Assembly: GCA_945903645.1 (NCBI GenBank)
Contig: CAMDOM010000008.1
Coordinates: 1 to 64,000 of the forward strand
DNA from: Chryseobacterium gleum
GTDB lineage: Bacteria > Bacteroidota > Bacteroidia > UBA10329
Direction of reading: 5' to 3'
Length of the DNA: 64,000 nt
Below the pieces are notes generated by a model. It did not search any database. It was not told where the DNA came from and was given only the letters and a program-made list of their open reading frames with translations. How positions within the stretch are numbered: the first letter of the stretch is position 1; every line of letters starts with the position of its first letter. This document shows positions 1 to 64,000 of the stretch, piece by piece. Made by a program: the position numbers and the translations under genes.

Positions 1-368
1 AAACCTTGGGCAAAAATCTGTTTTGCAATGCCATCTGTCTTTCGCGATGGCTTAGCCTTGGCAAATGCCTTCGACCCAAAATAGGTGGGAATACCTTCCA
101 CATAGGTCATGTCTTTGATGAAGGTCGGTACGCCTTGAAAAAACCCAGACGTTTGGCTTTTCGCCAAGCCTTTACTCGCCTCAAAATTATCGGTGACAAT
201 GGCGTTAATACTGGGATTAATCGCTTTTGCTCGTGCTACGCAGGTAGCTGCCACTTCTTCGGCACTAATTTCTTTACTTTTTATTAAGGTGGCAATGCCC
301 ACTGCATCTAGATTGGAAATAATATCGTTCGAGAACGTGTGTTTTCTGTTTTTGGGTTTCATTTCCAT
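1..368 (-). CDS. Amidase signature family protein, N-terminal part (runs off left edge)
   Basis: Reading the minus strand from an ATG at 368 gives about 122 residues with no stop, running out of the window, so only the 5' part of the gene is present. The translation has the amidase-signature N-terminal helix pattern (DAVGIATLIKSKEISAEE, then INAIVTD) followed by FQGVPTFIKD, which corresponds to the 'L.GvP..vKD' segment holding the catalytic Lys of the Ser-cisSer-Lys triad. The catalytic serines lie beyond the edge and cannot be checked. A second in-frame ATG lies two codons in (362), and a stop sits upstream at 390-392. Family members hydrolyse amide bonds in diverse substrates; no substrate can be inferred. 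Confidence in the family is good, in the function low. Confidence 0.85.
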   Translation of the reverse strand, partial: MEMKPKNRKHTFSNDIISNLDAVGIATLIKSKEISAEEVAATCVARAKAINPSINAIVTDNFEASKGLAKSQTSGFFQGVPTFIKDMTYVEGIPTYFGSKAFAKAKPSRKTDGIAKQIFAQG

Positions 369-490
369 ATCTGCTTGCCAGGTCGTAGGCTATATTCCTC
401 AAAATTACATAATTCTACCCCTATGGGTTGTATCCGCATCACAGCAGCGCCATTAAGCACGAACATCCGCCTAAGCGAAGTTGCGTTTTG

Positions 491-543
491 CTGGTGCTAG
501 GATCTTTTTCTAGTACCTTAATTGGTTAGCGTCTTGGCTACCA
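491..543 (+). repeat. Bipartite hairpin repeat, copy A (REP-like)
   Basis: Two imperfect palindromes in tandem. The first (493-517) pairs GGTGCTAGGA with TTCTAGTACC around a TCTTT loop, with mismatches that are mostly G-U compatible. The second (523-543) pairs TGGTTAGC with GGCTACCA around GTCTT. The same two-hairpin order, with the same loop sequences, recurs at 1502-1557 and 49384-49464. It lies just upstream of the DUF1826 gene, in otherwise featureless DNA between 369 and 654. Confidence 0.65.
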
Positions 544-654
544 GAAAACCCAACCCGCACCAAGCCTCAACCATTATCGACATTCCTTATCCCATTCCCT
601 ACCTTTACAAAAGCATAGCGGTGGGGTTTTCGGCCTCGGGCTATAAGCAGCAGT

Positions 655-1353
655 ATGATAGATGTAATACCAGCGGGGCAGCACATCCAGTGTGTAACGA
701 GTTTTCAAAGCCTTGTTGCTACGCCTTTTAAGGGAGACATAAATGCACTGTGCTGGAAACGCGCCCTGCAAGGAGATTTTGCTGAGATAGTCCATAAAGT
801 AAGCCTATACGGCACCATGGCAGAGCTGGATCCAGCGCAGCTTCACGCATTGGAATTGAGCCCACTAGGGCAGCTAGCGCGAGATATTCTGTTGCAGGAT
901 CTACATCTATTAGCAGCGCATGGCACATCGCCCACTTTAAATCTTATCAAATGCTATGAACGGGATGATGCCTTTCCTTTTTTTCCAACCGATGTGTATT
1001 CGTTTCATGTAGATCGCTCGCCTGTGCCCACCGATACCTATTTATGCACCTATTATGGTGAACCCAGTGAACTAATACCCAATGCCCAAGTGGAGCAAAA
1101 GGTGCTTACACCCGAAATACGCCAAGCACTCAAAAAGCTGCACGGTGGCGAAGAGGAAGGATTTGAGTCGTTCTTAACCGAACATTTCTTTGATCTGCAC
1201 TATCAGCCTAAACCCAATACTAAGTCCATAAGCTTAGGCATTGGCCACTTATGGAAGTTGGCGGTAGATCATCCCCAAAGCAAGGTTCTTCCTTGCGTGC
1301 ATCGCGCCCCAAAGGAAAAGCCGGGCGAAACCCGTTTGTTGCTCATTTGTTGA
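655..1353 (+). CDS. DUF1826-family protein
   Basis: A 232-residue protein, probably cytosolic, of unknown function. Its C-terminal half carries an H-x-D pair (His118, Asp120 in YSFHVDRSP), then a TYxG..(S/T)xxIP segment, and near the end CVHRAP (His216, Arg217) and ETRLLL (Arg227). This matches my memory of DUF1826 proteins and resembles the H-x-D...H...R metal and 2-oxoglutarate ligand layout of Fe(II) oxygenases; that resemblance is inference. The N-terminal 100 residues are less recognisable. The ATG at 655 is the first in the open frame. The gene stands alone between two copies of a hairpin repeat (491-543 and 1502-1557), both in the same orientation, so it may be an accessory insertion. 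Confidence 0.75.
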   Translation: MIDVIPAGQHIQCVTSFQSLVATPFKGDINALCWKRALQGDFAEIVHKVSLYGTMAELDPAQLHALELSPLGQLARDILLQDLHLLAAHGTSPTLNLIKCYERDDAFPFFPTDVYSFHVDRSPVPTDTYLCTYYGEPSELIPNAQVEQKVLTPEIRQALKKLHGGEEEGFESFLTEHFFDLHYQPKPNTKSISLGIGHLWKLAVDHPQSKVLPCVHRAPKEKPGETRLLLIC

Positions 1354-1894
1354 GAGCCCACATTAAATGAAGTTTTAAAACGAAGCACGGCTTATATATC
1401 TAGGCAGGGTTTGGGTTGATATCACAACAAGATGAACTCAGCAATCAATTTCCATGGATATGTTCGTTCAATTCTCACTGCCCGCGCTAGGCTGCTAAAG
1501 GTAGGCGCTAGGGTCTTTCCCTAGTGCCGTTTATTCGGTAGAGTGTCCAGACTGCCATGAACACAATTTTACTCCGATATCCTGTGCATTACTGCGCGTT
1601 AAGTAGCTCATTTCTATTCTTCGGGAAGTCCCTTCACTATTTAGGCTAAGTTTGGGATAATAATTTGTTTAAAGCTGCGTCCCTTTGTGAATTTAACTCT
1701 CCAAGATGTGTTTTTCTGCCATAACTGCGCTCCGATGAGGCTAAAATCAGTTTTGTAGGAACGTAGGTAGGATAGCTAATGCAACGAAATAGAACCTAAA
1801 CCCTGCAGAGGAGCATACCTAGAGCTTGACGAAGGTGCATAGCAGTTGAAGAATGCTTATCTCGAAATCAGTTTGGAACGCTCCTACTTCAATC
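1354..1894. other. Non-coding stretch between DUF1826 gene and CotH-type gene
   Basis: 541 bases without a supportable gene. Apart from hairpin repeat copy B I see only short fragmented frames on both strands. No terminator with a T-run is evident for either flanking gene. It may contain decayed coding sequence, but no family is recognisable. Confidence 0.5.
1502..1557 (+). repeat. Bipartite hairpin repeat, copy B (REP-like)
   Basis: The first hairpin is nearly perfect: GGCGCTAGGG (1504-1513), loop TCTTT, CCCTAGTGCC (1519-1528), one G-U type mismatch. The second hairpin (1537-1557) is a decayed version of the GGTAGC-GTCTT-GCTACC stem seen in the other copies. It has the same orientation as copies A (491-543) and C (49384-49464) and lies about 150 bases downstream of the DUF1826 gene. 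Confidence 0.65.
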
Positions 1895-4225
1895 CTACAG
1901 CACAACCAGCTTGCCGTGTTGAACTACAGAGCCTTCGGAGGATAGCGTGAAGGAATACACTCCATAATGCTTTAAGTGATAATCGAAATTGACCTGTTCT
2001 TCAGGTAGTTGCAGTGATTCGATGCGTTTGCCCGTCATATCAAATACCTCGAAGAGTAGCGGTCTTGTGCTGGATGATTGCCCTTCAAAATGGACCAGAC
2101 CCGAACTGGGGTTAGGGTAGTAGCGAATGGCGTTAGAAGCAGGGATTTCTTCCATGCTGGTTACCACAGGCGGGATGCAGTTGCCCGGAAGATTGCTGTC
2201 CAACCAGTTGAGCCGGAGGTTAATCCAATGCTTTAGGGTGTCCAATTCGGCAGCGTAGGTAGTGGCTATGGCCCCAACTTCGGGGGCTGGGCCGCTACTA
2301 CCCAGCAAAGGCCATTTTTGAAAGTGGCGCGCTTGCGCGGTGGCTACCAAATTGCCAACGCTGTCTATGTAGCTGTTGATGCGGTTTGTGCTTAACATAG
2401 TTTGGCGATAATCGTTGTAAGTGCAGCGAAGTTCGTTGGCAAAGGTGGTGTCTTGCAGCAAGCGGATATACCACCCAGTAGAATAGTTATCGGTGGGGCA
2501 ATCGTTAATCAAATGTGCCCATCCAGAGCCATCAGTGCCTTCGTAGTTCACACATCCATAGATGTTTTTCCAAGCCCAATCGAAGTCCCACACGGGGCCA
2601 GCTTTCAACTTGCCGCCATTGGAATACTTGTCTTTGTAGTAAAACACACTCTTCTTAAAGCCATCGTTGCTGCGCGATAATTCGTTAATCAGGAAGTAAT
2701 CTATGAAGGACGGTACATCCAAATAATTGCGGTAGCCTACCAGCATATCATCAAAATTGGGGCTATAGAGTGCATCTTCCAAACTGTCGATATATGAGGC
2801 GATGTAGCTCTTCTGTTCTGGGGTTATAACCTCCGGCTCGGGGTAGTGGTAAATGAAATGCACATCAAACTCAGGGTGGTCTATAGGGCCGTAGTTGGAC
2901 TGAAAGCTATTGCTTTCGTCCCAATAGTTTTGCTGCAAGATGTAGCCACCTGTTAGGTTGTCACCTGTGTTTTCGAGCGGGGTCAAGGCTGCAATGTCCA
3001 CCCGATTGTTGTCGCGTTTTATCTTTTCCGAAAAGGTGTAGATGCCTTTGTAGGCGCTGTCTATAAGCACTTCGCAAAGGATGGTGCGCACGCTGTAGTT
3101 GCCCATTTCGCGAAACAAATCGTAGGCAAGGCTATTGCGAATAAGCGAGCGGTCGTTGAAATTGCTGAGCAACACCCAATCGTTTTCTTGCGGCATTCCG
3201 AGCAGCGAAACGTTGTTGTTGGTGCCATCGGCCAGGCGGGTTTCTAAGCCATAAGGCCGCTGCGGATAGCCCGATGAAGAAGCCCCACGAATCTCGATGC
3301 CAATGTTTCCGCTATACACATTCGACACATCGGTAACTCGCGTTTGGTTGCCCAAGCCGTTGTATTTGATGTCCATAAGGGCGTCAATTTTCGTTTCGGC
3401 CACAATGGTTTGGTCCAACGTGTTTATCATCACAATGGGTAAGGCGGTACTATCCAGCACCACGCTGCCCAAGTCGGTTACGCAAAGGCGAAACTCTCCC
3501 GTAGCACCGCCATAGCCCCACACTTGCACATAGACTATCTCTTGGGGAGTGAGGTCGTAGAGTAGGAGCGAGGAGTAGTAATCCACTCCGTTGTCGTCAT
3601 CGCACCCTGCATTTTGCGTACTTAAACAGGTGTTGGCACGCCAAACGGACACTCCCGTATCGTTAATGCTGCCGCTATCCGTTACAAAGCTCAAATTGCC
3701 CGACAACGGCACTTCAACCTGAAACCACATATCGCTACCTTGGTATTCGGCACAGCCGGGGTTTAGGCCAGAACCGGGCATGGTGGTGTTATCTTCAAAC
3801 GCACATGCCCCAACTTCCAATGCTATGGCATTGCACGGGTTCATGCCGGGAGTTACTGGAGCAGAGCAAGTTGCATTGGTAGTAAACACGTTGCCCACTT
3901 GGGGAGTTGGCCCATCGGCAAAAATGGTGTTTGAAACAGCATCATACAGCTGATAACTGTTCTCGTTTTCCCAATCGCCCGAGGTGTAAATGAGGCTAAC
4001 GGCATCGCCCTCGCATATTTGGAATGTTTCAATACTTGCAGCGTTGGCCCCGCTAAAAACCCCAACAGAACTGCCGTTGATGCGAACGTCTACCGTGCCC
4101 CCTTGCCATCCATCGCCATAGCTATCCTGCATGCTTAGGGTATAGTCGCAGCATTGAGCGTTCCCCAAAAGAGGGAATGCCATCAAGGAAATTGCACTGA
4201 TTACGCTAGCAATTGATTTCATCAT
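1895..4225 (-). CDS. Secreted CotH-kinase-family protein with T9SS type A sorting domain
   Basis: About 776 residues from the ATG at 4225 (another ATG one codon later). Residues 1-22 form a signal peptide ending in NAQ. A beta-rich region with DSYGDGWQGG and a second pre-peptidase-like domain (about residues 130-250) precede a CotH spore-coat-kinase-like domain at about 270-600. The CotH part includes RSLIRNSLAYDLF, YKGIYTFSEKI and PVWDFDWAW, whose DFD acidic pair near residue 545 corresponds to the Mg/ATP-binding Asp. The last 75 residues, from YYPNPSSG onward, are a typical Por/T9SS type A C-terminal signal. Expected location is outside the cell or on the surface. CotH proteins phosphorylate surface proteins in Bacillus; in Bacteroidota their substrates are unknown. 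It is the last gene of a minus-strand run with the GH43 and dioxygenase genes. Confidence 0.85.
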   Translation of the reverse strand: MMKSIASVISAISLMAFPLLGNAQCCDYTLSMQDSYGDGWQGGTVDVRINGSSVGVFSGANAASIETFQICEGDAVSLIYTSGDWENENSYQLYDAVSNTIFADGPTPQVGNVFTTNATCSAPVTPGMNPCNAIALEVGACAFEDNTTMPGSGLNPGCAEYQGSDMWFQVEVPLSGNLSFVTDSGSINDTGVSVWRANTCLSTQNAGCDDDNGVDYYSSLLLYDLTPQEIVYVQVWGYGGATGEFRLCVTDLGSVVLDSTALPIVMINTLDQTIVAETKIDALMDIKYNGLGNQTRVTDVSNVYSGNIGIEIRGASSSGYPQRPYGLETRLADGTNNNVSLLGMPQENDWVLLSNFNDRSLIRNSLAYDLFREMGNYSVRTILCEVLIDSAYKGIYTFSEKIKRDNNRVDIAALTPLENTGDNLTGGYILQQNYWDESNSFQSNYGPIDHPEFDVHFIYHYPEPEVITPEQKSYIASYIDSLEDALYSPNFDDMLVGYRNYLDVPSFIDYFLINELSRSNDGFKKSVFYYKDKYSNGGKLKAGPVWDFDWAWKNIYGCVNYEGTDGSGWAHLINDCPTDNYSTGWYIRLLQDTTFANELRCTYNDYRQTMLSTNRINSYIDSVGNLVATAQARHFQKWPLLGSSGPAPEVGAIATTYAAELDTLKHWINLRLNWLDSNLPGNCIPPVVTSMEEIPASNAIRYYPNPSSGLVHFEGQSSSTRPLLFEVFDMTGKRIESLQLPEEQVNFDYHLKHYGVYSFTLSSEGSVVQHGKLVVL

Positions 4226-4300
4226 AGGACTACCTGTAACTCGATTGTTCGTGGATTGTTCATGCAAAGCTATTTCAAAAGCAAACTGGTTAGGCTATGA

Positions 4301-5275
4301 TTACTGCGTTGGAATAACTTGTTGGATGGTGCCATCGGCATTGTAAACCAACTTGTCCATGCAAATAGACCTCCTGTACCATTTCTTTAAGCCGTGCTTG
4401 TTGGCTTTTGGGTTGTTTTTGAAGAACAGGTCGGACGTGTGATAAAACAGATACCATTGGCCTTTGTATTCGGCAATGGATGCGTGGTTTGTGCCGCTAT
4501 TCACTTTATTTAAAATAACGCCTTGGTAATGAAAAGGCCCATAGGGACTATCGCCAATGCCATATAAAATCTTACCTTTTCCAGAATAGGAAATGTAGTA
4601 TTTGCCGTTGTATTTATGCATCCAAACGGCCTCAAAGAAGTGATTTACGCCCTCAATAATGCGAACGGTGTCGGCAAACGAAACCATATCGTCATTCAGC
4701 TTTACAATATTCACGTGGTTTTGCCCAAAGATGAGGTAAGGCGTGCCGTCATCATCCATAAATAGACACGGGTCAATAAGCCCACGATTGGCTATAACAC
4801 CGGGTGTTTGCCTGCTAATAAGCGGTTTGCCCAATGGGTCTTTAAAGGGACCTTGCGGTCTGCTTGCCACCGCCACTCCTATAAAGGCTTTGTCGGTAGG
4901 GTAATAGAAGAAGTATTTTCCATTCTTGTAGGCGCAATCGGGTGCCCAAGCAAGCTCTTTGGCCCAAGGTAAACTATCGAGGGCTAGCGCCACGCCATGG
5001 TCGGTCCAATTCGCCATGTCGGTAGTGGAAAACACATGCCAATCGCTCATGTTAAACCACTTTGCATTCTCCTTATCGTGCGATGGATAAACGAACAGGG
5101 TATCGTTAAACACGTGTGCCGATGGATCGGCTGTGTAGATATGCTTGATAAATGGATTTTGGGCAGGGCAGCGTATCGCACCAATAAAACTTGCCATAAC
5201 ACAACCAAAAATCGTTTTGATTCCAAAACCGAAAGGAATTCTAACTGTCATTTGTTGTTGTGAAAGATGTTTCAT
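4301..5275 (-). CDS. Glycoside hydrolase family 43 protein, exported
   Basis: 324 residues from the ATG at 5275; the frame is open nine codons further to a TTG, but the ATG gives a better leader. A basic N-terminus and a hydrophobic segment ending near CPAQ suggest export, possibly as a periplasmic protein. It has the GH43 five-blade propeller signatures: the catalytic base Asp in YTADPSAHVF (about D50), WAPD, the pKa-tuning Asp in LIDPCLFMDDDG (about D168), and the acid Glu in FFEAVWM (about E215). Length fits a single-domain enzyme. GH43 enzymes cleave arabinans, xylosides and galactans; which one is not decidable. It starts 26 bases after the dioxygenase gene (8 if the TTG start is used) and precedes the CotH-type gene, suggesting one transcript. 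Confidence 0.9.
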   Translation of the reverse strand: MKHLSQQQMTVRIPFGFGIKTIFGCVMASFIGAIRCPAQNPFIKHIYTADPSAHVFNDTLFVYPSHDKENAKWFNMSDWHVFSTTDMANWTDHGVALALDSLPWAKELAWAPDCAYKNGKYFFYYPTDKAFIGVAVASRPQGPFKDPLGKPLISRQTPGVIANRGLIDPCLFMDDDGTPYLIFGQNHVNIVKLNDDMVSFADTVRIIEGVNHFFEAVWMHKYNGKYYISYSGKGKILYGIGDSPYGPFHYQGVILNKVNSGTNHASIAEYKGQWYLFYHTSDLFFKNNPKANKHGLKKWYRRSICMDKLVYNADGTIQQVIPTQ

Positions 5276-5310
5276 TTTCTTTTTGGTTTTTAACGGAAGC
5301 AATAAGTTTC

Positions 5311-6258
5311 CTACACCTTCAATAGTTTCAGGTAGTGCACATGCAAATTATTGATTTTTAGAGCAGCAAAATAGATTCCCGGTGGCAGTTGTGCTTCTGG
5401 AATCCAAATTGCGCTATATTTCTGAGGTTTTAGAAATGATTCGTCTAAAGTGGATACCATGCTGCCTTGCAAGTCAAATATCTGAATTGCAACTTGAGAT
5501 TCCTGATAAATTCCATAGTTCAATTCTACGCTATTCGTAAACGGATTGGGAGAAGCGGAATAGATGATTCCTTTATTGAGATGAATGTCTTGAACACCAG
5601 TGATACCGTCTCCATCAAGAACAATGTCCCATGTACCTTCATATTTCCCTTCGGAATTAAGCGCTATGGGGATGATGCGAGAAGTAGCGTCAAAATTGCC
5701 TGATGTTACAGATGCTGCTGCATCGCCTGGAATATCGGTATCACCTTCAAAATAAAGCTGTGTGATACGTGTTGGAAATTCTGGCGGAGTTATTTTAAAG
5801 TGGATGTGACGGGGACGAAAGCTTGCACCATTGAGGTATTTACCCGGAAGAATTGTTTCGAATATATAATATCCCTGCGCATTGGAATAGGTTCGCCCTC
5901 TCAGATTAAAGCCCGAGTTATCGTAGGCACCTGAATCATTGGCGTGCCATATATCAATCAAAGTATTGGGAATCACCTGCAAGCAATCCAGAGTTTTTAC
6001 AACACCAGTGATAATTAGCCTTGTTCCAGGCTCATTCTGGTTAGCAAGCTGATTGTCTCCAATCACAGGGGCATCAGCGGTATAAAATGGACCTTGTCCG
6101 TATAAATCTAGTGTTGTATTATTACAATCCAAATCGCTTTTATTCGGCATTAGATTGCCAGCTTTTCCTGCCAATGGGATAAGACCGCTGGATAGTGTCA
6201 ACATGGCCGTGTTTCGCAGAAAATTTCTTCGTGAATTGGTTTCAAGTTCTTCCTTCAT
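5311..6258 (-). CDS. Intradiol ring-cleavage dioxygenase with Tat-like leader and T9SS tail
   Basis: 315 residues. The N-terminus has a twin-arginine-type leader (SRRNFLRN followed by a hydrophobic stretch to about residue 33). The core (about 50-225) is a protocatechuate 3,4-dioxygenase-like fold with the four non-haem iron ligands in place: Tyr112 (DIWHANDSGAY), Tyr141 (LPGKY), and His151 and His153 (RPRHIHF). From about residue 235 (SASPNPFTNSVEL) it continues into a C-terminal T9SS type A sorting domain. Known relatives open catechol-type rings; the export signals imply an extracellular or surface enzyme acting on aromatic material. The combination of a Tat-like leader with a T9SS tail is unusual, because T9SS cargo normally enters by Sec. 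It is the first gene of a run with GH43 and CotH genes. Confidence 0.85.
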   Translation of the reverse strand: MKEELETNSRRNFLRNTAMLTLSSGLIPLAGKAGNLMPNKSDLDCNNTTLDLYGQGPFYTADAPVIGDNQLANQNEPGTRLIITGVVKTLDCLQVIPNTLIDIWHANDSGAYDNSGFNLRGRTYSNAQGYYIFETILPGKYLNGASFRPRHIHFKITPPEFPTRITQLYFEGDTDIPGDAAASVTSGNFDATSRIIPIALNSEGKYEGTWDIVLDGDGITGVQDIHLNKGIIYSASPNPFTNSVELNYGIYQESQVAIQIFDLQGSMVSTLDESFLKPQKYSAIWIPEAQLPPGIYFAALKINNLHVHYLKLLKV

Positions 6259-6636
6259 CGCTCTGTTGTTTATTCGCTCTCTAATTTTTAAGGTGAAACT
6301 ACATAAGTTTTGTGTGCTTACAATGTTCTATTAGCTAAGACAAAGGTTATGGCAACGTTTAAACGTAATATTAGTGATTTCCGCCAATTACTATTGAATT
6401 TTAGAACGATAATGCCCCAACCATTAATGCGTTAGGATAGGCTTTAGCTCACAGAAGTTTGAATATCGCACTCGAGTTTTGATTGCCAAGTTGATGAAAA
6501 AATGCAGACTGGGTAAATCAAGAAATAAGGCAACGATTAGTAGGATGCTGCAACAAGGCGATTCCGCTACTTACCTTCGCAAACTCAATTTTTCAACTGT
6601 CTGTAATTCGGATATTCAATCTTTCATTCATTTCAA
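6259..6636. other. Divergent intergenic region before pruA
   Basis: 378 bases between the divergent dioxygenase and pruA genes. A sequence TACCTTCG at 6573-6580 is one mismatch from the Bacteroidota -7 box TAnnTTTG and could serve pruA, about 60 bases before its ATG. Nothing else is recognisable. Confidence 0.35.
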
Positions 6637-8265
6637 ATGCCAAAAGGAATTTACAACGTACCCGCCCCGAAGAACGAACCCGTTCTTTCTTACGCGCCAG
6701 GAAGTGCAGAAAAAGCCACGCTTAAAACGACATTAGCCGAAATGCGTTCGACAGAAATTGATATTCCAATGCACATTGGGGGTAAGGAAGTGCGGACAGG
6801 TAAGCTTATTCGTATTGCACCGCCTCACGAATTTGCGCATACGCTGGGTCATTTTCATCGTGGCGACCACTCGCATGTGGAACTTGCAATAAACGCTGCC
6901 TTGGCTGCAAAAGAATCGTGGGCCAATCTTGGTTGGGAGCATCGCGCTAGTATCTTTCTAAAAGCAGCAGATTTATTGGCTGGCCCATATCGGGCAAAAA
7001 TGAATGCGGCTACAATGTTGGCGCAAAGTAAAAATGTCTACCAAGCAGAAATTGATGCGGTATGTGAGTTTGCCGATTTTTTGCGGTTCAACGTGCAATA
7101 CATGACGGATATTTATCGTCAACAGCCAGAATCGCCCGCAAATACATGGAACAGACTTGAGCAACGCCCTTTGGAGGGTTTTGTGTTTGCCTTAACGCCA
7201 TTCAACTTTACTTCCATCGCTGGAAATTTACCTTCTGCACCAGCACTAATGGGTAATACGTGCGTTTGGAAACCTGCTGATACCCAAATTTACTCCGCTC
7301 AGATAATTATGGAGATTTTCAAAGAAGCAGGTTTGCCTGATGGCGTTATAAATCTTGTGTTTGTGAGTGGACCAGTGGCAGGCGATGTCATTTTCAGACA
7401 TCCTGATTTTGCCGGAATACATTTTACGGGTTCAACAGGAGTGTTCCAGAACATTTGGCGCACAATTGGAGAAAATATACAGAACTACAAAAGCTACCCG
7501 CGTGTAGTTGGCGAAACAGGAGGGAAGGATTTTGTAATTGCCCACCATTCTGCGATATCAAAGCAAGTGAGCACAGCGCTTTGCAGAGGCGCGTTTGAAT
7601 TTCAAGGGCAAAAATGTTCGGCTGCTTCACGCGCCTACATATCCAGCAATCTTTGGCCTAAAGTAAAAAGTGAATTACTGGCCGATTTGGCATCCTTTAA
7701 AATGGGTTCACCCGAAGATTTTCGGAACTTTATCAACGCTGTGATTGACGAAAAAGCGTTTGACCGCATTGCGTCTTATATTGACCGTGCTAAAGCGGAT
7801 GGCCAACAAATTATAGCAGGTGGAAACTATGATAAATCGAAAGGATATTTTATTGAACCTACGGTAATTGTGGTCGATAATCCGAAGTATGTAACCATGT
7901 GCGAAGAAATATTCGGCCCAGTGCTTACTATCTATGTGTATGAAGAAGCCAAGTTTGAAGAGACTTTAGAACTTGTAGATACCACATCGCCTTACGCACT
8001 TACAGGCGCAATTTTGGCACAAGACCGCTATGCCATAGAATTGGCAACCAAGAAATTGTCTAATGCAGCAGGCAATTTCTATATAAACGATAAGCCAACA
8101 GGCGCTGTGGTTGGGCAGCAACCTTTTGGCGGAGCACGCGGGTCGGGAACCAACGATAAAGCAGGCTCAGCCATCAATTTAATGCGCTGGGTTAGTCCCC
8201 GAACAATAAAGGAAACCTTTGTTACACCAACGGATTATAGATATCCTTTTCTAAAAGAAGCATAG
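6637..8265 (+). CDS. pruA: 1-pyrroline-5-carboxylate (L-glutamate gamma-semialdehyde) dehydrogenase
   Basis: 542 residues, the usual length of the stand-alone eukaryote-like P5C dehydrogenase found in Bacteroidota. It oxidises glutamate-semialdehyde to glutamate with NAD+, the second step of proline catabolism, in the cytosol. Visible aldehyde-dehydrogenase features are ALTPFNFTSIAGN, the GETGGKD segment with the general-base Glu (about residue 292), and FQGQKCSAASR with the nucleophilic Cys (about 327), followed by CEEIFGPVL and QQPFGGARGSGTNDK near the end. The N-terminal IYNVPAPKNEPV is typical of this subfamily. No proline dehydrogenase gene lies beside it. Confidence 0.95.
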   Translation: MPKGIYNVPAPKNEPVLSYAPGSAEKATLKTTLAEMRSTEIDIPMHIGGKEVRTGKLIRIAPPHEFAHTLGHFHRGDHSHVELAINAALAAKESWANLGWEHRASIFLKAADLLAGPYRAKMNAATMLAQSKNVYQAEIDAVCEFADFLRFNVQYMTDIYRQQPESPANTWNRLEQRPLEGFVFALTPFNFTSIAGNLPSAPALMGNTCVWKPADTQIYSAQIIMEIFKEAGLPDGVINLVFVSGPVAGDVIFRHPDFAGIHFTGSTGVFQNIWRTIGENIQNYKSYPRVVGETGGKDFVIAHHSAISKQVSTALCRGAFEFQGQKCSAASRAYISSNLWPKVKSELLADLASFKMGSPEDFRNFINAVIDEKAFDRIASYIDRAKADGQQIIAGGNYDKSKGYFIEPTVIVVDNPKYVTMCEEIFGPVLTIYVYEEAKFEETLELVDTTSPYALTGAILAQDRYAIELATKKLSNAAGNFYINDKPTGAVVGQQPFGGARGSGTNDKAGSAINLMRWVSPRTIKETFVTPTDYRYPFLKEA

Positions 8266-8345
8266 TTTTCTGTTAACAGTCATTGGTTCATTAATCGCTT
8301 GCAAACCATAGCTACCGCTAAATCACATTTCTAAATTTACGGTCC

Positions 8346-8663
8346 ATGAATGGAATTGTTGGCGCTTTTGAAACAATAAAACCTGTGCTTCGCAATAAAT
8401 ATGCGATAAGCGGTTTTGTGTTCTTCATTTGGGTCGGTTTTATAGACGAGAACAACATTATAGAGCAAGTAAAATCGCGTATAAAACTCTCGGAAGTGAA
8501 CAGCGAGCGTGAGTTTTATCTAACGGAAACAATGCAAAGTGTGGAAGATTTGAAGCTTCTTCAAAATGACAGCGAATTGCTGGAGAAATTCGCTCGCGAG
8601 AAATACCTCATGAAGAAAGACAATGAGGAGATTTTTGTTTTCACTGTGGAAGATATCGAGTGA
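8346..8663 (+). CDS. Septum formation initiator, DivIC/FtsB-like
   Basis: 105 residues with one membrane segment (about 19-33, ISGFVFFIWVGFI) and then a charged helical region likely to form a coiled coil, ending with the typical FAREKYLMKKDNEEIFVF segment of Bacteroidota DivIC. It belongs to the FtsB-FtsL-FtsQ divisome subcomplex at the inner membrane. The gene overlaps the next one by four bases (GTGA), so translation is probably coupled. Confidence 0.85.
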   Translation: MNGIVGAFETIKPVLRNKYAISGFVFFIWVGFIDENNIIEQVKSRIKLSEVNSEREFYLTETMQSVEDLKLLQNDSELLEKFAREKYLMKKDNEEIFVFTVEDIE

Positions 8664-9586
8664 GTAAGTTTCAGCTTCTTCGCGAATTATGTGCTATACA
8701 TGCTCCATCTGGAGATGAGTCTGCTCTCACTTCTTTTTTACTGAATTACATTCAAGCCAATTCTCCCAAATGGGCAGTGCAGCCTCAAGTAATTGCTGGT
8801 GGTTTATTTCAAGAGAATATCGTTTTGGTCTTTGGGTCAAAGCCTCGAACCGCCATTTTTGCTCATATAGATAGCATTGGCTTCACGGTTCGATATAATT
8901 ACGAACTTGTAAAGATTGGTGGGCCAGTTTTGGAGGATGGAATTGCGTTGGTTGGGAAGGATAGTCAAGGAGACATTGAATGCACTTTAACAGTTGATCC
9001 GCATAGCGATGCGCCTGGTTATGCGTTCAATCGCGTTATAGATAGAGGCACCAACCTAACTTTTAAGCCCGATTTCCGAGAAAAGCATTCGTCCGTGCAA
9101 TGCTGTTATATAGATAATCGTTTGGGAGTATGGAATGCCCTGCAAGTGGCAGAAACATTAGAGGAAGGAATTATTGTGTTTGGCACAAGAGAGGAGCATG
9201 GAGGCGGTTCAATCAGTTTTCTAGCGAAATATATTTTCGAAACCTATGGCGTGCATCAAGCGCTCATTTCGGACATAACTTGGATTACGCATGGTGTTCG
9301 ACCAGGAGAGGGTGTGGTTGTTTCAATGCGCGATAAAGGACTTCCGAGACGTAGCTACTTAAATCGAATTATTGGTGAAGCAACCAAAAGTGGCATACCG
9401 TTTCAATTGGAAGTCGAGGGCTCGGGCGGAAGTGATGGTATTGAATTGCAAAGTAGCTCATATCCTTGGGAATGGGTTTTTATTGGAGCAGCTGAAAATC
9501 ATGTGCATTCACCAGATGAATTGGTACACAAGGATGATATTAAGGCGATGGTTCAGCTTTATATCCATTTAATGAAAGTACTTTAA
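8660..9586 (+). CDS. M42/M20-type zinc aminopeptidase-like protein
   Basis: 308 residues with a GTG start at 8660 that overlaps the divIC stop. It has the order of metal and catalytic motifs of the M42/M28/M20 clan: IHAPSGDE at the N-terminus, IFAHIDSIG (first metal His), CYIDNRLG (bridging Asp, about 153), GTREEHGGG (catalytic Glu pair, about 175) and NHVHSPDE (distal His). It is close in length to M42 glutamyl aminopeptidases. The first motif reads HID rather than the HxDE-like sequence of many members. Cytosolic peptide degradation is the likely role; the substrate is unknown. Confidence 0.75.
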   Translation: MSKFQLLRELCAIHAPSGDESALTSFLLNYIQANSPKWAVQPQVIAGGLFQENIVLVFGSKPRTAIFAHIDSIGFTVRYNYELVKIGGPVLEDGIALVGKDSQGDIECTLTVDPHSDAPGYAFNRVIDRGTNLTFKPDFREKHSSVQCCYIDNRLGVWNALQVAETLEEGIIVFGTREEHGGGSISFLAKYIFETYGVHQALISDITWITHGVRPGEGVVVSMRDKGLPRRSYLNRIIGEATKSGIPFQLEVEGSGGSDGIELQSSSYPWEWVFIGAAENHVHSPDELVHKDDIKAMVQLYIHLMKVL

Positions 9587-9641
9587 TAAAGAATCAATCT
9601 ACTGAAAATCAATACTATAATATAAATTAGTTAACGCGTTA

Positions 9642-10574
9642 ATGAAACTAAAATCTGCCATTAAGCTATCCGAATTGGCACGTCAAATTGGTTGTTCATT
9701 TGTTGGAGAACCAGACCTAATTATCAGTGGAATTAATGAAATTCACAGGGTAGAGGAGGGGGACGTCACTTTTTGTGACCATCCAAAGTATTACAAGAAA
9801 GCGTTAGAATCTGCCGCAACGGTAATTCTAATTGATGGTGAACTAGACTGTCCAGCGGGAAAAGGTTTATTGATTTGCGATAAACCATTCGATGTGTTTA
9901 CCAGTCTTTCTAAAACATACCGGAACCTTCAGTCAGCAACGTTACCTATTGCCACCAGTGCTTCCGTTGGAATAGGAACAGTTGTTATGCCCGGAGTATT
10001 TATTGGGGAGAACGTGCGAATTGGTGAAAATTGCTTCATTCATCCCAATGTGACCTTATATGATGGGACCGTCATTGGAGATGATGTAATAATTCATGCT
10101 GGAGCTGTAATTGGTTCTGATGCATTTTATTACAAGCGAAAACAAGCATATGAAAAGCTCAATTCCTGTGGATTTGTGCAAATAGATGATAATGTTGAAA
10201 TTGGAGCTAGCTGTACCATTGATAGGGGTGTAACATCCGTAACTCGGATAGGAAGTGGAACCAAAATGGACAATATGGTTCACATTGGCCATGATACTGT
10301 AATTGGTAGAAACTGTTTGTTTGCAGCACAGGTGGGCATAGCAGGCGTTGTTACCGTTGAGGATGAGGTTATTCTTTGGGGGCAAGTAGGCATTCAGAAA
10401 GATTTGACCATTGGAAAAGGTGCAGTGGTTTTGGGGCAGTCGGGGGTGGCAAAATCCTTGCTGGGTGGGGTGGTTTATTTTGGCAGCCCAGTTCGAGAGG
10501 CAAGGCAAAAAATGAAGGAGTTGGCGCTAATCAAACAATTACCCAGTATCCTGGAAAATCTTCGACAAAAGTAG
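9642..10574 (+). CDS. lpxD: LpxD-family acyltransferase (UDP-3-O-acyl-glucosamine N-acyltransferase)
   Basis: 310 residues. The N-terminal non-repeat domain (about 1-100, with SGINEIHRVEEGDVTF) matches the LpxD uridine-binding domain, and the rest is a left-handed beta-helix of hexapeptide repeats (about 105-270, e.g. IGENVRIGENCFIHP) with the conserved HIGHDTVIG that holds the catalytic His, then a short helical end. LpxD adds the N-linked hydroxyacyl chain in lipid A synthesis. Bacteroidota often carry this roughly 310-residue form in addition to a longer copy, so this may be the second paralogue with an unproven substrate. Confidence 0.85.
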   Translation: MKLKSAIKLSELARQIGCSFVGEPDLIISGINEIHRVEEGDVTFCDHPKYYKKALESAATVILIDGELDCPAGKGLLICDKPFDVFTSLSKTYRNLQSATLPIATSASVGIGTVVMPGVFIGENVRIGENCFIHPNVTLYDGTVIGDDVIIHAGAVIGSDAFYYKRKQAYEKLNSCGFVQIDDNVEIGASCTIDRGVTSVTRIGSGTKMDNMVHIGHDTVIGRNCLFAAQVGIAGVVTVEDEVILWGQVGIQKDLTIGKGAVVLGQSGVAKSLLGGVVYFGSPVREARQKMKELALIKQLPSILENLRQK

Positions 10575-10696
10575 GTGTCATTCGTAGATAGAATTACGTT
10601 ATATGTGTATTGGTCGCATGTTTTCTGCAATTGGTCTAATTCCTCCAAATCAACCGAGAACATCCGATACCTTTAGACCAAATTCGCCTCTTTATC

Positions 10697-11959
10697 TTGC
10701 CAAACGTGAGCGTAAATAGAAATGAGCAAATAATTCTTGAGACCCTCAAGATTGCAAATTCTGCGCTTAAATTGAAGAATTTGAAGCTGAATTCACTGTT
10801 GGAAATTACCAATGCCATCAATAGTAATTTCTCAAGCGATCAGCTGCTTAAGATTTTTGAATTCGTACTTCGCAATCAACTGAATATTGGTCGCCTCATG
10901 TTTTTTACGCTTGAGGAAGGTGAGTGGACAGTTGCAATGCGTCATGGATTAGTTAAAGGAGCGTATATTCCAGATGCTAGAATTGATTTAACTCCAATAC
11001 AGCAAACGCGAGAGCTAAAGACTGGCGAAGATAAATTTCACGGTCAGTTTGATGTGATAATTCCAGTAATGCACAAGCACGAAGCATTGGCGTATTTACT
11101 TATTGGTGACATCAATGAGGATTTGATTGAGAATACGAAAACAAGACATATCCCGTTTATTCAAACCTTAGCTAACGTGATTACCGTAGCAATTGAGAAC
11201 AAACGTCTGTTTCGAGAAAATATCCAACGGGCTGGAATGAAACGCGAAATGGAGCTTGCAAGCGATATGCAAGCCATGCTATTTCCAAGGAAATTGCCGC
11301 ATAATAGTCACGTTGAAATGGCAGCTTTTCATCTCCCTCATCAAGAAGTAGGAGGTGACTATTACGATTTCATTGAATTGGGAGGTAATGAAATGGCATT
11401 TTGCATGGCCGATGTGTCAGGAAAAGGGGTTTCAGCAGCGTTGTTGATGTCCAATTTTCAAGCAAATCTTCGTGCACTTTTTCGCCATGAAACATCACTT
11501 ACTGACCTTGTTCAAGAATTGAACAGCAAGGTTTTAGGAAGTGCGATGGGCGAGAAGTTTATTACACTTTTTATTGGGAAGTACAATTACGTAACCCGTG
11601 TGCTGCAATATGTCAATGCTGGCCAAACGCCACCTTTGATGGTAAGTGGCGATACCATAAGTGATTTAAGCACTGGCTGCCCTGGGCTAGGAATGTTGGA
11701 CGATATGCCCAATATCCGTGAAGGAATCATGATACTTGAGCCAGAATCAATCGTGTTTTGCTATACTGATGGCGCGGTAGAATTGGAAGACGCTCGCGAG
11801 CGCGAATTCGGTCAGCGCAGATTGGAGTTGGTGATTCTAGACAACCAGTACAAACCAGTACAAACCATAAACGATACGGTTGTTAAGCAACTGCGTCAGC
11901 ATAAAGGCAATATGCCTTATGTAGACGATATTGCATTACTCACAATCCGATTCAAATGA
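10697..11959 (+). CDS. SpoIIE-type PP2C serine phosphatase with GAF-like sensor
   Basis: About 420 residues. There is no in-frame ATG near the 5' end: the frame opens at TTG 10697, with a GTG at 10706 as the alternative. Residues about 30-180 look like a GAF-type sensor followed by a short coiled linker (QRAGMKREMELASDMQ), and about 190-420 is a PPM/SpoIIE phosphatase domain with the metal-binding motifs VGGDYYDF, MADVSGKG, YTDGAVE and DDIALL. Related proteins dephosphorylate anti-sigma-factor antagonists in partner-switching systems, but no STAS or anti-sigma gene is adjacent, so its target is unknown. The gene ends at a shared bidirectional terminator facing clpC. Confidence 0.85.
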   Translation: MPNVSVNRNEQIILETLKIANSALKLKNLKLNSLLEITNAINSNFSSDQLLKIFEFVLRNQLNIGRLMFFTLEEGEWTVAMRHGLVKGAYIPDARIDLTPIQQTRELKTGEDKFHGQFDVIIPVMHKHEALAYLLIGDINEDLIENTKTRHIPFIQTLANVITVAIENKRLFRENIQRAGMKREMELASDMQAMLFPRKLPHNSHVEMAAFHLPHQEVGGDYYDFIELGGNEMAFCMADVSGKGVSAALLMSNFQANLRALFRHETSLTDLVQELNSKVLGSAMGEKFITLFIGKYNYVTRVLQYVNAGQTPPLMVSGDTISDLSTGCPGLGMLDDMPNIREGIMILEPESIVFCYTDGAVELEDAREREFGQRRLELVILDNQYKPVQTINDTVVKQLRQHKGNMPYVDDIALLTIRFK

Positions 11960-11986
11960 AGATAAGTTCCATTGATTGTCATCAAC

Positions 11987-12023
11987 AAAAAAGGCCAGAA
12001 ACACAGCGTTTCTAGCCTTTTTT
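11987..12023. terminator. Bidirectional intrinsic terminator between phosphatase gene and clpC
   Basis: AAAAAAGGC-C-AGAAAC pairs with GTTTCT-A-GCCTTTTTT around a short loop, giving a long stem with one C-A mismatch. The A-run on one side and T-run on the other make it a terminator in both directions, fitting the convergent genes on either side. Confidence 0.85.
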
Positions 12024-12040
12024 GTGTAAAGCAAATTAGA

Positions 12041-14593
12041 CTAGCTCTTCTTTTTGTCAGCTTTTATTTTTTTAACCGCAATTGTAAGTGCTTCGGCTTC
12101 CGGCTCGCGAGTCACTACTATAACATCACCTGCTTCGGCCGATGTACCTATAATTTCTTCGGCCAAGGGATCTTCCAAATACTTCTGAATAGCTCTTTTC
12201 AAAGGGCGTGCACCAAATGCTGGGTCGTATCCCTTATCTGCAAGGAATTTCTTCGCTTCAATTGAAAGGTCAACAGTAAATCCTATGTCTGCTATTCGTT
12301 TGAGCACATGGCGAAGTTCCAAATCAATAATCTGGTAAATATCTTCTTCTTTCAATTGCCCAAACAAAACCACATCATCAATCCGGTTTAAGAACTCTGG
12401 AGCAAATGCTTTCTTCAATGCTTTTTCTATAACTCCTCGTGCATGCTCATCGGAAGCTGTAGTTTTTGCTTGAGTAGCGAATCCAACACCTTGACCAAAG
12501 TCTTGCAATTGGCGTGAACCAATGTTTGACGTCATAATGACGATAGTGTTCTTGAAGTCGATTTTACGCCCCATACTATCTGTCATTTGACCATCATCTA
12601 AAGCCTGAAGAAGTAGGTTGAATACATCAGGATGCGCTTTTTCAATCTCATCTAGCAATACAACTGAATAGGGCTTTCTACGCACTTTCTCCGTCAATTG
12701 CCCTCCTTCCTCATATCCTACATATCCTGGAGGCGCTCCGATAAGCCGAGAAATGGCAAATTTTTCCATGTACTCACTCATATCAATTCGAATTAACGAA
12801 TCTTCCGAATCAAATAGATAGCGAGAAAGAACCTTTGCCAATTCCGTCTTACCAACTCCAGTTGGTCCTAAGAAAATGAAACTGCCAATTGGTTTGTTTG
12901 GATCTTTTAGTCCAGCACGATTGCGCTGAATAGCGCGAACCACTTTCTTAATGGCTTCGTCTTGACCAACTACTTTCCCTTTCAGGTTTTCGTACATGGT
13001 TTTTAAACGCTCCATTTCATTCAGAGCAACGCGTTTCACAGGAATCCCCGTCATCATGGAAACAACTTCAGCAACATGATCGGCTGTTACAGTCTCACGA
13101 TTCTCGCGTGTTGATTCTTCCCATTTTTTCTTCTCTCGCTCTAGCTCTTCGACCAATCTACGCTCTTTATCACGCAAATCAGCTGCTTCCTCGTATTTCT
13201 GATTTCGAACTACTCGGTTTTTCTCCTCTTTAATGGCATCAACTGCTGCCTCCAATTCCACTACGCGCTGCGGCACATTGATATTTGTAATGTGCACGCG
13301 GCTTCCTACTTCATCCAAGGCATCAATGGCCTTATCTGGAAGGAAACGATCTGTCATATATCTATTAGTAAGCGTAACACAAGCTTCAATGGCTTCATCT
13401 GTGTAAGTTACGTTATGATGGTCCTCGTATTTATCCTTTATATTGTTCAAAATCAGAACCGTTTCTTCGGGCGAAGTGGGCTCTACCAACACTTTCTGAA
13501 AACGTCTTTCTAAAGCACCATCTTTTTCAATGTATTGTCGGTATTCGTCCAAAGTTGTAGCACCAATGCATTGCACCTCTCCTCTAGCCAACGCTGGCTT
13601 AAACATGTTTGATGCATCCATTGAGCCCGAAGCACCTCCAGCACCTACGATAGTGTGTATTTCGTCAATAAAGAGGATAACATCGGGTGATTTCTCAAGT
13701 TCATTCATCACCGCTTTCATTCGCTCCTCAAACTGACCGCGATATTTAGTTCCAGCCACAAGAGAAGCCAAATCAAGCGTTACAACACGTTTGCCATACA
13801 ACACACGACTCACTTGCCTTTTGATAATGCGAAGCGCTAATCCTTCAGCAATTGCAGATTTACCAACTCCAGGTTCACCTATAAGAATAGGATTATTCTT
13901 TTTTCTTCGACTCAAAATCTGTGAAACGCGTTCTATTTCCTTCTCGCGACCAATCACAGGGTCTAACTTACCATCTTCAGCCATGCGGGTTAAATCCCTG
14001 CCAAAGTTGTCCAATACCGGTGTTTTTGATTTCGGGTCTGTAGGTTTCTTAGTGGTTGATCCACCGCCACCACCAGTATTTCCTCCAAAATTTTCTTGAT
14101 CCTCTTCATCATCTGCAGAATTACTGCGGTGACGGGCCTGAGGTGGCCTACTTTCTCCCATCATCACTTCCAATTCTTCTCTTACAAGTTGATAATCTAC
14201 ACCTAAATTTTTCAATGTTCTAGTCACCACATTATCCTCATCTTTTAAAATGGCAAGCAATACGTGTTCCGTCCCTATAGTGGGACTTTTAAAAACTTTG
14301 GCTTCTAAATACGTGATTTTCAATGCTTTTTCCGCTTGTTTTATCAGCGGTATATTCACCAAATGAGTCTTTTTGAAATTTGCTCCACTTCTTGTAGCGT
14401 TTTCGATGTCCTTGCGCAAATCGGGCATTTCAATACCAAGAGTATTAAGGATACGAATTGCAGTACCTTCACCTTCTCGAATTATACCAAGCAACAAATG
14501 CTCCGTACCGATGTAATCGTGACCGAGCCGAAGTGCTTCCTCTCGGCTGAAATTTATCACGTCCTTCACTCGTTGTGAGAATTTCGCGTCCAT
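12041..14593 (-). CDS. clpC: ATP-dependent Clp protease ATP-binding subunit ClpC
   Basis: 850 residues from the ATG at 14593; the frame is open 32 codons further but the family starts at [10 protein letters not shown]. It is a class I Hsp100 unfoldase that feeds substrates to ClpP. The Clp N domain (two repeats, about 1-145, EHLLLGI and EHVLLAI) is followed by a Gly-rich linker, AAA domain 1 (Walker A GEPGVGKS near 241, FIDEIHT), a UVR-containing middle helix ([13 protein letters not shown]), and AAA domain 2 (GPTGVGKT near 575, LLDEIEKAH). The M domain and UVR motif mark it as ClpC rather than ClpA or ClpB. A clpS adaptor gene is also in the window at 59.5 kb. A TAACTTTG -7 box lies 16 bases before the ATG. 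Confidence 0.95.
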
Positions 14594-14608
14594 ATTGAAA
14601 TCTTTGTC

Positions 14609-14616
14609 CAAAGTTA
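14609..14616 (-). promoter_or_regulatory. Candidate -7 box (TAACTTTG) for clpC
   Basis: On the minus strand TAACTTTG matches the Bacteroidota sigma-ABfr -7 consensus TAnnTTTG, 16 bases before the clpC ATG. A convincing -33 TTG at the normal distance was not found, so this is tentative. It would give a very short leader. Confidence 0.45.
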
Positions 14617-14982
14617 ATTTTTTTTTACCCTTGGTAGAAAGTAAGCAGTTTTGCTCCAATTCCAAGCCTCTCAAAATTACCGCCATCAAATAGGTGCTTT
14701 TCGTTGTATCAGCCTATTTATGCACAAAAATCTGTTAGTAACTGGGGCATATAAATAGCCTGTAACCGAACCTGAATAGTGTACTTTCGGCCTTAAGACA
14801 AGAATTAGTTTTTAGAAACCCCCAGGATAAAAAAAATCTAGGTAATTAAGTTCATTTCAATTACTGTAATAGTTAATCAATACTTACTTAAGCATTTAAA
14901 TATCAGTGAATAATTAATTTAAAAAACCAATCGCAAAGCGTCTTAATTGAATTTAAGCGTCTGATAAATTGATAACCTAAAG
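14617..14982. other. Divergent clpC-gyrA intergenic region
   Basis: AT-rich divergent promoter region without a gene. The open frame that extends clpC upstream to 14689 has no ClpC homology and is treated as leader. No clear -33/-7 pair for gyrA was seen. Confidence 0.4.
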
Positions 14983-17550
14983 ATGGCAGAAGAAGCAAGT
15001 GGTTCACGGATAATTCCGATAAACATTGAAGATGAAATGAAAACAGCCTACATCGATTATTCGATGTCGGTAATTGTAAGTAGAGCCTTACCAGATGTGC
15101 GCGATGGCTTGAAGCCAGTACACCGAAGGGTGTTGTTTGGTATGAAAGACCTCGGTGTGTTACATAACCGTGCCCACAAGAAGTCTGCTCGTATTGTAGG
15201 CGAGGTACTAGGTAAGTATCATCCGCATGGTGACTCATCGGTATATGATGCCATGGTGCGTATGGCGCAAGAATGGAGTCTTCGCTATCCTTTAGTTGAC
15301 GGTCAAGGAAACTTCGGTTCGGTGGATGGTGATAATCCAGCTGCAATGCGTTATACCGAAGCACGCTTGCGCAGAATTGCTGAGGAATTGCTAGCAGATA
15401 TTGATAAGGAAACTGTTGATTTCCGACTCAATTTTGATGATACCCTTGAGGAACCAACAGTTCTTCCTAGCCGAATCCCTAACCTTTTGGTGAATGGAGC
15501 ATCTGGTATTGCTGTCGGTATGGCTACAAATATGGCTCCTCACAACCTTACGGAGGTTATCAATGGAATTGTGGCCTATATCGATAATCGCGAAATAGAT
15601 ATCGAAGGGCTGATGGAATATGTGAAAGCTCCCGATTTTCCAACTGGAGGCTTTATCTATGGGTATGATGGTGTTCGCGATGCATTTGAAACTGGTCGTG
15701 GCCGCATTGTGATGCGCGCTCGTGCTGAGTTTGAGGAAATGTCAAGCGGTCGCGAGCAAATTATCGTAACCGAGATTCCTTATCAGGTGAACAAGGCCAA
15801 TATGATTAAGTATACGGCCGACTTAATTAACGATAAGAAGCTTGAAGGTATTAGCGATATCCGCGATGAATCGGATCGCAAGGGCATGCGTATTGTGTAT
15901 GAGTTGAAGCGGGATTGCATTCCAAATGTGGTGCTTAATAACTTGTATAAGTACACCCAGCTTCAAACCTCGTTTAGCGTTAACAACATTGCTTTGGTGG
16001 CTGGAAGGCCTGAAATGTTGAACTTAAAGGACATGATTGTCCATTTTGTGGCACATAGACATGATGTAGTAGTTCGCAGAACCAAATTCGAACTACGCGA
16101 GGCAGAAAAACGGGCACACATTCTGGAAGGATTAATCATTGCGGTGAATAATCTTGATGCTGTAATCAAGATTATTCGTGAGTCGAGAACTCCAGATGAT
16201 GCCAGAGAAGAATTGATGACTACCTTCAATTTGAGCGATATCCAAAGTCGTGCTATTTTGGATATGCGTCTTCGCGCGCTTACTGGCCTGGAGATTGATA
16301 AACTAAAAGAAGAGTATGAAGAGTTGATGAAACTCATCAATCATCTTAAGGAAATACTTGAAAATGAAGATCTTCGAATGAAGATTATCAAGGATGAATT
16401 GATTGAAATTCGTGAGCGTTATGGCGATAAAAGACGCAGCGAAATAGTCTATTCGGCTGCCGATTTGAGGATGGAAGATATGATAGCAGATGAAGAAGTG
16501 GTGATTACCATTTCTCATCTTGGGTACATCAAACGCACTCCATTAACAGAATATCGTGTTCAAACAAGAGGAGGAGTTGGATCGCGTGCTAGCACCACAC
16601 GCGATGAAGATTTCTTAGAGCACATTTTTGTGGCAACCAACCACAATTATATGCTGTTCTTTACTCAAAAAGGACGCTGTTTCTGGTTGAAAGTGTATGA
16701 AATTCCAGAAGGAACAAAAACGAGCAAGGGTCGCGCCATTCAGAATTTGCTTCAGATAGAATCTGATGATAAAGTGATGGCCTACATGAATACGCACGAC
16801 TTGAAAGACGAAGAGTACATCAATAATCATTATGTGATTATGTGTACTAAGAAAGGTATTATTAAGAAAACTACGCTAGAAGCCTATTCTAGACCACGTG
16901 TAAACGGTATCAATGCAATTGTAATTCGCGAAGACGACCAATTGTTGGAAGCACGTCTCACCAGTGGTCAAGATGAAATAATGCTTGCGCTTAAAAGCGG
17001 TCGCGCCATTCGTTTTAACGAAAGTAAAGTGCGTCCAATGGGAAGAACAGCTTCTGGGGTTCGCGGCATAACGATTGAGCAAGAAGATGATGAAGTTGTA
17101 GGCATGATTGCTATTCACGATTCATCTACTCAAACCGTTCTAGTTGTTTCTGAAAATGGATACGGAAAACGCAGTTTCTTGAATGACCCAGAGGATGGTG
17201 AGCCTGTGTATCGCGTTACGAATAGAGGTGGTAAAGGTGTGAAGACCATCAATGTGACCGAAAAAACAGGGAAATTGGTAGCCATTAAAGACGTTAAAGA
17301 CGATAACGACCTGATGATTATCAATCGTTCGGGCATTGCTATTCGTATGGCAGTTATAGATTTGCGTGTTATGGGCCGCGCCACACAAGGTGTGCGTCTT
17401 ATCAACTTGAAAGGAAATGATACTATTGCAGCGGTTGCTTCAGTTGCTAAAGTGGAAGCAATTGAAGTGGAGCAAACGGATGCGATAGAAACTGGCACGG
17501 AAGGTGTAGAAGGGGAGGAGTCAGAAAATGAAAATCCAGAGGTTGAATAA
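14983..17550 (+). CDS. gyrA: DNA gyrase subunit A
   Basis: 855 residues, full length. It introduces negative supercoils with GyrB. The breakage-reunion domain holds [10 protein letters not shown], the quinolone-determining region with the wild-type-like Ser and Asp, and AMRYTEARL with the active-site Tyr (about residue 123). A coiled-coil tower precedes the C-terminal beta-pinwheel (about 500-820), where the GyrA box reads QTRGGVG near 526 instead of the canonical QRRGGKG. The tail (about 825-855) is acidic. The gene is followed 71 bases later by a TPR protein gene, a common pairing in Bacteroidota. Confidence 0.97.
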
Positions 17551-17578
17551 TCTGTTCATCCATAAATCCATGCGTTTC

Positions 17579-17586
17579 TAAATTTG
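17579..17586 (+). promoter_or_regulatory. Candidate -7 box (TAAATTTG) for the TPR gene
   Basis: TAAATTTG fits TAnnTTTG and lies 35 bases before the ATG of the TPR gene, in the short gap after gyrA. No good -33 partner is visible, so the TPR gene may have its own promoter or be read through from gyrA. Confidence 0.35.
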
Positions 17587-17621
17587 TCGCCATTATAAAA
17601 AAATCACTAATTAACCCAATC

Positions 17622-18833
17622 ATGAGAAAATTGACCCTTTTGACCGCTGCCATCGCAATGGCAGCTTCAGCAGCATTTGGGCAAGCTGCAAAGCGAACAA
17701 GTGCTAACAATTACATGCAATACGGAGAGTTGGACAATGCCAAGGCCGCTATTGATGAAGCTAGCGTTCACGAAAAAACTGCTCCTGAAGCGAAAACCTG
17801 GTTTTATCGTGGGCAGATTTACCAAGCCATTTATGAGACCCAAGATTCGAAGTACAAATCATTGTCTAATAATGCTTTAGAAGAAGCATATCAAGCTTTC
17901 TCTAAATGTAATTCTTTAGATGAAAAGAACTTCCATGGCGACATGACCTATAAGTACATGGACGTTCAGGGAAAGCAATTTGTGAACGAGGGAATCATTA
18001 ACTACAACGAAAAACGCTATGACGCTGCATTGAAAGCATTTGAAAACACGATTGCTATTACGAATTTACCGCAGATTAAACGTGTTGACTCTTTAGCAAT
18101 TTACTACGCTGGTGCATGTGCTGAGCAGGTGAAAGATTATGCCAAAGCTGAGAAATACTACCGCCAATCCATTGCAGTAGATTTTAAAGCAGAGCAATCG
18201 TATGTGCGTATTGCTAGGATGTTTAGTGATGCTGGTGAAAAAGATAAAGCTTTTGCAATTGTGAAAGAAGGCCGTGCCAAATTCCCAGATAACCAAACGC
18301 TAGTTACTGAGGAAGTTAACACGTATTTGGCAAGCGACCGCCATGCAGAAGCGATGGAAGCGTTGAAAGTGGCTATTGGCCTCGATCCAAAGAACTTTTC
18401 GCTGCATTTTGCCTTAGGTTTTGTTCACGACCGTTTGGCAGCAAAATCGCTTGAAGCAAATCCAAAAGGAGGTGCTGAATATGACGGGCATCTTGCAGAT
18501 GCTGAAAAAAGCTACAAAGCATCCATAGAATTGAATCCTGATAATTTTGATGCGGTTTATAACCTTGGAGCGCTTTATTTCAACCGCGCAGTTAAACTGA
18601 ATGAAGTTGCTAACGGCATTGACGATATGAAAAAGTTTGAGGCCGCTCGTAAAATTGCTGATGATGTGTTTGATCAGTCGATGCCAGTTTTGGAGAAAGC
18701 ATATTCAATCAATGGTATGGATAAAGGAGTGTTAATTTCTTTGAAGCAGTTGTACTATCGAAAAATGACCAACGATGATAGTTACAAACCAAAGTATGAT
18801 GTGGTAGTAGAGAAGCTAAAAACAGCTCAATAG
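17622..18833 (+). CDS. Exported tetratricopeptide repeat protein
   Basis: 403 residues with a signal peptide (about 1-20, ending in AAFGQA). The mature part is almost entirely helical TPR units, e.g. YDAALKAFENTIAI, YAKAEKYYRQSIAV, HAEAMEALKVAIGLDP and YKASIELNPDNFDAVYNLGALYF. This points to a periplasmic scaffold protein without enzymatic residues. Proteins of this type often sit directly after gyrA in Bacteroidota genomes; their role is unknown. A small hairpin terminator follows. Confidence 0.85.
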   Translation: MRKLTLLTAAIAMAASAAFGQAAKRTSANNYMQYGELDNAKAAIDEASVHEKTAPEAKTWFYRGQIYQAIYETQDSKYKSLSNNALEEAYQAFSKCNSLDEKNFHGDMTYKYMDVQGKQFVNEGIINYNEKRYDAALKAFENTIAITNLPQIKRVDSLAIYYAGACAEQVKDYAKAEKYYRQSIAVDFKAEQSYVRIARMFSDAGEKDKAFAIVKEGRAKFPDNQTLVTEEVNTYLASDRHAEAMEALKVAIGLDPKNFSLHFALGFVHDRLAAKSLEANPKGGAEYDGHLADAEKSYKASIELNPDNFDAVYNLGALYFNRAVKLNEVANGIDDMKKFEAARKIADDVFDQSMPVLEKAYSINGMDKGVLISLKQLYYRKMTNDDSYKPKYDVVVEKLKTAQ

Positions 18834-18841
18834 AATAATGG

Positions 18842-18866
18842 AACGGGGATGCTAATTCCCCTTTCT
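18842..18866 (+). terminator. Likely terminator after the TPR gene
   Basis: GGGGA and TCCCC pair across a seven-base loop (18845-18861), followed by TTTCTTT. The stem is short, so strength is uncertain. Confidence 0.55.
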
Positions 18867-18968
18867 TTCAAAATTTCAATTTAACATAATGTTAATTATA
18901 GAAATAATTCATTCTCGTAAAATAGCCCATATTAAATCACAGTAAATCGCGTATTCACGTCTATTCTA

Positions 18969-20363
18969 TTAAGATTGATTCTTACTCACCAAATTCATTC
19001 GCAAATGCGGTGAAGGTCTCATAGTTATTAGTGGTTCTTTCTTAATAGTGAGTTCCTTCGATTTTCTTACCTGCACTTGCTGAACTATGGTGGCAACAAT
19101 AATCTGCATTTCCATAATGGCAAAGCTATTACCAATACAGAGCCTAGGTCCCCCTCCAAACGGGAAATAAACAAACTTGTGTCGACCGACACTATTCTGT
19201 TTATTAAATCGCTCTGGAATAAATTGCTCTGGATTTTCCCAATGCAACGGGTCGCGATGAATATAATAAACTGGAATGATACAATTTGTTCTTTTGGGCA
19301 CGTGATAGCCGCCCATCTCATCATTTTCAATCGATTGGCGGCCAATCACCCAAGCTGGTGGATACAAGCGTAAGGTTTCATCTATAACCATACGTGTATA
19401 TTCCAACTCGCGTAAATGTTCCATACGCGGAGATGCGCCTCTGAGCACGCGCTCTGCTTCTTCCTTTAGTTTCGCTTCAACTTCGGGATTTTGGTCCAAA
19501 CATAGCATTAACCAACTAAGAGCCACAGCTGTAGTTTCATGACCAGCTAGAAAAATGGTTATCACCTCGTCTTGAATTTGGTTATCGCTCATGCGCTCAC
19601 CAGTTTCTTCATCCTGCACTTCCATAAGCATTGCAAGCAAATCATCATAGCGTTCTGTGCTTTTTCTTCGCTTATCAATGATGTCGGACACCACTTTCTT
19701 AATGGCATCATAGGTTTTTCGCTCTCTATAGTTCCCTAGCGTTGGCCAATGTATTGGAATTCTAACAGGCCCTTTAATACGGGTAATAAGCATTTCGTTT
19801 GCCTTGTCAAACTCGCGGTTTACCACATCCATGGCATCACTTACATCTGTTCCGAACATGGCTCGACACACGATATCGAGGGTCATTCCCATCATATCTT
19901 TTGAAACGTTCACTTCTGCCACATCTGGTAATTTTTTCCAATTAGCCACCATTTCTTCTGCCGCGGTGGCCATAATATTCACAAAAGCGGCCATCCTATC
20001 CTTATGAAATGCAGGCTGTATCAGTCTTCTTTGCTTTCGCCAGAAGTCGCCTTCGCTAGTTAACAATCCATGACCTAGCAGTATTTCGAGTACTTTGTAT
20101 GAATGGCTTTTTACATAGTTTCGATTGTTATCCTGCATGATGTTTTTAACCATGTCGGGATTGGAAACTACCATTATCCAATCGAATTGCCGCATAACTT
20201 TGACAAACACGGAGGTAATTTGAAAAATCCCACCATACTTCGGAATGAACTTTTCGAAAAAATCTAAAGGATCGGCTACCAGTAAACGTGCACTGCCAAT
20301 GGGCCAGCCACCTTCGGCCTTTGGTGGCATGGATTTTTGCTGGTGTAAAACGTTACTTTCCAT
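18969..20363 (-). CDS. Cytochrome P450 (second of a tandem pair)
   Basis: 464 residues, soluble, without a membrane anchor. All P450 landmarks are present: WxxxR-like GDFWRKQRRLIQP, the I-helix oxygen-activation motif AGHETTA, the ExxR pair in DETLRLYPP, and the haem loop FPFGGGPRLCIG with the thiolate Cys near residue 408. The overall pattern resembles CYP102/CYP4-like bacterial P450s. Substrate and redox partner are not encoded nearby. It starts 3 bases after the stop of an equally long paralogue, so the two are cotranscribed and probably arose by duplication. Confidence 0.93.
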   Translation of the reverse strand: MESNVLHQQKSMPPKAEGGWPIGSARLLVADPLDFFEKFIPKYGGIFQITSVFVKVMRQFDWIMVVSNPDMVKNIMQDNNRNYVKSHSYKVLEILLGHGLLTSEGDFWRKQRRLIQPAFHKDRMAAFVNIMATAAEEMVANWKKLPDVAEVNVSKDMMGMTLDIVCRAMFGTDVSDAMDVVNREFDKANEMLITRIKGPVRIPIHWPTLGNYRERKTYDAIKKVVSDIIDKRRKSTERYDDLLAMLMEVQDEETGERMSDNQIQDEVITIFLAGHETTAVALSWLMLCLDQNPEVEAKLKEEAERVLRGASPRMEHLRELEYTRMVIDETLRLYPPAWVIGRQSIENDEMGGYHVPKRTNCIIPVYYIHRDPLHWENPEQFIPERFNKQNSVGRHKFVYFPFGGGPRLCIGNSFAIMEMQIIVATIVQQVQVRKSKELTIKKEPLITMRPSPHLRMNLVSKNQS

Positions 20364-20366
20364 GAC

Positions 20367-21761
20367 TTAAAGGCTAGCTCTTTTAGTAAGTGTCATTTTC
20401 AAATGAGGGGATTGACGCATGGTAAGCAGCGGTTCTTTTTTGATTTCTTGTCCAGGGATTTTTGAGAGCTTAAATTCTTGAAGTATCATAGGAATTAAAA
20501 GCTGCATCTCCATCAATGCAAAGTTGTTGCCAATACACAATCTTGGGCCACCACCAAATGGAAAATAGACGAATTTGTGGCGCTTTTCATTGGATTCGGG
20601 ATTAAATCGTTCTGGCAAAAATTGCTCTGGATTGTCCCAATAGCGAGGGTCGCGGTGAATGGCGTAAACAGGAATCATGCAATTGGATTTGGCTGGAATC
20701 CGAAATCCTGCTGCTTCATCATCTTCTAAGCTATGACGACCTATTAGCCATGCAGGTGGATAAAGCCGAAGCGTTTCGTCCACCACCATTCTAGTGTAGG
20801 TTAAACTGCGTATATCGGCTAAGGTTGGTACTCGACCGTTGAGCACTGCGCGGGCCTCATCAAGCTCTTCTTGTTCAACTACAGGATTTTCTTCCAGGGC
20901 AACAAACATCCAACTTAGTGCTACAGCAGTAGTTTCGTGCCCAGCCAAAAACATAGTAATAACCTCGTCCTGAACCTGTTGATCAGTCATGCGTTCGCCT
21001 GTATCGGCATCTTCGGTTTCCATAAGCATAGCGAGTAAATCGTCATGGAGTTGGACTCCTTTTCTTCGCTCGTTTATAATGTTAGCTACCACTTCTTTTA
21101 TGGCAGCATAAGACTGTTTTTCGCGCTTATTGCGAGGCGTTGGAACCCACAATGGCAAGATTTGAGGATTAACAATTCTATCGTTTATAAGTTCATTGGC
21201 TACATCAAACTCTCTGCTCACCACTTCAATTGCTCTGCCCACATCGGTGCTAAACATGGCGCGACATACAATTTTCAATGTCAAAGCCATCATGTCTTTA
21301 GAAACATTGACCACTGCGCCATTTTCCAATTGACGCCACTCGTTCAACATTTCGCTGCAAGCATCGGTCATTATTGTGCCGAAAGCTGCAAGTTTATCGC
21401 GGTGAAATCCGGGTTGCATTAATCTGCGTTGCTTGCGCCAAAAATCGCCTTCGCTGGTAAGTAGGCCATTTCCCACCAAATTGCTCAGTACTTGATAGGC
21501 AAAACTCTTTACGTAATTGCGATTGTTGTCTTGCATTATATGCTTCACAGCATCTGGATTGGCTACAATCATAAAATGGTCGAACTGCGGCATAAATCGA
21601 AAAAACACCGAATCCAATCGATACATATCGCCATATTCCGTACTAGACCGTTCGAATAGTGCTAATGGGTCTTCCGCAAAATAGCGTGCGCTACCTATGG
21701 GCCAGCCTCCTTCTACCATTGGAGGAAGCGGGAGGTTTTGTTTTTCAGTTGTTAAGCTCAT
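20367..21761 (-). CDS. Cytochrome P450 (first of a tandem pair)
   Basis: 464 residues, the same length and the same N-terminal pattern (VEGGWPIGSAR) as the neighbouring paralogue. GDFWRKQRRLMQP, AGHETTA, DETLRLYPP and FPFGGGPRLCIG are all intact, with the haem Cys near residue 408. Divergence from the neighbour is spread over the whole length, including the putative substrate-recognition regions, which suggests different substrates. A TACCTTTC sequence, one mismatch from the -7 consensus, lies about 30 bases before the ATG. Confidence 0.93.
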   Translation of the reverse strand: MSLTTEKQNLPLPPMVEGGWPIGSARYFAEDPLALFERSSTEYGDMYRLDSVFFRFMPQFDHFMIVANPDAVKHIMQDNNRNYVKSFAYQVLSNLVGNGLLTSEGDFWRKQRRLMQPGFHRDKLAAFGTIMTDACSEMLNEWRQLENGAVVNVSKDMMALTLKIVCRAMFSTDVGRAIEVVSREFDVANELINDRIVNPQILPLWVPTPRNKREKQSYAAIKEVVANIINERRKGVQLHDDLLAMLMETEDADTGERMTDQQVQDEVITMFLAGHETTAVALSWMFVALEENPVVEQEELDEARAVLNGRVPTLADIRSLTYTRMVVDETLRLYPPAWLIGRHSLEDDEAAGFRIPAKSNCMIPVYAIHRDPRYWDNPEQFLPERFNPESNEKRHKFVYFPFGGGPRLCIGNNFALMEMQLLIPMILQEFKLSKIPGQEIKKEPLLTMRQSPHLKMTLTKRASL

Positions 21762-22106
21762 TGTTCAAAAGTCGAATTCAATGGTGAAAGGTAGAACAAG
21801 GATGAAATTGAATAGTGAGCATAATTGAGTCTAATTGAAGAGTATTCAATTTTTTTTTGCACAAGTCCCCTACCCTATGCGCATTCGTTAATGCTTAATT
21901 GCAATGTCAATTTTGGGGTTGTAATAAAGTAGAATTACTCCACCATTAGGGGATTAATCCGCCTTTTTCAACGCATTAAAAAGGTAAAGTTATGTTGTGC
22001 TCACTGCTGAAAAGGGTGATAACAATTATTGTTTTAGCTAACTAGCATCATTCCTTTAAATTATTGTGCTTTAGATATTTGCACAAACAACCTAAACTTA
22101 ATTACC
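21762..22106. other. AT-rich divergent region between P450 genes and T9SS pseudogene
   Basis: 345 bases without a gene. It contains a 7-bp stem (CCTTTTT 21962-21968 with AAAAAGG 21978-21984) without a T-run, of unknown meaning, and long A/T stretches typical of promoters. Confidence 0.4.
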
Positions 22107-23000
22107 ATAAAGAAATCATTACTTACTAATAGTGCGGCTTTGGTCGCAACATTTGCTGCATAAGCACAGAATCCAAACATCGGTTTTGAAAGCTGGGATG
22201 CAATGGACGGATATGAAAACCCTATGGGTTGAGCCACTGTGAATGGCGCTATTTCTGGCGGTGGATACTTTCCATGCATCATATCAAATGACCATTATCC
22301 TGAAAATGTTGGGAACTTTTCAATGCGGTTAGAAACCTACCTAGAGTGGGTGCAAGGAGGTTGGGGCATATCTGTAACCGATACATTTGCTTATCCTTTT
22401 TAGCCTGCATTTGCAATAATTGGTCACCCAACTAGCCTGCATGGCTATTACAAGTATGAGTCGCAGAATGGAGACGAAGCATGGATTACGATGGTTCTAT
22501 TTTTTGAAGGAAATGTTATTTTCAACAACCAGTTTAGAAGCCCTACGGCTAATGTGGATGATTGGACCGCGTTTCAAATTGATTTCGATTCGTATGTCGA
22601 AGCAGATAGTGCCACGCTTATGATTTTTAATTTCTACCCAAGCACTCAAACCGATGGTCCGAATGGAAATTCTGTACTTTGGATAGATAACTTAAATTTC
22701 AACAGCTTAATCAGTGGCGTCTCAATTCTTGCAATGCCATCTGAGTTCGCCATATATCCAAATCCTACAACCGGACAGGTTAAGGTGAAGTTGAACGGAA
22801 CCAACACTTCCAGTAGCACATTGGTTGTTTACAATGTTTTGGGCGAGGTGGTGCTATCCCAAGCCTTACAGCAATAGCGCCAATTGGATTTAACTGGCCT
22901 AGACAACGGAATCTACACCGTAGAGCTTAGAAGTAGCGAAGGCTTTGTGCAGCAAAAGCTGATTTTTCAACACTTAACTACATGGTTTTCAAAGCCATAA
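22107..23000 (+). pseudogene. Decayed T9SS type A secreted protein with PCMD-like domain
   Basis: One reading frame can be followed for 297 codons without any indel, but it is broken by four stops: TAA 22161, TGA 22230, TAG 22401 and TAG 22875. The expected start reads ATA (22107). Ignoring these, it encodes a signal peptide ending in AQNPN, then NIGFESWD, a beta-sandwich with GHPTSLHGYYKY and NGDEAW, VDDWTAFQI and SVLWIDNLNF, and finally a T9SS sorting domain (FAIYPNPTTGQ ... LDNGIYTVEL). This matches the secreted putative-carbohydrate-metabolism (PCMD)-like proteins of Bacteroidota. Each lesion can be explained by a single C:G to T:A transition. A partial frame from 22491 remains open to the fourth stop. 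Confidence 0.85.
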
Positions 23001-23035
23001 AGCGCGTTCTAAAAAACGATTGGAGCGCGCTTTAC
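22999..23035. terminator. Bidirectional terminator between T9SS pseudogene and DUF429 gene
   Basis: AAAGCGCG pairs with CGCGCTTT (8 bp) around an A-rich 19-base interior. It sits at the end of the pseudogene and 8 bases beyond the end of the convergent DUF429 gene. Confidence 0.65.
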
Positions 23036-23042
23036 TTTTGAA

Positions 23043-23597
23043 TTAAATGTAAATCAGCCCTTCGCTAGCATTACCAACTATTTGAGCGGTATGGTTTTGA
23101 AATCTAAACCCAGATAAAAAACAAAGCAGCGCATCGGCTTGATGTTTATTGATAGGAGACTGGATACATGTGTTTGTGAATAGCTTAGTAATTTCATAGT
23201 GAACCGTAAGCCAATCGGAGATACCTAATTCTCGTGCAATTGCCGAAGGATAGGTTTCATAAACAGCTATTCCCCGAATATTCAACTCAGCTTTTAACTT
23301 CATTCCTCTGGCTGTAAGTCCCCCCAAAAACATGGGCGACATAGCTGCTAATGCTTTATCACATTCCCGAAAGAAATAATCGCTGTGTTTGCTTGGATTT
23401 AGGTATGCTGCGGGCAGCGAAAGTGGCACATCAATAAAAACGGAGTCTGGATTTAACGATTCCACCAATTCAGTAATCATAGCATCAGCGTCCTGTTTTT
23501 TCCTACTTTGGACTATGGTTAAACTGTCATTTTGCAGAAAAGCCACAGCGGTTGTGCCAGCAAGTTTGCTTCCGTAATCAATACCAAGCCACGTCAT
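23043..23597 (-). CDS. DUF429-family protein (RNase H-like fold, predicted nuclease)
   Basis: 184 residues. It begins with the GIDYGSKLAG strand pattern of RNase H/actin-like folds and has FIDVPLSLP, a Cys/Gly-rich middle with GGLTARGMKLK, a YETYPSAIARELG segment and HQADALLCFLSGF near the end, all typical of DUF429. The acidic residues Asp7, Asp57 and the Glu in YETYP would be the metal ligands if it is a nuclease. It is cytosolic and of unknown function. It lies in the minus-strand run with the flavin reductase gene. Confidence 0.75.
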   Translation of the reverse strand: MTWLGIDYGSKLAGTTAVAFLQNDSLTIVQSRKKQDADAMITELVESLNPDSVFIDVPLSLPAAYLNPSKHSDYFFRECDKALAAMSPMFLGGLTARGMKLKAELNIRGIAVYETYPSAIARELGISDWLTVHYEITKLFTNTCIQSPINKHQADALLCFLSGFRFQNHTAQIVGNASEGLIYI

Positions 23598-23657
23598 TAA
23601 ATAGCTCTTTTGAATCTATTAATTCGCTGCATTCTTTATATTCCATAGCATTGTTAA

Positions 23658-24293
23658 CTAGGGTTTTGCATAACCAAAGCGGGCAATTTGCTTAGTGGAA
23701 TGGTACTTTTCTAAGCCGGATACAGCAATTGTTCCAGCAGCTTCACTATCCACCATGCCATCGTATTCTAATACACTTGAAGGAATTTCTACCAGCACAA
23801 CTGTGCCAATTACTAAAGCAGTGCCATTGTGCCGAATAGGGATTGTTTCTATCCATTTCAGGCCCAAACGAATGGTACTGGTTTTTACAAATGGTGCTGA
23901 AAAATTTGAAACGTAAGTTTTCTCTATACCACACGCTTCAAACTCAGATACATCTTCTGCATATTTCGCACTGGTTTGATGTGCTTGAGCCAGAAAGGAA
24001 GGCAAGATATTGTTTATGGAATAAAATCCTGTTTCTTCAATGTTTGCAAGGGTATGCCTAGGCACATCGCTGTTTGGACGAATCAATAACCCAAACAACG
24101 CGGGGGATGACCCCATGTGCATCAGGGAGCTGAAAATGGCCAAGTTATCTTTTCCTAGTTTGCTTTGAGTTCCTACCAGCACCGCGCTTTTAAATCCTCC
24201 AATAGAGTTAAAAAAATTAGCGCGATAACGGGTCTTCATTTTTGCAAAATCTTCTTGATGGAAGCGACTTAGGAGCGCATTGTTTTCGGTCAT
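23658..24293 (-). CDS. Flavin reductase-like FMN-binding protein
   Basis: 211 residues with the split-barrel flavin reductase fold: NSIGGFKSAVLVGT, LAIFSSLMHMGSSPALFGLLIRPNSDVPRHTLANI and TGFYSINNI, which is the standard FMN-binding core. It probably reduces or binds flavin using NAD(P)H in the cytosol. The neighbours are an SDR/DUF2867 protein and, further upstream, a DASH cryptochrome, a company often seen in light-associated gene groups of marine Bacteroidota. The physiological acceptor is unknown. Confidence 0.85.
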   Translation of the reverse strand: MTENNALLSRFHQEDFAKMKTRYRANFFNSIGGFKSAVLVGTQSKLGKDNLAIFSSLMHMGSSPALFGLLIRPNSDVPRHTLANIEETGFYSINNILPSFLAQAHQTSAKYAEDVSEFEACGIEKTYVSNFSAPFVKTSTIRLGLKWIETIPIRHNGTALVIGTVVLVEIPSSVLEYDGMVDSEAAGTIAVSGLEKYHSTKQIARFGYAKP

Positions 24294-24368
24294 ACAGATA
24301 AAAACAACATTGCTACTAAGAAGTTCTTCTAATGTGCCAGAATTAATAGCATCAACAGATAAGCCCAG

Positions 24369-25805
24369 TTATTTTGGCGGTTTGGGAGCAGCAATTTGAG
24401 TCAACATACCTTTAAATATAAACCCATGAAATGGGAATACGGCATACCAATACAATCTGCCCCATAACCCAAGTGGCCTAAAGGTGGCTGTTTGAATTAG
24501 CATATCCTTCTTATCGATTTTGAATTCCAACCATGCCTCTCCGGGTAGTTTCATTTCGGCATAAAGCAACAATCGCTTTTCGGATTTATCGGCCAACAGT
24601 ACTCTCCAGAAATCAAGGGCATCTGCAGTGGTAATCTCGGTATCGCTCTTTCTTCCTCTCCTCATCCCTACTCCACCAACCAGTTGATCCAAAAAACCAC
24701 GAAGTTCCCACAGCCAATTGCCATAATACCATCCTGTTTTACCGCCTATTGCCCAAATTTTATCCAACGTGAATCCCACATTTTCTACTTGAATCGAGCG
24801 CACGTCTTTGAAGCATCCGTTTACTGGCACTTCAATGAATTTCGAAATTCCCCCACTAAAAATATCGCTTGTTTGCGCGTCTTTCCAGCTTGATAATACT
24901 TGATTTTGTTCAATCTTATCAAAAGCCATTTTGATAGAAGTATCGTAATCAATAAGTGAAATGCCTAGAATGGTAGTTAGGTTATTCGATTGGCACGTAA
25001 CCTCTATTTTCATACTATTTACTAGGTTCTTAGCAAGCTCGTAGGAAGTGGCTGTTACAAAATACAGCCAATACGATGAGATTTTGGGCGTCATTACAGG
25101 CACAATCACGATTCGCCTTTTTAAACCACGGATTTTCGCAAAATGCAACAGCATTTCTTTGTAGGTAAGTACATCTGGACCACCTATGTCATAACTACCG
25201 TTGTAGGTTTCGGTTCTTCCAATAACTCCCATCAAAAACTCGACTACGTTGCGGATAGCTATAGGCTGGCACTTGGTGTTTAGCCAACGTGGAGTAATCA
25301 TAAATGGTAGCTTCTCTACCAAATCCCGAATAATTTCAAATGACGCACTTCCAGAGCCCACAATTATTCCCGCTTTGAGGGTGGTGAGCGCAAACTTACC
25401 TTCTGACAAAACGGCTTCCACATTCTTGCGAGAAGACAAATGCTTGGACAACTCATCTGCATTACTTATTCCACTCAAGTAAATCACCTGTTTGGCGTTT
25501 GTTTCGCTGATGCGTTCCTTGAAGTTTATTGCGCATTGCTGCTCCATGTTTTCAAAGTCGCCAGTTTGGGTAGACATGGAATGTATGAGGTAATACGCCA
25601 CATCAATATCATTAGGAACAGTTGTTAGGCTATTCCTTTTTAAGAAATCGGCCTCAATTACCGATAGTTTTTCGGAGCGATACTTTTTTGAGTTAAACCG
25701 ATTTTTATCGCGCACACAGCACACCACCTCATGGCCGTTTGCTAACAATACAGGTAGTAGCCGCTGGGCAATATAACCTGTTACTCCAGTGAGAAGAATC
25801 TTCAT
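24369..25805 (-). CDS. SDR-family NAD(P)-binding protein with C-terminal DUF2867 domain
   Basis: 478 residues in two parts. Residues 1-290 are an atypical short-chain dehydrogenase: MKILLTGVTGYIAQRL nucleotide-binding loop, DVAYYLIHSM, VIYLSGI and TYKEML, lacking a clear YxxxK catalytic pair. Residues about 310-470 are a DUF2867 domain with GGKTGWYYGNWLWELRGFLDQLVGG, MRRGR and FRPLGLWGRLYWYAVFPFH. Proteins with this architecture are recurrent neighbours of photolyase/cryptochrome genes in Bacteroidota. The reaction is unknown. Confidence 0.85.
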   Translation of the reverse strand: MKILLTGVTGYIAQRLLPVLLANGHEVVCCVRDKNRFNSKKYRSEKLSVIEADFLKRNSLTTVPNDIDVAYYLIHSMSTQTGDFENMEQQCAINFKERISETNAKQVIYLSGISNADELSKHLSSRKNVEAVLSEGKFALTTLKAGIIVGSGSASFEIIRDLVEKLPFMITPRWLNTKCQPIAIRNVVEFLMGVIGRTETYNGSYDIGGPDVLTYKEMLLHFAKIRGLKRRIVIVPVMTPKISSYWLYFVTATSYELAKNLVNSMKIEVTCQSNNLTTILGISLIDYDTSIKMAFDKIEQNQVLSSWKDAQTSDIFSGGISKFIEVPVNGCFKDVRSIQVENVGFTLDKIWAIGGKTGWYYGNWLWELRGFLDQLVGGVGMRRGRKSDTEITTADALDFWRVLLADKSEKRLLLYAEMKLPGEAWLEFKIDKKDMLIQTATFRPLGLWGRLYWYAVFPFHGFIFKGMLTQIAAPKPPK

Positions 25806-25936
25806 ATATCAATAGCTGCACAATTTATGGATAAGGATACAATTGGTACATCTAAATTGTTTTGAAACAAAGAATTCTGACGTGATTTGTTTGTATTCGA
25901 ATTAGATTGAAATTGCTTTTCTAACTGACGTTTAAC

Positions 25937-26164
25937 TTAATCAACTGATCCCTTTTTGTTCACTTTCCGTACCCAGCAAGCTATGTAGAAACCTCCAATA
26001 ATGCCAGGAATAAACCACCCATAAAAACTTGGCATGAAGTTGTTGACCACTATAAAAGCTGTGGTGGCTGCTATGATTCCACCCGTCATCTGGCCGAAAT
26101 GGAGTTTTATCTTGTTCTGATACAGCTTTTCGGGACTTGCGAATAGCCGTAAATCGCGAGCCAT
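25937..26164 (-). pseudogene. C-terminal remnant of a DUF2306-like membrane protein
   Basis: 75 residues from an internal ATG. The sequence RDLRLF, KIKLHFGQMTGGIIAATTAF, then a hydrophobic pair around PSFYGWFIPGIIGG resembles the last two membrane segments of DUF2306-type proteins, which normally have about six. Upstream the frame is closed by a stop, while an overlapping frame (to 26324) stays open, consistent with a one-base frameshift near 26165. Only about 160 bases separate it from the next gene, so the N-terminal half is missing. It could alternatively be a genuine small two-helix membrane protein; I favour decay. Confidence 0.5.
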
Positions 26165-26327
26165 AAACCAGCATGATTACTGATATAGTTTGGTCTACGG
26201 TTAAATTACTGGTCTTAGGTAGCAGGTCCACTACAACCACGGTTAGAGTATCCGCATTTTTTTCTTTTCTTGCAATGGTGTTGTATTCCAAAAAACTGAG
26301 GTCGTAAACTACGATTAGAACCAAACG

Positions 26328-26702
26328 TTACCGTTTCGAAATCTTATTTCCTGTTCCTCTTTGGCGGTTGCACTTAAAACGATTCATCACTTCACTTCGG
26401 AGTGCTTCGTGTTTGGTTTTTCGCGATGTCATTCGTTTGCGCCACATGCGAAAACTTGAGGCCAACGAATTTTTGCGCATAAACTCAATTACATCTTTTT
26501 CTTTTAGCCCAAACTGGAATTCGATTGCTTCAAATGGCGTGCGGTCTTCCCAAGCCATTTGGATAATTCTATCGGTATCTTCATTGCTAAAAACAAACTT
26601 TTTGGCCTGTTGCACTGCTGCTTCTTTTTTCTCTTGTTCGGCCAAATAGCTGGCTAAAGAAGGCAAACCACTGTATTCGCATATCACATATTGTTCAGCC
26701 AT
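26328..26702 (-). CDS. TIGR03643-family protein
   Basis: 124 residues. The central part (about 40-95) shows the family signature: DTDRIIQMAWEDRTPFEAIE, QFGLKEKDVIEFMR and FRMWRKRMTSRKTKH, which looks like a small helix-turn-helix-like fold. The N-terminal 35 residues are an extra helical extension. It overlaps the end of the cryptochrome gene by 19 bases, implying translational coupling. TIGR03643 genes are commonly next to photolyase/cryptochrome genes; their role is unknown, possibly nucleic-acid binding. Confidence 0.85.
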   Translation of the reverse strand: MAEQYVICEYSGLPSLASYLAEQEKKEAAVQQAKKFVFSNEDTDRIIQMAWEDRTPFEAIEFQFGLKEKDVIEFMRKNSLASSFRMWRKRMTSRKTKHEALRSEVMNRFKCNRQRGTGNKISKR

Positions 26703-27979
26703 AGGTCTCTAAATTTTCTGTTTTTATCGTATTCTGACGCTTGCTTTTCAATGTTAAATACCCTGTTGCCCCTTGGGTCGTTGCCCACTCCTGCCAGATA
26801 TGCCCAATTGCCCCAATTGCTGCACACATCATAGTCTATTAGTTGTTGCTCAAAGTAGGCAGCTCCATAGCGCCAATCCTCGCTTAAATCGTTGCACAAA
26901 TAGCTGGCAACGTTTTGCCTACCTCTATTGCTCATAAACCCAGTGCTGTTGATTTCTAGCATGTTGGCATCAATAAAATCATTTCCTGTCGTTGCGTTTT
27001 TCCATGTTTCGAAGCGTGACGGGTTGTGGTTAAGTGCAGGAACTGTTGCGGTTTTAATTCCGTTTTGGAGAAAGAACTGATGCCGATACTTCTTCATCAT
27101 AAACCGGAAGTAGTCTCTCCATAAAAGCTCAAACACAAGCCAATAGGTAGACTCATTTGCCCCATGCATGAGTTCATACTTTTTCAATTCCTCATAAATT
27201 TCTCGTGGAGATAGACAGCCCATGCTTAGCCAAGCAGAAAACTTGGAAGAATAACCTTGGCCCACCATTCCATTTCGGGTTTCCTTGTAGTTGGAAATGG
27301 CTTTCGATTCAAAGAAATAGGCATTTAACCGCTTTAATCCTTCTGTTTCGCCACCCTTAAATTGAACTGCAGCTCTGGGGTCTATAGTGGTGGGTTCTAA
27401 CCCAAGCTGCGCTAAGCTTGGCAAATTTAGCGCCTCTATCTTGGGAGACTTTAGGGCTGCGGGCTTAGGAAGTGCAGGTCTAACCTTAGATTCTTTCTCT
27501 ATTTGCTTTCTGAAATTTGTGAATACATCTGGTATGTGCTGCAACGAGAAAGGCAAATCTTGAGCATGATATAACGTGCTGGTGCTAAAGCTATCGAAGA
27601 GGCATTTTGTTTTCCATAATTCTGACTCAACGGCATCTTGAGTCTGTCTTTCCTCGAAAGCCACTTCTTTTTTTGCCACTACTTTTTGCGCGTCAAACGT
27701 TTTGGCCAGTTCAACAAGTTCTACTTCGGGTTTTCCTACTACGGTAACTAAACCCGAACCCATTTCCCTCAAATTCTGGTCTAAATCGGTTAGGGATTCC
27801 AGCAGAAACTGCGCACGTAGGCTACCCGTTTTTTTAAAACCAAATTCAGTTTGCTGAAAGTGAGCTTCATCAAAACAATAGACTGGAATTACAGCATCGC
27901 TTTGTTCTATGGCACGCACCAATGTTTCGTTGTCGTGCAATCGTAAATCAGTTTTAAACCAAACTAAGGTGGTTTTCAT
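26684..27979 (-). CDS. DASH-family cryptochrome / photolyase
   Basis: 431 residues. The N-terminal alpha/beta photolyase domain (LVWFKTDLRLHDNETL, VIPVYCFD) is followed by a linker and the helical FAD-binding domain with FSAWLSMGCLSPREIYEEL, FELLWRDYFRF, NRGRQNVASYL, DWRYGAAYFE and WGNWAYLAGVGNDPR. The DASH subgroup repairs cyclobutane dimers mainly in single-stranded DNA and may signal blue light. It is slightly shorter than many DASH members (about 430-500 residues). It is the first gene of the minus-strand run that includes TIGR03643, the SDR/DUF2867 and flavin reductase genes. Confidence 0.93.
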   Translation of the reverse strand: MKTTLVWFKTDLRLHDNETLVRAIEQSDAVIPVYCFDEAHFQQTEFGFKKTGSLRAQFLLESLTDLDQNLREMGSGLVTVVGKPEVELVELAKTFDAQKVVAKKEVAFEERQTQDAVESELWKTKCLFDSFSTSTLYHAQDLPFSLQHIPDVFTNFRKQIEKESKVRPALPKPAALKSPKIEALNLPSLAQLGLEPTTIDPRAAVQFKGGETEGLKRLNAYFFESKAISNYKETRNGMVGQGYSSKFSAWLSMGCLSPREIYEELKKYELMHGANESTYWLVFELLWRDYFRFMMKKYRHQFFLQNGIKTATVPALNHNPSRFETWKNATTGNDFIDANMLEINSTGFMSNRGRQNVASYLCNDLSEDWRYGAAYFEQQLIDYDVCSNWGNWAYLAGVGNDPRGNRVFNIEKQASEYDKNRKFRDLWLNNM

Positions 27980-28241
27980 CTTCTGTTTGTTTGCTTAGGC
28001 ATGCAACCCATACATCCAACGCCTGACCGTCTATGATTTTCCAGCTAAGCGGAGTGCTATCGTCACATTTGGATGGTATTGAATTAACACATGGCGCACC
28101 GTAATGTTTCCAGTTTGGCTTATGCCAGATAACAGTTTTGAAAAGCCACTGAAATTATTTATAGGTTACAGTGCTATCCACGTTTACCACCCTAGCTATA
28201 TTTACAACGGTTTGGCAGGTGGTTTTGGTAGACTAACGTAA

Positions 28242-28889
28242 ATGGGCATTTTTAACGGATTCATACCCATGAATAACTTCTATAACCAACCCAAGCCAGT
28301 GCAATGGATTGCGGCTATTGCATTGCTAATAGTAGGGTTTGTGCCAGCACTAGCCATTATTGAGAAGGGCTATGATTGCCCCTTGGCTTACGCTCTATTC
28401 CTGGTGTATTTGCCCATTGGGCAATTTTCGCTAACCCCCATTTTTAGGCTTAGTGGTGTTTACAAGTATTACTCCCACATGTTGCTGGGTTATATGCCAA
28501 ACGATATCCAAATAGACTTGCACAGTGGCGGTAGTTTTGACTACCTCGTGGTGATGCCCAACTATAAAGCCGGGGTTGAAATGAGAAATCGGCTGTTGGT
28601 GTATCACCTAGAAAGATTGCTGCATTTAATTGATGAAATCTCGCACAAACGCATACCCGAAACCGTACAGATTGTAGGCACATCCTATTTCTTTAACACG
28701 CGAACATTCGCAAAAATGGGATTTGATGTGGTACAACCATCCTTGTTTTCCAGACTTAACCTCTTTGTTAATTGCATAGATTTAGTTTGGATGTATTCGC
28801 TTTCGCAAGGAAAGTTTGCACTACCCAAGGTATGGAATGTCAAAAAAGCAAGCATAACTGGTGCTAAACTGGTGGAACAAAAAGCGTAG
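28242..28889 (+). CDS. Unrecognised membrane protein
   Basis: 215 residues, or 206 from a second in-frame ATG at 28269, which gives a start nearer the first membrane segment. Two hydrophobic helices (about 29-46 and 49-65) are followed by a soluble region of about 150 residues containing NDIQIDLHSGGSFDY, VVMPNYKAGVEMRNRLLVYHLERLLHLI and VGTSYFFNTRTFAKMGFDV. I do not recognise a family; the pattern of strands and helices in the soluble part suggests a compact domain facing the cytosol. It lies beside the cryptochrome gene on the opposite strand. No catalytic motif is evident. Confidence 0.65.
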   Translation: MGIFNGFIPMNNFYNQPKPVQWIAAIALLIVGFVPALAIIEKGYDCPLAYALFLVYLPIGQFSLTPIFRLSGVYKYYSHMLLGYMPNDIQIDLHSGGSFDYLVVMPNYKAGVEMRNRLLVYHLERLLHLIDEISHKRIPETVQIVGTSYFFNTRTFAKMGFDVVQPSLFSRLNLFVNCIDLVWMYSLSQGKFALPKVWNVKKASITGAKLVEQKA

Positions 28890-29215
28890 GTAGCAGAACT
28901 GTATGCAAGAATGAATGCTAAATGGAATGCAAAGTAAGTTTTCCTACTCTAGCTATTGTATTCTTTGGAGGACTTGCCCCTTGTCTAATCAGTCTAAATT
29001 AATATTGCAAGTCCAAAACACGTTTATCTCATTAATAATATCGCTAATGGTGGCGATCAGTTTGTGACTTATTGAGATAAGCTAATACATCTGTGCCATC
29101 TATCACCGCAACATCATGAATGGCAAACGATAAGCTAATCCTAAAAGAACTCAACAAACACTGCCACGAAAAGGTTATCATTGGTTACAATTGGAAAGGT
29201 TACTGCCGTCAAAAC
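28890..29215. other. Non-coding stretch upstream of FGE remnant
   Basis: About 325 bases without a recognisable gene. It probably includes the eroded 5' part of the formylglycine-generating-enzyme-like gene whose end is recognisable from 29216, but no family motif can be read here. Confidence 0.4.
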
Positions 29216-29562
29216 ACACAAGGCTTTTAGTACAGTGGTAGTAATCAGCCCATAAATGTCCTCTGGTTTGTGGCAAATGGTAACGGCCAAAGTCACCCTG
29301 TGGGCCAAAAAGAGCCTAACGAACGTGTTATCTATGATATGTGAGTGGCAAGGTGTGGGAATGTTGCAGCTACTGGTACAGCGATACCTCCTAAGTTCAT
29401 CGCATAGGCGATACACTACATGGTTCACGCTCTGGAGATAACCGTGTAGTAAGGGGCGGTGCTTGGTATGTCTAGGTACGCAATTGCCGACTTCCCAACA
29501 GACGTAGTGCCAGACCCGATTTTTGCGATTATCACTTTGGGTTTCGATTGGCGGAGGATTAG
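29216..29562 (+). pseudogene. Remnant of a formylglycine-generating-enzyme (FGE-sulfatase) domain gene
   Basis: The last third of an FGE/SUMF1-like domain can be read across two frames. First frame: HPVGQKEPNE and VIYDM (29300-29341), interrupted by TAG 29228. After a frameshift at about 29342-29346 the second frame gives SGKVWECCSYWYSDT, then GDNRVVRGGAWYV, RRSARPDF and YHFGFRLAED to a TAG at 29560, interrupted by TAA near 29391 and TAG near 29472. These correspond to the family hallmarks 'VGQKxPNELGLYDMSGNVWEWC', 'RVxRGGSW' and 'GFRL'. The gene is clearly dead: one frameshift, three or more stops, no N-terminal half. Short overlapping frames on both strands here are fortuitous. Confidence 0.85.
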
Positions 29563-30059
29563 ATTCTAATATTGCCACTGCGTATCGTGGCTATTGTGAG
29601 GCTAATTCAAATTGGTATCTTCTGCTCCATGATGGCGAGTGATTGCTCATCTATCGGCAAAAAAAGGAAAAAGAACAAGCTTTAAACTACAGTGTCTAAA
29701 ATTTAATGTATTTAAGACTTAAGATTATCTAAACGCATGGATGCTTGTCTTTTTTTAATTTAGAACCATTCTATAAAGGATACTGAAATGACAACTTGGC
29801 TAACCCATTGAAAAATAGAGATGATCCTTGGATTATGCATTAAATGTTTGGACGGCAAGCGATTTGAAGCACTATTCAAGATCTGTAGCGATATACAACG
29901 CCACTATCAGGCATATCTCTAAATCGAAAAACACACACTGGAAACGCAGCAAAACATATTGAAACTGCTTTCTTTAGTTTGCATAGCCAAATTCTTAATT
30001 CACAATTCCGCAATTCATCATTCTTCAATCGCCATCTTTGCAGCCATTCACAGTAACAG
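29563..30059. other. Non-coding stretch before the H1-like gene
   Basis: 497 bases, AT-rich, with no recognisable gene, terminator or repeat on either strand. The longest minus-strand frame (29876-30235) overlaps the H1-like gene and has no family resemblance. Confidence 0.4.
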
Positions 30060-30668
30060 ATGGAAAAAGACGAAATTCTGCGCCTAAGCCGCGCCATACA
30101 AGCATTTATTATCAGTACGGGCATAGAACGCGTTCGTCCCAAGGAGCTTATGCCCCACTTAATTGCCGAAGGTTTTTTCAAGAAAGACGAAAAATTTGGC
30201 AAGCCACTGCGGGATGTGCTCAATAAGTTAGACAAGAATAACCTCCTCGAATTCTTACCTCAAGTGCGCCCCGAACGCCAAGAGAAGGCGGTGTATTGGT
30301 ATTTTGAAGCAGCGGAAATGGCTGCGGTAGAAGCCCCAATCGAAAAGAAGGTTAAGCCTGCTACCAAACCAAAGACAGCTCCTAAGGCTAAGACTGATTT
30401 GAAGTCTAAGGCGGATGTTAATCCAAAGTCGGAGAAAGTGATAAAAACAACGGCCGAGACCAAACCAAAAGCTGCTGCAAAACCAAAAGTAAGCGAAGAA
30501 GCAATAGCTATAGCCGAGAAGAAAGTAGCAGCAAAGAAACCCACATCCAAAGCTATAGCACCAGCCAAACCTGTTGCTGAAAAGAAAGCCCCATCAGCCC
30601 CGAAGACTAAGGCTGAGGTAAAACCCAAAACATCAGCAAAAATAAAGGCGGTAGTAAAAACTAAATAG
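30060..30668 (+). CDS. Basic protein: small N-terminal domain plus histone-H1-like Lys/Ala/Pro tail
   Basis: 202 residues in two regions. Residues 1-82 look like a compact helical domain of winged-helix type (ILRLSRAIQAFIISTG, RPKELMPHLIAEGFFKKDE, LRDVLNKLDKNNLLEFLPQV, then a strand with VYWYF). Residues about 95-202 are low complexity: repeated KPK, KAK, AAK and KPT units, strongly positive, like the tails of H1 and of bacterial AlgP/HC1 proteins. This suggests a nucleoid-associated or other nucleic-acid-binding protein in the cytosol. I do not recognise a named family for the N-terminal part. The gene precedes a DUF2797 gene on the same strand. Confidence 0.75.
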   Translation: MEKDEILRLSRAIQAFIISTGIERVRPKELMPHLIAEGFFKKDEKFGKPLRDVLNKLDKNNLLEFLPQVRPERQEKAVYWYFEAAEMAAVEAPIEKKVKPATKPKTAPKAKTDLKSKADVNPKSEKVIKTTAETKPKAAAKPKVSEEAIAIAEKKVAAKKPTSKAIAPAKPVAEKKAPSAPKTKAEVKPKTSAKIKAVVKTK

Positions 30669-30722
30669 ATTGCTGCGTTTTAGTCAATAACGCTTCTACA
30701 GCCACCAAGCATCCTAAACCTT

Positions 30723-31517
30723 ATGAAGTTTACAGGTAACTTGCTTAAAATGCGCACGCAGCTTGATTCCCCCATTCAGTATAGTCTAGCTATGGAACAA
30801 GGCATACTTTCTATGACGGGGCTACTGGGTAAGCAAATAAGTATTCATTTCTCGGGGCGAATTAACTGTATAGCCTGTGGCAAACGAACCAACAAGGCTT
30901 TTGGTCAAGGGTTTTGCTATCCGTGCTTTGCCACTGCTCCAGAAAACAGTGATTGCATTCTTCGACCCGAATTGTGCCAAGGCCATTTAGGATTGGGCCG
31001 CGATGTGGCTTGGGAATTCGAAAACCATGTGCAACCACATGTGGTGTACTTGGCCATTAGCAGTGGACTCAAAGTGGGTATAACACGCGCCACGCAACTC
31101 CCTACCCGCTGGATAGACCAAGGAGCGCAACAAGCAATAGTGCTTGCCGAAGTGCCCCATCGCAGACTTGCAGGCGATATAGAAGTTGCGCTAAAAGCCC
31201 ATTACAGCGACAAAACCAATTGGCAGCAAATGCTTAAAGGACAAGTTACTCAAGATGATTTGGTAGCCAAGAAAACCGAAGCCGCGAGCATTCTTTCAAG
31301 TGAATTTGCGCCCTATATCGCTTCCTCAAACGCTATTTTAACATTACATTATCCTGGACTAGATACCCCATCTAAGATAACGAGCCTCAAATTAGACAAG
31401 CAGCCAGTTATTGAAGGCATCCTCACTGGCATAAAAGCACAGTACCTTATCTTAGACAACACCAATGTGATAAACGTGCGTAGCCACGCGGGCTATTACG
31501 TTAGTATAGAAGCATAG
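30723..31517 (+). CDS. DUF2797-family protein with zinc knuckle
   Basis: 264 residues. Two Cys pairs (Cys49/Cys52 in INCIACGK and Cys65/Cys68 in FCYPCF) form a likely zinc-binding knuckle, followed by CQGHLGLGRD and HVVYLAISSGLKVGITRATQLPTRWIDQGA, a GIY-YIG-like beta-alpha segment characteristic of DUF2797. Function is unknown; a nucleic-acid role is plausible given the fold resemblance. It starts 54 bases after the H1-like gene on the same strand. Confidence 0.85.
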   Translation: MKFTGNLLKMRTQLDSPIQYSLAMEQGILSMTGLLGKQISIHFSGRINCIACGKRTNKAFGQGFCYPCFATAPENSDCILRPELCQGHLGLGRDVAWEFENHVQPHVVYLAISSGLKVGITRATQLPTRWIDQGAQQAIVLAEVPHRRLAGDIEVALKAHYSDKTNWQQMLKGQVTQDDLVAKKTEAASILSSEFAPYIASSNAILTLHYPGLDTPSKITSLKLDKQPVIEGILTGIKAQYLILDNTNVINVRSHAGYYVSIEA

Positions 31518-31641
31518 TAATAGCTTTTAGATTGTTGCTCGATTTGATTTCGTGTTTAATCGCCCAGAAATCATCATTTGCCGACATTTTACTACTTTGC
31601 ACCGCTTTTTTCAAAGCAATTGAATTAAACCTTTTCTCCAT

Positions 31642-34600
31642 ATGAAGAGTACCCTGCTCTCGCTGTTTACGGTTATTTCACTTTCGTTAATAGGCTTCAA
31701 GGCCATAGGACAAATAGCTATTTGCCAAGACCTTACACTTCAATTAGACGCCAATGGCGAAGTATCCTTGCCCGACCCTTTGGTATCCTTACCAGAGGTA
31801 GATGTGCAAGTAGGCCCTTCGAATGGTGCACCCGAAAACAACAACTTTTGGCAGTCTTTCATTCCTACTACCAATGGTCCAATTGACCGCATTGTTGTAA
31901 ACGCAGAGCAATTGAATGCTCCTACAGGTCTGGTGCTTAGCATTTACAGTGGAGAAGGTATTGGGGGAGCATTACTTCATTCGCAAGCCATTGCATCCTT
32001 GATTGTGGGCGATAACTCTCTAAGCCTAAATACCTCACTAGATTTAGTTGCTGGAGTGCAATACACCTTTCAGCTTACGAGTGCAACTGGAACCTTTTAT
32101 CTACAACGTAATAATACAAACGTGTATGCAGATGGCCTAAGTAATCTTGGCGCAAACTTCGATTTGATTTTTAGCACCTTTATGATCACGCCTCCATCTG
32201 TAGATAATGGAAGCAGTGCTGCTGCCGGTATTGCATCCATCACCATTTCTCAAAACACCTTCAACTGCGATGATTTAGGCTCTGTAAACGTTATAGTAAC
32301 AGTAACCGACAAAAATGGCAATACTGACGAATGTGTAGCTGTAATAACTATTGAAGACAACATTGCACCTGAAGCGCTTTGTGTAGCAGGCCCAATTACT
32401 TTGCCGTTGGATGCAAATGGAGACGCCACGCTTTTAGTGCTTGATGCGGATAATGGCAGCAGTGATAATTGCAACTTCACTTCCACCTTATCGCAAAGCG
32501 TTTTTAATTGTTCGGCTGTAGGTCCAAACACCATTACCCTATTTATTGAAGATGATGCCAATAACATAGCAGCATGCAACGTGCAGGTGGATGTGGTTGA
32601 TACTAGTGCTCCAGATGCATTGTGCCAAAATATTGTGTTGCCTTTAGATGCCAATGGACTGGCCAGCATCGTGGTTGGGGATATTAATCTAGGCTCTACA
32701 GATGCCTGTGGAATTGCCACCTATTTCCTTGATATTACAGACTTTGATTGCTCTAACTTAGGAAGTAATCCAGTTATTCTTTCAATAGAGGACGTTAATG
32801 GCAATGCATCTTCATGTCCATCGGAAGTGGAAGTGGTGGATAACATAATCCCAACCATTACATGCAATGCACTTATCACTGTGTGCGCAACTAGTGCTTT
32901 GGGTGCAACAGTAACCTTTAATGCTCCAGTAGGCGATGATAATTGCGATTTCGTAATTACCCAAACAGACGGAACAGGTTTAGCTTCGGGCAGCACGTTT
33001 CCATTGGGCACCACTACTCTATCTTATAGTATTGAAGATGCTGCGGGCAATACCAACCAATGTTCCTTCGATATTACAGTAGACGCAGTGCCAGTTGCTG
33101 GTTTCAACTTCTCACCGGCATGTGTGGGCGATGCTATGTTCTTTACCAGTACATCTACCATTGCTAACGGGTATTCTATTGTTTCGTGGTCGTGGGACAT
33201 GGGTGATGGAAGCGCACCTATCGGACAGGTTAATCCATTGTATCAGTTTCCACTAGCTGGCGATTATAACGTTACGCTTACCGTTACTTCTGCAAATGGC
33301 TGCGAGGATGTCATTACACAAACCGTAACTGTAACCCCATCTCCTGTTGCTAGTTTCACTGTAGCTCCTGTTTGCCTAGGTGCATCAACCTCATTTGTAA
33401 ACACTACTTCTATTGATGTTTCCTATCTCGGTGGATTGAGCTATACATGGAATTTTGGAGACGGAACTGCCTCAAGCAATGATGAAAATCCTGTTCATAC
33501 CTATGCCACTTCTGGTACGTTTACAGCAACCTTAAATGTGATTTCAGATGATGGTTGTACTAATCAAATTCAATTGCCAGCATTGGTAAGTGCCTTGCCA
33601 CAGGCTCAATTTGTGGCGAGCGAAGAATGTGAAGGTGTTACAACCGAATTTACAGACCTAAGCTTTGGCACTGGGCTTACCTACGATTGGCAGTTTGGCG
33701 ATGGGAATAGCGATACCGACCAAAACCCTGATTATACCTACAACGCAAGCGGCAGTTATTTGGCTACACTAACTGTGACAGGACTAGGCGACTGTCAATC
33801 AAGCATAACGAATAGCGTTACTGTGCTTGAATTGCCAATAGTAGATTTTACATTCACGCCAAACTGCGAAGGGCTATCTGTAGCTTTTGATAATAACTCC
33901 GATGCTGGAACATACGGTTGGGATTTTAATGATAACAGCAGCTCCATTCTTAGCAGCCCGAGCCATGTGTTTGTTGCCGATGGATTCTATGATGTTACAC
34001 TTACAGTGCTATCATCAGACGCTTGTTCTGCGAGCCTTACCCAATCTGTAGAAATATACCGAAATCCAGATTTTACACTTACGCCAACTGATGTGCTTTG
34101 CTTTGGTGAAAACACAGGAAGCATAAACATTTTGGCAGTTTTACCATCAACAATGCCTTGGCAAGTTAGTCTTAATGGGGCACCTTCTATTACAGATCAA
34201 GACAACTTTACTAATTTGGAAGCAGGTGCGTATTCCATTGCAATTGTTGATGCCAATGGATGCACCAATACGGAAACAGTTTCAATAGCACAACCAAGCG
34301 CGCCATTAGCATTAAGCAGCCCAACACGTGCAGACTTACAATGCAACGAAGATAATTCGGGCAGCATTGCCATAGTTGCTTCGGGCGGCACAGCACCATA
34401 CACTTATGCGCTGAGTGGTGGTAGTTTTCAGTCTTTCGGGCTATTCCAAAACTTAGCTGCTGACGATTATTATTTCGAGGTTATTGATGCTAATGGCTGC
34501 GCTATTTCCACAGGATTGTTCGCTATTAATGAGCCTTCTGCGTTAGAACTCGACTTGGTTTCGTTCTCCAATTTGCTTTGCAATGGCGACAATTCGGGCG

Positions 34601-36450
34601 AGTTGATAGTTGCAGCTTCTGGAGGAACTGCCCCGTATGCGTTTAGCAATAATGGTAGCGCATTCGGTTCATCACCCTCATTTAATGGCCTTGCTGCAGG
34701 CGATAACCTTGTCGTAGTTGAAGATGCTAATGGATGCGAACTATCTCTTTCAATTGAATTAACGGAACCTGGAATATTAATGGCTTCTGTAGTAAATAGC
34801 GAAGGCGCTCTTTGCTTTGATCAAGCCACAGGAACCGTTTTGGTATCGGCAGCGGCAGGCACAGCCCCCTATCACTACAGTATTGACGGCACGAACTTCC
34901 AAGTTTCAGGCGCATTCCAAGGTTTAGGAGCTGGCACCTACACCATTACAGCGCAAGATGCTAATGGCTGCCTCGACCCTGTGGAGCATATCGTTTTAGA
35001 ACCAAGCGCGTTAAGCATGGAAACAACCACATCGCCAGTGCTTTGCTTTGGCGAAAGCACGGGCACAGCAACTATTAGCACAATAGGTGGAACTGCTCCT
35101 TATTCCTTTTCATTTGACGAAGGCGATACCTTCATCAATCAAAATGATGTTAGTGGATTACAAGCGGGGAACTATATTCTAGTTGTACGTGATGAAAACG
35201 GGTGCACCGCATCTCAAGGAATCCAAATCTCTGAACCTGCCACCGTGCTTTCCGTAGATGGCGATGTTACTGGAGTATTGTGTTTGGGAGAAGCATCTGG
35301 CGCAATTCAATTGCTTGCGGATGGAGGCACTCCAACCTACATATACTCTAGCAATGGCTCAGTCTTCCAAACATCGGGTCTGCTCAGCGGATTTACGGCA
35401 GGAAGTCAAACTTTTTACGCTCAAGATTTGAATGGCTGTGTGGCAGCAATTACAGTTGAATTTACAGAACCTTCCTCGGTAGCAGAAATAACCAATACTC
35501 TCGTGAGCAATCCTGGTTGTGGACTTTCTCTAGATGGTGCTATCACTCTAATTGTAAGTGGCGGAACACCGGGATACACTTATTCTTCCAATGGCATCGA
35601 CTTTCAGAGCAGTGGCCTGCTTACTGGCTTGGGCGTAGGCGAATACACCGTAGTAGTGAAGGACGCCAATGGTTGTCAAATTACCCAAGACTTTTCGTTG
35701 GTTTCTGACCCTCCGCTTTTTGTAGTGGTAAACAACGTTGTAGGTGTTGAATGTGCTGGTTCGTTTACCGGAGCACTAGAACTTTCTGGCACAGGCGGAA
35801 CTCCAGAGTATAGCTACTCTCTAAGTGGAAGTGCTCCTCAAATTTCTGGTTCTTATAGCGAACTCACCAACGGAGTTTATGTTGTCACGTTGACTGACAA
35901 TAGTGGCTGCACTGCGACTGCCGAGGTAGAAGTGCCGTTCACCTTCCAAGTTCCTTTGGTAGACTTTAACACGGTAGTTTCTGGCGAAGCCGTTTTGTTT
36001 GATAACACTTCCGAATTTGGCGATACCTATCTGTGGGATTTTGGAGATGGCACCACTAGCACTGACGAGAATCCAGTGCATATTTATGCTTCACCTGGGT
36101 ATTATACCGTTACCCTTTCCGTAACCAATGGATGTGGTACACGCACTCGCACTCGTGCCATCAACACTATTATGATTGGAATTGAAGATGCAGCATCCAC
36201 TCAGTTTAGTGTGTTTCCAAATCCAACTGCAGGAATACTAAATATTACCAACACAAGCGACATTTCTGGAAGTATTGGAATAGAAATCACTTCTATTTCT
36301 GGTCAGCGGGTTATGCAAATGAGCCAAAATGGAGTTTTTGCCAACGGTAAAATAACAATTGATGCCACGGCCTTAGGTCAAGGCATGTACTACCTTACTG
36401 TTCAAACCTCCGAAGGTCGTTCAGTGATGCGTTTCAACGTAATACGATAA
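31642..36450 (+). CDS. Large adhesin: HYR/PKD domains, eight SprB repeats, T9SS type A tail
   Basis: 1602 residues. A signal peptide (1-23, ending GQ) leads into a lectin-like or jelly-roll region (about 40-190), HYR/cadherin-like repeats (about 190-480, e.g. DNIAPEALC, DTSAPDALC), four PKD domains (about 483-807, WNFGDGTASSNDENP), eight SprB repeats of about 77 residues (about 814-1431; pattern LCxGxxxG ... GGTAPYxYS ... LxAGxYxxxVxDANGC), another PKD (about 1436-1515) and a Por/T9SS type A signal (SVFPNPTAG to the end). This is the architecture of surface adhesins moved by the gliding machinery, as with SprB of Flavobacterium johnsoniae. It is followed after 6 bases by another T9SS protein gene and then PorP/SprF. 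Confidence 0.93.
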   Translation: MKSTLLSLFTVISLSLIGFKAIGQIAICQDLTLQLDANGEVSLPDPLVSLPEVDVQVGPSNGAPENNNFWQSFIPTTNGPIDRIVVNAEQLNAPTGLVLSIYSGEGIGGALLHSQAIASLIVGDNSLSLNTSLDLVAGVQYTFQLTSATGTFYLQRNNTNVYADGLSNLGANFDLIFSTFMITPPSVDNGSSAAAGIASITISQNTFNCDDLGSVNVIVTVTDKNGNTDECVAVITIEDNIAPEALCVAGPITLPLDANGDATLLVLDADNGSSDNCNFTSTLSQSVFNCSAVGPNTITLFIEDDANNIAACNVQVDVVDTSAPDALCQNIVLPLDANGLASIVVGDINLGSTDACGIATYFLDITDFDCSNLGSNPVILSIEDVNGNASSCPSEVEVVDNIIPTITCNALITVCATSALGATVTFNAPVGDDNCDFVITQTDGTGLASGSTFPLGTTTLSYSIEDAAGNTNQCSFDITVDAVPVAGFNFSPACVGDAMFFTSTSTIANGYSIVSWSWDMGDGSAPIGQVNPLYQFPLAGDYNVTLTVTSANGCEDVITQTVTVTPSPVASFTVAPVCLGASTSFVNTTSIDVSYLGGLSYTWNFGDGTASSNDENPVHTYATSGTFTATLNVISDDGCTNQIQLPALVSALPQAQFVASEECEGVTTEFTDLSFGTGLTYDWQFGDGNSDTDQNPDYTYNASGSYLATLTVTGLGDCQSSITNSVTVLELPIVDFTFTPNCEGLSVAFDNNSDAGTYGWDFNDNSSSILSSPSHVFVADGFYDVTLTVLSSDACSASLTQSVEIYRNPDFTLTPTDVLCFGENTGSINILAVLPSTMPWQVSLNGAPSITDQDNFTNLEAGAYSIAIVDANGCTNTETVSIAQPSAPLALSSPTRADLQCNEDNSGSIAIVASGGTAPYTYALSGGSFQSFGLFQNLAADDYYFEVIDANGCAISTGLFAINEPSALELDLVSFSNLLCNGDNSGELIVAASGGTAPYAFSNNGSAFGSSPSFNGLAAGDNLVVVEDANGCELSLSIELTEPGILMASVVNSEGALCFDQATGTVLVSAAAGTAPYHYSIDGTNFQVSGAFQGLGAGTYTITAQDANGCLDPVEHIVLEPSALSMETTTSPVLCFGESTGTATISTIGGTAPYSFSFDEGDTFINQNDVSGLQAGNYILVVRDENGCTASQGIQISEPATVLSVDGDVTGVLCLGEASGAIQLLADGGTPTYIYSSNGSVFQTSGLLSGFTAGSQTFYAQDLNGCVAAITVEFTEPSSVAEITNTLVSNPGCGLSLDGAITLIVSGGTPGYTYSSNGIDFQSSGLLTGLGVGEYTVVVKDANGCQITQDFSLVSDPPLFVVVNNVVGVECAGSFTGALELSGTGGTPEYSYSLSGSAPQISGSYSELTNGVYVVTLTDNSGCTATAEVEVPFTFQVPLVDFNTVVSGEAVLFDNTSEFGDTYLWDFGDGTTSTDENPVHIYASPGYYTVTLSVTNGCGTRTRTRAINTIMIGIEDAASTQFSVFPNPTAGILNITNTSDISGSIGIEITSISGQRVMQMSQNGVFANGKITIDATALGQGMYYLTVQTSEGRSVMRFNVIR

Positions 36451-36456
36451 TTAAAA

Positions 36457-38496
36457 ATGAGAATGAGGAAGTTCACTAAACTCGCACTGGCTCTAGCTTT
36501 TTGCCCTTTATTGGGAGTAGCAAATACAGCCGATTTTACCCCTTTGGCTGTCTGTCAGGGTTCTCAAAGCATTTTCTCCAGTACTTCGGTAACCTCTGGT
36601 GGCGAATCGATTGTGCTTTGGGAATGGGACTTGGATGCTGATGGTCAGTTTGATAATGCAACTGGCCCTGTTGTGTCGTATCAATTCGACAATGCGGGTA
36701 CCTTTCAAGTTGGACTACGCATCACAACTGACTTAGGCACCCAAGTGGCTGCCTACAAATTGATAACTGTCAATCCAGTTCCAATGGCTGCTTTCTCCGT
36801 TGCCGATGTGTGTAAAGGAAGCAATTCTATGATAGTAAGTTCGTCTATTGTAGCTTCTGGCAGCATAGCATCTTGGGAATGGGATCTGGACAACGATGGG
36901 CAATATGACGATGCCACGGGAGAATCTGTTTCTCACAACTTTGGCAATGCTGGTAGTTATGTAGTTGGTTTGCGTGTAACTAGCGATTTGGGATGTCAAA
37001 GCACTTCAACCGGTGGTGCCGTTGTAGACCCATCGCCTACTGCTAATCTCACAGCGCAAAATGTTTGTCTTGGCGATGAAACAACCCTAAATGGAATTGC
37101 TTCAGTAAGTTCAGGACTCATTGCAAGTTATGAATGGGAACTCAATGGCAACAACTTATTTGATGATGCAACTGGTGTTCAAATTAATAATCAGTTTATT
37201 AGCGATGGTAATTACCAAATAGGATTGCAGGTAACTACGGACCAAGGTTGTGTGGCAGACACCTTCAAATTAGTAACAATCGCACCATATCCCTACATCA
37301 ACTTTAGCTTCAACACTGCATGTCAGGGCGAGGATGTTCAGTTCAATAACTTCACTGGTAATGTGGTTGGGACCATTGGTTACACTTGGACTTTCGGCAC
37401 TTTTGGCGTAACTTCTGCCGTAGCACCATCTTTCTTATTTGCGAATAGTGGAACATTCCCAATCACATTGGTTGGACTTACTTCCTTTGGTTGCAGCGCT
37501 TCATTAACGCAAGAAATCACAGTTTCTCCATCACCAACGGCCGAATTTTCATTCTCAGAAGTTTGTGTGGGTGCGCAAACTTCATTTGCAAATACCAGTA
37601 CGCCCAATGGCAGCACCATTCAAAGCTTCCTATGGAACTTTGACGATTCGAATGTGAGTGCCTCAGTAAATCCATTTCATAACTTCCTTTTCCCTGGTAG
37701 TTATGATGTGTCTCTGATTGCCTACACAACAGCAGGATGCCGTGATACGGCAACTCATGTAGTAAGTGTTTGGGAAAACCCCACACCTCAAATCACTGCA
37801 TCTGGACCAGTTGCATTTTGCCAAGGTGGAAACGTGCTTCTTACTGTAAACCCTCCTGGATCAATAACTCTATGGAGCACTGGAGATTTGACTCAGGGCA
37901 TAACCGCATCACAGGCTGGAACTTATACCGCTGCTATAGTGGATGGTAAAGGATGTCGAGGCGAAACAGAAATTGTGATTACTGTGTACGCGCTTCCAAC
38001 TCTTATAGCAAGCAACGATACCATTGTGAGTCTTGGCGAAGATGTTCCGCTTTGGGTAGCTGGAGCTAACTCTTACTCTTGGGCACCAGAAACGTTTTTA
38101 GACTTTCCGTTGAGTGCAACTCCAATTAGCTCTCCAACAAGTGATTTAATCTATACAGTTACTGGTGAGGATTTGAATGGCTGTACCGATACCGAAGACG
38201 TGAGCGTAAGAGTAACCACAGACTACAATCTGAAACCCGTTAATCTGTTTACACCAAATGGCGATGGTTCAAACGAGCGTTTTTATGTCGGCAACATTGA
38301 CCAGTATACCGATTGTGGAGTAACGGTCTTTAACCGTTACGGCAACCAAGTGTTTTCTGAAAAACCGTACCTAAACAACTGGACAGGAACTTTCAACAAT
38401 TCGCCATTGCCAGAAGGTTCGTACTACTACATCATAGATTGTGATGGAAGACCAGAGCGATTTGATGGTTCCGTAACCATCTTAAGAGATAAATAA
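36457..38496 (+). CDS. PKD-domain surface protein with T9SS type B (gliding-associated) tail
   Basis: 679 residues with a signal peptide (1-23). Five PKD-like domains follow in tandem (from about residue 28 to 435). The first two contain Asp-rich loops (DLDADGQFDNATG, DLDNDGQYDDATG) that look like calcium sites. Two Ig-like modules (about 440-585) come next. The C-terminus (about 590-679: VNLFTPNGDGSNERFYV ... VTVFNRYGNQVF ... LPEGSYYYII) is a type B T9SS sorting domain (CHU_C/TIGR04131). Type B cargo generally depends on a PorP/SprF-type protein for secretion, and such a gene is immediately downstream. An external, possibly self-assembling or adhesive role is likely. Confidence 0.93.
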   Translation: MRMRKFTKLALALAFCPLLGVANTADFTPLAVCQGSQSIFSSTSVTSGGESIVLWEWDLDADGQFDNATGPVVSYQFDNAGTFQVGLRITTDLGTQVAAYKLITVNPVPMAAFSVADVCKGSNSMIVSSSIVASGSIASWEWDLDNDGQYDDATGESVSHNFGNAGSYVVGLRVTSDLGCQSTSTGGAVVDPSPTANLTAQNVCLGDETTLNGIASVSSGLIASYEWELNGNNLFDDATGVQINNQFISDGNYQIGLQVTTDQGCVADTFKLVTIAPYPYINFSFNTACQGEDVQFNNFTGNVVGTIGYTWTFGTFGVTSAVAPSFLFANSGTFPITLVGLTSFGCSASLTQEITVSPSPTAEFSFSEVCVGAQTSFANTSTPNGSTIQSFLWNFDDSNVSASVNPFHNFLFPGSYDVSLIAYTTAGCRDTATHVVSVWENPTPQITASGPVAFCQGGNVLLTVNPPGSITLWSTGDLTQGITASQAGTYTAAIVDGKGCRGETEIVITVYALPTLIASNDTIVSLGEDVPLWVAGANSYSWAPETFLDFPLSATPISSPTSDLIYTVTGEDLNGCTDTEDVSVRVTTDYNLKPVNLFTPNGDGSNERFYVGNIDQYTDCGVTVFNRYGNQVFSEKPYLNNWTGTFNNSPLPEGSYYYIIDCDGRPERFDGSVTILRDK

Positions 38497-38537
38497 AACA
38501 GCGCATAGCCCAGTTGCCAACAGCTAAAAAGAAAACT

Positions 38538-39974
38538 ATGAGAACACTATTTACAAACATATTGCTATTGTTTGGAGGAATGTTATTCTTCTCGAAGGCT
38601 ACCCTAGCACAACAACTTCCGATGTCAAGCTTGTACTCTCAAAACAGGTTTATGATAAACCCCGCTAGCGCGGGCTACGAAGATGGTTTGGTGGCTCACT
38701 TAAACTTTCGCAACCAATGGGCTGGAGTAAAAGGCTCACCAACTACAGGATGGTTGAGTTTGCACAGCCCTATTGGAAAGAATACCAATATTGGCGGTAT
38801 CGCGTCTTATGACAAAACAGATTTTATCTCAATAGTAAACATTCAATTGGCGTATGCACACAACATCAAGCTAACCAAAGAGCATTTTCTTTCGCTTGGA
38901 TTGTCTGCTGGTGTAAATAGCGTTTCATTCAATTTGGATGAAGCCGTGGTAGAAAATGCCTCAGATGTCATTCTTGCCAATGGCAATGTTGCGAGCACCA
39001 CAGTGGCCTTAGATTTCGGATTGCGTTACCATTGGAAAGGACTTGAAGTAGGCGCTGCTGCTCCGAACATTATCGGAAATGTAGGCCAGCTTAAGGGCAA
39101 AGACAATACGTTTAAGTACGATATCAATCGGCATTACAGGTTTTATGCGAGCTACGAAATGATGATTAAAAACATCTTTATTGCTCCATACGGTATGGTT
39201 CGTTTTCTTCCCAACACACCAGTATCATGGGATGTTGCACTAAAAGCTGGCTACAAACGCATAGTTTGGGCTTCCTTTATGTGGAGGGCAGAAACTGGCC
39301 CGGTAGCTGGAGTTGGCTTTAAGGTGGCTGATAAATTTAGTTTCGCTTATGCTTATGATTTTACACTCAATGGTTTAGATAACAGCCCATGGAGCAACGA
39401 AATCATGATTTCTTTCCACTTGGATGGCTTTAAGAAGAAGCTCAAAAAGATAGAGGAACGCATGGATGTGATGGAGCAAGGCAATTTGGCACTTGCATCG
39501 CGCATGGACAGCCTTCAAATGGCTCTAAGTGCTAAAATGGATTCATTGTCAAATGATGTAAACGTGATTCGCGAACAAGACTTAGTGCGTATTCAAGAAG
39601 ATATTGACCGTCTCACCAAAGAGATTGAGGATATGGGCAAATCGAAGGTTGATACTGGTGACTTGAATGGATTGCTTCAACGCATTACACCAGTTTTGGA
39701 TTCTGAAGGTAATTTGAGTATGACTAGCGAGAATCTGGAAAGTGGATACTACGTAGTAATCGAATCGTTCAGGAGTTTAGATAACGCGAATCGTGGAGTG
39801 GAAATCTGGAAGAAGAAAAACCGTGAGGCCATCATTGTTTATGACGAGGAGCGCAAATGGTATTATGTATACTCACAGCGTTTTGGAACTGATAAAGAAG
39901 CCCGTAAAGAAATGCGTGCTACTCGAAAAGCAGATGTGCCAGATGCTTGGGTGCATAAATACAGAGTACTGTAA
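38538..39974 (+). CDS. PorP/SprF-family T9SS protein with coiled coil and SPOR-like C-terminus
   Basis: 478 residues from the ATG at 38538; the frame also opens at a TTG at 38514, but only the ATG is followed directly by a normal signal peptide. Residues about 27-310 are the PorP/SprF outer-membrane beta-barrel (MSSLYSQNRFMINPASAGY, LNFRNQWAGVKGSPTTGWLSLH). Then come a charged coiled coil (about 310-390, KKLKKIEERMDVMEQ) and a C-terminal domain (about 405-478: GYYVVIESF, ANRGVEIWKKK, WYYVYSQRFGTDKEARKE) that resembles a SPOR peptidoglycan-binding fold. Ordinary PorP/SprF proteins stop after the barrel at about 300-340 residues, so this is a fusion. It is the third gene of the adhesin operon. 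Confidence 0.88.
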   Translation: MRTLFTNILLLFGGMLFFSKATLAQQLPMSSLYSQNRFMINPASAGYEDGLVAHLNFRNQWAGVKGSPTTGWLSLHSPIGKNTNIGGIASYDKTDFISIVNIQLAYAHNIKLTKEHFLSLGLSAGVNSVSFNLDEAVVENASDVILANGNVASTTVALDFGLRYHWKGLEVGAAAPNIIGNVGQLKGKDNTFKYDINRHYRFYASYEMMIKNIFIAPYGMVRFLPNTPVSWDVALKAGYKRIVWASFMWRAETGPVAGVGFKVADKFSFAYAYDFTLNGLDNSPWSNEIMISFHLDGFKKKLKKIEERMDVMEQGNLALASRMDSLQMALSAKMDSLSNDVNVIREQDLVRIQEDIDRLTKEIEDMGKSKVDTGDLNGLLQRITPVLDSEGNLSMTSENLESGYYVVIESFRSLDNANRGVEIWKKKNREAIIVYDEERKWYYVYSQRFGTDKEARKEMRATRKADVPDAWVHKYRVL

Positions 39975-40082
39975 GTAAATTAACATTACACGCACTTATT
40001 TAAAACTCTTTATCCTCATCCGTACTGATTTGGGAATGAGTTGGTTACTCTCTTTGCCAACAGTTCGAATTACCTGCTTTAA

Positions 40083-40253
40083 ATGGATATGACTTCAAAA
40101 GCTATTACCAGTGAAGAAGAATACAATGCCGCCTTGGCACGCTTGGACGAACTCTTCGAAGTACAACGTAATAAAGAAGAGCAAGCAGAATTTGATTTGC
40201 TTGCAGAATTGATAGAAGCGTATGAAGATGAGAATTGGCCTTTAGAGGAATAG
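40083..40253 (+). CDS. Small acidic protein resembling the N-terminal part of HigA-type antitoxins
   Basis: 56 residues from ATG 40083 (another ATG two codons in). The pattern ITSEEEYNAALARLDELFE and then LLAELIEAYEDENWPLEE matches the N-terminal helical segment of HigA-like antitoxins, which in full-length members is followed by a helix-turn-helix domain. Here a stop follows immediately, so either the DNA-binding domain has been lost or this is a stand-alone small protein. No toxin gene of the RelE/HigB type is next to it. The next gene (DUF4286) starts 58 bases later. Confidence 0.55.
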   Translation: MDMTSKAITSEEEYNAALARLDELFEVQRNKEEQAEFDLLAELIEAYEDENWPLEE

Positions 40254-40311
40254 ATTGCACTATTGCCAAAATACTTCTACCATTTTCACTTTCCACATTT
40301 CATAAATCAAA

Positions 40312-40623
40312 ATGATTATTTACAACGTCACCATCAATGTAGACAATAGCGTACACAGCGAATGGCTTGCTTGGATGCGCGATGTTCATATTCCGGAGGT
40401 GATGGCTACAGGCTATTTTTTAGAGAATCGATTCTGCCGCATCCTGGTTCAAGAAAAAGAAGGCACCTCCTACTCTGTCCAATATTTGTGTAAGAATATG
40501 GAAGACCTTCAGGAATACCAACGAGATCATGCGCCTGCTTTGCAAAAGGCTGTGCAGGACAAGTATGCGGGCAAGTTTGTGGCGTTTCGAACGTTGCTGG
40601 AAGTAGTAAGGAGTAAGGCATAA
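40312..40623 (+). CDS. DUF4286-family protein
   Basis: 103 residues with the ferredoxin-like dimeric alpha/beta-barrel pattern of DUF4286: MIIYNVTINVDNSVHSEWLAWM, HIPEVMATGYF, SYSVQYLCKNMEDLQEYQ and FVAFRTLLEVV. It is a small cytosolic protein of unknown function found throughout Bacteroidota, often just before rsmA as here. Confidence 0.85.
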   Translation: MIIYNVTINVDNSVHSEWLAWMRDVHIPEVMATGYFLENRFCRILVQEKEGTSYSVQYLCKNMEDLQEYQRDHAPALQKAVQDKYAGKFVAFRTLLEVVRSKA

Positions 40624-40674
40624 GGAGTAAGCGATTAGGGTTCCAATCTCTCTTATCGTCAATCATTAACCATC

Positions 40675-40690
40675 TCCCGAAGTATCGGGA
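40675..40690. repeat. Short palindrome TCCCGA-AGTA-TCGGGA
   Basis: A perfect 6-bp inverted repeat around AGTA in the gap before rsmA. A related, longer hairpin (TCCCGAAGT ... ACTTCGGAACGGGA) lies inside hairpin-repeat copy C at 49412-49440. Such CCCGAAGT-type palindromes recur in Bacteroidota intergenic DNA; function unknown. Confidence 0.55.
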
Positions 40691-40709
40691 CGCAAATCAT
40701 CAATTCTAC

Positions 40710-41474
40710 TTGGTACAACCTAAGAAACACCTCGGTCAGCATTTCCTTCGGGACGAGTGCATTGCCAGCGATATTGCCAATGCACTTACTGGTCATGGCG
40801 GCTACAATAACGTTTTAGAAGTTGGTCCTGGAACAGGTGTTCTGACCAAGTATTTAATGGAGCGCAAGGATATTACACTACATGCGGTAGAGATGGATCC
40901 TGAAAGCGTGGATTATTTAAGGGCGCACTATCCCCAGATTTCTGGAAGGTTGCAGTCTGGAGACTTTCTTCGCCTGAATTTGGATGCTATTGGCGATGGT
41001 CCGCTAGCGATTATCGGTAATTTCCCTTACAACATCAGTTCACAGATTTTTTTTAAAGTATTAGAACACCGCGACCATATACCCGAAGTGGTGGGAATGT
41101 TGCAAAAGGAAGTGGCAGAGCGGCTTGCTGCACCTCCTGGGTCTAAGACCTATGGCATATTGAGCGTGCTGTTGCAAGCTTGGTACGATGTGGAATATCT
41201 GTTTTCTGTTCCACCTGCGGTATTCTATCCGCCACCTAAGGTTGATTCGGGAGTAATACGCGTAAAACGTAATACCCGTGCATCGCTAGGTTGTGATGAG
41301 AAAGTATTTGTTCGAGTGGTGAAAGCTGGTTTTGGGCAACGAAGAAAGACGCTACGGAATGCATTGGGAAGCATTCAATTTACCACACCGCCTGATGCAC
41401 ATTTGCTCACTCTACGTGCCGAACGACTTAGTGTAGAGAACTTTATTTCAATTGCGAAGTGCGTGGGAAGTTGA
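40710..41474 (+). CDS. rsmA: 16S rRNA (adenine-N6)-dimethyltransferase RsmA/KsgA
   Basis: 254 residues with a TTG start at 40710; no in-frame ATG exists upstream, and the protein begins at the family's usual KKHLGQHFL. It dimethylates the two adjacent adenines in helix 45 of 16S rRNA late in 30S assembly. Visible are the SAM-binding loop EVGPGTGVLTKYL, the catalytic IGNFPYNISSQI (NLPY-type motif with Phe), and the C-terminal GFGQRRKTLRNAL. Follows DUF4286. Confidence 0.95.
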   Translation: MVQPKKHLGQHFLRDECIASDIANALTGHGGYNNVLEVGPGTGVLTKYLMERKDITLHAVEMDPESVDYLRAHYPQISGRLQSGDFLRLNLDAIGDGPLAIIGNFPYNISSQIFFKVLEHRDHIPEVVGMLQKEVAERLAAPPGSKTYGILSVLLQAWYDVEYLFSVPPAVFYPPPKVDSGVIRVKRNTRASLGCDEKVFVRVVKAGFGQRRKTLRNALGSIQFTTPPDAHLLTLRAERLSVENFISIAKCVGS

Positions 41475-41535
41475 TTTCTACATATAAGTTGATTTCCATA
41501 AATCTCTGTTTATCGATTCACAACTCAACTCAATA

Positions 41536-42219
41536 TCACTTTTGTGTTGTATAATCCCGCTGTCCAAAAATGGCACTACCTACACGAACCATAGTGCTTC
41601 CCTCCTCCACTGCCAGTGCATAATCTCCTGACATTCCCATGCTAAGCGTGGAAAAATGAGGTTGATTCGAAAAAAAATGCTGCTTCAAAGAATCGTTTAT
41701 GCTTTTCAATTTTCGAAACTCATGCCTTACTTGCAAAGCGTTGTTGGTAAAGCTGGCCATACCCATCACACCAACTATGCGCACATGAGCTAAACGTTGA
41801 ATTTGCTCTGAGCGCAGCATGGCTTCTGCTTCTTCTAGCTCAAACCCAAACTTTGTTTCTTCTGTAGCAATATGAAACTGAAGCAATACATCAATAATAC
41901 GATGATGCAAACCAGCCTGTTTATCCACTTCCAAAAGCAAACGTTCGGAATCTATACCATGAATAAGATGAACAAAAGGAGCTATTTCACCAACCTTATT
42001 ACGCTGCAAATGCCCAATTAAATGCCAGAAAATATCCTGAGGCATTTCTGCATGTTTGGCCACCATTTCTTGGACACGGTTCTCCCCAAAATGCCGCTGA
42101 CCAGCCCCATAGGCTTGCATGATTAGCTCGACAGGATGTGTTTTAGAGACAGCCACCAATGTGACATGGTTGGGCAATTCTTGGCGAATATTTTTGAGTT
42201 GTTGTGAAACGAATGTCAT
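41536..42219 (-). CDS. YggS/PLPBP-family pyridoxal-phosphate homeostasis protein
   Basis: 227 residues, single TIM-barrel. The PLP-binding Lys lies in LVAVSKTHP (Lys26), with GENRVQE, WHLIGHLQRNK, HGIDSERLL, MGMSGDYALAVEEGSTMVRVGSAIFG near the end, all standard for this family. It is a cytosolic protein that buffers pyridoxal phosphate and affects amino-acid metabolism; no enzymatic reaction is established. The sequence AACTTTGCAGC just before the ATG resembles a -7 box but lacks the TA. Confidence 0.93.
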   Translation of the reverse strand: MTFVSQQLKNIRQELPNHVTLVAVSKTHPVELIMQAYGAGQRHFGENRVQEMVAKHAEMPQDIFWHLIGHLQRNKVGEIAPFVHLIHGIDSERLLLEVDKQAGLHHRIIDVLLQFHIATEETKFGFELEEAEAMLRSEQIQRLAHVRIVGVMGMASFTNNALQVRHEFRKLKSINDSLKQHFFSNQPHFSTLSMGMSGDYALAVEEGSTMVRVGSAIFGQRDYTTQK

Positions 42220-42306
42220 GATGCTGCAAAGTTGTGTTAAAAGCAGAGAATTGGCGTACTTCGGGGAAGTTTTTAACGCAGCAACTCAAATAAAACTATA
42301 ATCGTT

Positions 42307-43590
42307 TTGTCTCTTCCCTCGCTTGACACAAGTGCTATGGCACGCGAAAATTATTGGCTAAAGAGCCTTCAAGAACATGTAGCTTATGTTTTGGCACATA
42401 GTCCATTCTACAAAGAACACCTCAAATGGGCTGGAGCCGAGGCGCTTGCCATGCGTTCTTTGAATGATTTTCGTGATTTGCCATATACCGAAAAGGATGA
42501 CTTGGCTCGCGAAAATGAAGCATTCCTGGCATTGCCAATGCGAGATGTGCGTGATATTGTTACTACGAGTGGCACCCTAGGCAATCCTGTATCGTATTAT
42601 CTCACCGCACACGATTTGCAGCGTTTGGCGCAGAACGAAGCTGGCTCGTATCGCATTGCGGGATGTACTGCGGACGATACGTTTCAATTGCTAACGACCA
42701 TTGACAAGCGCTTTATGGCTGGGCTTGCTTATTTTTTGGGAGTGCAAGAATTAGGCGGACGTATTATTCGCTCTGGTCCGGGCGCCTTGCAAATGCAATG
42801 GGAAAGTATTTTGAAGTTTAAGCCAACAGTACTAATCGCAGTTCCTTCATTTCTTCCACGGTTAATACGCTATGGAAAAGAACAAGGCATAGACATTAAT
42901 GCCACTTCTGTTAAGCGTATTATTTGCATTGGAGAACCTGTGCGCGATGCCCAATTGAACCCGAATATATTAGCGCAACGCATCACTGGCGAATGGAATG
43001 TATCGCTCTTTTCAACGTATGCCAGCACCGAGATGGCCACAGCTTTCACCGAATGTTCGGCTGGATCAGGTGTGCATATTCAACCCGAGCGCGTATATGT
43101 TGAAGTCCTTAAAGAAAATGGCGAACATGCTGCGGATGGAGAAGCTGGTGAAGTTGTCGCCACACCGTTGGGAGTACAAGGAATGCCGTTGTTGCGTTAC
43201 CGCACTGGAGATATTTGCCATTGGCACACCAAAACTTGCTCGTGTGGACGTAATACACCTCGGTTAGGCCCTGTAGTTGGTCGCAGGCAACAATTATTAA
43301 AGTTTAGGGGTACATCGCTCTATCCAAATGCAATAATTGACGAATTGAATACCATGCATGAAGTGGTGGCTTTTGTGATTGAGGTCTATAGCGATGAACT
43401 TGGACTTGACGAAGTTTTGTTGCGTATTGCTCTAAGAGGCGAAGATGCTGCCACCAAAGTCAAAGACCATTTAGCATCAAAACTGCGGGTTAGCCCTCGA
43501 ATAATTTTAGCAGAAAAGACAGAAATAGACCGCTTAAAATTTGATGATAACGAGCGAAAACCTAGAGTTTTCTTTGATAAGCGATTGTGA
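42307..43590 (+). CDS. Phenylacetate-CoA ligase-like AMP-forming ligase
   Basis: 427 residues with a TTG start at 42307. The next in-frame ATG is at 42337, but the extra residues LPSLD match the N-terminus of PaaK-type proteins, so I prefer the TTG. It has the PaaK core: HSPFYKEHL, DLPYTEKDDL, TTSGTLGNPVSYY (phosphate loop), YASTEMATAFTEC, RYRTGDIC with a Cys-rich CSCGRNTPRLGPVVGRRQQLLKFRG, and the C-terminal AMP-binding lid. It probably activates a carboxylate with ATP and CoA; no paa genes are adjacent, so the acid is unknown. Confidence 0.85.
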   Translation: MSLPSLDTSAMARENYWLKSLQEHVAYVLAHSPFYKEHLKWAGAEALAMRSLNDFRDLPYTEKDDLARENEAFLALPMRDVRDIVTTSGTLGNPVSYYLTAHDLQRLAQNEAGSYRIAGCTADDTFQLLTTIDKRFMAGLAYFLGVQELGGRIIRSGPGALQMQWESILKFKPTVLIAVPSFLPRLIRYGKEQGIDINATSVKRIICIGEPVRDAQLNPNILAQRITGEWNVSLFSTYASTEMATAFTECSAGSGVHIQPERVYVEVLKENGEHAADGEAGEVVATPLGVQGMPLLRYRTGDICHWHTKTCSCGRNTPRLGPVVGRRQQLLKFRGTSLYPNAIIDELNTMHEVVAFVIEVYSDELGLDEVLLRIALRGEDAATKVKDHLASKLRVSPRIILAEKTEIDRLKFDDNERKPRVFFDKRL

Positions 43591-43626
43591 TGAACCGTAG
43601 GCTAAATTTCAACAGAGCATGACCAA

Positions 43627-43938
43627 TCAATCTATGTCATCATCCTCAAGAATCTCTTGTCCCTTTTTAGGGTCTGTGGGGAGTTTAAAAGATTGTCCTT
43701 CCCAATAACATGCATAGCAGCGATACCGTTTTACTGGTAAAATACCCAACGTAAAAATAGGAACCCACTTATCTATACTATTGCGCTTCTTACGCCTAAG
43801 TCGACTGTTGCATTCTGGGCACGTTGTAAGTCTATAAAACTTGGACCAACGAAGAAACAAAAGAAGAGTTAAATAAATACTTAGGATAACTAACGTTTGA
43901 ATCCCAACTGCCTTTAAGAGTGAAACGTAATCAACCAT
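43627..43938 (-). CDS. Small membrane protein with zinc ribbon
   Basis: 103 residues. One membrane helix near the N-terminus (about 9-28, VGIQTLVILSIYLTLLLFL) is followed by a zinc-ribbon pattern with two CxxC-type pairs, CPEC and CYAC, and an acidic tail (EILEDDDID). It is probably bound to the inner membrane with a cytosolic zinc ribbon. I recognise no named family. Confidence 0.6.
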   Translation of the reverse strand: MVDYVSLLKAVGIQTLVILSIYLTLLLFLRWSKFYRLTTCPECNSRLRRKKRNSIDKWVPIFTLGILPVKRYRCYACYWEGQSFKLPTDPKKGQEILEDDDID

Positions 43939-44138
43939 AGGTAGAATAAATGCGCTTCAAATATATTGGTTAAACTCTGCTTGAATCATGTAATTATGTT
44001 AGAAAAAAAACAAAACGATTCATACATGTTATTCGTCACTTTTACTTTATCGCAACCAATAGTCTTTTTTGCATATTTAGCAGGTCAGAACAAGCTTGTT
44101 TCTAGTGTGTTTAATAAATGAATAATTACTAATAGCGC

Positions 44139-44903
44139 ATGCTAATCCTATTATCTCCCGCTAAAAAGTTGGATTATGCCAATCAAACCCTCACTGCAGA
44201 TTTTACAATTCCAGAAAATCTTGTTCAGTCAGAAAAGCTAGTTAAATCTTTGCAAAAGCTCTCCGTAAAGAAAATTTGTGAGCTTATGGATTTGAGCGAA
44301 GATTTGGGGCAGTTAAATGTGCAGCGCTATTCTTCTTGGAATACGGATTTTACTCAGGGAGAATTGAAACAAGCCATCTTAGCCTTCAATGGCGAAGTGT
44401 ATCAAGGTATGGATGCCAATCACATGACTGAGTCTGACCTAGAATTTGCCCAAAACAATCTCCGAATTCTTAGTGGGTTGCATGGATTGCTGCGACCTTT
44501 AGATTTGATAAAACCCTATCGATTGGAAATGGGGACAAAACTGAGTGTTGGAACTAATAAGAACTTATATTCCTTTTGGGGGGATAGTATTGCGGACAGA
44601 TGCAACGCGGAACTTAAAACATTGGGCAGTAGCACAGTGATAAATTTGGCTTCTGCTGAGTACTTCAAAGCAGTGAACACCAAAAAACTTCAAGCCAATG
44701 TGATTACTCCATCTTTCAAAGACTTGAAGAATGGCCAACTTAAATCGCTTTTTCTGTATATAAAACAAGCCCGTGGTATGATGGCAGGCTTTGCTATTCG
44801 CAATAGAATTAACAATCCCGAAGAATTGAAAGACTTTAATGGCGGTGGTTATCGCTATACCGAAACCTTATCAGACGATACAAACTGGGTGTTTACGAGG
44901 TAG
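44139..44903 (+). CDS. yaaA: Peroxide stress protein YaaA (DUF328/UPF0246)
   Basis: 254 residues, full length. Family signatures are LILLSPAKKLDY at the start, YSSWNTDFT, AFNGEVYQGM, LSGLHGLLRPLDLIKPYRLEMGTKL, LYSFWGD, NLASAEYFKAV and the final YRYTETLSDDTNWVF. YaaA binds DNA and limits intracellular iron damage during peroxide stress in Escherichia coli. Its stop codon abuts the stop codon of the convergent lipoprotein gene with no base between. Confidence 0.95.
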   Translation: MLILLSPAKKLDYANQTLTADFTIPENLVQSEKLVKSLQKLSVKKICELMDLSEDLGQLNVQRYSSWNTDFTQGELKQAILAFNGEVYQGMDANHMTESDLEFAQNNLRILSGLHGLLRPLDLIKPYRLEMGTKLSVGTNKNLYSFWGDSIADRCNAELKTLGSSTVINLASAEYFKAVNTKKLQANVITPSFKDLKNGQLKSLFLYIKQARGMMAGFAIRNRINNPEELKDFNGGGYRYTETLSDDTNWVFTR

Positions 44904-46010
44904 TTACTCTTGCGTAAAGTTGAGTCCAGCGGTGTATGGGCTGCTCTCAATAACCTGTAAGGTTTGTGAGGGAAAATATGCCGCTTCATAGGTGATTTCC
45001 GACCTTGAAGAGAATAACCCCAAACCGTTATTGATATTGGTAAAGGTTGGCTTGTCTTGCACAGCGCTGGTGTTGCTAGAATTGTTGATTGTGATAAAGT
45101 CAAAAAGACCTTGACCACCCATTCGCACAATGATATCTAAGTCACGATTTTGAGTTCCTGCTGGCACGCGCTCTATCCCTATGATGCGTAATACATCAGG
45201 GTTTTGCGGAACTAAAGCGCCAATTTTAGCAAGAATAGCCTCGCCACTTAGCGGAACTTGCGTGCTTTGACCTCCGAGTATTCCAGCTGGTTCGGCACGT
45301 GCTGCTAACCACTCCACCGATTTTTCGGTTTGAACCCCATTGATTATTTCACGGTAATGAAAACGCAACCACACTTCATACATTGCAGCATTATTGGCTG
45401 TTCTATACCGCAATGTGTAATCTTTATAAGTCTGAGAACTAGAGCTATAAATATCAATTTGCTGCGGAAGTGGAGATGTTGAAGATGGATTTTCGAAACG
45501 GAATGGCGACACATCAACTATAGCAGTTCGCGCATCAGCACTGTAAATGGTGTCTTGCGTAGTTAAGTCTCGCTTTATGATTTCAATTCCATATTCCAAT
45601 TCCGAATCAATATTGTGAATTGATTTATACAACCGTTGTTTTGGAGCAAAAAAATCAAAATCCTCATCGCTTGGATCTCCCATATCCTTATTGGAAATGG
45701 TAATGGTATCCATTGGGAACCGCACTTCTCCCCCATCTCCATCATACTCTACTAAATTTACGTGAAGTGCCTCAACGGAGAAATATGAAGAATCTGGAAC
45801 CAATGCCATGTCAAATGCCGAAGCTTGGCCAAGAAACATCTTTTGAACTCGAAATAGATGTCCAGTTCCACCATTGCTAGGATTATCGATCGGGTCGAGC
45901 AAGCCATACACAACTGCCCTATCCACATATTGACCAGCTAACTCAAACTCCGTGGAGCACGAATTAAACAACACACTAGTGGAGAGTACTAGAAACGCAA
46001 AACGCAACAT
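44904..46010 (-). CDS. Lipoprotein, DUF4249-like
   Basis: 368 residues with a lipoprotein signal (lipid-modified Cys18 in LFNSCST). The mature part is beta-rich with VVYGLLDP, LFRVQKMFLG, VEALHVNLVEYDG and a long C-terminal sandwich region. The layout resembles DUF4249 lipoproteins of Bacteroidota, but the motifs are weak and I am not sure of the family. It is probably anchored to the outer membrane or periplasmic face. No catalytic residues are evident. It is monocistronic and convergent with yaaA. Confidence 0.65.
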   Translation of the reverse strand: MLRFAFLVLSTSVLFNSCSTEFELAGQYVDRAVVYGLLDPIDNPSNGGTGHLFRVQKMFLGQASAFDMALVPDSSYFSVEALHVNLVEYDGDGGEVRFPMDTITISNKDMGDPSDEDFDFFAPKQRLYKSIHNIDSELEYGIEIIKRDLTTQDTIYSADARTAIVDVSPFRFENPSSTSPLPQQIDIYSSSSQTYKDYTLRYRTANNAAMYEVWLRFHYREIINGVQTEKSVEWLAARAEPAGILGGQSTQVPLSGEAILAKIGALVPQNPDVLRIIGIERVPAGTQNRDLDIIVRMGGQGLFDFITINNSSNTSAVQDKPTFTNINNGLGLFSSRSEITYEAAYFPSQTLQVIESSPYTAGLNFTQE

Positions 46011-46126
46011 ATTTATTTTTTAAGGTGCGCAAAGATAACCTTTCATTTGCATGACAAAAGATGTCAATAGGCAGGTGGTTGGCAACAAACAAACGCTAAG
46101 AAATCGTCTTTTCCCCTTTCCTTTTA

Positions 46127-46134
46127 TAGCTTTG
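46127..46134 (+). promoter_or_regulatory. Candidate -7 box (TAGCTTTG) for the coiled-coil protein gene
   Basis: TAGCTTTG fits the Bacteroidota TAnnTTTG box and lies 34 bases before the ATG at 46169. No clear TTG at the expected upstream distance. Confidence 0.4.
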
Positions 46135-46168
46135 CATCTTTAGATTCCAATTTAACACAGTTCTCCGA

Positions 46169-47542
46169 ATGATTCGACCGTGCGTTTTGACTGTTCTTAT
46201 GTTGTGCATATCATTTGCGTTGGCCGCACAAAACCCAATTGCTTTAGACTACAGTAGCTTGCAATTACGTGAAGAATTCTCTGACCAGAATGAGAATTGG
46301 ACCTACATGACTACCGTAGAAAATCTCTACATGCCAGATAATGGTGACTTGTTCATGCACCGCAACAATGTTTCATCTGCCTATGCGTTTGTTACAAAAT
46401 GGAAAAATGAACTCAAGGTGTTCAACATATTGGCCAAAATGAAATTGGGTCCATCAGAAGTGTCCGACCAATCTATTGGTATAATCTGCTTGGCGCAACG
46501 CGATGGAAAAGGTGCCATTGTGGTAGAATTCAACAAGTTTAAACAATACCGCATAAAACAACTTATTGGGGCGTATTACAGAAACATTACTGGTACACCA
46601 GAAGAGCAAGGCTGGGTTAAGTCAAACCTTTTGAACGCACGCGAGGACTACAATGAATTGGATATTCGTGTGGCACTGCCGCAAATAGATGTGTACATCA
46701 ATAAAAAACTGGCGAAATCATTTGATGTTGCCGATTATGGACCAGGCGAAATGGGATTATTAGTTGGTCCAAACACTAAAGCCAAAGCCGATTTCTTCTA
46801 TGTTTATTCTACCAACGAAGAACTTGGGGAATTGGAAGGCAGAAAAGAAAAACAGCAGGAAAAAATGAGCCTGTCTGAACTTTTAGCCAAACAACGCTAT
46901 GAAACCGAACAGAAAGATCGCAGTTTAAAGGAATGTCAAACCGAGCGCCAAAAAGCTGTAAGCGTGTTGGAAGAAGAAGTTGGCAGACTAATAGCTGAAA
47001 ACGAACGGATGGTTATTCAAAATAAGCAATTGGTGGAGTTTAGAGACCAAGTTTTGATTGATATAGACGAAGACGCCTTTCTTACGTTGGCTGAAAATCT
47101 GAAACTTGAAATTGTAAAGAATGAGCGTTTAGAATCTCAAGTGCAGGTATATCGTGATTCTCTAAAACTAACCCATGCCAATTACAATAAACTAAAGTTG
47201 GTACTTTTGGATAAATCCATCAAAAAAGCAGAAAAGGATAAAGTAGAACGGGAAGCAAAAGAAGCATTAACCACAAAAAAGGAAATAGAAGCCGAATTGC
47301 TGGATAAGAAGCTTACGGAAGAACAGCAGGAATGGGAAAAGAAGAATTACAATCCTAACAAGGCTTTAACTCCAACACCAGGAGCTAAAACTGAAACCGC
47401 CACTCCAGCAGAAGCTACTAAGCCAAAAGCTGAAACGAAACCAACACCAGTTGCTGCCACACCAAAAGCTGAGAAAAAAACTACAAATACTTCGAAGCCT
47501 TTGCCTGTTGCAGTGAGACCCGCAAAAATTAAAGCCGACTAA
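46169..47542 (+). CDS. Exported protein: LamG/DUF1080-like sandwich, coiled coil and Lys/Pro/Ala tail
   Basis: 457 residues with a signal peptide (about 1-20, ending AAQ). Residues about 30-215 resemble a concanavalin-like (LamG/DUF1080) beta-sandwich, with [12 protein letters not shown] at its start and [21 protein letters not shown] at its end. A coiled coil with many Glu and Lys residues spans about 225-395, and the last 60 residues are a low-complexity KAETKPTP-type tail. It is presumably periplasmic or surface exposed. No named family fits the whole protein. Its stop overlaps the panB start by one base (TAATG). Confidence 0.75.
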
Positions 47543-48357
47543 TGTCTGTACATAAAAGTGTGAAACGGGTTACGACCCACGTATTGCTAGAAATGAAGCG
47601 CAATGGGGAGAAAATTCCCATGCTAACGGCCTATGACTACACCATGGCTCGTATTCTAGACCAAGCTGGTATTGACATCCTTTTGGTAGGCGATTCGGCA
47701 TCGAATGTAATGGCAGGGCACGAAACCACCTTGCCTATTACGTTAGACCAAATGATTTATCACGCGGCATCGGTAATACGCGGAGTGCAGCGCGCATTGG
47801 TGGTTGTGGATTTGCCATTTGGATCCTATCAAGGCAATTCGAAAGAGGCCCTCACATCGGCCATTCGCATTATGAAAGAATCGGGTGCGCATGCTGTGAA
47901 ATTGGAAGGTGGTCGAGAAATTAAGGAATCTGTAGAACGCATTCTTTCAGCAGGCATTCCAGTGATGGGTCATTTGGGACTAACTCCTCAAAGTATCTAC
48001 AAATTCGGAACGTATACAGTTCGGGCAAAGGAAGATGAAGAAGCTAAGCGATTAGTAGAAGACGCCCATTTGCTTCAAGAATATGGTTGTTTCGCCATTG
48101 TGTTAGAAAAAGTACCCGCCAAACTGGCAACACGTGTAGCCAAAGAATTGGATGTACCAATCATTGGTATTGGCGCTGGAAATGGCGTTGATGGTCAAGT
48201 GCTTGTTTCGCATGATATGTTGGGTATGAATCAAGAATTCAGCCCTCGTTTTTTGCGCAGATACCTCAATTTGCACGAAGACATGACCATTGCGGTGCAG
48301 CGCTACATTGCTGACGTTCGTGCCAAAGATTTCCCCAATAGCAAGGAACAGTACTAG
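47542..48357 (+). CDS. panB: 3-methyl-2-oxobutanoate hydroxymethyltransferase
   Basis: 271 residues, complete TIM-barrel. It transfers a hydroxymethyl group from methylene-tetrahydrofolate to ketoisovalerate, the first step of pantothenate synthesis. Motifs include [32 protein letters not shown] with the metal-binding Asp, [33 protein letters not shown] and [16 protein letters not shown]. The gene overlaps the preceding one by a single base. No other pan genes are nearby. Confidence 0.96.
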
Positions 48358-48480
48358 CAACTACTCTTTTGAGCATTGCCGAATTCGAGTTTTGAATTCT
48401 GCAGTAATTCATAGACCCAGTCGCATCACATCTCACCATCCTTTGTATCAGGAGGTTTCATCTCATCATTCCAACCAATT

Positions 48481-49191
48481 ATGTCTGCCATTAGTATTGA
48501 AGTTCTCTTTGAAGACAATCATCTAATAGCCGTGAATAAGCCCAGCGGTGTGCTTGTACAAGGCGATATTACAGGCGATATAAGTCTGGACGAGATGGTG
48601 AAGCAATACATCCGCGACACCTACAAGAAGCCAGGTGAAGCCTTTTTGGGCGTGGTGCATCGCATAGACAGGCCCGTGAGTGGCGTGGTATTGTTTGCGA
48701 AAACAAGCAAAGCCCTCATTCGCCTCAATAAAATGTTTGCCGATAGAGAAGTGAAAAAGGTGTATTGGGCTATCACCACAGCTCGACCAGAAGTAGAGAA
48801 CGGCAAACTGGTGCATTATCTGCGCAAGAATCAGGAAAAGAACATCAGCAAGGCATTTACTAAAGAAGAGAAATACACCAAGTATTGCGAGCTGAACTAC
48901 AAGATGATTGCTGCATCAGACAATTATTCGCTGTTGGAAGTGTACCCAAAAACTGGACGTCACCATCAAATTCGGGCGCAGTTTAGCAAAATTGGTTGTC
49001 CCATTAAAGGCGATTTGAAATATGGCGCACCACGGTCTAACGTTGATGCATCCATTCATTTGCATGCGCGCAGGTTAGAATTGGAGCATCCCGTAAAAAA
49101 AGAACCCTTGGTAATAGAAGCCAACGTACCCAATGAAAGCCTGTGGAATGTGTTTGGCGATATGGTGAAGCAAGGGAAGTTGGATAAATAA
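48481..49191 (+). CDS. RluA-family pseudouridine synthase
   Basis: 236 residues without an S4 domain. It has NKPSGVLVQGD, the catalytic-Asp motif VVHRIDRPVSGVVLFAKT, VKKVYWAI, YSLLEVYPKTGRHHQIRAQFSKIGCPIKGDLKYG and IHLHARRLELEHP, which is the complete RluA fold. It isomerises uridine in rRNA or tRNA; the target cannot be told. It starts about 120 bases after panB in a separate unit. Confidence 0.92.
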   Translation: MSAISIEVLFEDNHLIAVNKPSGVLVQGDITGDISLDEMVKQYIRDTYKKPGEAFLGVVHRIDRPVSGVVLFAKTSKALIRLNKMFADREVKKVYWAITTARPEVENGKLVHYLRKNQEKNISKAFTKEEKYTKYCELNYKMIAASDNYSLLEVYPKTGRHHQIRAQFSKIGCPIKGDLKYGAPRSNVDASIHLHARRLELEHPVKKEPLVIEANVPNESLWNVFGDMVKQGKLDK

Positions 49192-49383
49192 GCCCTCAAG
49201 GCGGGCAAGCTCCTAGTCTTTCTAAACCTCTCCCATAATTTCCTATCAGTTGTTTCGGTAGACATTACAAGGCTTATTGAACTTACTCTGGCGGAACCTT
49301 TCCGACTCAACTTAGAATGCTACTTTGTTGTGGCGAAACCATTCCAAGCAGTACCCACACCGCCCGCGACAAGCAGTCCAGTG

Positions 49384-49464
49384 CTGGCACTAGGGTCTTT
49401 TCCATAGGGCCTCCCGAAGTCCCGAAACTTCGGAACGGGATATTTGGCAGCGTCTTTGCTACCA
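49384..49464 (+). repeat. Bipartite hairpin repeat, copy C, with inserted palindrome
   Basis: First hairpin GGCACTAGGG (49386-49395), loop TCTTTT, CCATAGGGCC, a decayed right arm. Second hairpin TGGCAGC (49445-49451), loop GTCTTT, GCTACCA. Between them an extra hairpin TCCCGAAGT...ACTTCGGAACGGGA (49412-49440) has been inserted. Same orientation and hairpin order as copies A and B near the left end of the window. Confidence 0.65.
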
Positions 49465-49481
49465 TCCATACCCCAAAGCAC

Positions 49482-51131
49482 CTATTCTTTCTGGGCCTCT
49501 GCTATCTTATCTCGAAGCCATGCCCTATCGTTTTCCGATGCCACTTCAAGGGCGAGCGCTTGTTTAAAATAAACCACAGCTTTAGCGTTTTGCTCGCGGT
49601 TCAACTGCAATTCGCCCAATAGTTGATGCGTAATGTAGCTCTTCGGATTGCTGGCCAAAAATGCCTGTTCCTCTGTTGGGGTTAGGTCTGTGCCTCTTCC
49701 ATACACTAAGAAATCGAAAATGCGCTGTTTCGTTGCTTTGAAACGCAAAAACTGCTCGTATTCCTGCGATTCTAAAAAGGGGTCAGCTAGGATATTAAGC
49801 GAATCAGTGGACAACCCATTCAAAATTGCAGCACCATCTTGCTTAAAAATCCGATTCAAATCGTAGCACACCAATTCTCCCAATTGAAATGGATTGGCAC
49901 TTACCCACATCAATCCTTTTTCTGGTTGAAAAACAACCCCATGATGCGCCAATAGTTGATTGATAGCCTTGGGATTGCCCATGCCGAGGTTTGCGCCATC
50001 CATGCCTTTTTGGTTGCGAAGCATGGCAGCCGAAGCAGCTGGAGTTATTGGCAGATTGGCCTCCAACAATTGGCTCATTCTTCGAAAGCGATAATTGGAA
50101 TCGCTCAGGCGGATGTTTTGCACGTTGATGGAATCGCGAACAAACGGCTCACCCTGATAGTGATTGGAACTTACCAACGTGTTTCCCGATGGTGTAAACA
50201 ACCCAATGGCATCAGGCGATTTTTCGATAATAGCCGCTCGCCCATCCGCAGCGCTTCCAATAAGAATAGACTCCGAAACAAAGGTTTGCCGCGATTTGGC
50301 AATGGCAAAAGCCTCATCAATAGTTCGCGCATACTGCAATATCTCGCGAGCAAGAATAGAAATAGGCGTTTTGGAACCCGTGGGAACGGACGACTTAGCC
50401 GCATTTAAGGTGACCACCAAACCATGTTCGTTCATTCCGCTCACCACGCCCATAAATCCAGCCCAGGTGACGCTCGCAAACGCATAACCGCTATCGGGCC
50501 TAAGAAATAAAACCAACTTGTCCTTGGCAAAATCATCTCCCATATAAAAATCGAAGTTGCGCCCGATGATTAGCGTGGAATCTGCGCTAGATGCGTCCCA
50601 AGCTGCGAACGATGTGCAGCCTACAATGCTCAAATCTTGCAGCGCATGGCCAATATCGTGGGCCGCATGATAGTTCATCACGCGAGCATAAGCAGGCGCT
50701 ATCCAATCGTTATCAGTATTAAATGCCATGCTAATTCCCGAAATCTCTTGTTGATACTCCGAGGTAAAATGGTCATTCATGTTGCGATTGAAAAGCGAAA
50801 CGCCATACTTCAACGTGCGAAGCGCCAATTCGCTCGGCACTAACCTGCGGATTTGAGCAATAAAATGCCCCTCTTGTTCTTGCACTTGGCTTTTGGCAAG
50901 CTTGCCAAGCTGTTCACCGCGTTCGTAGGGCGCACCTTCCACATACGCTTCCCATAAACCGAAGCTATTCTGTGCGTAATAGCTTGAATGATTCTGGTTT
51001 TTCTTCTCATCATGTTCGGTTTCTATTTCAGGTGAATCAAGAGCAAACAACCGAAACGAAACTTCAAGCACTGCAATACTTAGAAAGCAAAACACCAGAA
51101 CAGAAAGGAAAACTGTGCGCAGTAGCTTCAT
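49482..51131 (-). CDS. C45-type Ntn-hydrolase, membrane-anchored or exported
   Basis: 549 residues from the ATG at 51131; the open frame continues upstream but the ATG is followed directly by a leader-like helix (about 6-25, FLSVLVFCFLSIAVLEVSF). The nucleophile is probably the Cys in VGCTSFAAWD (about residue 172), followed by IIGRNFDFYMGD and VSGMNEHGLVVTLNAA, the layout of peptidase C45/acyl-CoA:6-APA acyltransferase-type amidohydrolases. The C-terminal part, including a TPR-like end (about 490-549), is not part of the usual family core. The substrate is unknown. A divergent promoter pair separates it from fahA. Confidence 0.8.
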   Translation of the reverse strand: MKLLRTVFLSVLVFCFLSIAVLEVSFRLFALDSPEIETEHDEKKNQNHSSYYAQNSFGLWEAYVEGAPYERGEQLGKLAKSQVQEQEGHFIAQIRRLVPSELALRTLKYGVSLFNRNMNDHFTSEYQQEISGISMAFNTDNDWIAPAYARVMNYHAAHDIGHALQDLSIVGCTSFAAWDASSADSTLIIGRNFDFYMGDDFAKDKLVLFLRPDSGYAFASVTWAGFMGVVSGMNEHGLVVTLNAAKSSVPTGSKTPISILAREILQYARTIDEAFAIAKSRQTFVSESILIGSAADGRAAIIEKSPDAIGLFTPSGNTLVSSNHYQGEPFVRDSINVQNIRLSDSNYRFRRMSQLLEANLPITPAASAAMLRNQKGMDGANLGMGNPKAINQLLAHHGVVFQPEKGLMWVSANPFQLGELVCYDLNRIFKQDGAAILNGLSTDSLNILADPFLESQEYEQFLRFKATKQRIFDFLVYGRGTDLTPTEEQAFLASNPKSYITHQLLGELQLNREQNAKAVVYFKQALALEVASENDRAWLRDKIAEAQKE

Positions 51132-51140
51132 AGAGAACTG

Positions 51141-51167
51141 CAAAGTTACTGGACTCTGTGTGTACAA
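51141..51167 (-). promoter_or_regulatory. Promoter for the C45-type hydrolase gene
   Basis: On the minus strand TTG (51167-51165), a 16-base spacer, then TAACTTTG (51148-51141), a good match to the Bacteroidota -33/-7 pair. The ATG is 10 bases further on, implying a very short or absent leader. Confidence 0.6.
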
Positions 51168-51179
51168 TTGGAAACCCTG

Positions 51180-51205
51180 TTGCGAATGCGTATCCCTTAC
51201 TTTTG
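51180..51205 (+). promoter_or_regulatory. Promoter for fahA
   Basis: TTG (51180-51182), a 15-base spacer, then TACTTTTG (51198-51205), matching TAnnTTTG, 20 bases before the fahA ATG. It lies back to back with the hydrolase promoter on the other strand, so the two genes may share regulation. Confidence 0.5.
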
Positions 51206-51225
51206 TCGTCCTAAGAAAATGACCT

Positions 51226-52473
51226 ATGAAAAGTTGGATTGATGTTCCAGAGCAATCAGATTTCACCATTCACAATATCCCGTTTGGCATTTTTAGCGCG
51301 GGCAAAGGGCCTCGGGCTGGCGTGGCTATTGGAAATAAGGTGCTTGACTTAACTGCAATTCAAGCTGTTGGTTTGTTTGACGGCATTCGCTTGCCCTATG
51401 GTATTTTCGAACGGCCTGTGCTCAATGATTACATAGCATTAGGCAGACCAATGTGGACGGCAACGCGCAATCGCATTATAGAATTGCTGTCTGTCGAAAA
51501 TAATGAATTGCAAGACAACGAGGCTTTAACGTTCAAAGCATTGATTCCAATGCGCAATGTGCAAATGCACTTGCCTGTGCACATTGGCGACTACACCGAC
51601 TTCTATAGCAGCCGCGAACACGCTACCAATGTAGGCACCATGTTTCGCGACCCAGCCAATGCTTTGCTTCCGAATTGGTTGCATTTGCCTGTAGGCTATC
51701 ATGGGCGTGCATCTTCTATCGTAATCAGCGGCACTTCATTTCATCGACCAAAAGGACAAACCAAAGCCGATGATGTTGCTGTCCCTACGTTTGGGCCTTC
51801 AAGCCAACTCGATTTCGAATTGGAGATGGCTTTTATTGTGGGCAAATCCAATCCAATGAGTGATTCTGTATCGGTTAATGATGCTGAAAATCACATATTT
51901 GGAATGGTGTTATTCAACGATTGGAGCGCTAGAGATTTGCAGAAATGGGAATATGTTCCATTAGGGCCTTTTCTTGCCAAAAACTTTGCTTCGCATGTAT
52001 CGCCATGGATTGTGACTATGGATGCATTGGAGCCTTTTAGAACCGCAAGTCCAAAGCAAGAACCCGAAGTGCTGCCTTATTTGCAGAGCAATGGCAACCA
52101 CAACTTTGATATTGCGCTTGAGGTTCAAATTGCTCCTGAAGGTAAGGAGGCGTTTACTGTTAGTCGTTCCAACTTTAAGCACATGTATTGGAGCATGGCC
52201 CAGCAATTGGCGCATCATACTGTAAATGGCTGCAACATGCGCGTGGGCGATCTGTGCGCATCGGGCACCATAAGCGGTCCAACACCCGATAGCTATGGTT
52301 CTATGCTAGAATTGGCATGGAAAGGCACCAAACCTATTGCTATGCCTGATGGTTCGGAACGCAAGTTTATCCAGGATGGCGATACCGTGATAATGAAAGG
52401 CCGTTGCGAAAAGGATGGCATTCGTATCGGTTTCGGAAAAGTGGCAGCAAAGGTGCTTCCCGCGAAGCCGTAG
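51226..52473 (+). CDS. fahA: Fumarylacetoacetase
   Basis: 415 residues, the length of the FAH found in animals and Bacteroidota. It hydrolyses fumarylacetoacetate to fumarate and acetoacetate, the last step of tyrosine catabolism. Present are the N-terminal SH3-like part (IPFGIFSAG), the metal-binding DYTDFYSSREHATNVGTMFR, LDFELEMAFIVGK, VLFNDWSARDLQKWEYVPLGPFLAKNF, and the C-terminal CASGTISGP. Other tyrosine-degradation genes are not adjacent. Confidence 0.96.
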   Translation: MKSWIDVPEQSDFTIHNIPFGIFSAGKGPRAGVAIGNKVLDLTAIQAVGLFDGIRLPYGIFERPVLNDYIALGRPMWTATRNRIIELLSVENNELQDNEALTFKALIPMRNVQMHLPVHIGDYTDFYSSREHATNVGTMFRDPANALLPNWLHLPVGYHGRASSIVISGTSFHRPKGQTKADDVAVPTFGPSSQLDFELEMAFIVGKSNPMSDSVSVNDAENHIFGMVLFNDWSARDLQKWEYVPLGPFLAKNFASHVSPWIVTMDALEPFRTASPKQEPEVLPYLQSNGNHNFDIALEVQIAPEGKEAFTVSRSNFKHMYWSMAQQLAHHTVNGCNMRVGDLCASGTISGPTPDSYGSMLELAWKGTKPIAMPDGSERKFIQDGDTVIMKGRCEKDGIRIGFGKVAAKVLPAKP

Positions 52474-52479
52474 GTTAAT

Positions 52480-52959
52480 CTACCGCAATCTATCGGCAGA
52501 GCGAACCAGGGCCTCGTCTTTTTTAATGGAGCGAATGGCCAACATGCTAAGAAATATAGCCACCACTGGTGCTGACAGCAAAGGACTGTAGGTAATTGTG
52601 GGCACTGCATCCACAAGCAATTGGGCAGAGGCTACTTCTTTTGCTTTATCCAAATAGAAGAACACCATAACGAGGAAAACCAATTGCGACAGAATGGAAA
52701 CCTTGATAAGATTTAACTGAAAGCTGCGATTCTTAAACTGCATTATTGCGTATACCACTAGCAACAGCGCAATGGTAATGGATGCCAACACGGCAATGGT
52801 CTGCATCACTTCTACTCCGTTAAAAACCACGCTCGCTGGGTAAAGTTGGTAAGCGCCATCGGTCACAGTGAGTGAGAATAGTGGCATGCGCAGCATCATG
52901 GGTAAGGCGAGCAGCACTGCTGCTACAACAAGGTAAATGGTTTGAACACGTTGTATCAT
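52480..52959 (-). CDS. DUF4293-family membrane protein
   Basis: 159 residues from the ATG at 52959 (the frame is open ten codons further; MIQRVQTIYL is the family start). Four hydrophobic helices are visible (about 6-22, 50-70, 82-103, 122-142). DUF4293 proteins are found almost only in Bacteroidota and commonly lie next to rho, as here, in divergent orientation. Function is unknown. It converges with fahA with a 6-base gap. Confidence 0.88.
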   Translation of the reverse strand: MIQRVQTIYLVVAAVLLALPMMLRMPLFSLTVTDGAYQLYPASVVFNGVEVMQTIAVLASITIALLLVVYAIMQFKNRSFQLNLIKVSILSQLVFLVMVFFYLDKAKEVASAQLLVDAVPTITYSPLLSAPVVAIFLSMLAIRSIKKDEALVRSADRLR

Positions 52960-53061
52960 GGAATCTATAGTATAAAATTGTGCGTACAAAGGAACAGAAT
53001 CCGCCTCAGATGCAGGAATACGGTTAAATTCAATTATTTTTTATAAAAAAGTGTATTACTC

Positions 53062-53071
53062 CGAATATTCG
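53062..53071. promoter_or_regulatory. Palindrome CGAATATTCG in the rho upstream region
   Basis: A perfect 10-bp palindrome flanked by ATTAC/TAAT-like arms, about 140 bases before the rho ATG. It is a possible operator or promoter element, tentative. Confidence 0.3.
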
Positions 53072-53209
53072 TAATATTGCAGCGCAATCCTTCTCCGGTC
53101 ACTACTGACGATGTGGGTTGCAATCCGTTTTTAAGACGTACTGACTTATAATCCTAATTAGGCAAATTTTCTATTGCCTCCTTCTTAGTCTATAACTTAT
53201 CATTCCTTA

Positions 53210-55126
53210 ATGTTCGACAAAGCCGACCTGTCTAATATGCTCGTTTCTGAGCTAAAGAGTATTGCTGAAAAACTTGAGCTATCCAATGCCACTGGTTTAA
53301 AGAAAAATGACCTGATTCAGGCAATTCTTGCTGGCAATAAAGCTCCAGAAGCAGCACCAGAAGCAGCACCAAAACCAGCGAAATCTGAAGCTGTTGTGGT
53401 GGCAGAAGAAGCGCCAGCCAAGAAAAAACGGGTTCGCGTTGCTGTTGAAGCAGTAACCCCAGTACCAGTTGCGGTAGAAGCTATTGCAGCCGAAGCAATA
53501 GTGGTATCTGAACCAAAAATTGAACAACAAACTATTACCTCTGACGAACCAGCTGCTAGCGAACCGCAAGCACCACGCCCGCGGATACGTTTGGTGGTTC
53601 CAGGTGGAGGAAATAGAACGCAAAGTCAGTCCAACAGAGAACGGCCTTTACGCAATGCGGACGAGCGTCAGGATCAACCTACTGCATCAAACGAAACTCC
53701 TCAAGAAGCAAAAGCTCAAGAACCGAGACAGTTTGAGCCTAGGCAACATGAAAACCGTCAACGCGATGGGCGCGAACGTGAACCACGCAACACCAATGGA
53801 CCACATGAGCCCCGTCAAAACGATGGCAGGCAGCAAGATAACCGCCAACGCGATGGACGCGAACAGCGTGAGCCACGTAACAATGGCGATCAGCGCGGAA
53901 ATGGTGAAAATCGTGGAAACAACGAAAACCGCAACAATGGCGAAAGAGGCAACAACCAACCGCGCCAGCAAGAACGTACGCAAGAGGTGCGCGAACCTGC
54001 ATATAGCTTTGATTCGGAGATAATATGTGAAGGTGTGTTGGAGTTGATGCCCGATGGATACGGGTTTCTACGTTCTTCCGACTACAACTATTTGGCTTCG
54101 CCAGATGATGTGTATGTGTCTACCGCACAGGTAAAAACCTACGGACTGAAAGTAGGTGATACTGTAAAAGGAGCGGTGCGTCCACCACGCGAGGGCGAAA
54201 AGTATTTCCCGCTTATTAAGGTGGAGCGCATCAATGGCCGCGACCCAGGCTATGTGCGCGACAGGGTTTCGTTTGAGCACCTTACACCTTTGTTTGCTAA
54301 CCAGAAATTCAATATTGCTCCAAATGCGCGGGCCTCTATTTCAGCACGTATTATGGATTTGTTTTGCCCAATTGGCAAAGGTCAACGCGGATTGATAGTG
54401 GCCCAACCAAAAACGGGTAAAACTGTACTCTTGCAGGATTTGGCCAATGCTATAGCCGAGAATCATCCTGAGGTTTACATGATTATCCTGCTCATAGACG
54501 AGCGGCCCGAGGAGGTAACTGACATGTCGCGTAACGTGAATGCCGAAGTGATTTCGTCTACGTTTGACGAACCAGCCGATCGCCATGTTAAAGTGGCGAA
54601 TATGGTTCTTGAAAAAGCCAAACGCTTGGTAGAATGCGGTCATGACGTGGTTATTCTGCTAGATAGTATCACAAGATTGGCACGTGCCTACAATACCGTT
54701 CAGCCTGCTTCGGGCAAGGTATTGAGCGGTGGTGTAGACGCCAATGCCTTGCAAAAACCTAAGCGTTTCTTTGGCGCAGCGCGTAATATTGAAGGTGGAG
54801 GCTCGCTCACGATCATTGCTACAGCCCTAATCGATACTGGTTCTAAAATGGATGAGGTAATCTTCGAGGAATTCAAAGGCACTGGCAACATGGAACTTCA
54901 GTTGGATCGCAAAATATCGAACAAGCGCATATTCCCTGCCATTGATATTGTGGCATCAAGCACAAGGCGTGACGATTTGCTTATGGATAAAGAGATGCTT
55001 CAACGCACTTGGATATTGCGCAATCACTTGGCCGATATGAACCCTGTGGAAGCGATGGAGTTTCTTAAAAGCCGCTTGATAACTACACGAAGCAATGAGG
55101 AATTCTTGATTTCGATGAATGGGTAA
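53210..55126 (+). CDS. rho: Transcription termination factor Rho with long disordered insert
   Basis: 638 residues, about 220 more than Escherichia coli Rho. Residues 1-45 are the Rho N-terminal helical (SAP-like) domain. An Ala/Pro/Glu-rich part and then an Arg/Asn/Gln/Glu-rich, repeat-like disordered region occupy about 45-262. From about 265 follow the RNA-binding cold-shock-like domain ([17 protein letters not shown]) and the ATPase with Walker [11 protein letters not shown], Walker [17 protein letters not shown], and the Q/R loops. It is a hexameric RNA helicase that ends transcription. The insert is characteristic of Bacteroidota Rho, but its sequence varies widely. Confidence 0.96.
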
Positions 55127-55201
55127 GCCTATCGAACAAAGACAACCTTTATTTTAGGCTTTAAGGGAAGCATTTTCCTTATCAAAAATGATTGGATAGC
55201 T

Positions 55202-55219
55202 AGTGTTGAAAACAACACT
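55202..55219. promoter_or_regulatory. Perfect 7-bp inverted repeat upstream of the rel/spoT promoter
   Basis: AGTGTTG (55202-55208), AAAA, CAACACT (55213-55219). It ends 6 bases before the TTG of the putative -33 element of the next gene and could be an operator; it lacks a T-run, so a terminator for rho is less likely. Confidence 0.4.
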
Positions 55220-55225
55220 GGTCTG

Positions 55226-55257
55226 TTGGTTTATCATTAGCCCTCCTCCTACCTTTG
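55226..55257 (+). promoter_or_regulatory. Promoter of rel/spoT with leaderless spacing
   Basis: TTG (55226-55228), 21-base spacer, TACCTTTG (55250-55257), a good Bacteroidota -33/-7 pair. The ATG follows after only four bases (55262), so transcription probably starts at or next to the start codon. Confidence 0.6.
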
Positions 55258-55261
55258 CACT

Positions 55262-57532
55262 ATGGAGAGCACTACCCCTATTATAGATTCCGAACAGGAG
55301 AAACGGGATATTCTTAAGGCTTATAGCAGGCTGCTGCGGGCTGCAAAGAAAAATGAGGCCAAAGGCGATCTAAAGTTGGTGCGCAAGGCATTTGATGTGG
55401 CTTTGGATGCGCACAAGGACATGCGCAGAAAATCGGGCGAACCATATATCTATCATCCAATAGCCGTTGCTGAAATTGTAACTAGCGAGATAGGCTTGGG
55501 CGCCAAGTCTATTATTTGTGCCCTGCTTCACGATACGGTGGAAGACACCGAACTTACCGTAGAGGATATGCGGAGAATGTTTGGCGACAAGGTGGCTACC
55601 ATTATTGATGGCCTCACTAAGCTGAATGTGGTGCTCGACATGCAGGAGGATAAAAGCATGCAAGCCGAGAATTTTCGCAAAATGCTGCTTACCATGAGCA
55701 GCGATATTCGGGTTATTCTTATTAAGCTGGCAGACAGGTTGCACAACATGCGCACCCTAGATTCGATGCGTAGAGATAAGCAGCTAAAGATTGCTTCCGA
55801 AACACTTTACATCTATGCACCATTAGCGCATCGACTTGGTTTATATGCAATTAAGACCGAATTAGAAGATCTTTCATTTAAGTATATTGAGCCTGAACTT
55901 TACGAAGAAATTAACTCGAAACTAAAGGATACCGAAAAACAACGTAACCGCTTCATCAACAAGTTTAGCCTACCCATTATTCAATCCATGAACGAAACAG
56001 GGTTGGAATACGACATAAAAGGCCGAACCAAATCGGTATATTCCATTGCCCGAAAGATGAAAAAGCAAGGCGTACCCTTTGAAGAGGTTTACGACATTTT
56101 TGCTATTCGCATCATTATGAATAGTGCTTTAGAAACCGAGAAATCGGATTGCTGGAAAGCCTATTCTGTCGTTACAGGACATTATGTGCCCAGCCCTTCT
56201 CGCTTTCGCGATTGGGTGAGCCAGCCCAAAAGCAATGGCTACGAATCACTACACACCACTGTGATGAGCGAAACGGGTAAATGGGTTGAGGTGCAAATAC
56301 GCACAACCCGTATGGACGAAATTGCAGAAAAAGGATTGGCAGCCCACTGGAAATATAAGGATACATCGCAACAAGCTGGTGCGGCTAAGACACCCGAGAA
56401 TAGCCTTGACGGCTGGCTTTCGCGCATTCGCGAGTTATTGGAAAGCCCAGACCCTAATGCCATCGACTTTATTGACGATTTTAAGCTGAATCTGTTTGCC
56501 GAAGAAATTTTCGTCTTCACCCCCAAGGGAGAAGTAAAAACACTTCCGGTGGGTGCAACAGCGTTAGATTTTGCCTTCGACATTCACAGCGCTGTGGGAA
56601 TGCGTTGCATTGGTACCAAAATAAATGGCAAGCTATTTCCCATTAGCCACGAACTAAAAAGTGGCGACCAGGTGGAAGTACTTACTAGTAGCAAGCAAAA
56701 ACCTAAGGAAGACTGGCTGAGTTTTGTTGTAACAGCCAAGGCCAAATCGAACATAAAACAAGCTCTAAAAGAAGAAAGTAGAGCAGAAGCTGTAGAAGGC
56801 AAAGAATTGCTTGACCGCAAAATGAAGCAATGGAAAAGTAATCTCGACAACGACTTGACTAACAAGATTTGCAAGCACTTTCGCTTACAAACAAGTCAAG
56901 ATTTGTTTATCAAAGTTGCCCGCAGAACAATAGATTTCAAAGACATCCGCGATTTTGTGGAGCAAGACAAATCGTCTGGCAAGTGGTACAACGTATTCCG
57001 CAAGAAAATTTCGGCCAACGAGGAGATTAAAAAAGCCACTACTGAAAGCAATTTGCCCCAAAAAGGGGATATGATAGTGATTGGCGATGCCAGTCAGCGT
57101 GTTGATTTTACCCTTGCAAAATGCTGCACTCCCATTCCCGGAGATGACGTTTTTGGATTTGTAACTATCAACGAAGGTATCAAAATACACCGTACTAGCT
57201 GCCCCAACTCCATCAACATTCACAGCAACTATGCCTATCGTGTAGTGCCAGCCCATTGGGCAAATAAGGATGATCACACTTCATTTGTAACCGCGTTGCT
57301 CATCAAAGGCATTGACGATGTGGGCTTAGTAAACTCCATTACCAAGGTGATTTCCAAGGATTTGAACGTAAACATGAAAAGTATTGCGTTTGATAGCAAC
57401 GATGGCATATTTGAAGGCCATATCAAAGTGTTAGTAGACGGAGTAGCCCACCTCAACAACCTTATTGCTAACCTCAAAAAAGTGGATGGAATTAAAACAA
57501 TAGTTCGCGAAGACGTAATAGCCAAAAGCTAA
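55262..57532 (+). CDS. Bifunctional (p)ppGpp synthetase/hydrolase, Rel/SpoT family
   Basis: 756 residues with all four domains. The HD hydrolase domain (about 35-190) has YIYHPIAVAEI, ALLHDTVEDTELT and KLADRLHNMRTLDSM. The synthetase domain (about 245-370) has GRTKSVYSIARKM, VYDIFAIRII and SQPKSNGYESLHTTV. A TGS domain (about 410-475, EIFVFTPKGEVKTLP) and helical/zinc-finger-like region with CCTPIPGDD follow, then a C-terminal ACT domain (about 680-756). Intact HD residues suggest it both makes and degrades the alarmone. Transcription seems leaderless. The stop overlaps the smpB start by one base. Confidence 0.95.
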   Translation: MESTTPIIDSEQEKRDILKAYSRLLRAAKKNEAKGDLKLVRKAFDVALDAHKDMRRKSGEPYIYHPIAVAEIVTSEIGLGAKSIICALLHDTVEDTELTVEDMRRMFGDKVATIIDGLTKLNVVLDMQEDKSMQAENFRKMLLTMSSDIRVILIKLADRLHNMRTLDSMRRDKQLKIASETLYIYAPLAHRLGLYAIKTELEDLSFKYIEPELYEEINSKLKDTEKQRNRFINKFSLPIIQSMNETGLEYDIKGRTKSVYSIARKMKKQGVPFEEVYDIFAIRIIMNSALETEKSDCWKAYSVVTGHYVPSPSRFRDWVSQPKSNGYESLHTTVMSETGKWVEVQIRTTRMDEIAEKGLAAHWKYKDTSQQAGAAKTPENSLDGWLSRIRELLESPDPNAIDFIDDFKLNLFAEEIFVFTPKGEVKTLPVGATALDFAFDIHSAVGMRCIGTKINGKLFPISHELKSGDQVEVLTSSKQKPKEDWLSFVVTAKAKSNIKQALKEESRAEAVEGKELLDRKMKQWKSNLDNDLTNKICKHFRLQTSQDLFIKVARRTIDFKDIRDFVEQDKSSGKWYNVFRKKISANEEIKKATTESNLPQKGDMIVIGDASQRVDFTLAKCCTPIPGDDVFGFVTINEGIKIHRTSCPNSINIHSNYAYRVVPAHWANKDDHTSFVTALLIKGIDDVGLVNSITKVISKDLNVNMKSIAFDSNDGIFEGHIKVLVDGVAHLNNLIANLKKVDGIKTIVREDVIAKS

Positions 57533-57981
57533 TGGAAGTAATAGCCACTAATCGCACTGCCAAGTTTGAATATGCCTTTCTTGAAGAATTTACCGCTGGT
57601 ATGCAGCTTTTTGGTACCGAGATAAAAAGCATACGCAATAAAGATGTGAGCATCAATGAGGCCTATTGCACCATGATAAACGATGAATTGTGGGTAATTA
57701 ACTTGCATATTGGCCCCTATGAACAAGGCAGCTACAACAACCACGAGCCTAAGCGCGAACGCAAGTTGCTCCTCAACAAGCGGGAACTTAAAAAGCTAAA
57801 CAACAAAATGAAAGACAAGGGATTGAGCATCATTCCAACGCGTCTTTTCATAGCAGATGCAGGCTATGCTAAGCTAAACATAGCATTGGGAAAAGGCAAA
57901 AAGATGTTTGATAAGCGCGACAGCATCAAAGACCACGATGTGAAACGCGAAATTGACCGTAACCTGAAAGGACGTGGATAA
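57532..57981 (+). CDS. smpB: SsrA-binding protein SmpB
   Basis: 149 residues, usual length. The oligonucleotide-binding barrel begins with VIATNRTAKFEYAFLEEF and contains GTEIKSIRNKDVSINEAYC, YEQGSYNNHEPKRERKLLLNK and IIPTRLFI, and the C-terminal tail (KKMFDKRDSIKDHDVKREIDR) is the helix that enters the mRNA channel. It delivers tmRNA to stalled ribosomes for trans-translation. It overlaps rel/spoT by one base (TAATG), so the two stress-response genes are translationally coupled. No ssrA gene is visible nearby. Confidence 0.96.
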   Translation: MEVIATNRTAKFEYAFLEEFTAGMQLFGTEIKSIRNKDVSINEAYCTMINDELWVINLHIGPYEQGSYNNHEPKRERKLLLNKRELKKLNNKMKDKGLSIIPTRLFIADAGYAKLNIALGKGKKMFDKRDSIKDHDVKREIDRNLKGRG

Positions 57982-58021
57982 GTCCCCACGAATTCACTTG
58001 AATTTGCTTGCAATTTGGGCG

Positions 58022-58058
58022 CAAAAAAGGGGCTAGAGCAACCCCTCACTCTAGCCCC
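58022..58058 (-). terminator. Intrinsic terminator of the clpS-nfeD-floA operon
   Basis: GGGGCTAGAG and CTCTAGCCCC form a perfect 10-bp stem with a 10-base loop. On the minus strand it is followed by TTTTTT, so it terminates the leftward operon just after floA. On the plus strand the A-run comes first, so it is not expected to stop smpB transcription as efficiently. Confidence 0.88.
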
Positions 58059-58077
58059 GCACCCAACCTATAGAATC

Positions 58078-59061
58078 TTATTCCTTCTCAGTTTTGCTTG
58101 ATCCGCCAGATTTGGCAATGGATTCGCGCATGGCCGTATCGGCTTTTATGTTTTCAAACTTATAGTAGTCCATAATGCCTAGTGTTCCATTGCGAAAAGC
58201 TTCTGCCATGGCTTGTGGAATTTGTACCTCGGCTTCAATCACTTTGGCTCTAGCCTCTTGTGCTTTTGCCTTCATTTCTTGCTCTAAGGCTACGGCCATT
58301 GCTCTGCGCTCTTCTGCTTTGGCTTGGGCAATGTTTTTATCAGCTTCAGCTTGATCCATTTGCAATTCGGCACCAATGTTTTTCCCGATATCTACGTCAG
58401 CAATGTCAATTGAAAGAATTTCGAAAGCTGTACCCGAATCTAATCCACGAGCCAAAACCAATTTCGAAATGGAATCTGGATTTTCGAGCACCTGTTTGTG
58501 CGATGTAGCCGAGCCAATTGACGATACTACTCCTTCGCCAACGCGAGCCAAAATGGTGTCCTCCCCTGCTCCACCCACCAATTGTTTAATATTTGCTCTC
58601 ACGGTAACACGCGCTTTAGCTATAAGCTGAATGCCGTCTTTGGCTACAGCAGTAACAGGCGGTGTGTCTATCACCTTGGGATTTACAGACATCTGTACTG
58701 CCAAGAGCACATCGCGACCTGCCAAATCTATGGCGGTAGCCATGTTAAAATCTAGCGGAATGTTGGCTTTTGCAGCTGAAATAAGTGCGTTAATCACCTT
58801 TTGAACATTACCACCAGCTAAATAGTGCGTTTCCAGTTGGTCGCAGTTTATTGGAAGCCCAGCTTTGGTAGCATTTATAAGTCCACCAACAATAACATCT
58901 GGTGGAATCTTACGAAACCGCATGCCAATCAATGCACCTATACCAACAGGAACGCCAGAGAAAATGGCAGTTATCCATAGGCCAATGGGTACATAATAAA
59001 AAAACAGCCACATGAACACAGCGGCAAAAACAACAAGCGCAATTAAAATGGGCAATGCCAT
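58078..59061 (-). CDS. floA: Flotillin-like protein FloA (UPF0365)
   Basis: 327 residues. Membrane-inserted hydrophobic segments at the N-terminus (about 5-45, [18 protein letters not shown] and a second part) are followed by the SPFH-like domain ([52 protein letters not shown]) and an Ala/Glu-rich helix ([35 protein letters not shown]). Flotillins organise membrane microdomains. The last gene of the operon, 12 bases after nfeD, the standard partner order. Confidence 0.95.
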
Positions 59062-59073
59062 AGTCTGGTGGGT

Positions 59074-59535
59074 TTAGATACGTTGAACTTGAATTCGGTT
59101 TTGGGTCACTTTCACTACTTCAATTGGAGTGTCACCATCTATAAAATCGCCAGAGGTGTGCACTTCCACTATTTGGTCTCCAAAGTTAGCCTTTCCTGAA
59201 GGATTTAGTCGGCCTACCGTAGTTCCTTTTTCACCAATAATCACAACATCCGTAGCCACTTGCCCCGAAACGCCCGTTATGGTGTCTTTTAAGGCCAAAC
59301 GTTCCCATGTTTTTCCTTTAAGAAGTACAATGAGTGCTAAAACAACAACCACTGTGGACGATGACACTGCGATATGCCCCACGCGTGCTCCTTGGGTGGC
59401 ATACGCAAGATAGATACCTATGGCCAGCAACACCAAACCTCCTATGCCCACAACGGTAGTGCCGGGCACAAACAAGATTTCGAGCAATAAAAGCAAAACT
59501 CCCAGTAATAAAATGGCAATGATTATTCCCAGCAT
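59074..59535 (-). CDS. NfeD-family membrane protein
   Basis: 153 residues with three hydrophobic segments (about 2-20, 27-48, 55-70), then the soluble OB-fold (about 85-150, ALKDTITGVSGQVATD ... DQIVEVHTSGDFIDGDTPIEVV). NfeD partners of flotillins stabilise or modulate them at the membrane. Shares one base with the clpS stop and is 12 bases ahead of floA. Confidence 0.92.
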   Translation of the reverse strand: MLGIIIAILLLGVLLLLLEILFVPGTTVVGIGGLVLLAIGIYLAYATQGARVGHIAVSSSTVVVVLALIVLLKGKTWERLALKDTITGVSGQVATDVVIIGEKGTTVGRLNPSGKANFGDQIVEVHTSGDFIDGDTPIEVVKVTQNRIQVQRI

Positions 59536-59852
59536 TAGTTCATTTCGGGAATGTCCTCAATGGTAGCCGTAATTCCACGTTTGGTAATTTCTGCCCACAA
59601 CGGCTGCAAACGCTTGAACATGTCGGTTTTCACTGCACACTTACCACTGTAATGAATGATGTAGGTGCATTGTTCTGCTTGCAACGGATTGTGACGGCAA
59701 ACATCTATAAGTGTTTCAATCACAAAATCAAACGAATTGAAGTCGTCATTATGAATTATCAAGGTTTTGGCAGACTGCACAATCGCCTCCAATTCTTCGG
59801 CAATTAGTACATCCTCATCATATTGGTTCGGAAACAGGGTATTCAAATCCAT
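59535..59852 (-). CDS. clpS: ATP-dependent Clp protease adaptor ClpS
   Basis: 105 residues. LIIHNDDFNSFDFVIETLIDVCRHNPLQAEQCTYIIHYSGKCAV is the N-degron-recognition core in family terms; the NDD and the two His residues of the substrate pocket are present, as is the final beta strand. It delivers N-end-rule substrates to ClpA/ClpC; here the partner is presumably the ClpC encoded at 12-14.6 kb. It is first in the operon and overlaps nfeD by one base. The large PD40 gene ends 52 bases upstream on the same strand. Confidence 0.92.
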   Translation of the reverse strand: MDLNTLFPNQYDEDVLIAEELEAIVQSAKTLIIHNDDFNSFDFVIETLIDVCRHNPLQAEQCTYIIHYSGKCAVKTDMFKRLQPLWAEITKRGITATIEDIPEMN

Positions 59853-59904
59853 AGTACTTTATTTTGCCGATGAAATTAGCTATTTATTCGAAGAGAATAC
59901 AAAA

Positions 59905-62900
59905 CTAGTCGACAAATAATACTTTCTTCACTTCTTCAAGAGAAATTTTATTTCCATCCAATTGCACAACAATTTTGCTGTTTTCAAAACCAATTCCTTT
60001 TAGAAACAACATTTCAGCATGGGCGTCCATTTGGGTGCGATAATGGCCAACTGACAAATCAAACGAAGCAACACTGGTAGCAACTCCTTGCTCAGCGCTC
60101 AATGCCTCTGTCACAGATTCGGAAAGGTTAATTTCGGCCAAGGCCACAGCTATGTGATAATCTACCCCTTTGCGTTTTCGCAGCGCATCGCGATTGAATG
60201 CTTGGGGTTGATATTCCTCGCGAGCATTTGAGGGTTTCATGGTGGCCATTACATCTTGCGAACGCTGGAATTGCTCCAGTTTTGACGATGCATTAGCATC
60301 AGTCATTTTGGCATTTTCCAATCTTTTTTGAACTGCAATGCGACCTTTGTCTTCGGCTGCCATTCGCTGAATTAACAGACGTTGTTCATTATCTTCAATT
60401 GCTTCAAAACTGGGCTTACGGTTGGAATAATTGCGCAATGCAGCAGGACGACCAGCAGTATTTGCTGCAACTGGGCGAGAAGAAACGGTTTCCGCTACTG
60501 GGACTGGGGCGATTTTTGGCTCTTCAATTTCGGACTGAGGCGCAACAGCCACTTCAGGAGTTTGCACCACCTGCTGTTGTTGCTCTTTGGCTTTGCGCTC
60601 TGCTTCTAACTTAGCCACTGATTCTAAGAAAACTTGAGTGGCGGTTTTGGTAGTAGTTGTGTCTACATCTGCTGTTGTTACTGGCTTTTGTTCCGTAACA
60701 ACCGTACGTTCTACTTTAGATGTTGGTGTCGCTACTTCCACGTTTGGCTCCTCTTTCACCACCTCAACTTCTTTCACAACAGCAACGGATTCTACCACCA
60801 TTTCCAACGGTTTTACCTCAGTTTTCACTTCTAAAGCTACTTCCTTTTCTGGTTCTGATACCTGCGCTGGCGCTGTCACGCTATCCTGCTTTTCCACTTG
60901 AGGAGCGGCCACCTGCACCACTTGTTTTCCTTTAGTAACAGCCTGGCGCTCGGCTTGACGCAATTCTTCTGCAAGGGCTTGGTCATGCAATCCTAGTGCT
61001 TCGCGGTCCTGTTTGATTCGATCGGCCAATTTCGCTTCTTCTACTTTTGCAATGGCTTGATGCTCATCTACAATACGTCTATCTTCATCAATTTTAGACT
61101 CCTTTACGATGATGCTACTTTCCACTTTTACCGCTTGCGGTTCCAATGCTTTAGTTTGCACCATTTCGGGCATTGATTTTAGGGTGTAATCTTTATTTGC
61201 AACTGTTTTCTTATCGTTAGCTATGGCTTGCTCGGCCTTTTGCATCTCTGCCAAATAAACATTCGGGTTGGCATCGCTTCTCAGTTTTTCACTTAACGCA
61301 CCGGTATCAGCAGCGGCACTAGCTTCCTTTTTCTTTGTTTCTACAGCCAACTCAAGCTCTTTCACTTTGGCGGTATCACCCGAAGTTTTAGCCTGAATCA
61401 GGGCTTCATCCATGGCTTTTCTCTCGGCAAATGATTTCGCTTCGGTAACTTTAATGCGTTGGGTAGCCTCCTCATCGGCCTTCAACCTCACCTGTTCTTC
61501 CTTTTGCTTACGCTGCGCTTCAATTCGGGCAATGGTTTGCTTGAATATTTCAGCATCCGTTAGGGTTTCAGAGGAATCTTGCTCCGCAGCAACAGGCACA
61601 ATTGCTTCGGTTTTAATCGCCTCACGCTCTTTGAATATGAGTAACTTGGACTCTATCTCGGCCAACGAATCTAAGCGCGCACGCTCCGTAGCTAAAATCG
61701 CTTGTTTCTTCTCTTTTACCAAAGCCTCCTCCTGTTCTTGTTTCTCAACAGCTAAGCGCAATTCAACACGGGCTTTTTCCAAATCGCGCTCAAAAGCTTC
61801 TTGTTCTTTTTGCTGTTTTTCAATCTCAGCTTTGTGTTCTAACTCAGCAAGCTCCTTTTCTTTAATGTTCAAAACGCTCAACTCCGCAGCTTTTCGTGCA
61901 TCCTCTTCGGCCTGTTTCACCTCTGCAAGATTGGCAACGGTATCTACCGATTGTGCTTTCACGTCTTGCGCCACCAATTTGTTCATACGTTCTTCTTCAG
62001 CCATTCGCTTGGCCTCAGCTAAATCTTTGGCGTCTTGTTCACTTTGCTGCTTTGCTGCCTTCATGTTTAGCAAGGCTTGCTGCTGTTCTAATAGCAATCT
62101 AGTTTCTTCGAATGCTGCAGATTGCTGGGCTTTTTCAAGGTTTGCCTTTTCTTCTAATGCTAGGGCAGCCAACTCTAGTTCTTGCACTTTCAGCAACGAA
62201 TCCATATTACTAAGATTTTGCTGCGCTTTCAGTTTGAACGCTTCAGTTTGTAGCTGACGTTCTTGATCTTCTCTTAGTGCTTGTACTTGTGCAATTCTTA
62301 GTTCTTCTTGGTAGGCCGCAACGGCTTCCATTGAGTCGTTGGCCAAACGAGCTTTTTCGGCAAGCTGCTTTTGAAGAACCAAATCTACCATTTCTTTGGA
62401 ACGCTTTAATGAATCCATTCGTGCTAAAATGGACGCTTTAGCAAGCCAATCTATATTTTGTTGTTCTGCTTTTTGAAGTTCCTCTGCGGCTTTTCGGGCG
62501 GTAACTAGTTCAGTTTGGGCAATAGCATCTAAGCGAGCTTTTTCGGCAGCATTAGCCTGTTCTTCAGCAAGAATGCGTCCTTCTTCGGCTTTCTTAGCTG
62601 CAACTAGTTCAGTTTGGGCAATAGCATCTAAGCGCGCTTGTTCGGTAGCATTAGCCTGTTCTTCGGCAAGAATGCGTTCTTCTTCGGCTTTCTTAGCTGC
62701 AACCAGTTCAGTTTGGGCAATAGCATCTAAGCTAGCTTTTTCGGCAGCATTAGCCTGTTCTTCGGCAAGAATGCGTCCTTCTTCGGCTTTTTTAGCTTCC
62801 ACTAGTTCAGTTTGGGCAATCGCATCTACGCGAGCTTTTTCGGCAGCATTAGCCTGTTCTTCAGCAAGAATGCGTCCTTCTTCGGTTTTTTTAGCTTCAA

Positions 62901-64000
62901 CTAGTTGAGTTTGGGCAATAGCATCTAAGCGCACTTGCTCCGCTGCTTGGGCTTTTTGCTCGGTAAGAATACGCTCTTCTTCGGCTTTCTTAGCCGCGAC
63001 TAGTTCAGTTTGGTTAATAGAATCTAATCGCGCTTGCTCCGCTGCTTGGGCTTTTTGCTCGGCAAGAATGCGTTCTTCTTCGGATTTCTTGGCTTGTTGC
63101 TCTGCTAAGAGCTTTTCTTCTACCGCTTTCTTTACGGCTAACTCTTCTGTCTTCATCTGTTTTTCCTTGGCTGCAATCTTATCTGACACTTGCGTGGTAA
63201 TTGCAGGCATTTTCTCTGTCATATCGTCCAACGCCAACGATTTTGAAACTATCATAGTATCCAATTTACCTGCCTTATCGAAATAATTGGTTAATTGAAC
63301 AGCACCTTCACTCTCAGACTTGTTGTAAGTGATATTTTGTTTTAAGGTTTTAGAGGGGTCTTGCTTCGGAACATCCAAGGAAAAACGGAAACCTTTTGCA
63401 CCGCGCGGTGCGACATCCAACGTATAACCAACTTTTGGAGGGAGTATAAACATGTATTTACCCGTTACCGCATCGGAGCGATATTTACCAACCACCTCGT
63501 TAGTTTGCGGGTCGATTACATTGGCTTCCATATAGTTATAAAGTGAATCAGTCTTATCCTCAAAGCTTCCATCAATCACGGTTAATTCAACCAATTCTGG
63601 GTCGAAGAAAAGTGTTTTAAATACTTTGACCATTCCTTCTGGTGTTTGCCTTGTGGATGTAAAAAAAGCCGACTCATTGTCAGGATCAGATAAATAAAGG
63701 AAGTCTTCAAAGGGCGAATTAATAGGATGTTGGAGGTTTACAGGCACCGACCACTTCTTAGTGTTGTCATCAAAGCGCGAACTATACACATCTAAACCGC
63801 CCATAGTATTGTGCCCATTTGAAGCGAAATAGAGCGTATTGTTAACTTCATCAAGAAAAGCAAAGTCTTCGTCATACTTGGAGTTAATCACATCTGGCAA
63901 ATGCTCTGCCAAAGACCATTCGCCATTGGGCAACTTCTTGACCCTATATAAATCTTTGCCATTAGCTCCATCTTCACCATAGCTCGCATATACCAGTGCT
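59905..64000 (-). CDS. PD40 propeller / regulatory-domain / long coiled-coil protein with SPOR-like end (5' end beyond window)
   Basis: At least 1364 residues; the frame is open to the right edge, so the start and signal peptide are missing. The N-terminal visible part (about 1-150) has PD40/WD40-like beta-propeller motifs (FAFLDEVNNTLYFASNGHNTMGGLDVY, ESAFFTSTR). A carboxypeptidase-regulatory-like sandwich follows (about 140-235, VIDPQTNEVVGKYRSDAVTGKYMFILPPKVGY). Most of the rest (about 270-1210) is a Lys/Ala/Glu-rich helical region, including six 33-residue repeats (62500-63093). The last 90 residues (YHIAVALAEINLS ... SVGHYRTQMDAHAEMLFLKGIGFENSKIVV ... ISLEEVK) look like a SPOR domain. 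PD40 plus regulatory domain recalls PorE/OmpA-type T9SS proteins, but no OmpA domain follows. Confidence 0.8.
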   Translation of the reverse strand, partial: ALVYASYGEDGANGKDLYRVKKLPNGEWSLAEHLPDVINSKYDEDFAFLDEVNNTLYFASNGHNTMGGLDVYSSRFDDNTKKWSVPVNLQHPINSPFEDFLYLSDPDNESAFFTSTRQTPEGMVKVFKTLFFDPELVELTVIDGSFEDKTDSLYNYMEANVIDPQTNEVVGKYRSDAVTGKYMFILPPKVGYTLDVAPRGAKGFRFSLDVPKQDPSKTLKQNITYNKSESEGAVQLTNYFDKAGKLDTMIVSKSLALDDMTEKMPAITTQVSDKIAAKEKQMKTEELAVKKAVEEKLLAEQQAKKSEEERILAEQKAQAAEQARLDSINQTELVAAKKAEEERILTEQKAQAAEQVRLDAIAQTQLVEAKKTEEGRILAEEQANAAEKARVDAIAQTELVEAKKAEEGRILAEEQANAAEKASLDAIAQTELVAAKKAEEERILAEEQANATEQARLDAIAQTELVAAKKAEEGRILAEEQANAAEKARLDAIAQTELVTARKAAEELQKAEQQNIDWLAKASILARMDSLKRSKEMVDLVLQKQLAEKARLANDSMEAVAAYQEELRIAQVQALREDQERQLQTEAFKLKAQQNLSNMDSLLKVQELELAALALEEKANLEKAQQSAAFEETRLLLEQQQALLNMKAAKQQSEQDAKDLAEAKRMAEEERMNKLVAQDVKAQSVDTVANLAEVKQAEEDARKAAELSVLNIKEKELAELEHKAEIEKQQKEQEAFERDLEKARVELRLAVEKQEQEEALVKEKKQAILATERARLDSLAEIESKLLIFKEREAIKTEAIVPVAAEQDSSETLTDAEIFKQTIARIEAQRKQKEEQVRLKADEEATQRIKVTEAKSFAERKAMDEALIQAKTSGDTAKVKELELAVETKKKEASAAADTGALSEKLRSDANPNVYLAEMQKAEQAIANDKKTVANKDYTLKSMPEMVQTKALEPQAVKVESSIIVKESKIDEDRRIVDEHQAIAKVEEAKLADRIKQDREALGLHDQALAEELRQAERQAVTKGKQVVQVAAPQVEKQDSVTAPAQVSEPEKEVALEVKTEVKPLEMVVESVAVVKEVEVVKEEPNVEVATPTSKVERTVVTEQKPVTTADVDTTTTKTATQVFLESVAKLEAERKAKEQQQQVVQTPEVAVAPQSEIEEPKIAPVPVAETVSSRPVAANTAGRPAALRNYSNRKPSFEAIEDNEQRLLIQRMAAEDKGRIAVQKRLENAKMTDANASSKLEQFQRSQDVMATMKPSNAREEYQPQAFNRDALRKRKGVDYHIAVALAEINLSESVTEALSAEQGVATSVASFDLSVGHYRTQMDAHAEMLFLKGIGFENSKIVVQLDGNKISLEEVKKVLFVD
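62500..63093 (-). repeat. Six tandem 99-bp repeats (33 residues) in the coiled-coil protein gene
   Basis: Six contiguous units of 33 codons: AKKxEExRILAEExANAAEK followed by xRxDAIAQTELVx, differing at a few positions per unit. 33 residues equals three 11-residue (hendecad) turns rather than heptads, suggesting a continuous helix with slight right-handed or straight coiled-coil twist. High nucleotide identity implies recent expansion and possible length variation between strains. Confidence 0.85.

Follow-up and report, generated by a model that had tools for sequence, protein, structure and literature searches.

What directs type B cargoes of the type IX secretion system (T9SS) to stay static on the cell surface or to be carried along by gliding has recently been tied to the PorP/SprF shuttle and to PorE. 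In P. gingivalis, PorE binds peptidoglycan and bridges it to PorP-PG1035 (PMC9143113), and in F. johnsoniae a static cargo has been proposed for operons with a PorE homologue and a gliding cargo for those without one (PMC12618676). The window analyzed here, i.e., the whole stretch of 64,000 nucleotides, holds an operon in which a PorP/SprF protein is extended by a coiled coil and a C-terminus with a SPOR-like pattern. This raises the question of whether such a shuttle could itself carry the wall anchor that PorE provides elsewhere.

The operon and its SPOR-tailed shuttle

The list of open reading frames and a domain scan revealed three plus-strand genes (1602, 679 and 478 aa) arranged head to tail, with intergenic gaps of 6 and 41 bases (Table 1), and upheld the gene calls of a previous sequence-only reading. 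For the third gene, the listed TTG start at 38514 was dropped in favor of the ATG at 38538, which yields the signal peptide common to its relatives. A scan of the operon for promoters and terminators returned fewer sites than were found in shuffled sequences and was uninformative. The gene 5' of the operon (30723-31514) encodes a DUF2797 protein, and the flanking genes on both sides look unrelated to it. According to the open reading frame list, the 3' neighbors include an rRNA-methyltransferase-like protein (40710-41474).

Table 1. Position of the operon's genes and protein domains within the window.
Feature	Position	Strand	Evidence
Type A T9SS cargo, large, 1602 aa (gene 1)	31642..36450	+	PKD, SprB repeats, HYR, type A tail
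Por_Secre_tail, type A sorting domain of gene 1	36211..36426	+	PF18962, TIGR04183
Type B T9SS cargo, 679 aa, 5 PKD domains and CHU_C tail (gene 2)	36457..38496	+	Profile scan
Type B sorting domain (CHU_C / TIGR04131) of gene 2	38239..38481	+	PF13585, TIGR04131
PorP/SprF shuttle with coiled coil and SPOR, 478 aa	38538..39974	+	PF11751, TIGR03519 and PF05036, all above cut-off
FadL/PorV-like outer-membrane beta-barrel, residues 26-295	38613..39422	+	AlphaFold2, Foldseek
Helical coiled-coil stalk, residues 298-369	39429..39644	+	AlphaFold2 helices 298-340 and 346-369; pLDDT 55-83
Beta-hairpin directly before the SPOR core, residues 380-399	39675..39734	+	AlphaFold2 strands 380-387 and 393-399, both models
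SPOR domain, residues 402-475	39741..39962	+	PF05036, tail model, Foldseek, CwlC profile match

The predicted order of a type A and then a type B sorting tail was borne out by profile matches, with gene 1 ending in PF18962 (E = 9.8e-16) and TIGR04183 (33.3 bits against a cut-off of 23), and gene 2 in PF13585 (E = 1.1e-22) and TIGR04131 (60.5 bits against a cut-off of 35; E = 1.3e-16). The gene 1 product, in which the profile scan identified 5 PKD domains, 8 SprB repeats and 1 HYR domain, is a putative surface adhesin or filament protein, and a type A cargo gene also opens the operon in genus-mates and in related families. Full-length homologues of the 679-aa type B cargo (45-59% identity) are encoded upstream of SPOR-tailed PorPs, both in the genus and beyond. 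The 478-aa PorP/SprF protein is encoded directly 3' of this cargo, with which it presumably pairs in this species. The same pairing, already expected from the operon alone, recurs elsewhere: when neighbors were counted at those loci with enough flank (49 SPOR-tailed, 4 OmpA-tailed and 102 untailed PorPs), a type B cargo was found directly upstream in 46 of the 49 SPOR-tailed loci.

Residues 23-293 of the 478-aa protein matched PorP_SprF (PF11751) with an E-value of 4e-54 (184.5 bits against 22.3), and TIGR03519 scored 179.7 bits against a cut-off of 90.55. The protein extends 185 residues beyond the barrel profile, compared to a median of 16 in untailed PorPs (n=116). In the full-length AlphaFold2 model, the barrel strands between residues 51 and 295 had pLDDT values mostly above 90, and the barrel matched FadL and the PorV subunit of the T9SS translocon (8gl6_F and 6h3i_F) in Foldseek searches. 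Given the barrel fold and the signal peptide, the C-terminus would face the periplasm. The core-type PorP of this genome is a separate gene on contig C1, located 5' of genes read from sequence as gldKLMN; the 478-aa protein is an accessory paralogue rather than the core PorP of porP-gldKLMN, because its gene does not lie with gldKLMN. A requirement for secretion of the cognate cargo, which is a membership criterion of PorP/SprF shuttles, is putative for this protein.

The coiled coil proposed for the extension was recovered in the model as two helices (Table 1). If fully helical, the stalk would span about 10 nm, a value that comes from arithmetic on two fully extended helices of 67 residues and not from a measurement, and that would be enough to reach from the outer membrane to the wall. 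A likeness of the stalk to Lpp was not significant (best E = 0.048) and was kept only as the idea of a coiled coil of outer-membrane-to-wall length.

With regard to the C-terminus, the profile search and structure prediction called for by the sequence-only reading were both run, and both agreed with its assignment. PF05036 matched residues 402-463 with an E-value of 1.1e-5 (26-29.5 bits against a cut-off of 21; E = 1.5e-6 for the SPOR domain alone), and 32 of 38 aligned PorP tails matched it at E ≤0.01. A profile of PorP tails searched against the PDB retrieved B. subtilis CwlC (E = 1e-8) and, weakly, FtsN. An AlphaFold2 model of the tail, built with 38 related tails, reached a mean pLDDT of 92.6 and showed the order strand-helix-strand-strand-helix-strand of an RNP-type fold, preceded by the beta-hairpin. 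Its top three Foldseek matches were the SPOR domains of CwlC (1x60) and RlpA (6i09 and 6i05), with a probability of 1.00 and target TM-scores of 0.73-0.78, at E-values that are modest (0.025-0.07), as is usual for domains of such small size; the second of these matches is RlpA complexed with denuded glycan. By profile and structure model, the tail is thus a true SPOR domain, a fold with a known capacity for cell-wall binding.

Recurrence of the fusion and exchange of SPOR and OmpA domains

The fusion occurs well beyond this genome, which amends the earlier reading. It is kept within the genus (57% overall identity), and a survey of 59 related genomes and of a genome-contig collection yielded 185 distinct PorP genes, of which 116 were untailed, 61 carried a SPOR tail, 4 an OmpA tail and 4 other tails; these counts do not reflect natural frequencies, because the search of the contigs specifically targeted PorPs with a SPOR tail. 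Chance fusion or mis-assembly was excluded by the finding of 61 distinct proteins. Of the 48 family codes sampled, at least 16 contained SPOR-tailed PorPs, including records labelled Fluviicola, Fulvivirga, Crocinitomix, Cyclobacteriaceae, Lentimicrobiaceae and many Flavobacteriales MAGs; cultured hosts of the fusion are Fulvivirga lutimaris KCTC 42720 (L098) and Fulvivirga sp. M361 (L104). Some of the SPOR-tailed PorPs have long, TPR-containing linkers (L050). In a phylum-wide scan of the best four candidates per genome, which gives no true frequency, the PorP open frames listed for the best-sampled family (f49) were mostly about 300-340 aa, so that the tail seems rare there.

In a tree of the barrels, most SPOR-tailed PorPs clustered in a single broad and supported group that also included a few untailed and OmpA-tailed members, and a second SPOR group of 10 rows adjoined it; the 478-aa protein grouped with its genus-mates at a support of 100. 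Two relatives (L023 and L060) have kept the coiled coil only. The SPOR-tailed PorP is a common architecture that forms deep PorP clades and is widespread in Bacteroidota, i.e., a widespread variant of a known T9SS shuttle system. Searches of the open literature for SPOR together with type IX secretion or with SprF returned nothing relevant, and none was found that pairs a SPOR domain with Cytophaga hutchinsonii; we found no paper describing the fusion in the searchable open literature.

The same survey bears on the proposal that the tail replaces a separate OmpA-like anchor, which is backed by natural swaps of the two domains. At locus L129, the gene order type A-type B-PorP is that of the operon under study, but the PorP ends in an OmpA domain (E = 2e-23). 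Its type B protein (680 aa) is colinear with the 679-aa cargo, with 32% identity over 684 aligned positions, and has as its best matches only cargo of SPOR-tailed PorP operons; moreover, the L129 barrel is the top match of the 478-aa protein outside the SPOR-tailed proteins. On the barrel tree, supported branches force at least three changes of the OmpA label. The Asp and Arg of OmpA domains hold diaminopimelate, and both residues of this peptidoglycan site were read from the sequences of 3 of the 4 OmpA-tailed PorPs.

A reciprocal arrangement was found in two genomes, where untailed PorPs within the SPOR clade (L138 and L091) are followed directly 3' by a PorE-like gene. The encoded proteins (661 and 664 residues) contain TPR and PD40 repeats and a SPOR domain where OmpA would be expected, and from about residue 1 to residue 500 they can be aligned with PorE-like proteins that carry OmpA. 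Their SPOR domains obtain higher scores from the PorP-type SPOR profile than from profiles built on other SPORs of these genomes, although the former draws on more sequences. Against a general replacement, four further untailed PorPs of the SPOR clade lack any adjoining PorE or SPOR gene. In two Bacteroidales loci (L106 and L107), type B cargo, a PorE-like protein and PorP are encoded in this order, followed by a small SPOR protein as a separate gene, and two further loci (L110 and L111) combine a match to the PorP-type SPOR profile with an OmpA domain within one protein. As judged from sequence, SPOR and OmpA interchange in two protein contexts, at what appears to be the same functional position. 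The exchange of SPOR for OmpA has thus occurred in nature more than once, and it makes the model in which the shuttle decides the destination testable.

If a SPOR tail replaces PorE, tailed PorPs should need no PorE neighbor. In line with this, a separate OmpA-domain neighbor was present at none of the 49 SPOR-tailed and none of the 4 OmpA-tailed loci, compared to 34 of 102 untailed ones. In 32 of these 34 cases it was located immediately downstream; these neighbors were mostly of 600-900 aa, and all six that were scanned were PorE-like PD40/TPR-OmpA proteins. The raw Fisher test, which ignores kinship, gave p = 2e-7. Phylogenetic pairing left 3 independent pairs on supported branches and a non-significant sign test, and the exclusion was withdrawn as a strong statistic, since the tree shows that the tail classes are clades and provides too few independent pairs. 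The exclusion is therefore consistent with replacement of PorE but not decisive, and the domain swaps are the stronger evidence that SPOR does PorE's job. No PorE-like gene lies beside the operon under study. Likewise, the profile scan found no TPR, propeller, CarboxypepD_reg or OmpA domain in the 478-aa protein, whose likeness to PorE would be a functional analogy only.

Glycan contacts and a proposed anchoring model

In RlpA, denuded glycan is held by the side chains of Q270, R302, R309 and R311, and FtsN, DamX and DedD have this Gln conserved as well (PMC6895207, PMC7642682); it is the sole highly conserved polar contact, and a basic patch is preserved in the solved SPOR domains (PMC6895207). 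Both features are missing from the PorP tails. At the Gln position on strand 1 (RlpA Q270, FtsN Q251, DamX Q351), all 61 PorP-SPORs carry Val or Ile (V407 in the 478-aa protein), and the basic patch of strand 3 is replaced in the 478-aa protein by Y443 and Y445. Position 443 (RlpA R309, FtsN R285) is basic in none of the 61 and Tyr in 49, and position 445 (RlpA R311) is Tyr in 42. Among 30 other SPOR domains of the same genomes, the Gln was present in 12 and Arg or Lys in 19. The Gln is also missing from another group of Bacteroidota SPORs, which does keep the Arg.

The PorP-SPORs instead share the near-invariant residues G403, Y405, F411 and W471, together with conserved aromatics on the sheet face (Y405, Trp, Phe or Tyr at 441, Y443, Y445 and W471), the exposure of which is predicted from strand alternation and the alignment to RlpA and CwlC. 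W471 is located on strand 4, where DamX W416 also sits (PMC6895207). Since the Gln and Arg are missing in all 61 proteins, canonical binding of septal denuded glycan by this type of SPOR seems doubtful. For the same reason, denuded-glycan binding could fail even if the tail does anchor the shuttle, and the PorP-type SPOR would either bind the wall in another way or bind a protein.

We propose that the accessory shuttle would accept its cognate cargo, the type B protein of gene 2, from the T9SS translocon and remain bound to it in the outer membrane, while the coiled-coil stalk in the periplasm would present the SPOR domain, which would hold the complex on peptidoglycan. One chain would then do the work of PorP and of the separate lipoprotein PorE (TPR, propeller, OmpA), and the adhesin would be expected to remain static instead of being carried by the gliding machinery. 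Because SPOR and OmpA interchange, static wall anchoring in place of PorE is the most likely role of the tail, and we assign a probability of about 0.62 to this model, in which the SPOR-tailed PorP pins the type B adhesin to the wall. It builds on the observed gene content, SPOR and barrel folds, conserved operon, recurrence and domain interchange, and from there we infer wall binding by the PorP-type SPOR and immobility of the adhesin. In many Bacteroidota families beyond the common model organisms, a putative anchor would thereby be built into the shuttle.

The loss of the Gln and the basic contacts in 61 of 61 proteins, and the family-specific aromatics Y405, Y443, Y445 and W471, would also suit a SPOR domain with an aromatic sheet face that serves to dock the shuttle to a protein of the T9SS or the envelope, such as the GldK/GldN ring or another periplasmic protein, and makes no contact with peptidoglycan. 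PorP is reported to interact with PorK in P. gingivalis (PMC9143113), and the co-occurrence of a PorP-type SPOR match and OmpA at L110 and L111 would be odd if both did the same job. We nevertheless consider such docking unlikely: the OmpA domain of PorE binds peptidoglycan, and a swap of SPOR and OmpA in two protein contexts is most simply explained by targets of the same kind. Less probable still is the canonical role, i.e., binding to amidase-made denuded glycan at the division site, which would place the adhesin at the septum or new poles. The clear SPOR fold, the RlpA-denuded glycan complex as second structural match, and F411 together with the conserved W471 on strand 4 (cf. DamX W416, PMC6895207), compatible with sugar stacking, speak for it, but the key Gln and the basic patch are missing throughout the PorP-SPORs.

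The tail could also act as a structural spacer or assist in assembly, e.g., as a trimerizing coiled coil, and be capped by a vestigial SPOR domain without a ligand of its own. This would fit the lower conservation of the stalk relative to the SPOR domain, and the two proteins that retain the coiled coil only (L023 and L060). However, the SPOR domain is kept in 61 diverse proteins with G403, Y405, F411 and W471 near-invariant, while the linkers vary from 79 to 266 aa (median 119); because vestigial domains would not stay so conserved, we regard this explanation as very improbable.

Within the anchoring model, the tail probably does not recognize denuded septal glycan in the canonical manner, and the fusion points to a class of SPOR domains whose ligand is probably other than the textbook one. 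A more far-reaching version, which is tentative and has the odds somewhat against it, is that the PorP-type SPOR forms a separate class with a new ligand, in which the Gln/Arg groove has given way to an aromatic face for stem-bearing peptidoglycan or another wall feature, such that type B adhesins could be pinned anywhere on the cell. Repeated exchange of this module with OmpA in PorP and PorE by Bacteroidota would then constitute a code for static versus gliding adhesins.

Comparison with known systems

The PorP-PorE-PG1035 system of P. gingivalis (PMC9143113) likewise has a type B cargo on a PorP barrel with a link to peptidoglycan via a peptidoglycan-binding domain, but there the domain is of the OmpA type and belongs to the separate lipoprotein PorE, whereas the putative anchor described here is of the SPOR type and forms part of the PorP chain. 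Similarly, Fjoh_3952, Fjoh_3951 and Fjoh_3950 of F. johnsoniae (a static type B adhesin, its shuttle and a PorE homologue; PMC12618676) form an operon of cargo and cognate shuttle for which static anchoring was proposed; the anchor comes from a third gene, Fjoh_3950, which has no counterpart beside the operon studied here. SprF of F. johnsoniae, the gliding shuttle for SprB, is also a PorP/SprF barrel encoded directly 3' of a type B cargo; according to the literature, it serves the mobile SprB from an operon without a PorE-like gene. We know of no tail on this SprF.

Fusion of a SPOR domain to an outer-membrane secretion component has a parallel in the LspD secretin of Legionella, which carries an N-terminal SPOR domain (PMC9239104). 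LspD differs in being a type II secretin with its SPOR at the N-terminus, as opposed to the C-terminal SPOR of the PorP fusion, and it is not known to anchor cargo. The SPOR domains of RlpA, CwlC, FtsN, DamX and DedD share the fold and the strand and helix order of the PorP tail, which differs from them in being without the Gln/Arg glycan contacts and in being joined to an outer-membrane barrel via a coiled coil. A comparable overall design is that of OmpM of the Negativicutes, which combines a porin barrel, a coiled-coil stalk and an SLH wall-binding domain in one chain. In line with this, 8bys, which we take to be OmpM, was among the Foldseek matches of the SPOR-tailed PorP barrel. Barrel, stalk and wall-binding domain are thus arranged alike in both proteins, but OmpM is a porin with an SLH domain and not a secretion shuttle.

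Putative wall-binding domains outside PorP

In L110 and L111 (loci from Marinigracilibium and Mangrovivirga), proteins of 440–446 aa carry a match to the PorP-type SPOR profile followed by a C-terminal OmpA domain in a single chain, with Pfam support for SPOR in L111 only of this pair. No PorP gene adjoins either gene, and the co-occurrence of both domains would be odd if the same wall is the target of each. SPOR was also found in place of OmpA in two PorE-like proteins (TPR, PD40).

The very long PorE-like protein at the window end, covered in full by locus L271, comprises 1620 aa. Its TPR and PD40 matches, both weak, are N-terminal and are followed by an Ala/Glu/Lys-rich coiled coil of hundreds of residues; no convincing Pfam match was found for its C-terminus.

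Features in the window and in related loci
Feature	Locus	Coordinates	Strand
SPOR + OmpA protein	L110	9821-11143	
SPOR + OmpA protein	L111	9803-11143	
PorE-like, SPOR replacing OmpA	L138	6747-8729	-
PorE-like, SPOR replacing OmpA	L091	10906-12897	+
Very long PorE-like (extends beyond window end)	window	59905-63933	-
Same gene	L271	406-5268	
Type B cargo (CHU)	L047	2104-6099	
SPOR-tailed PorP	L047	7826-9334	
CotH kinase-like T9SS type A cargo (Por_Secre_tail)	window	1895-4267	-
Small stand-alone SPOR protein	L106	6289-6840	
Small stand-alone SPOR protein	L107	6126-6686	

Cargo genes and PorP neighbours

The Por_Secre_tail score of the CotH kinase-like protein lies at the cut-off. At L047, an additional 565-aa gene separates CHU from PorP, departing from the usual order.

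At L156, L167 and L172, where PorP lacks a tail and falls within or close to the SPOR clade, a small protein of ~200–230 aa is encoded just downstream of PorP (second gene in L156); it looks like tandem TPR repeats and occupies the position where an anchor would be expected. In two Bacteroidales operons, the gene directly downstream of PorP encodes a small SPOR protein, and a PorE-like protein is also encoded; this SPOR domain contains the RVS motif, as in other Bacteroidota SPORs.
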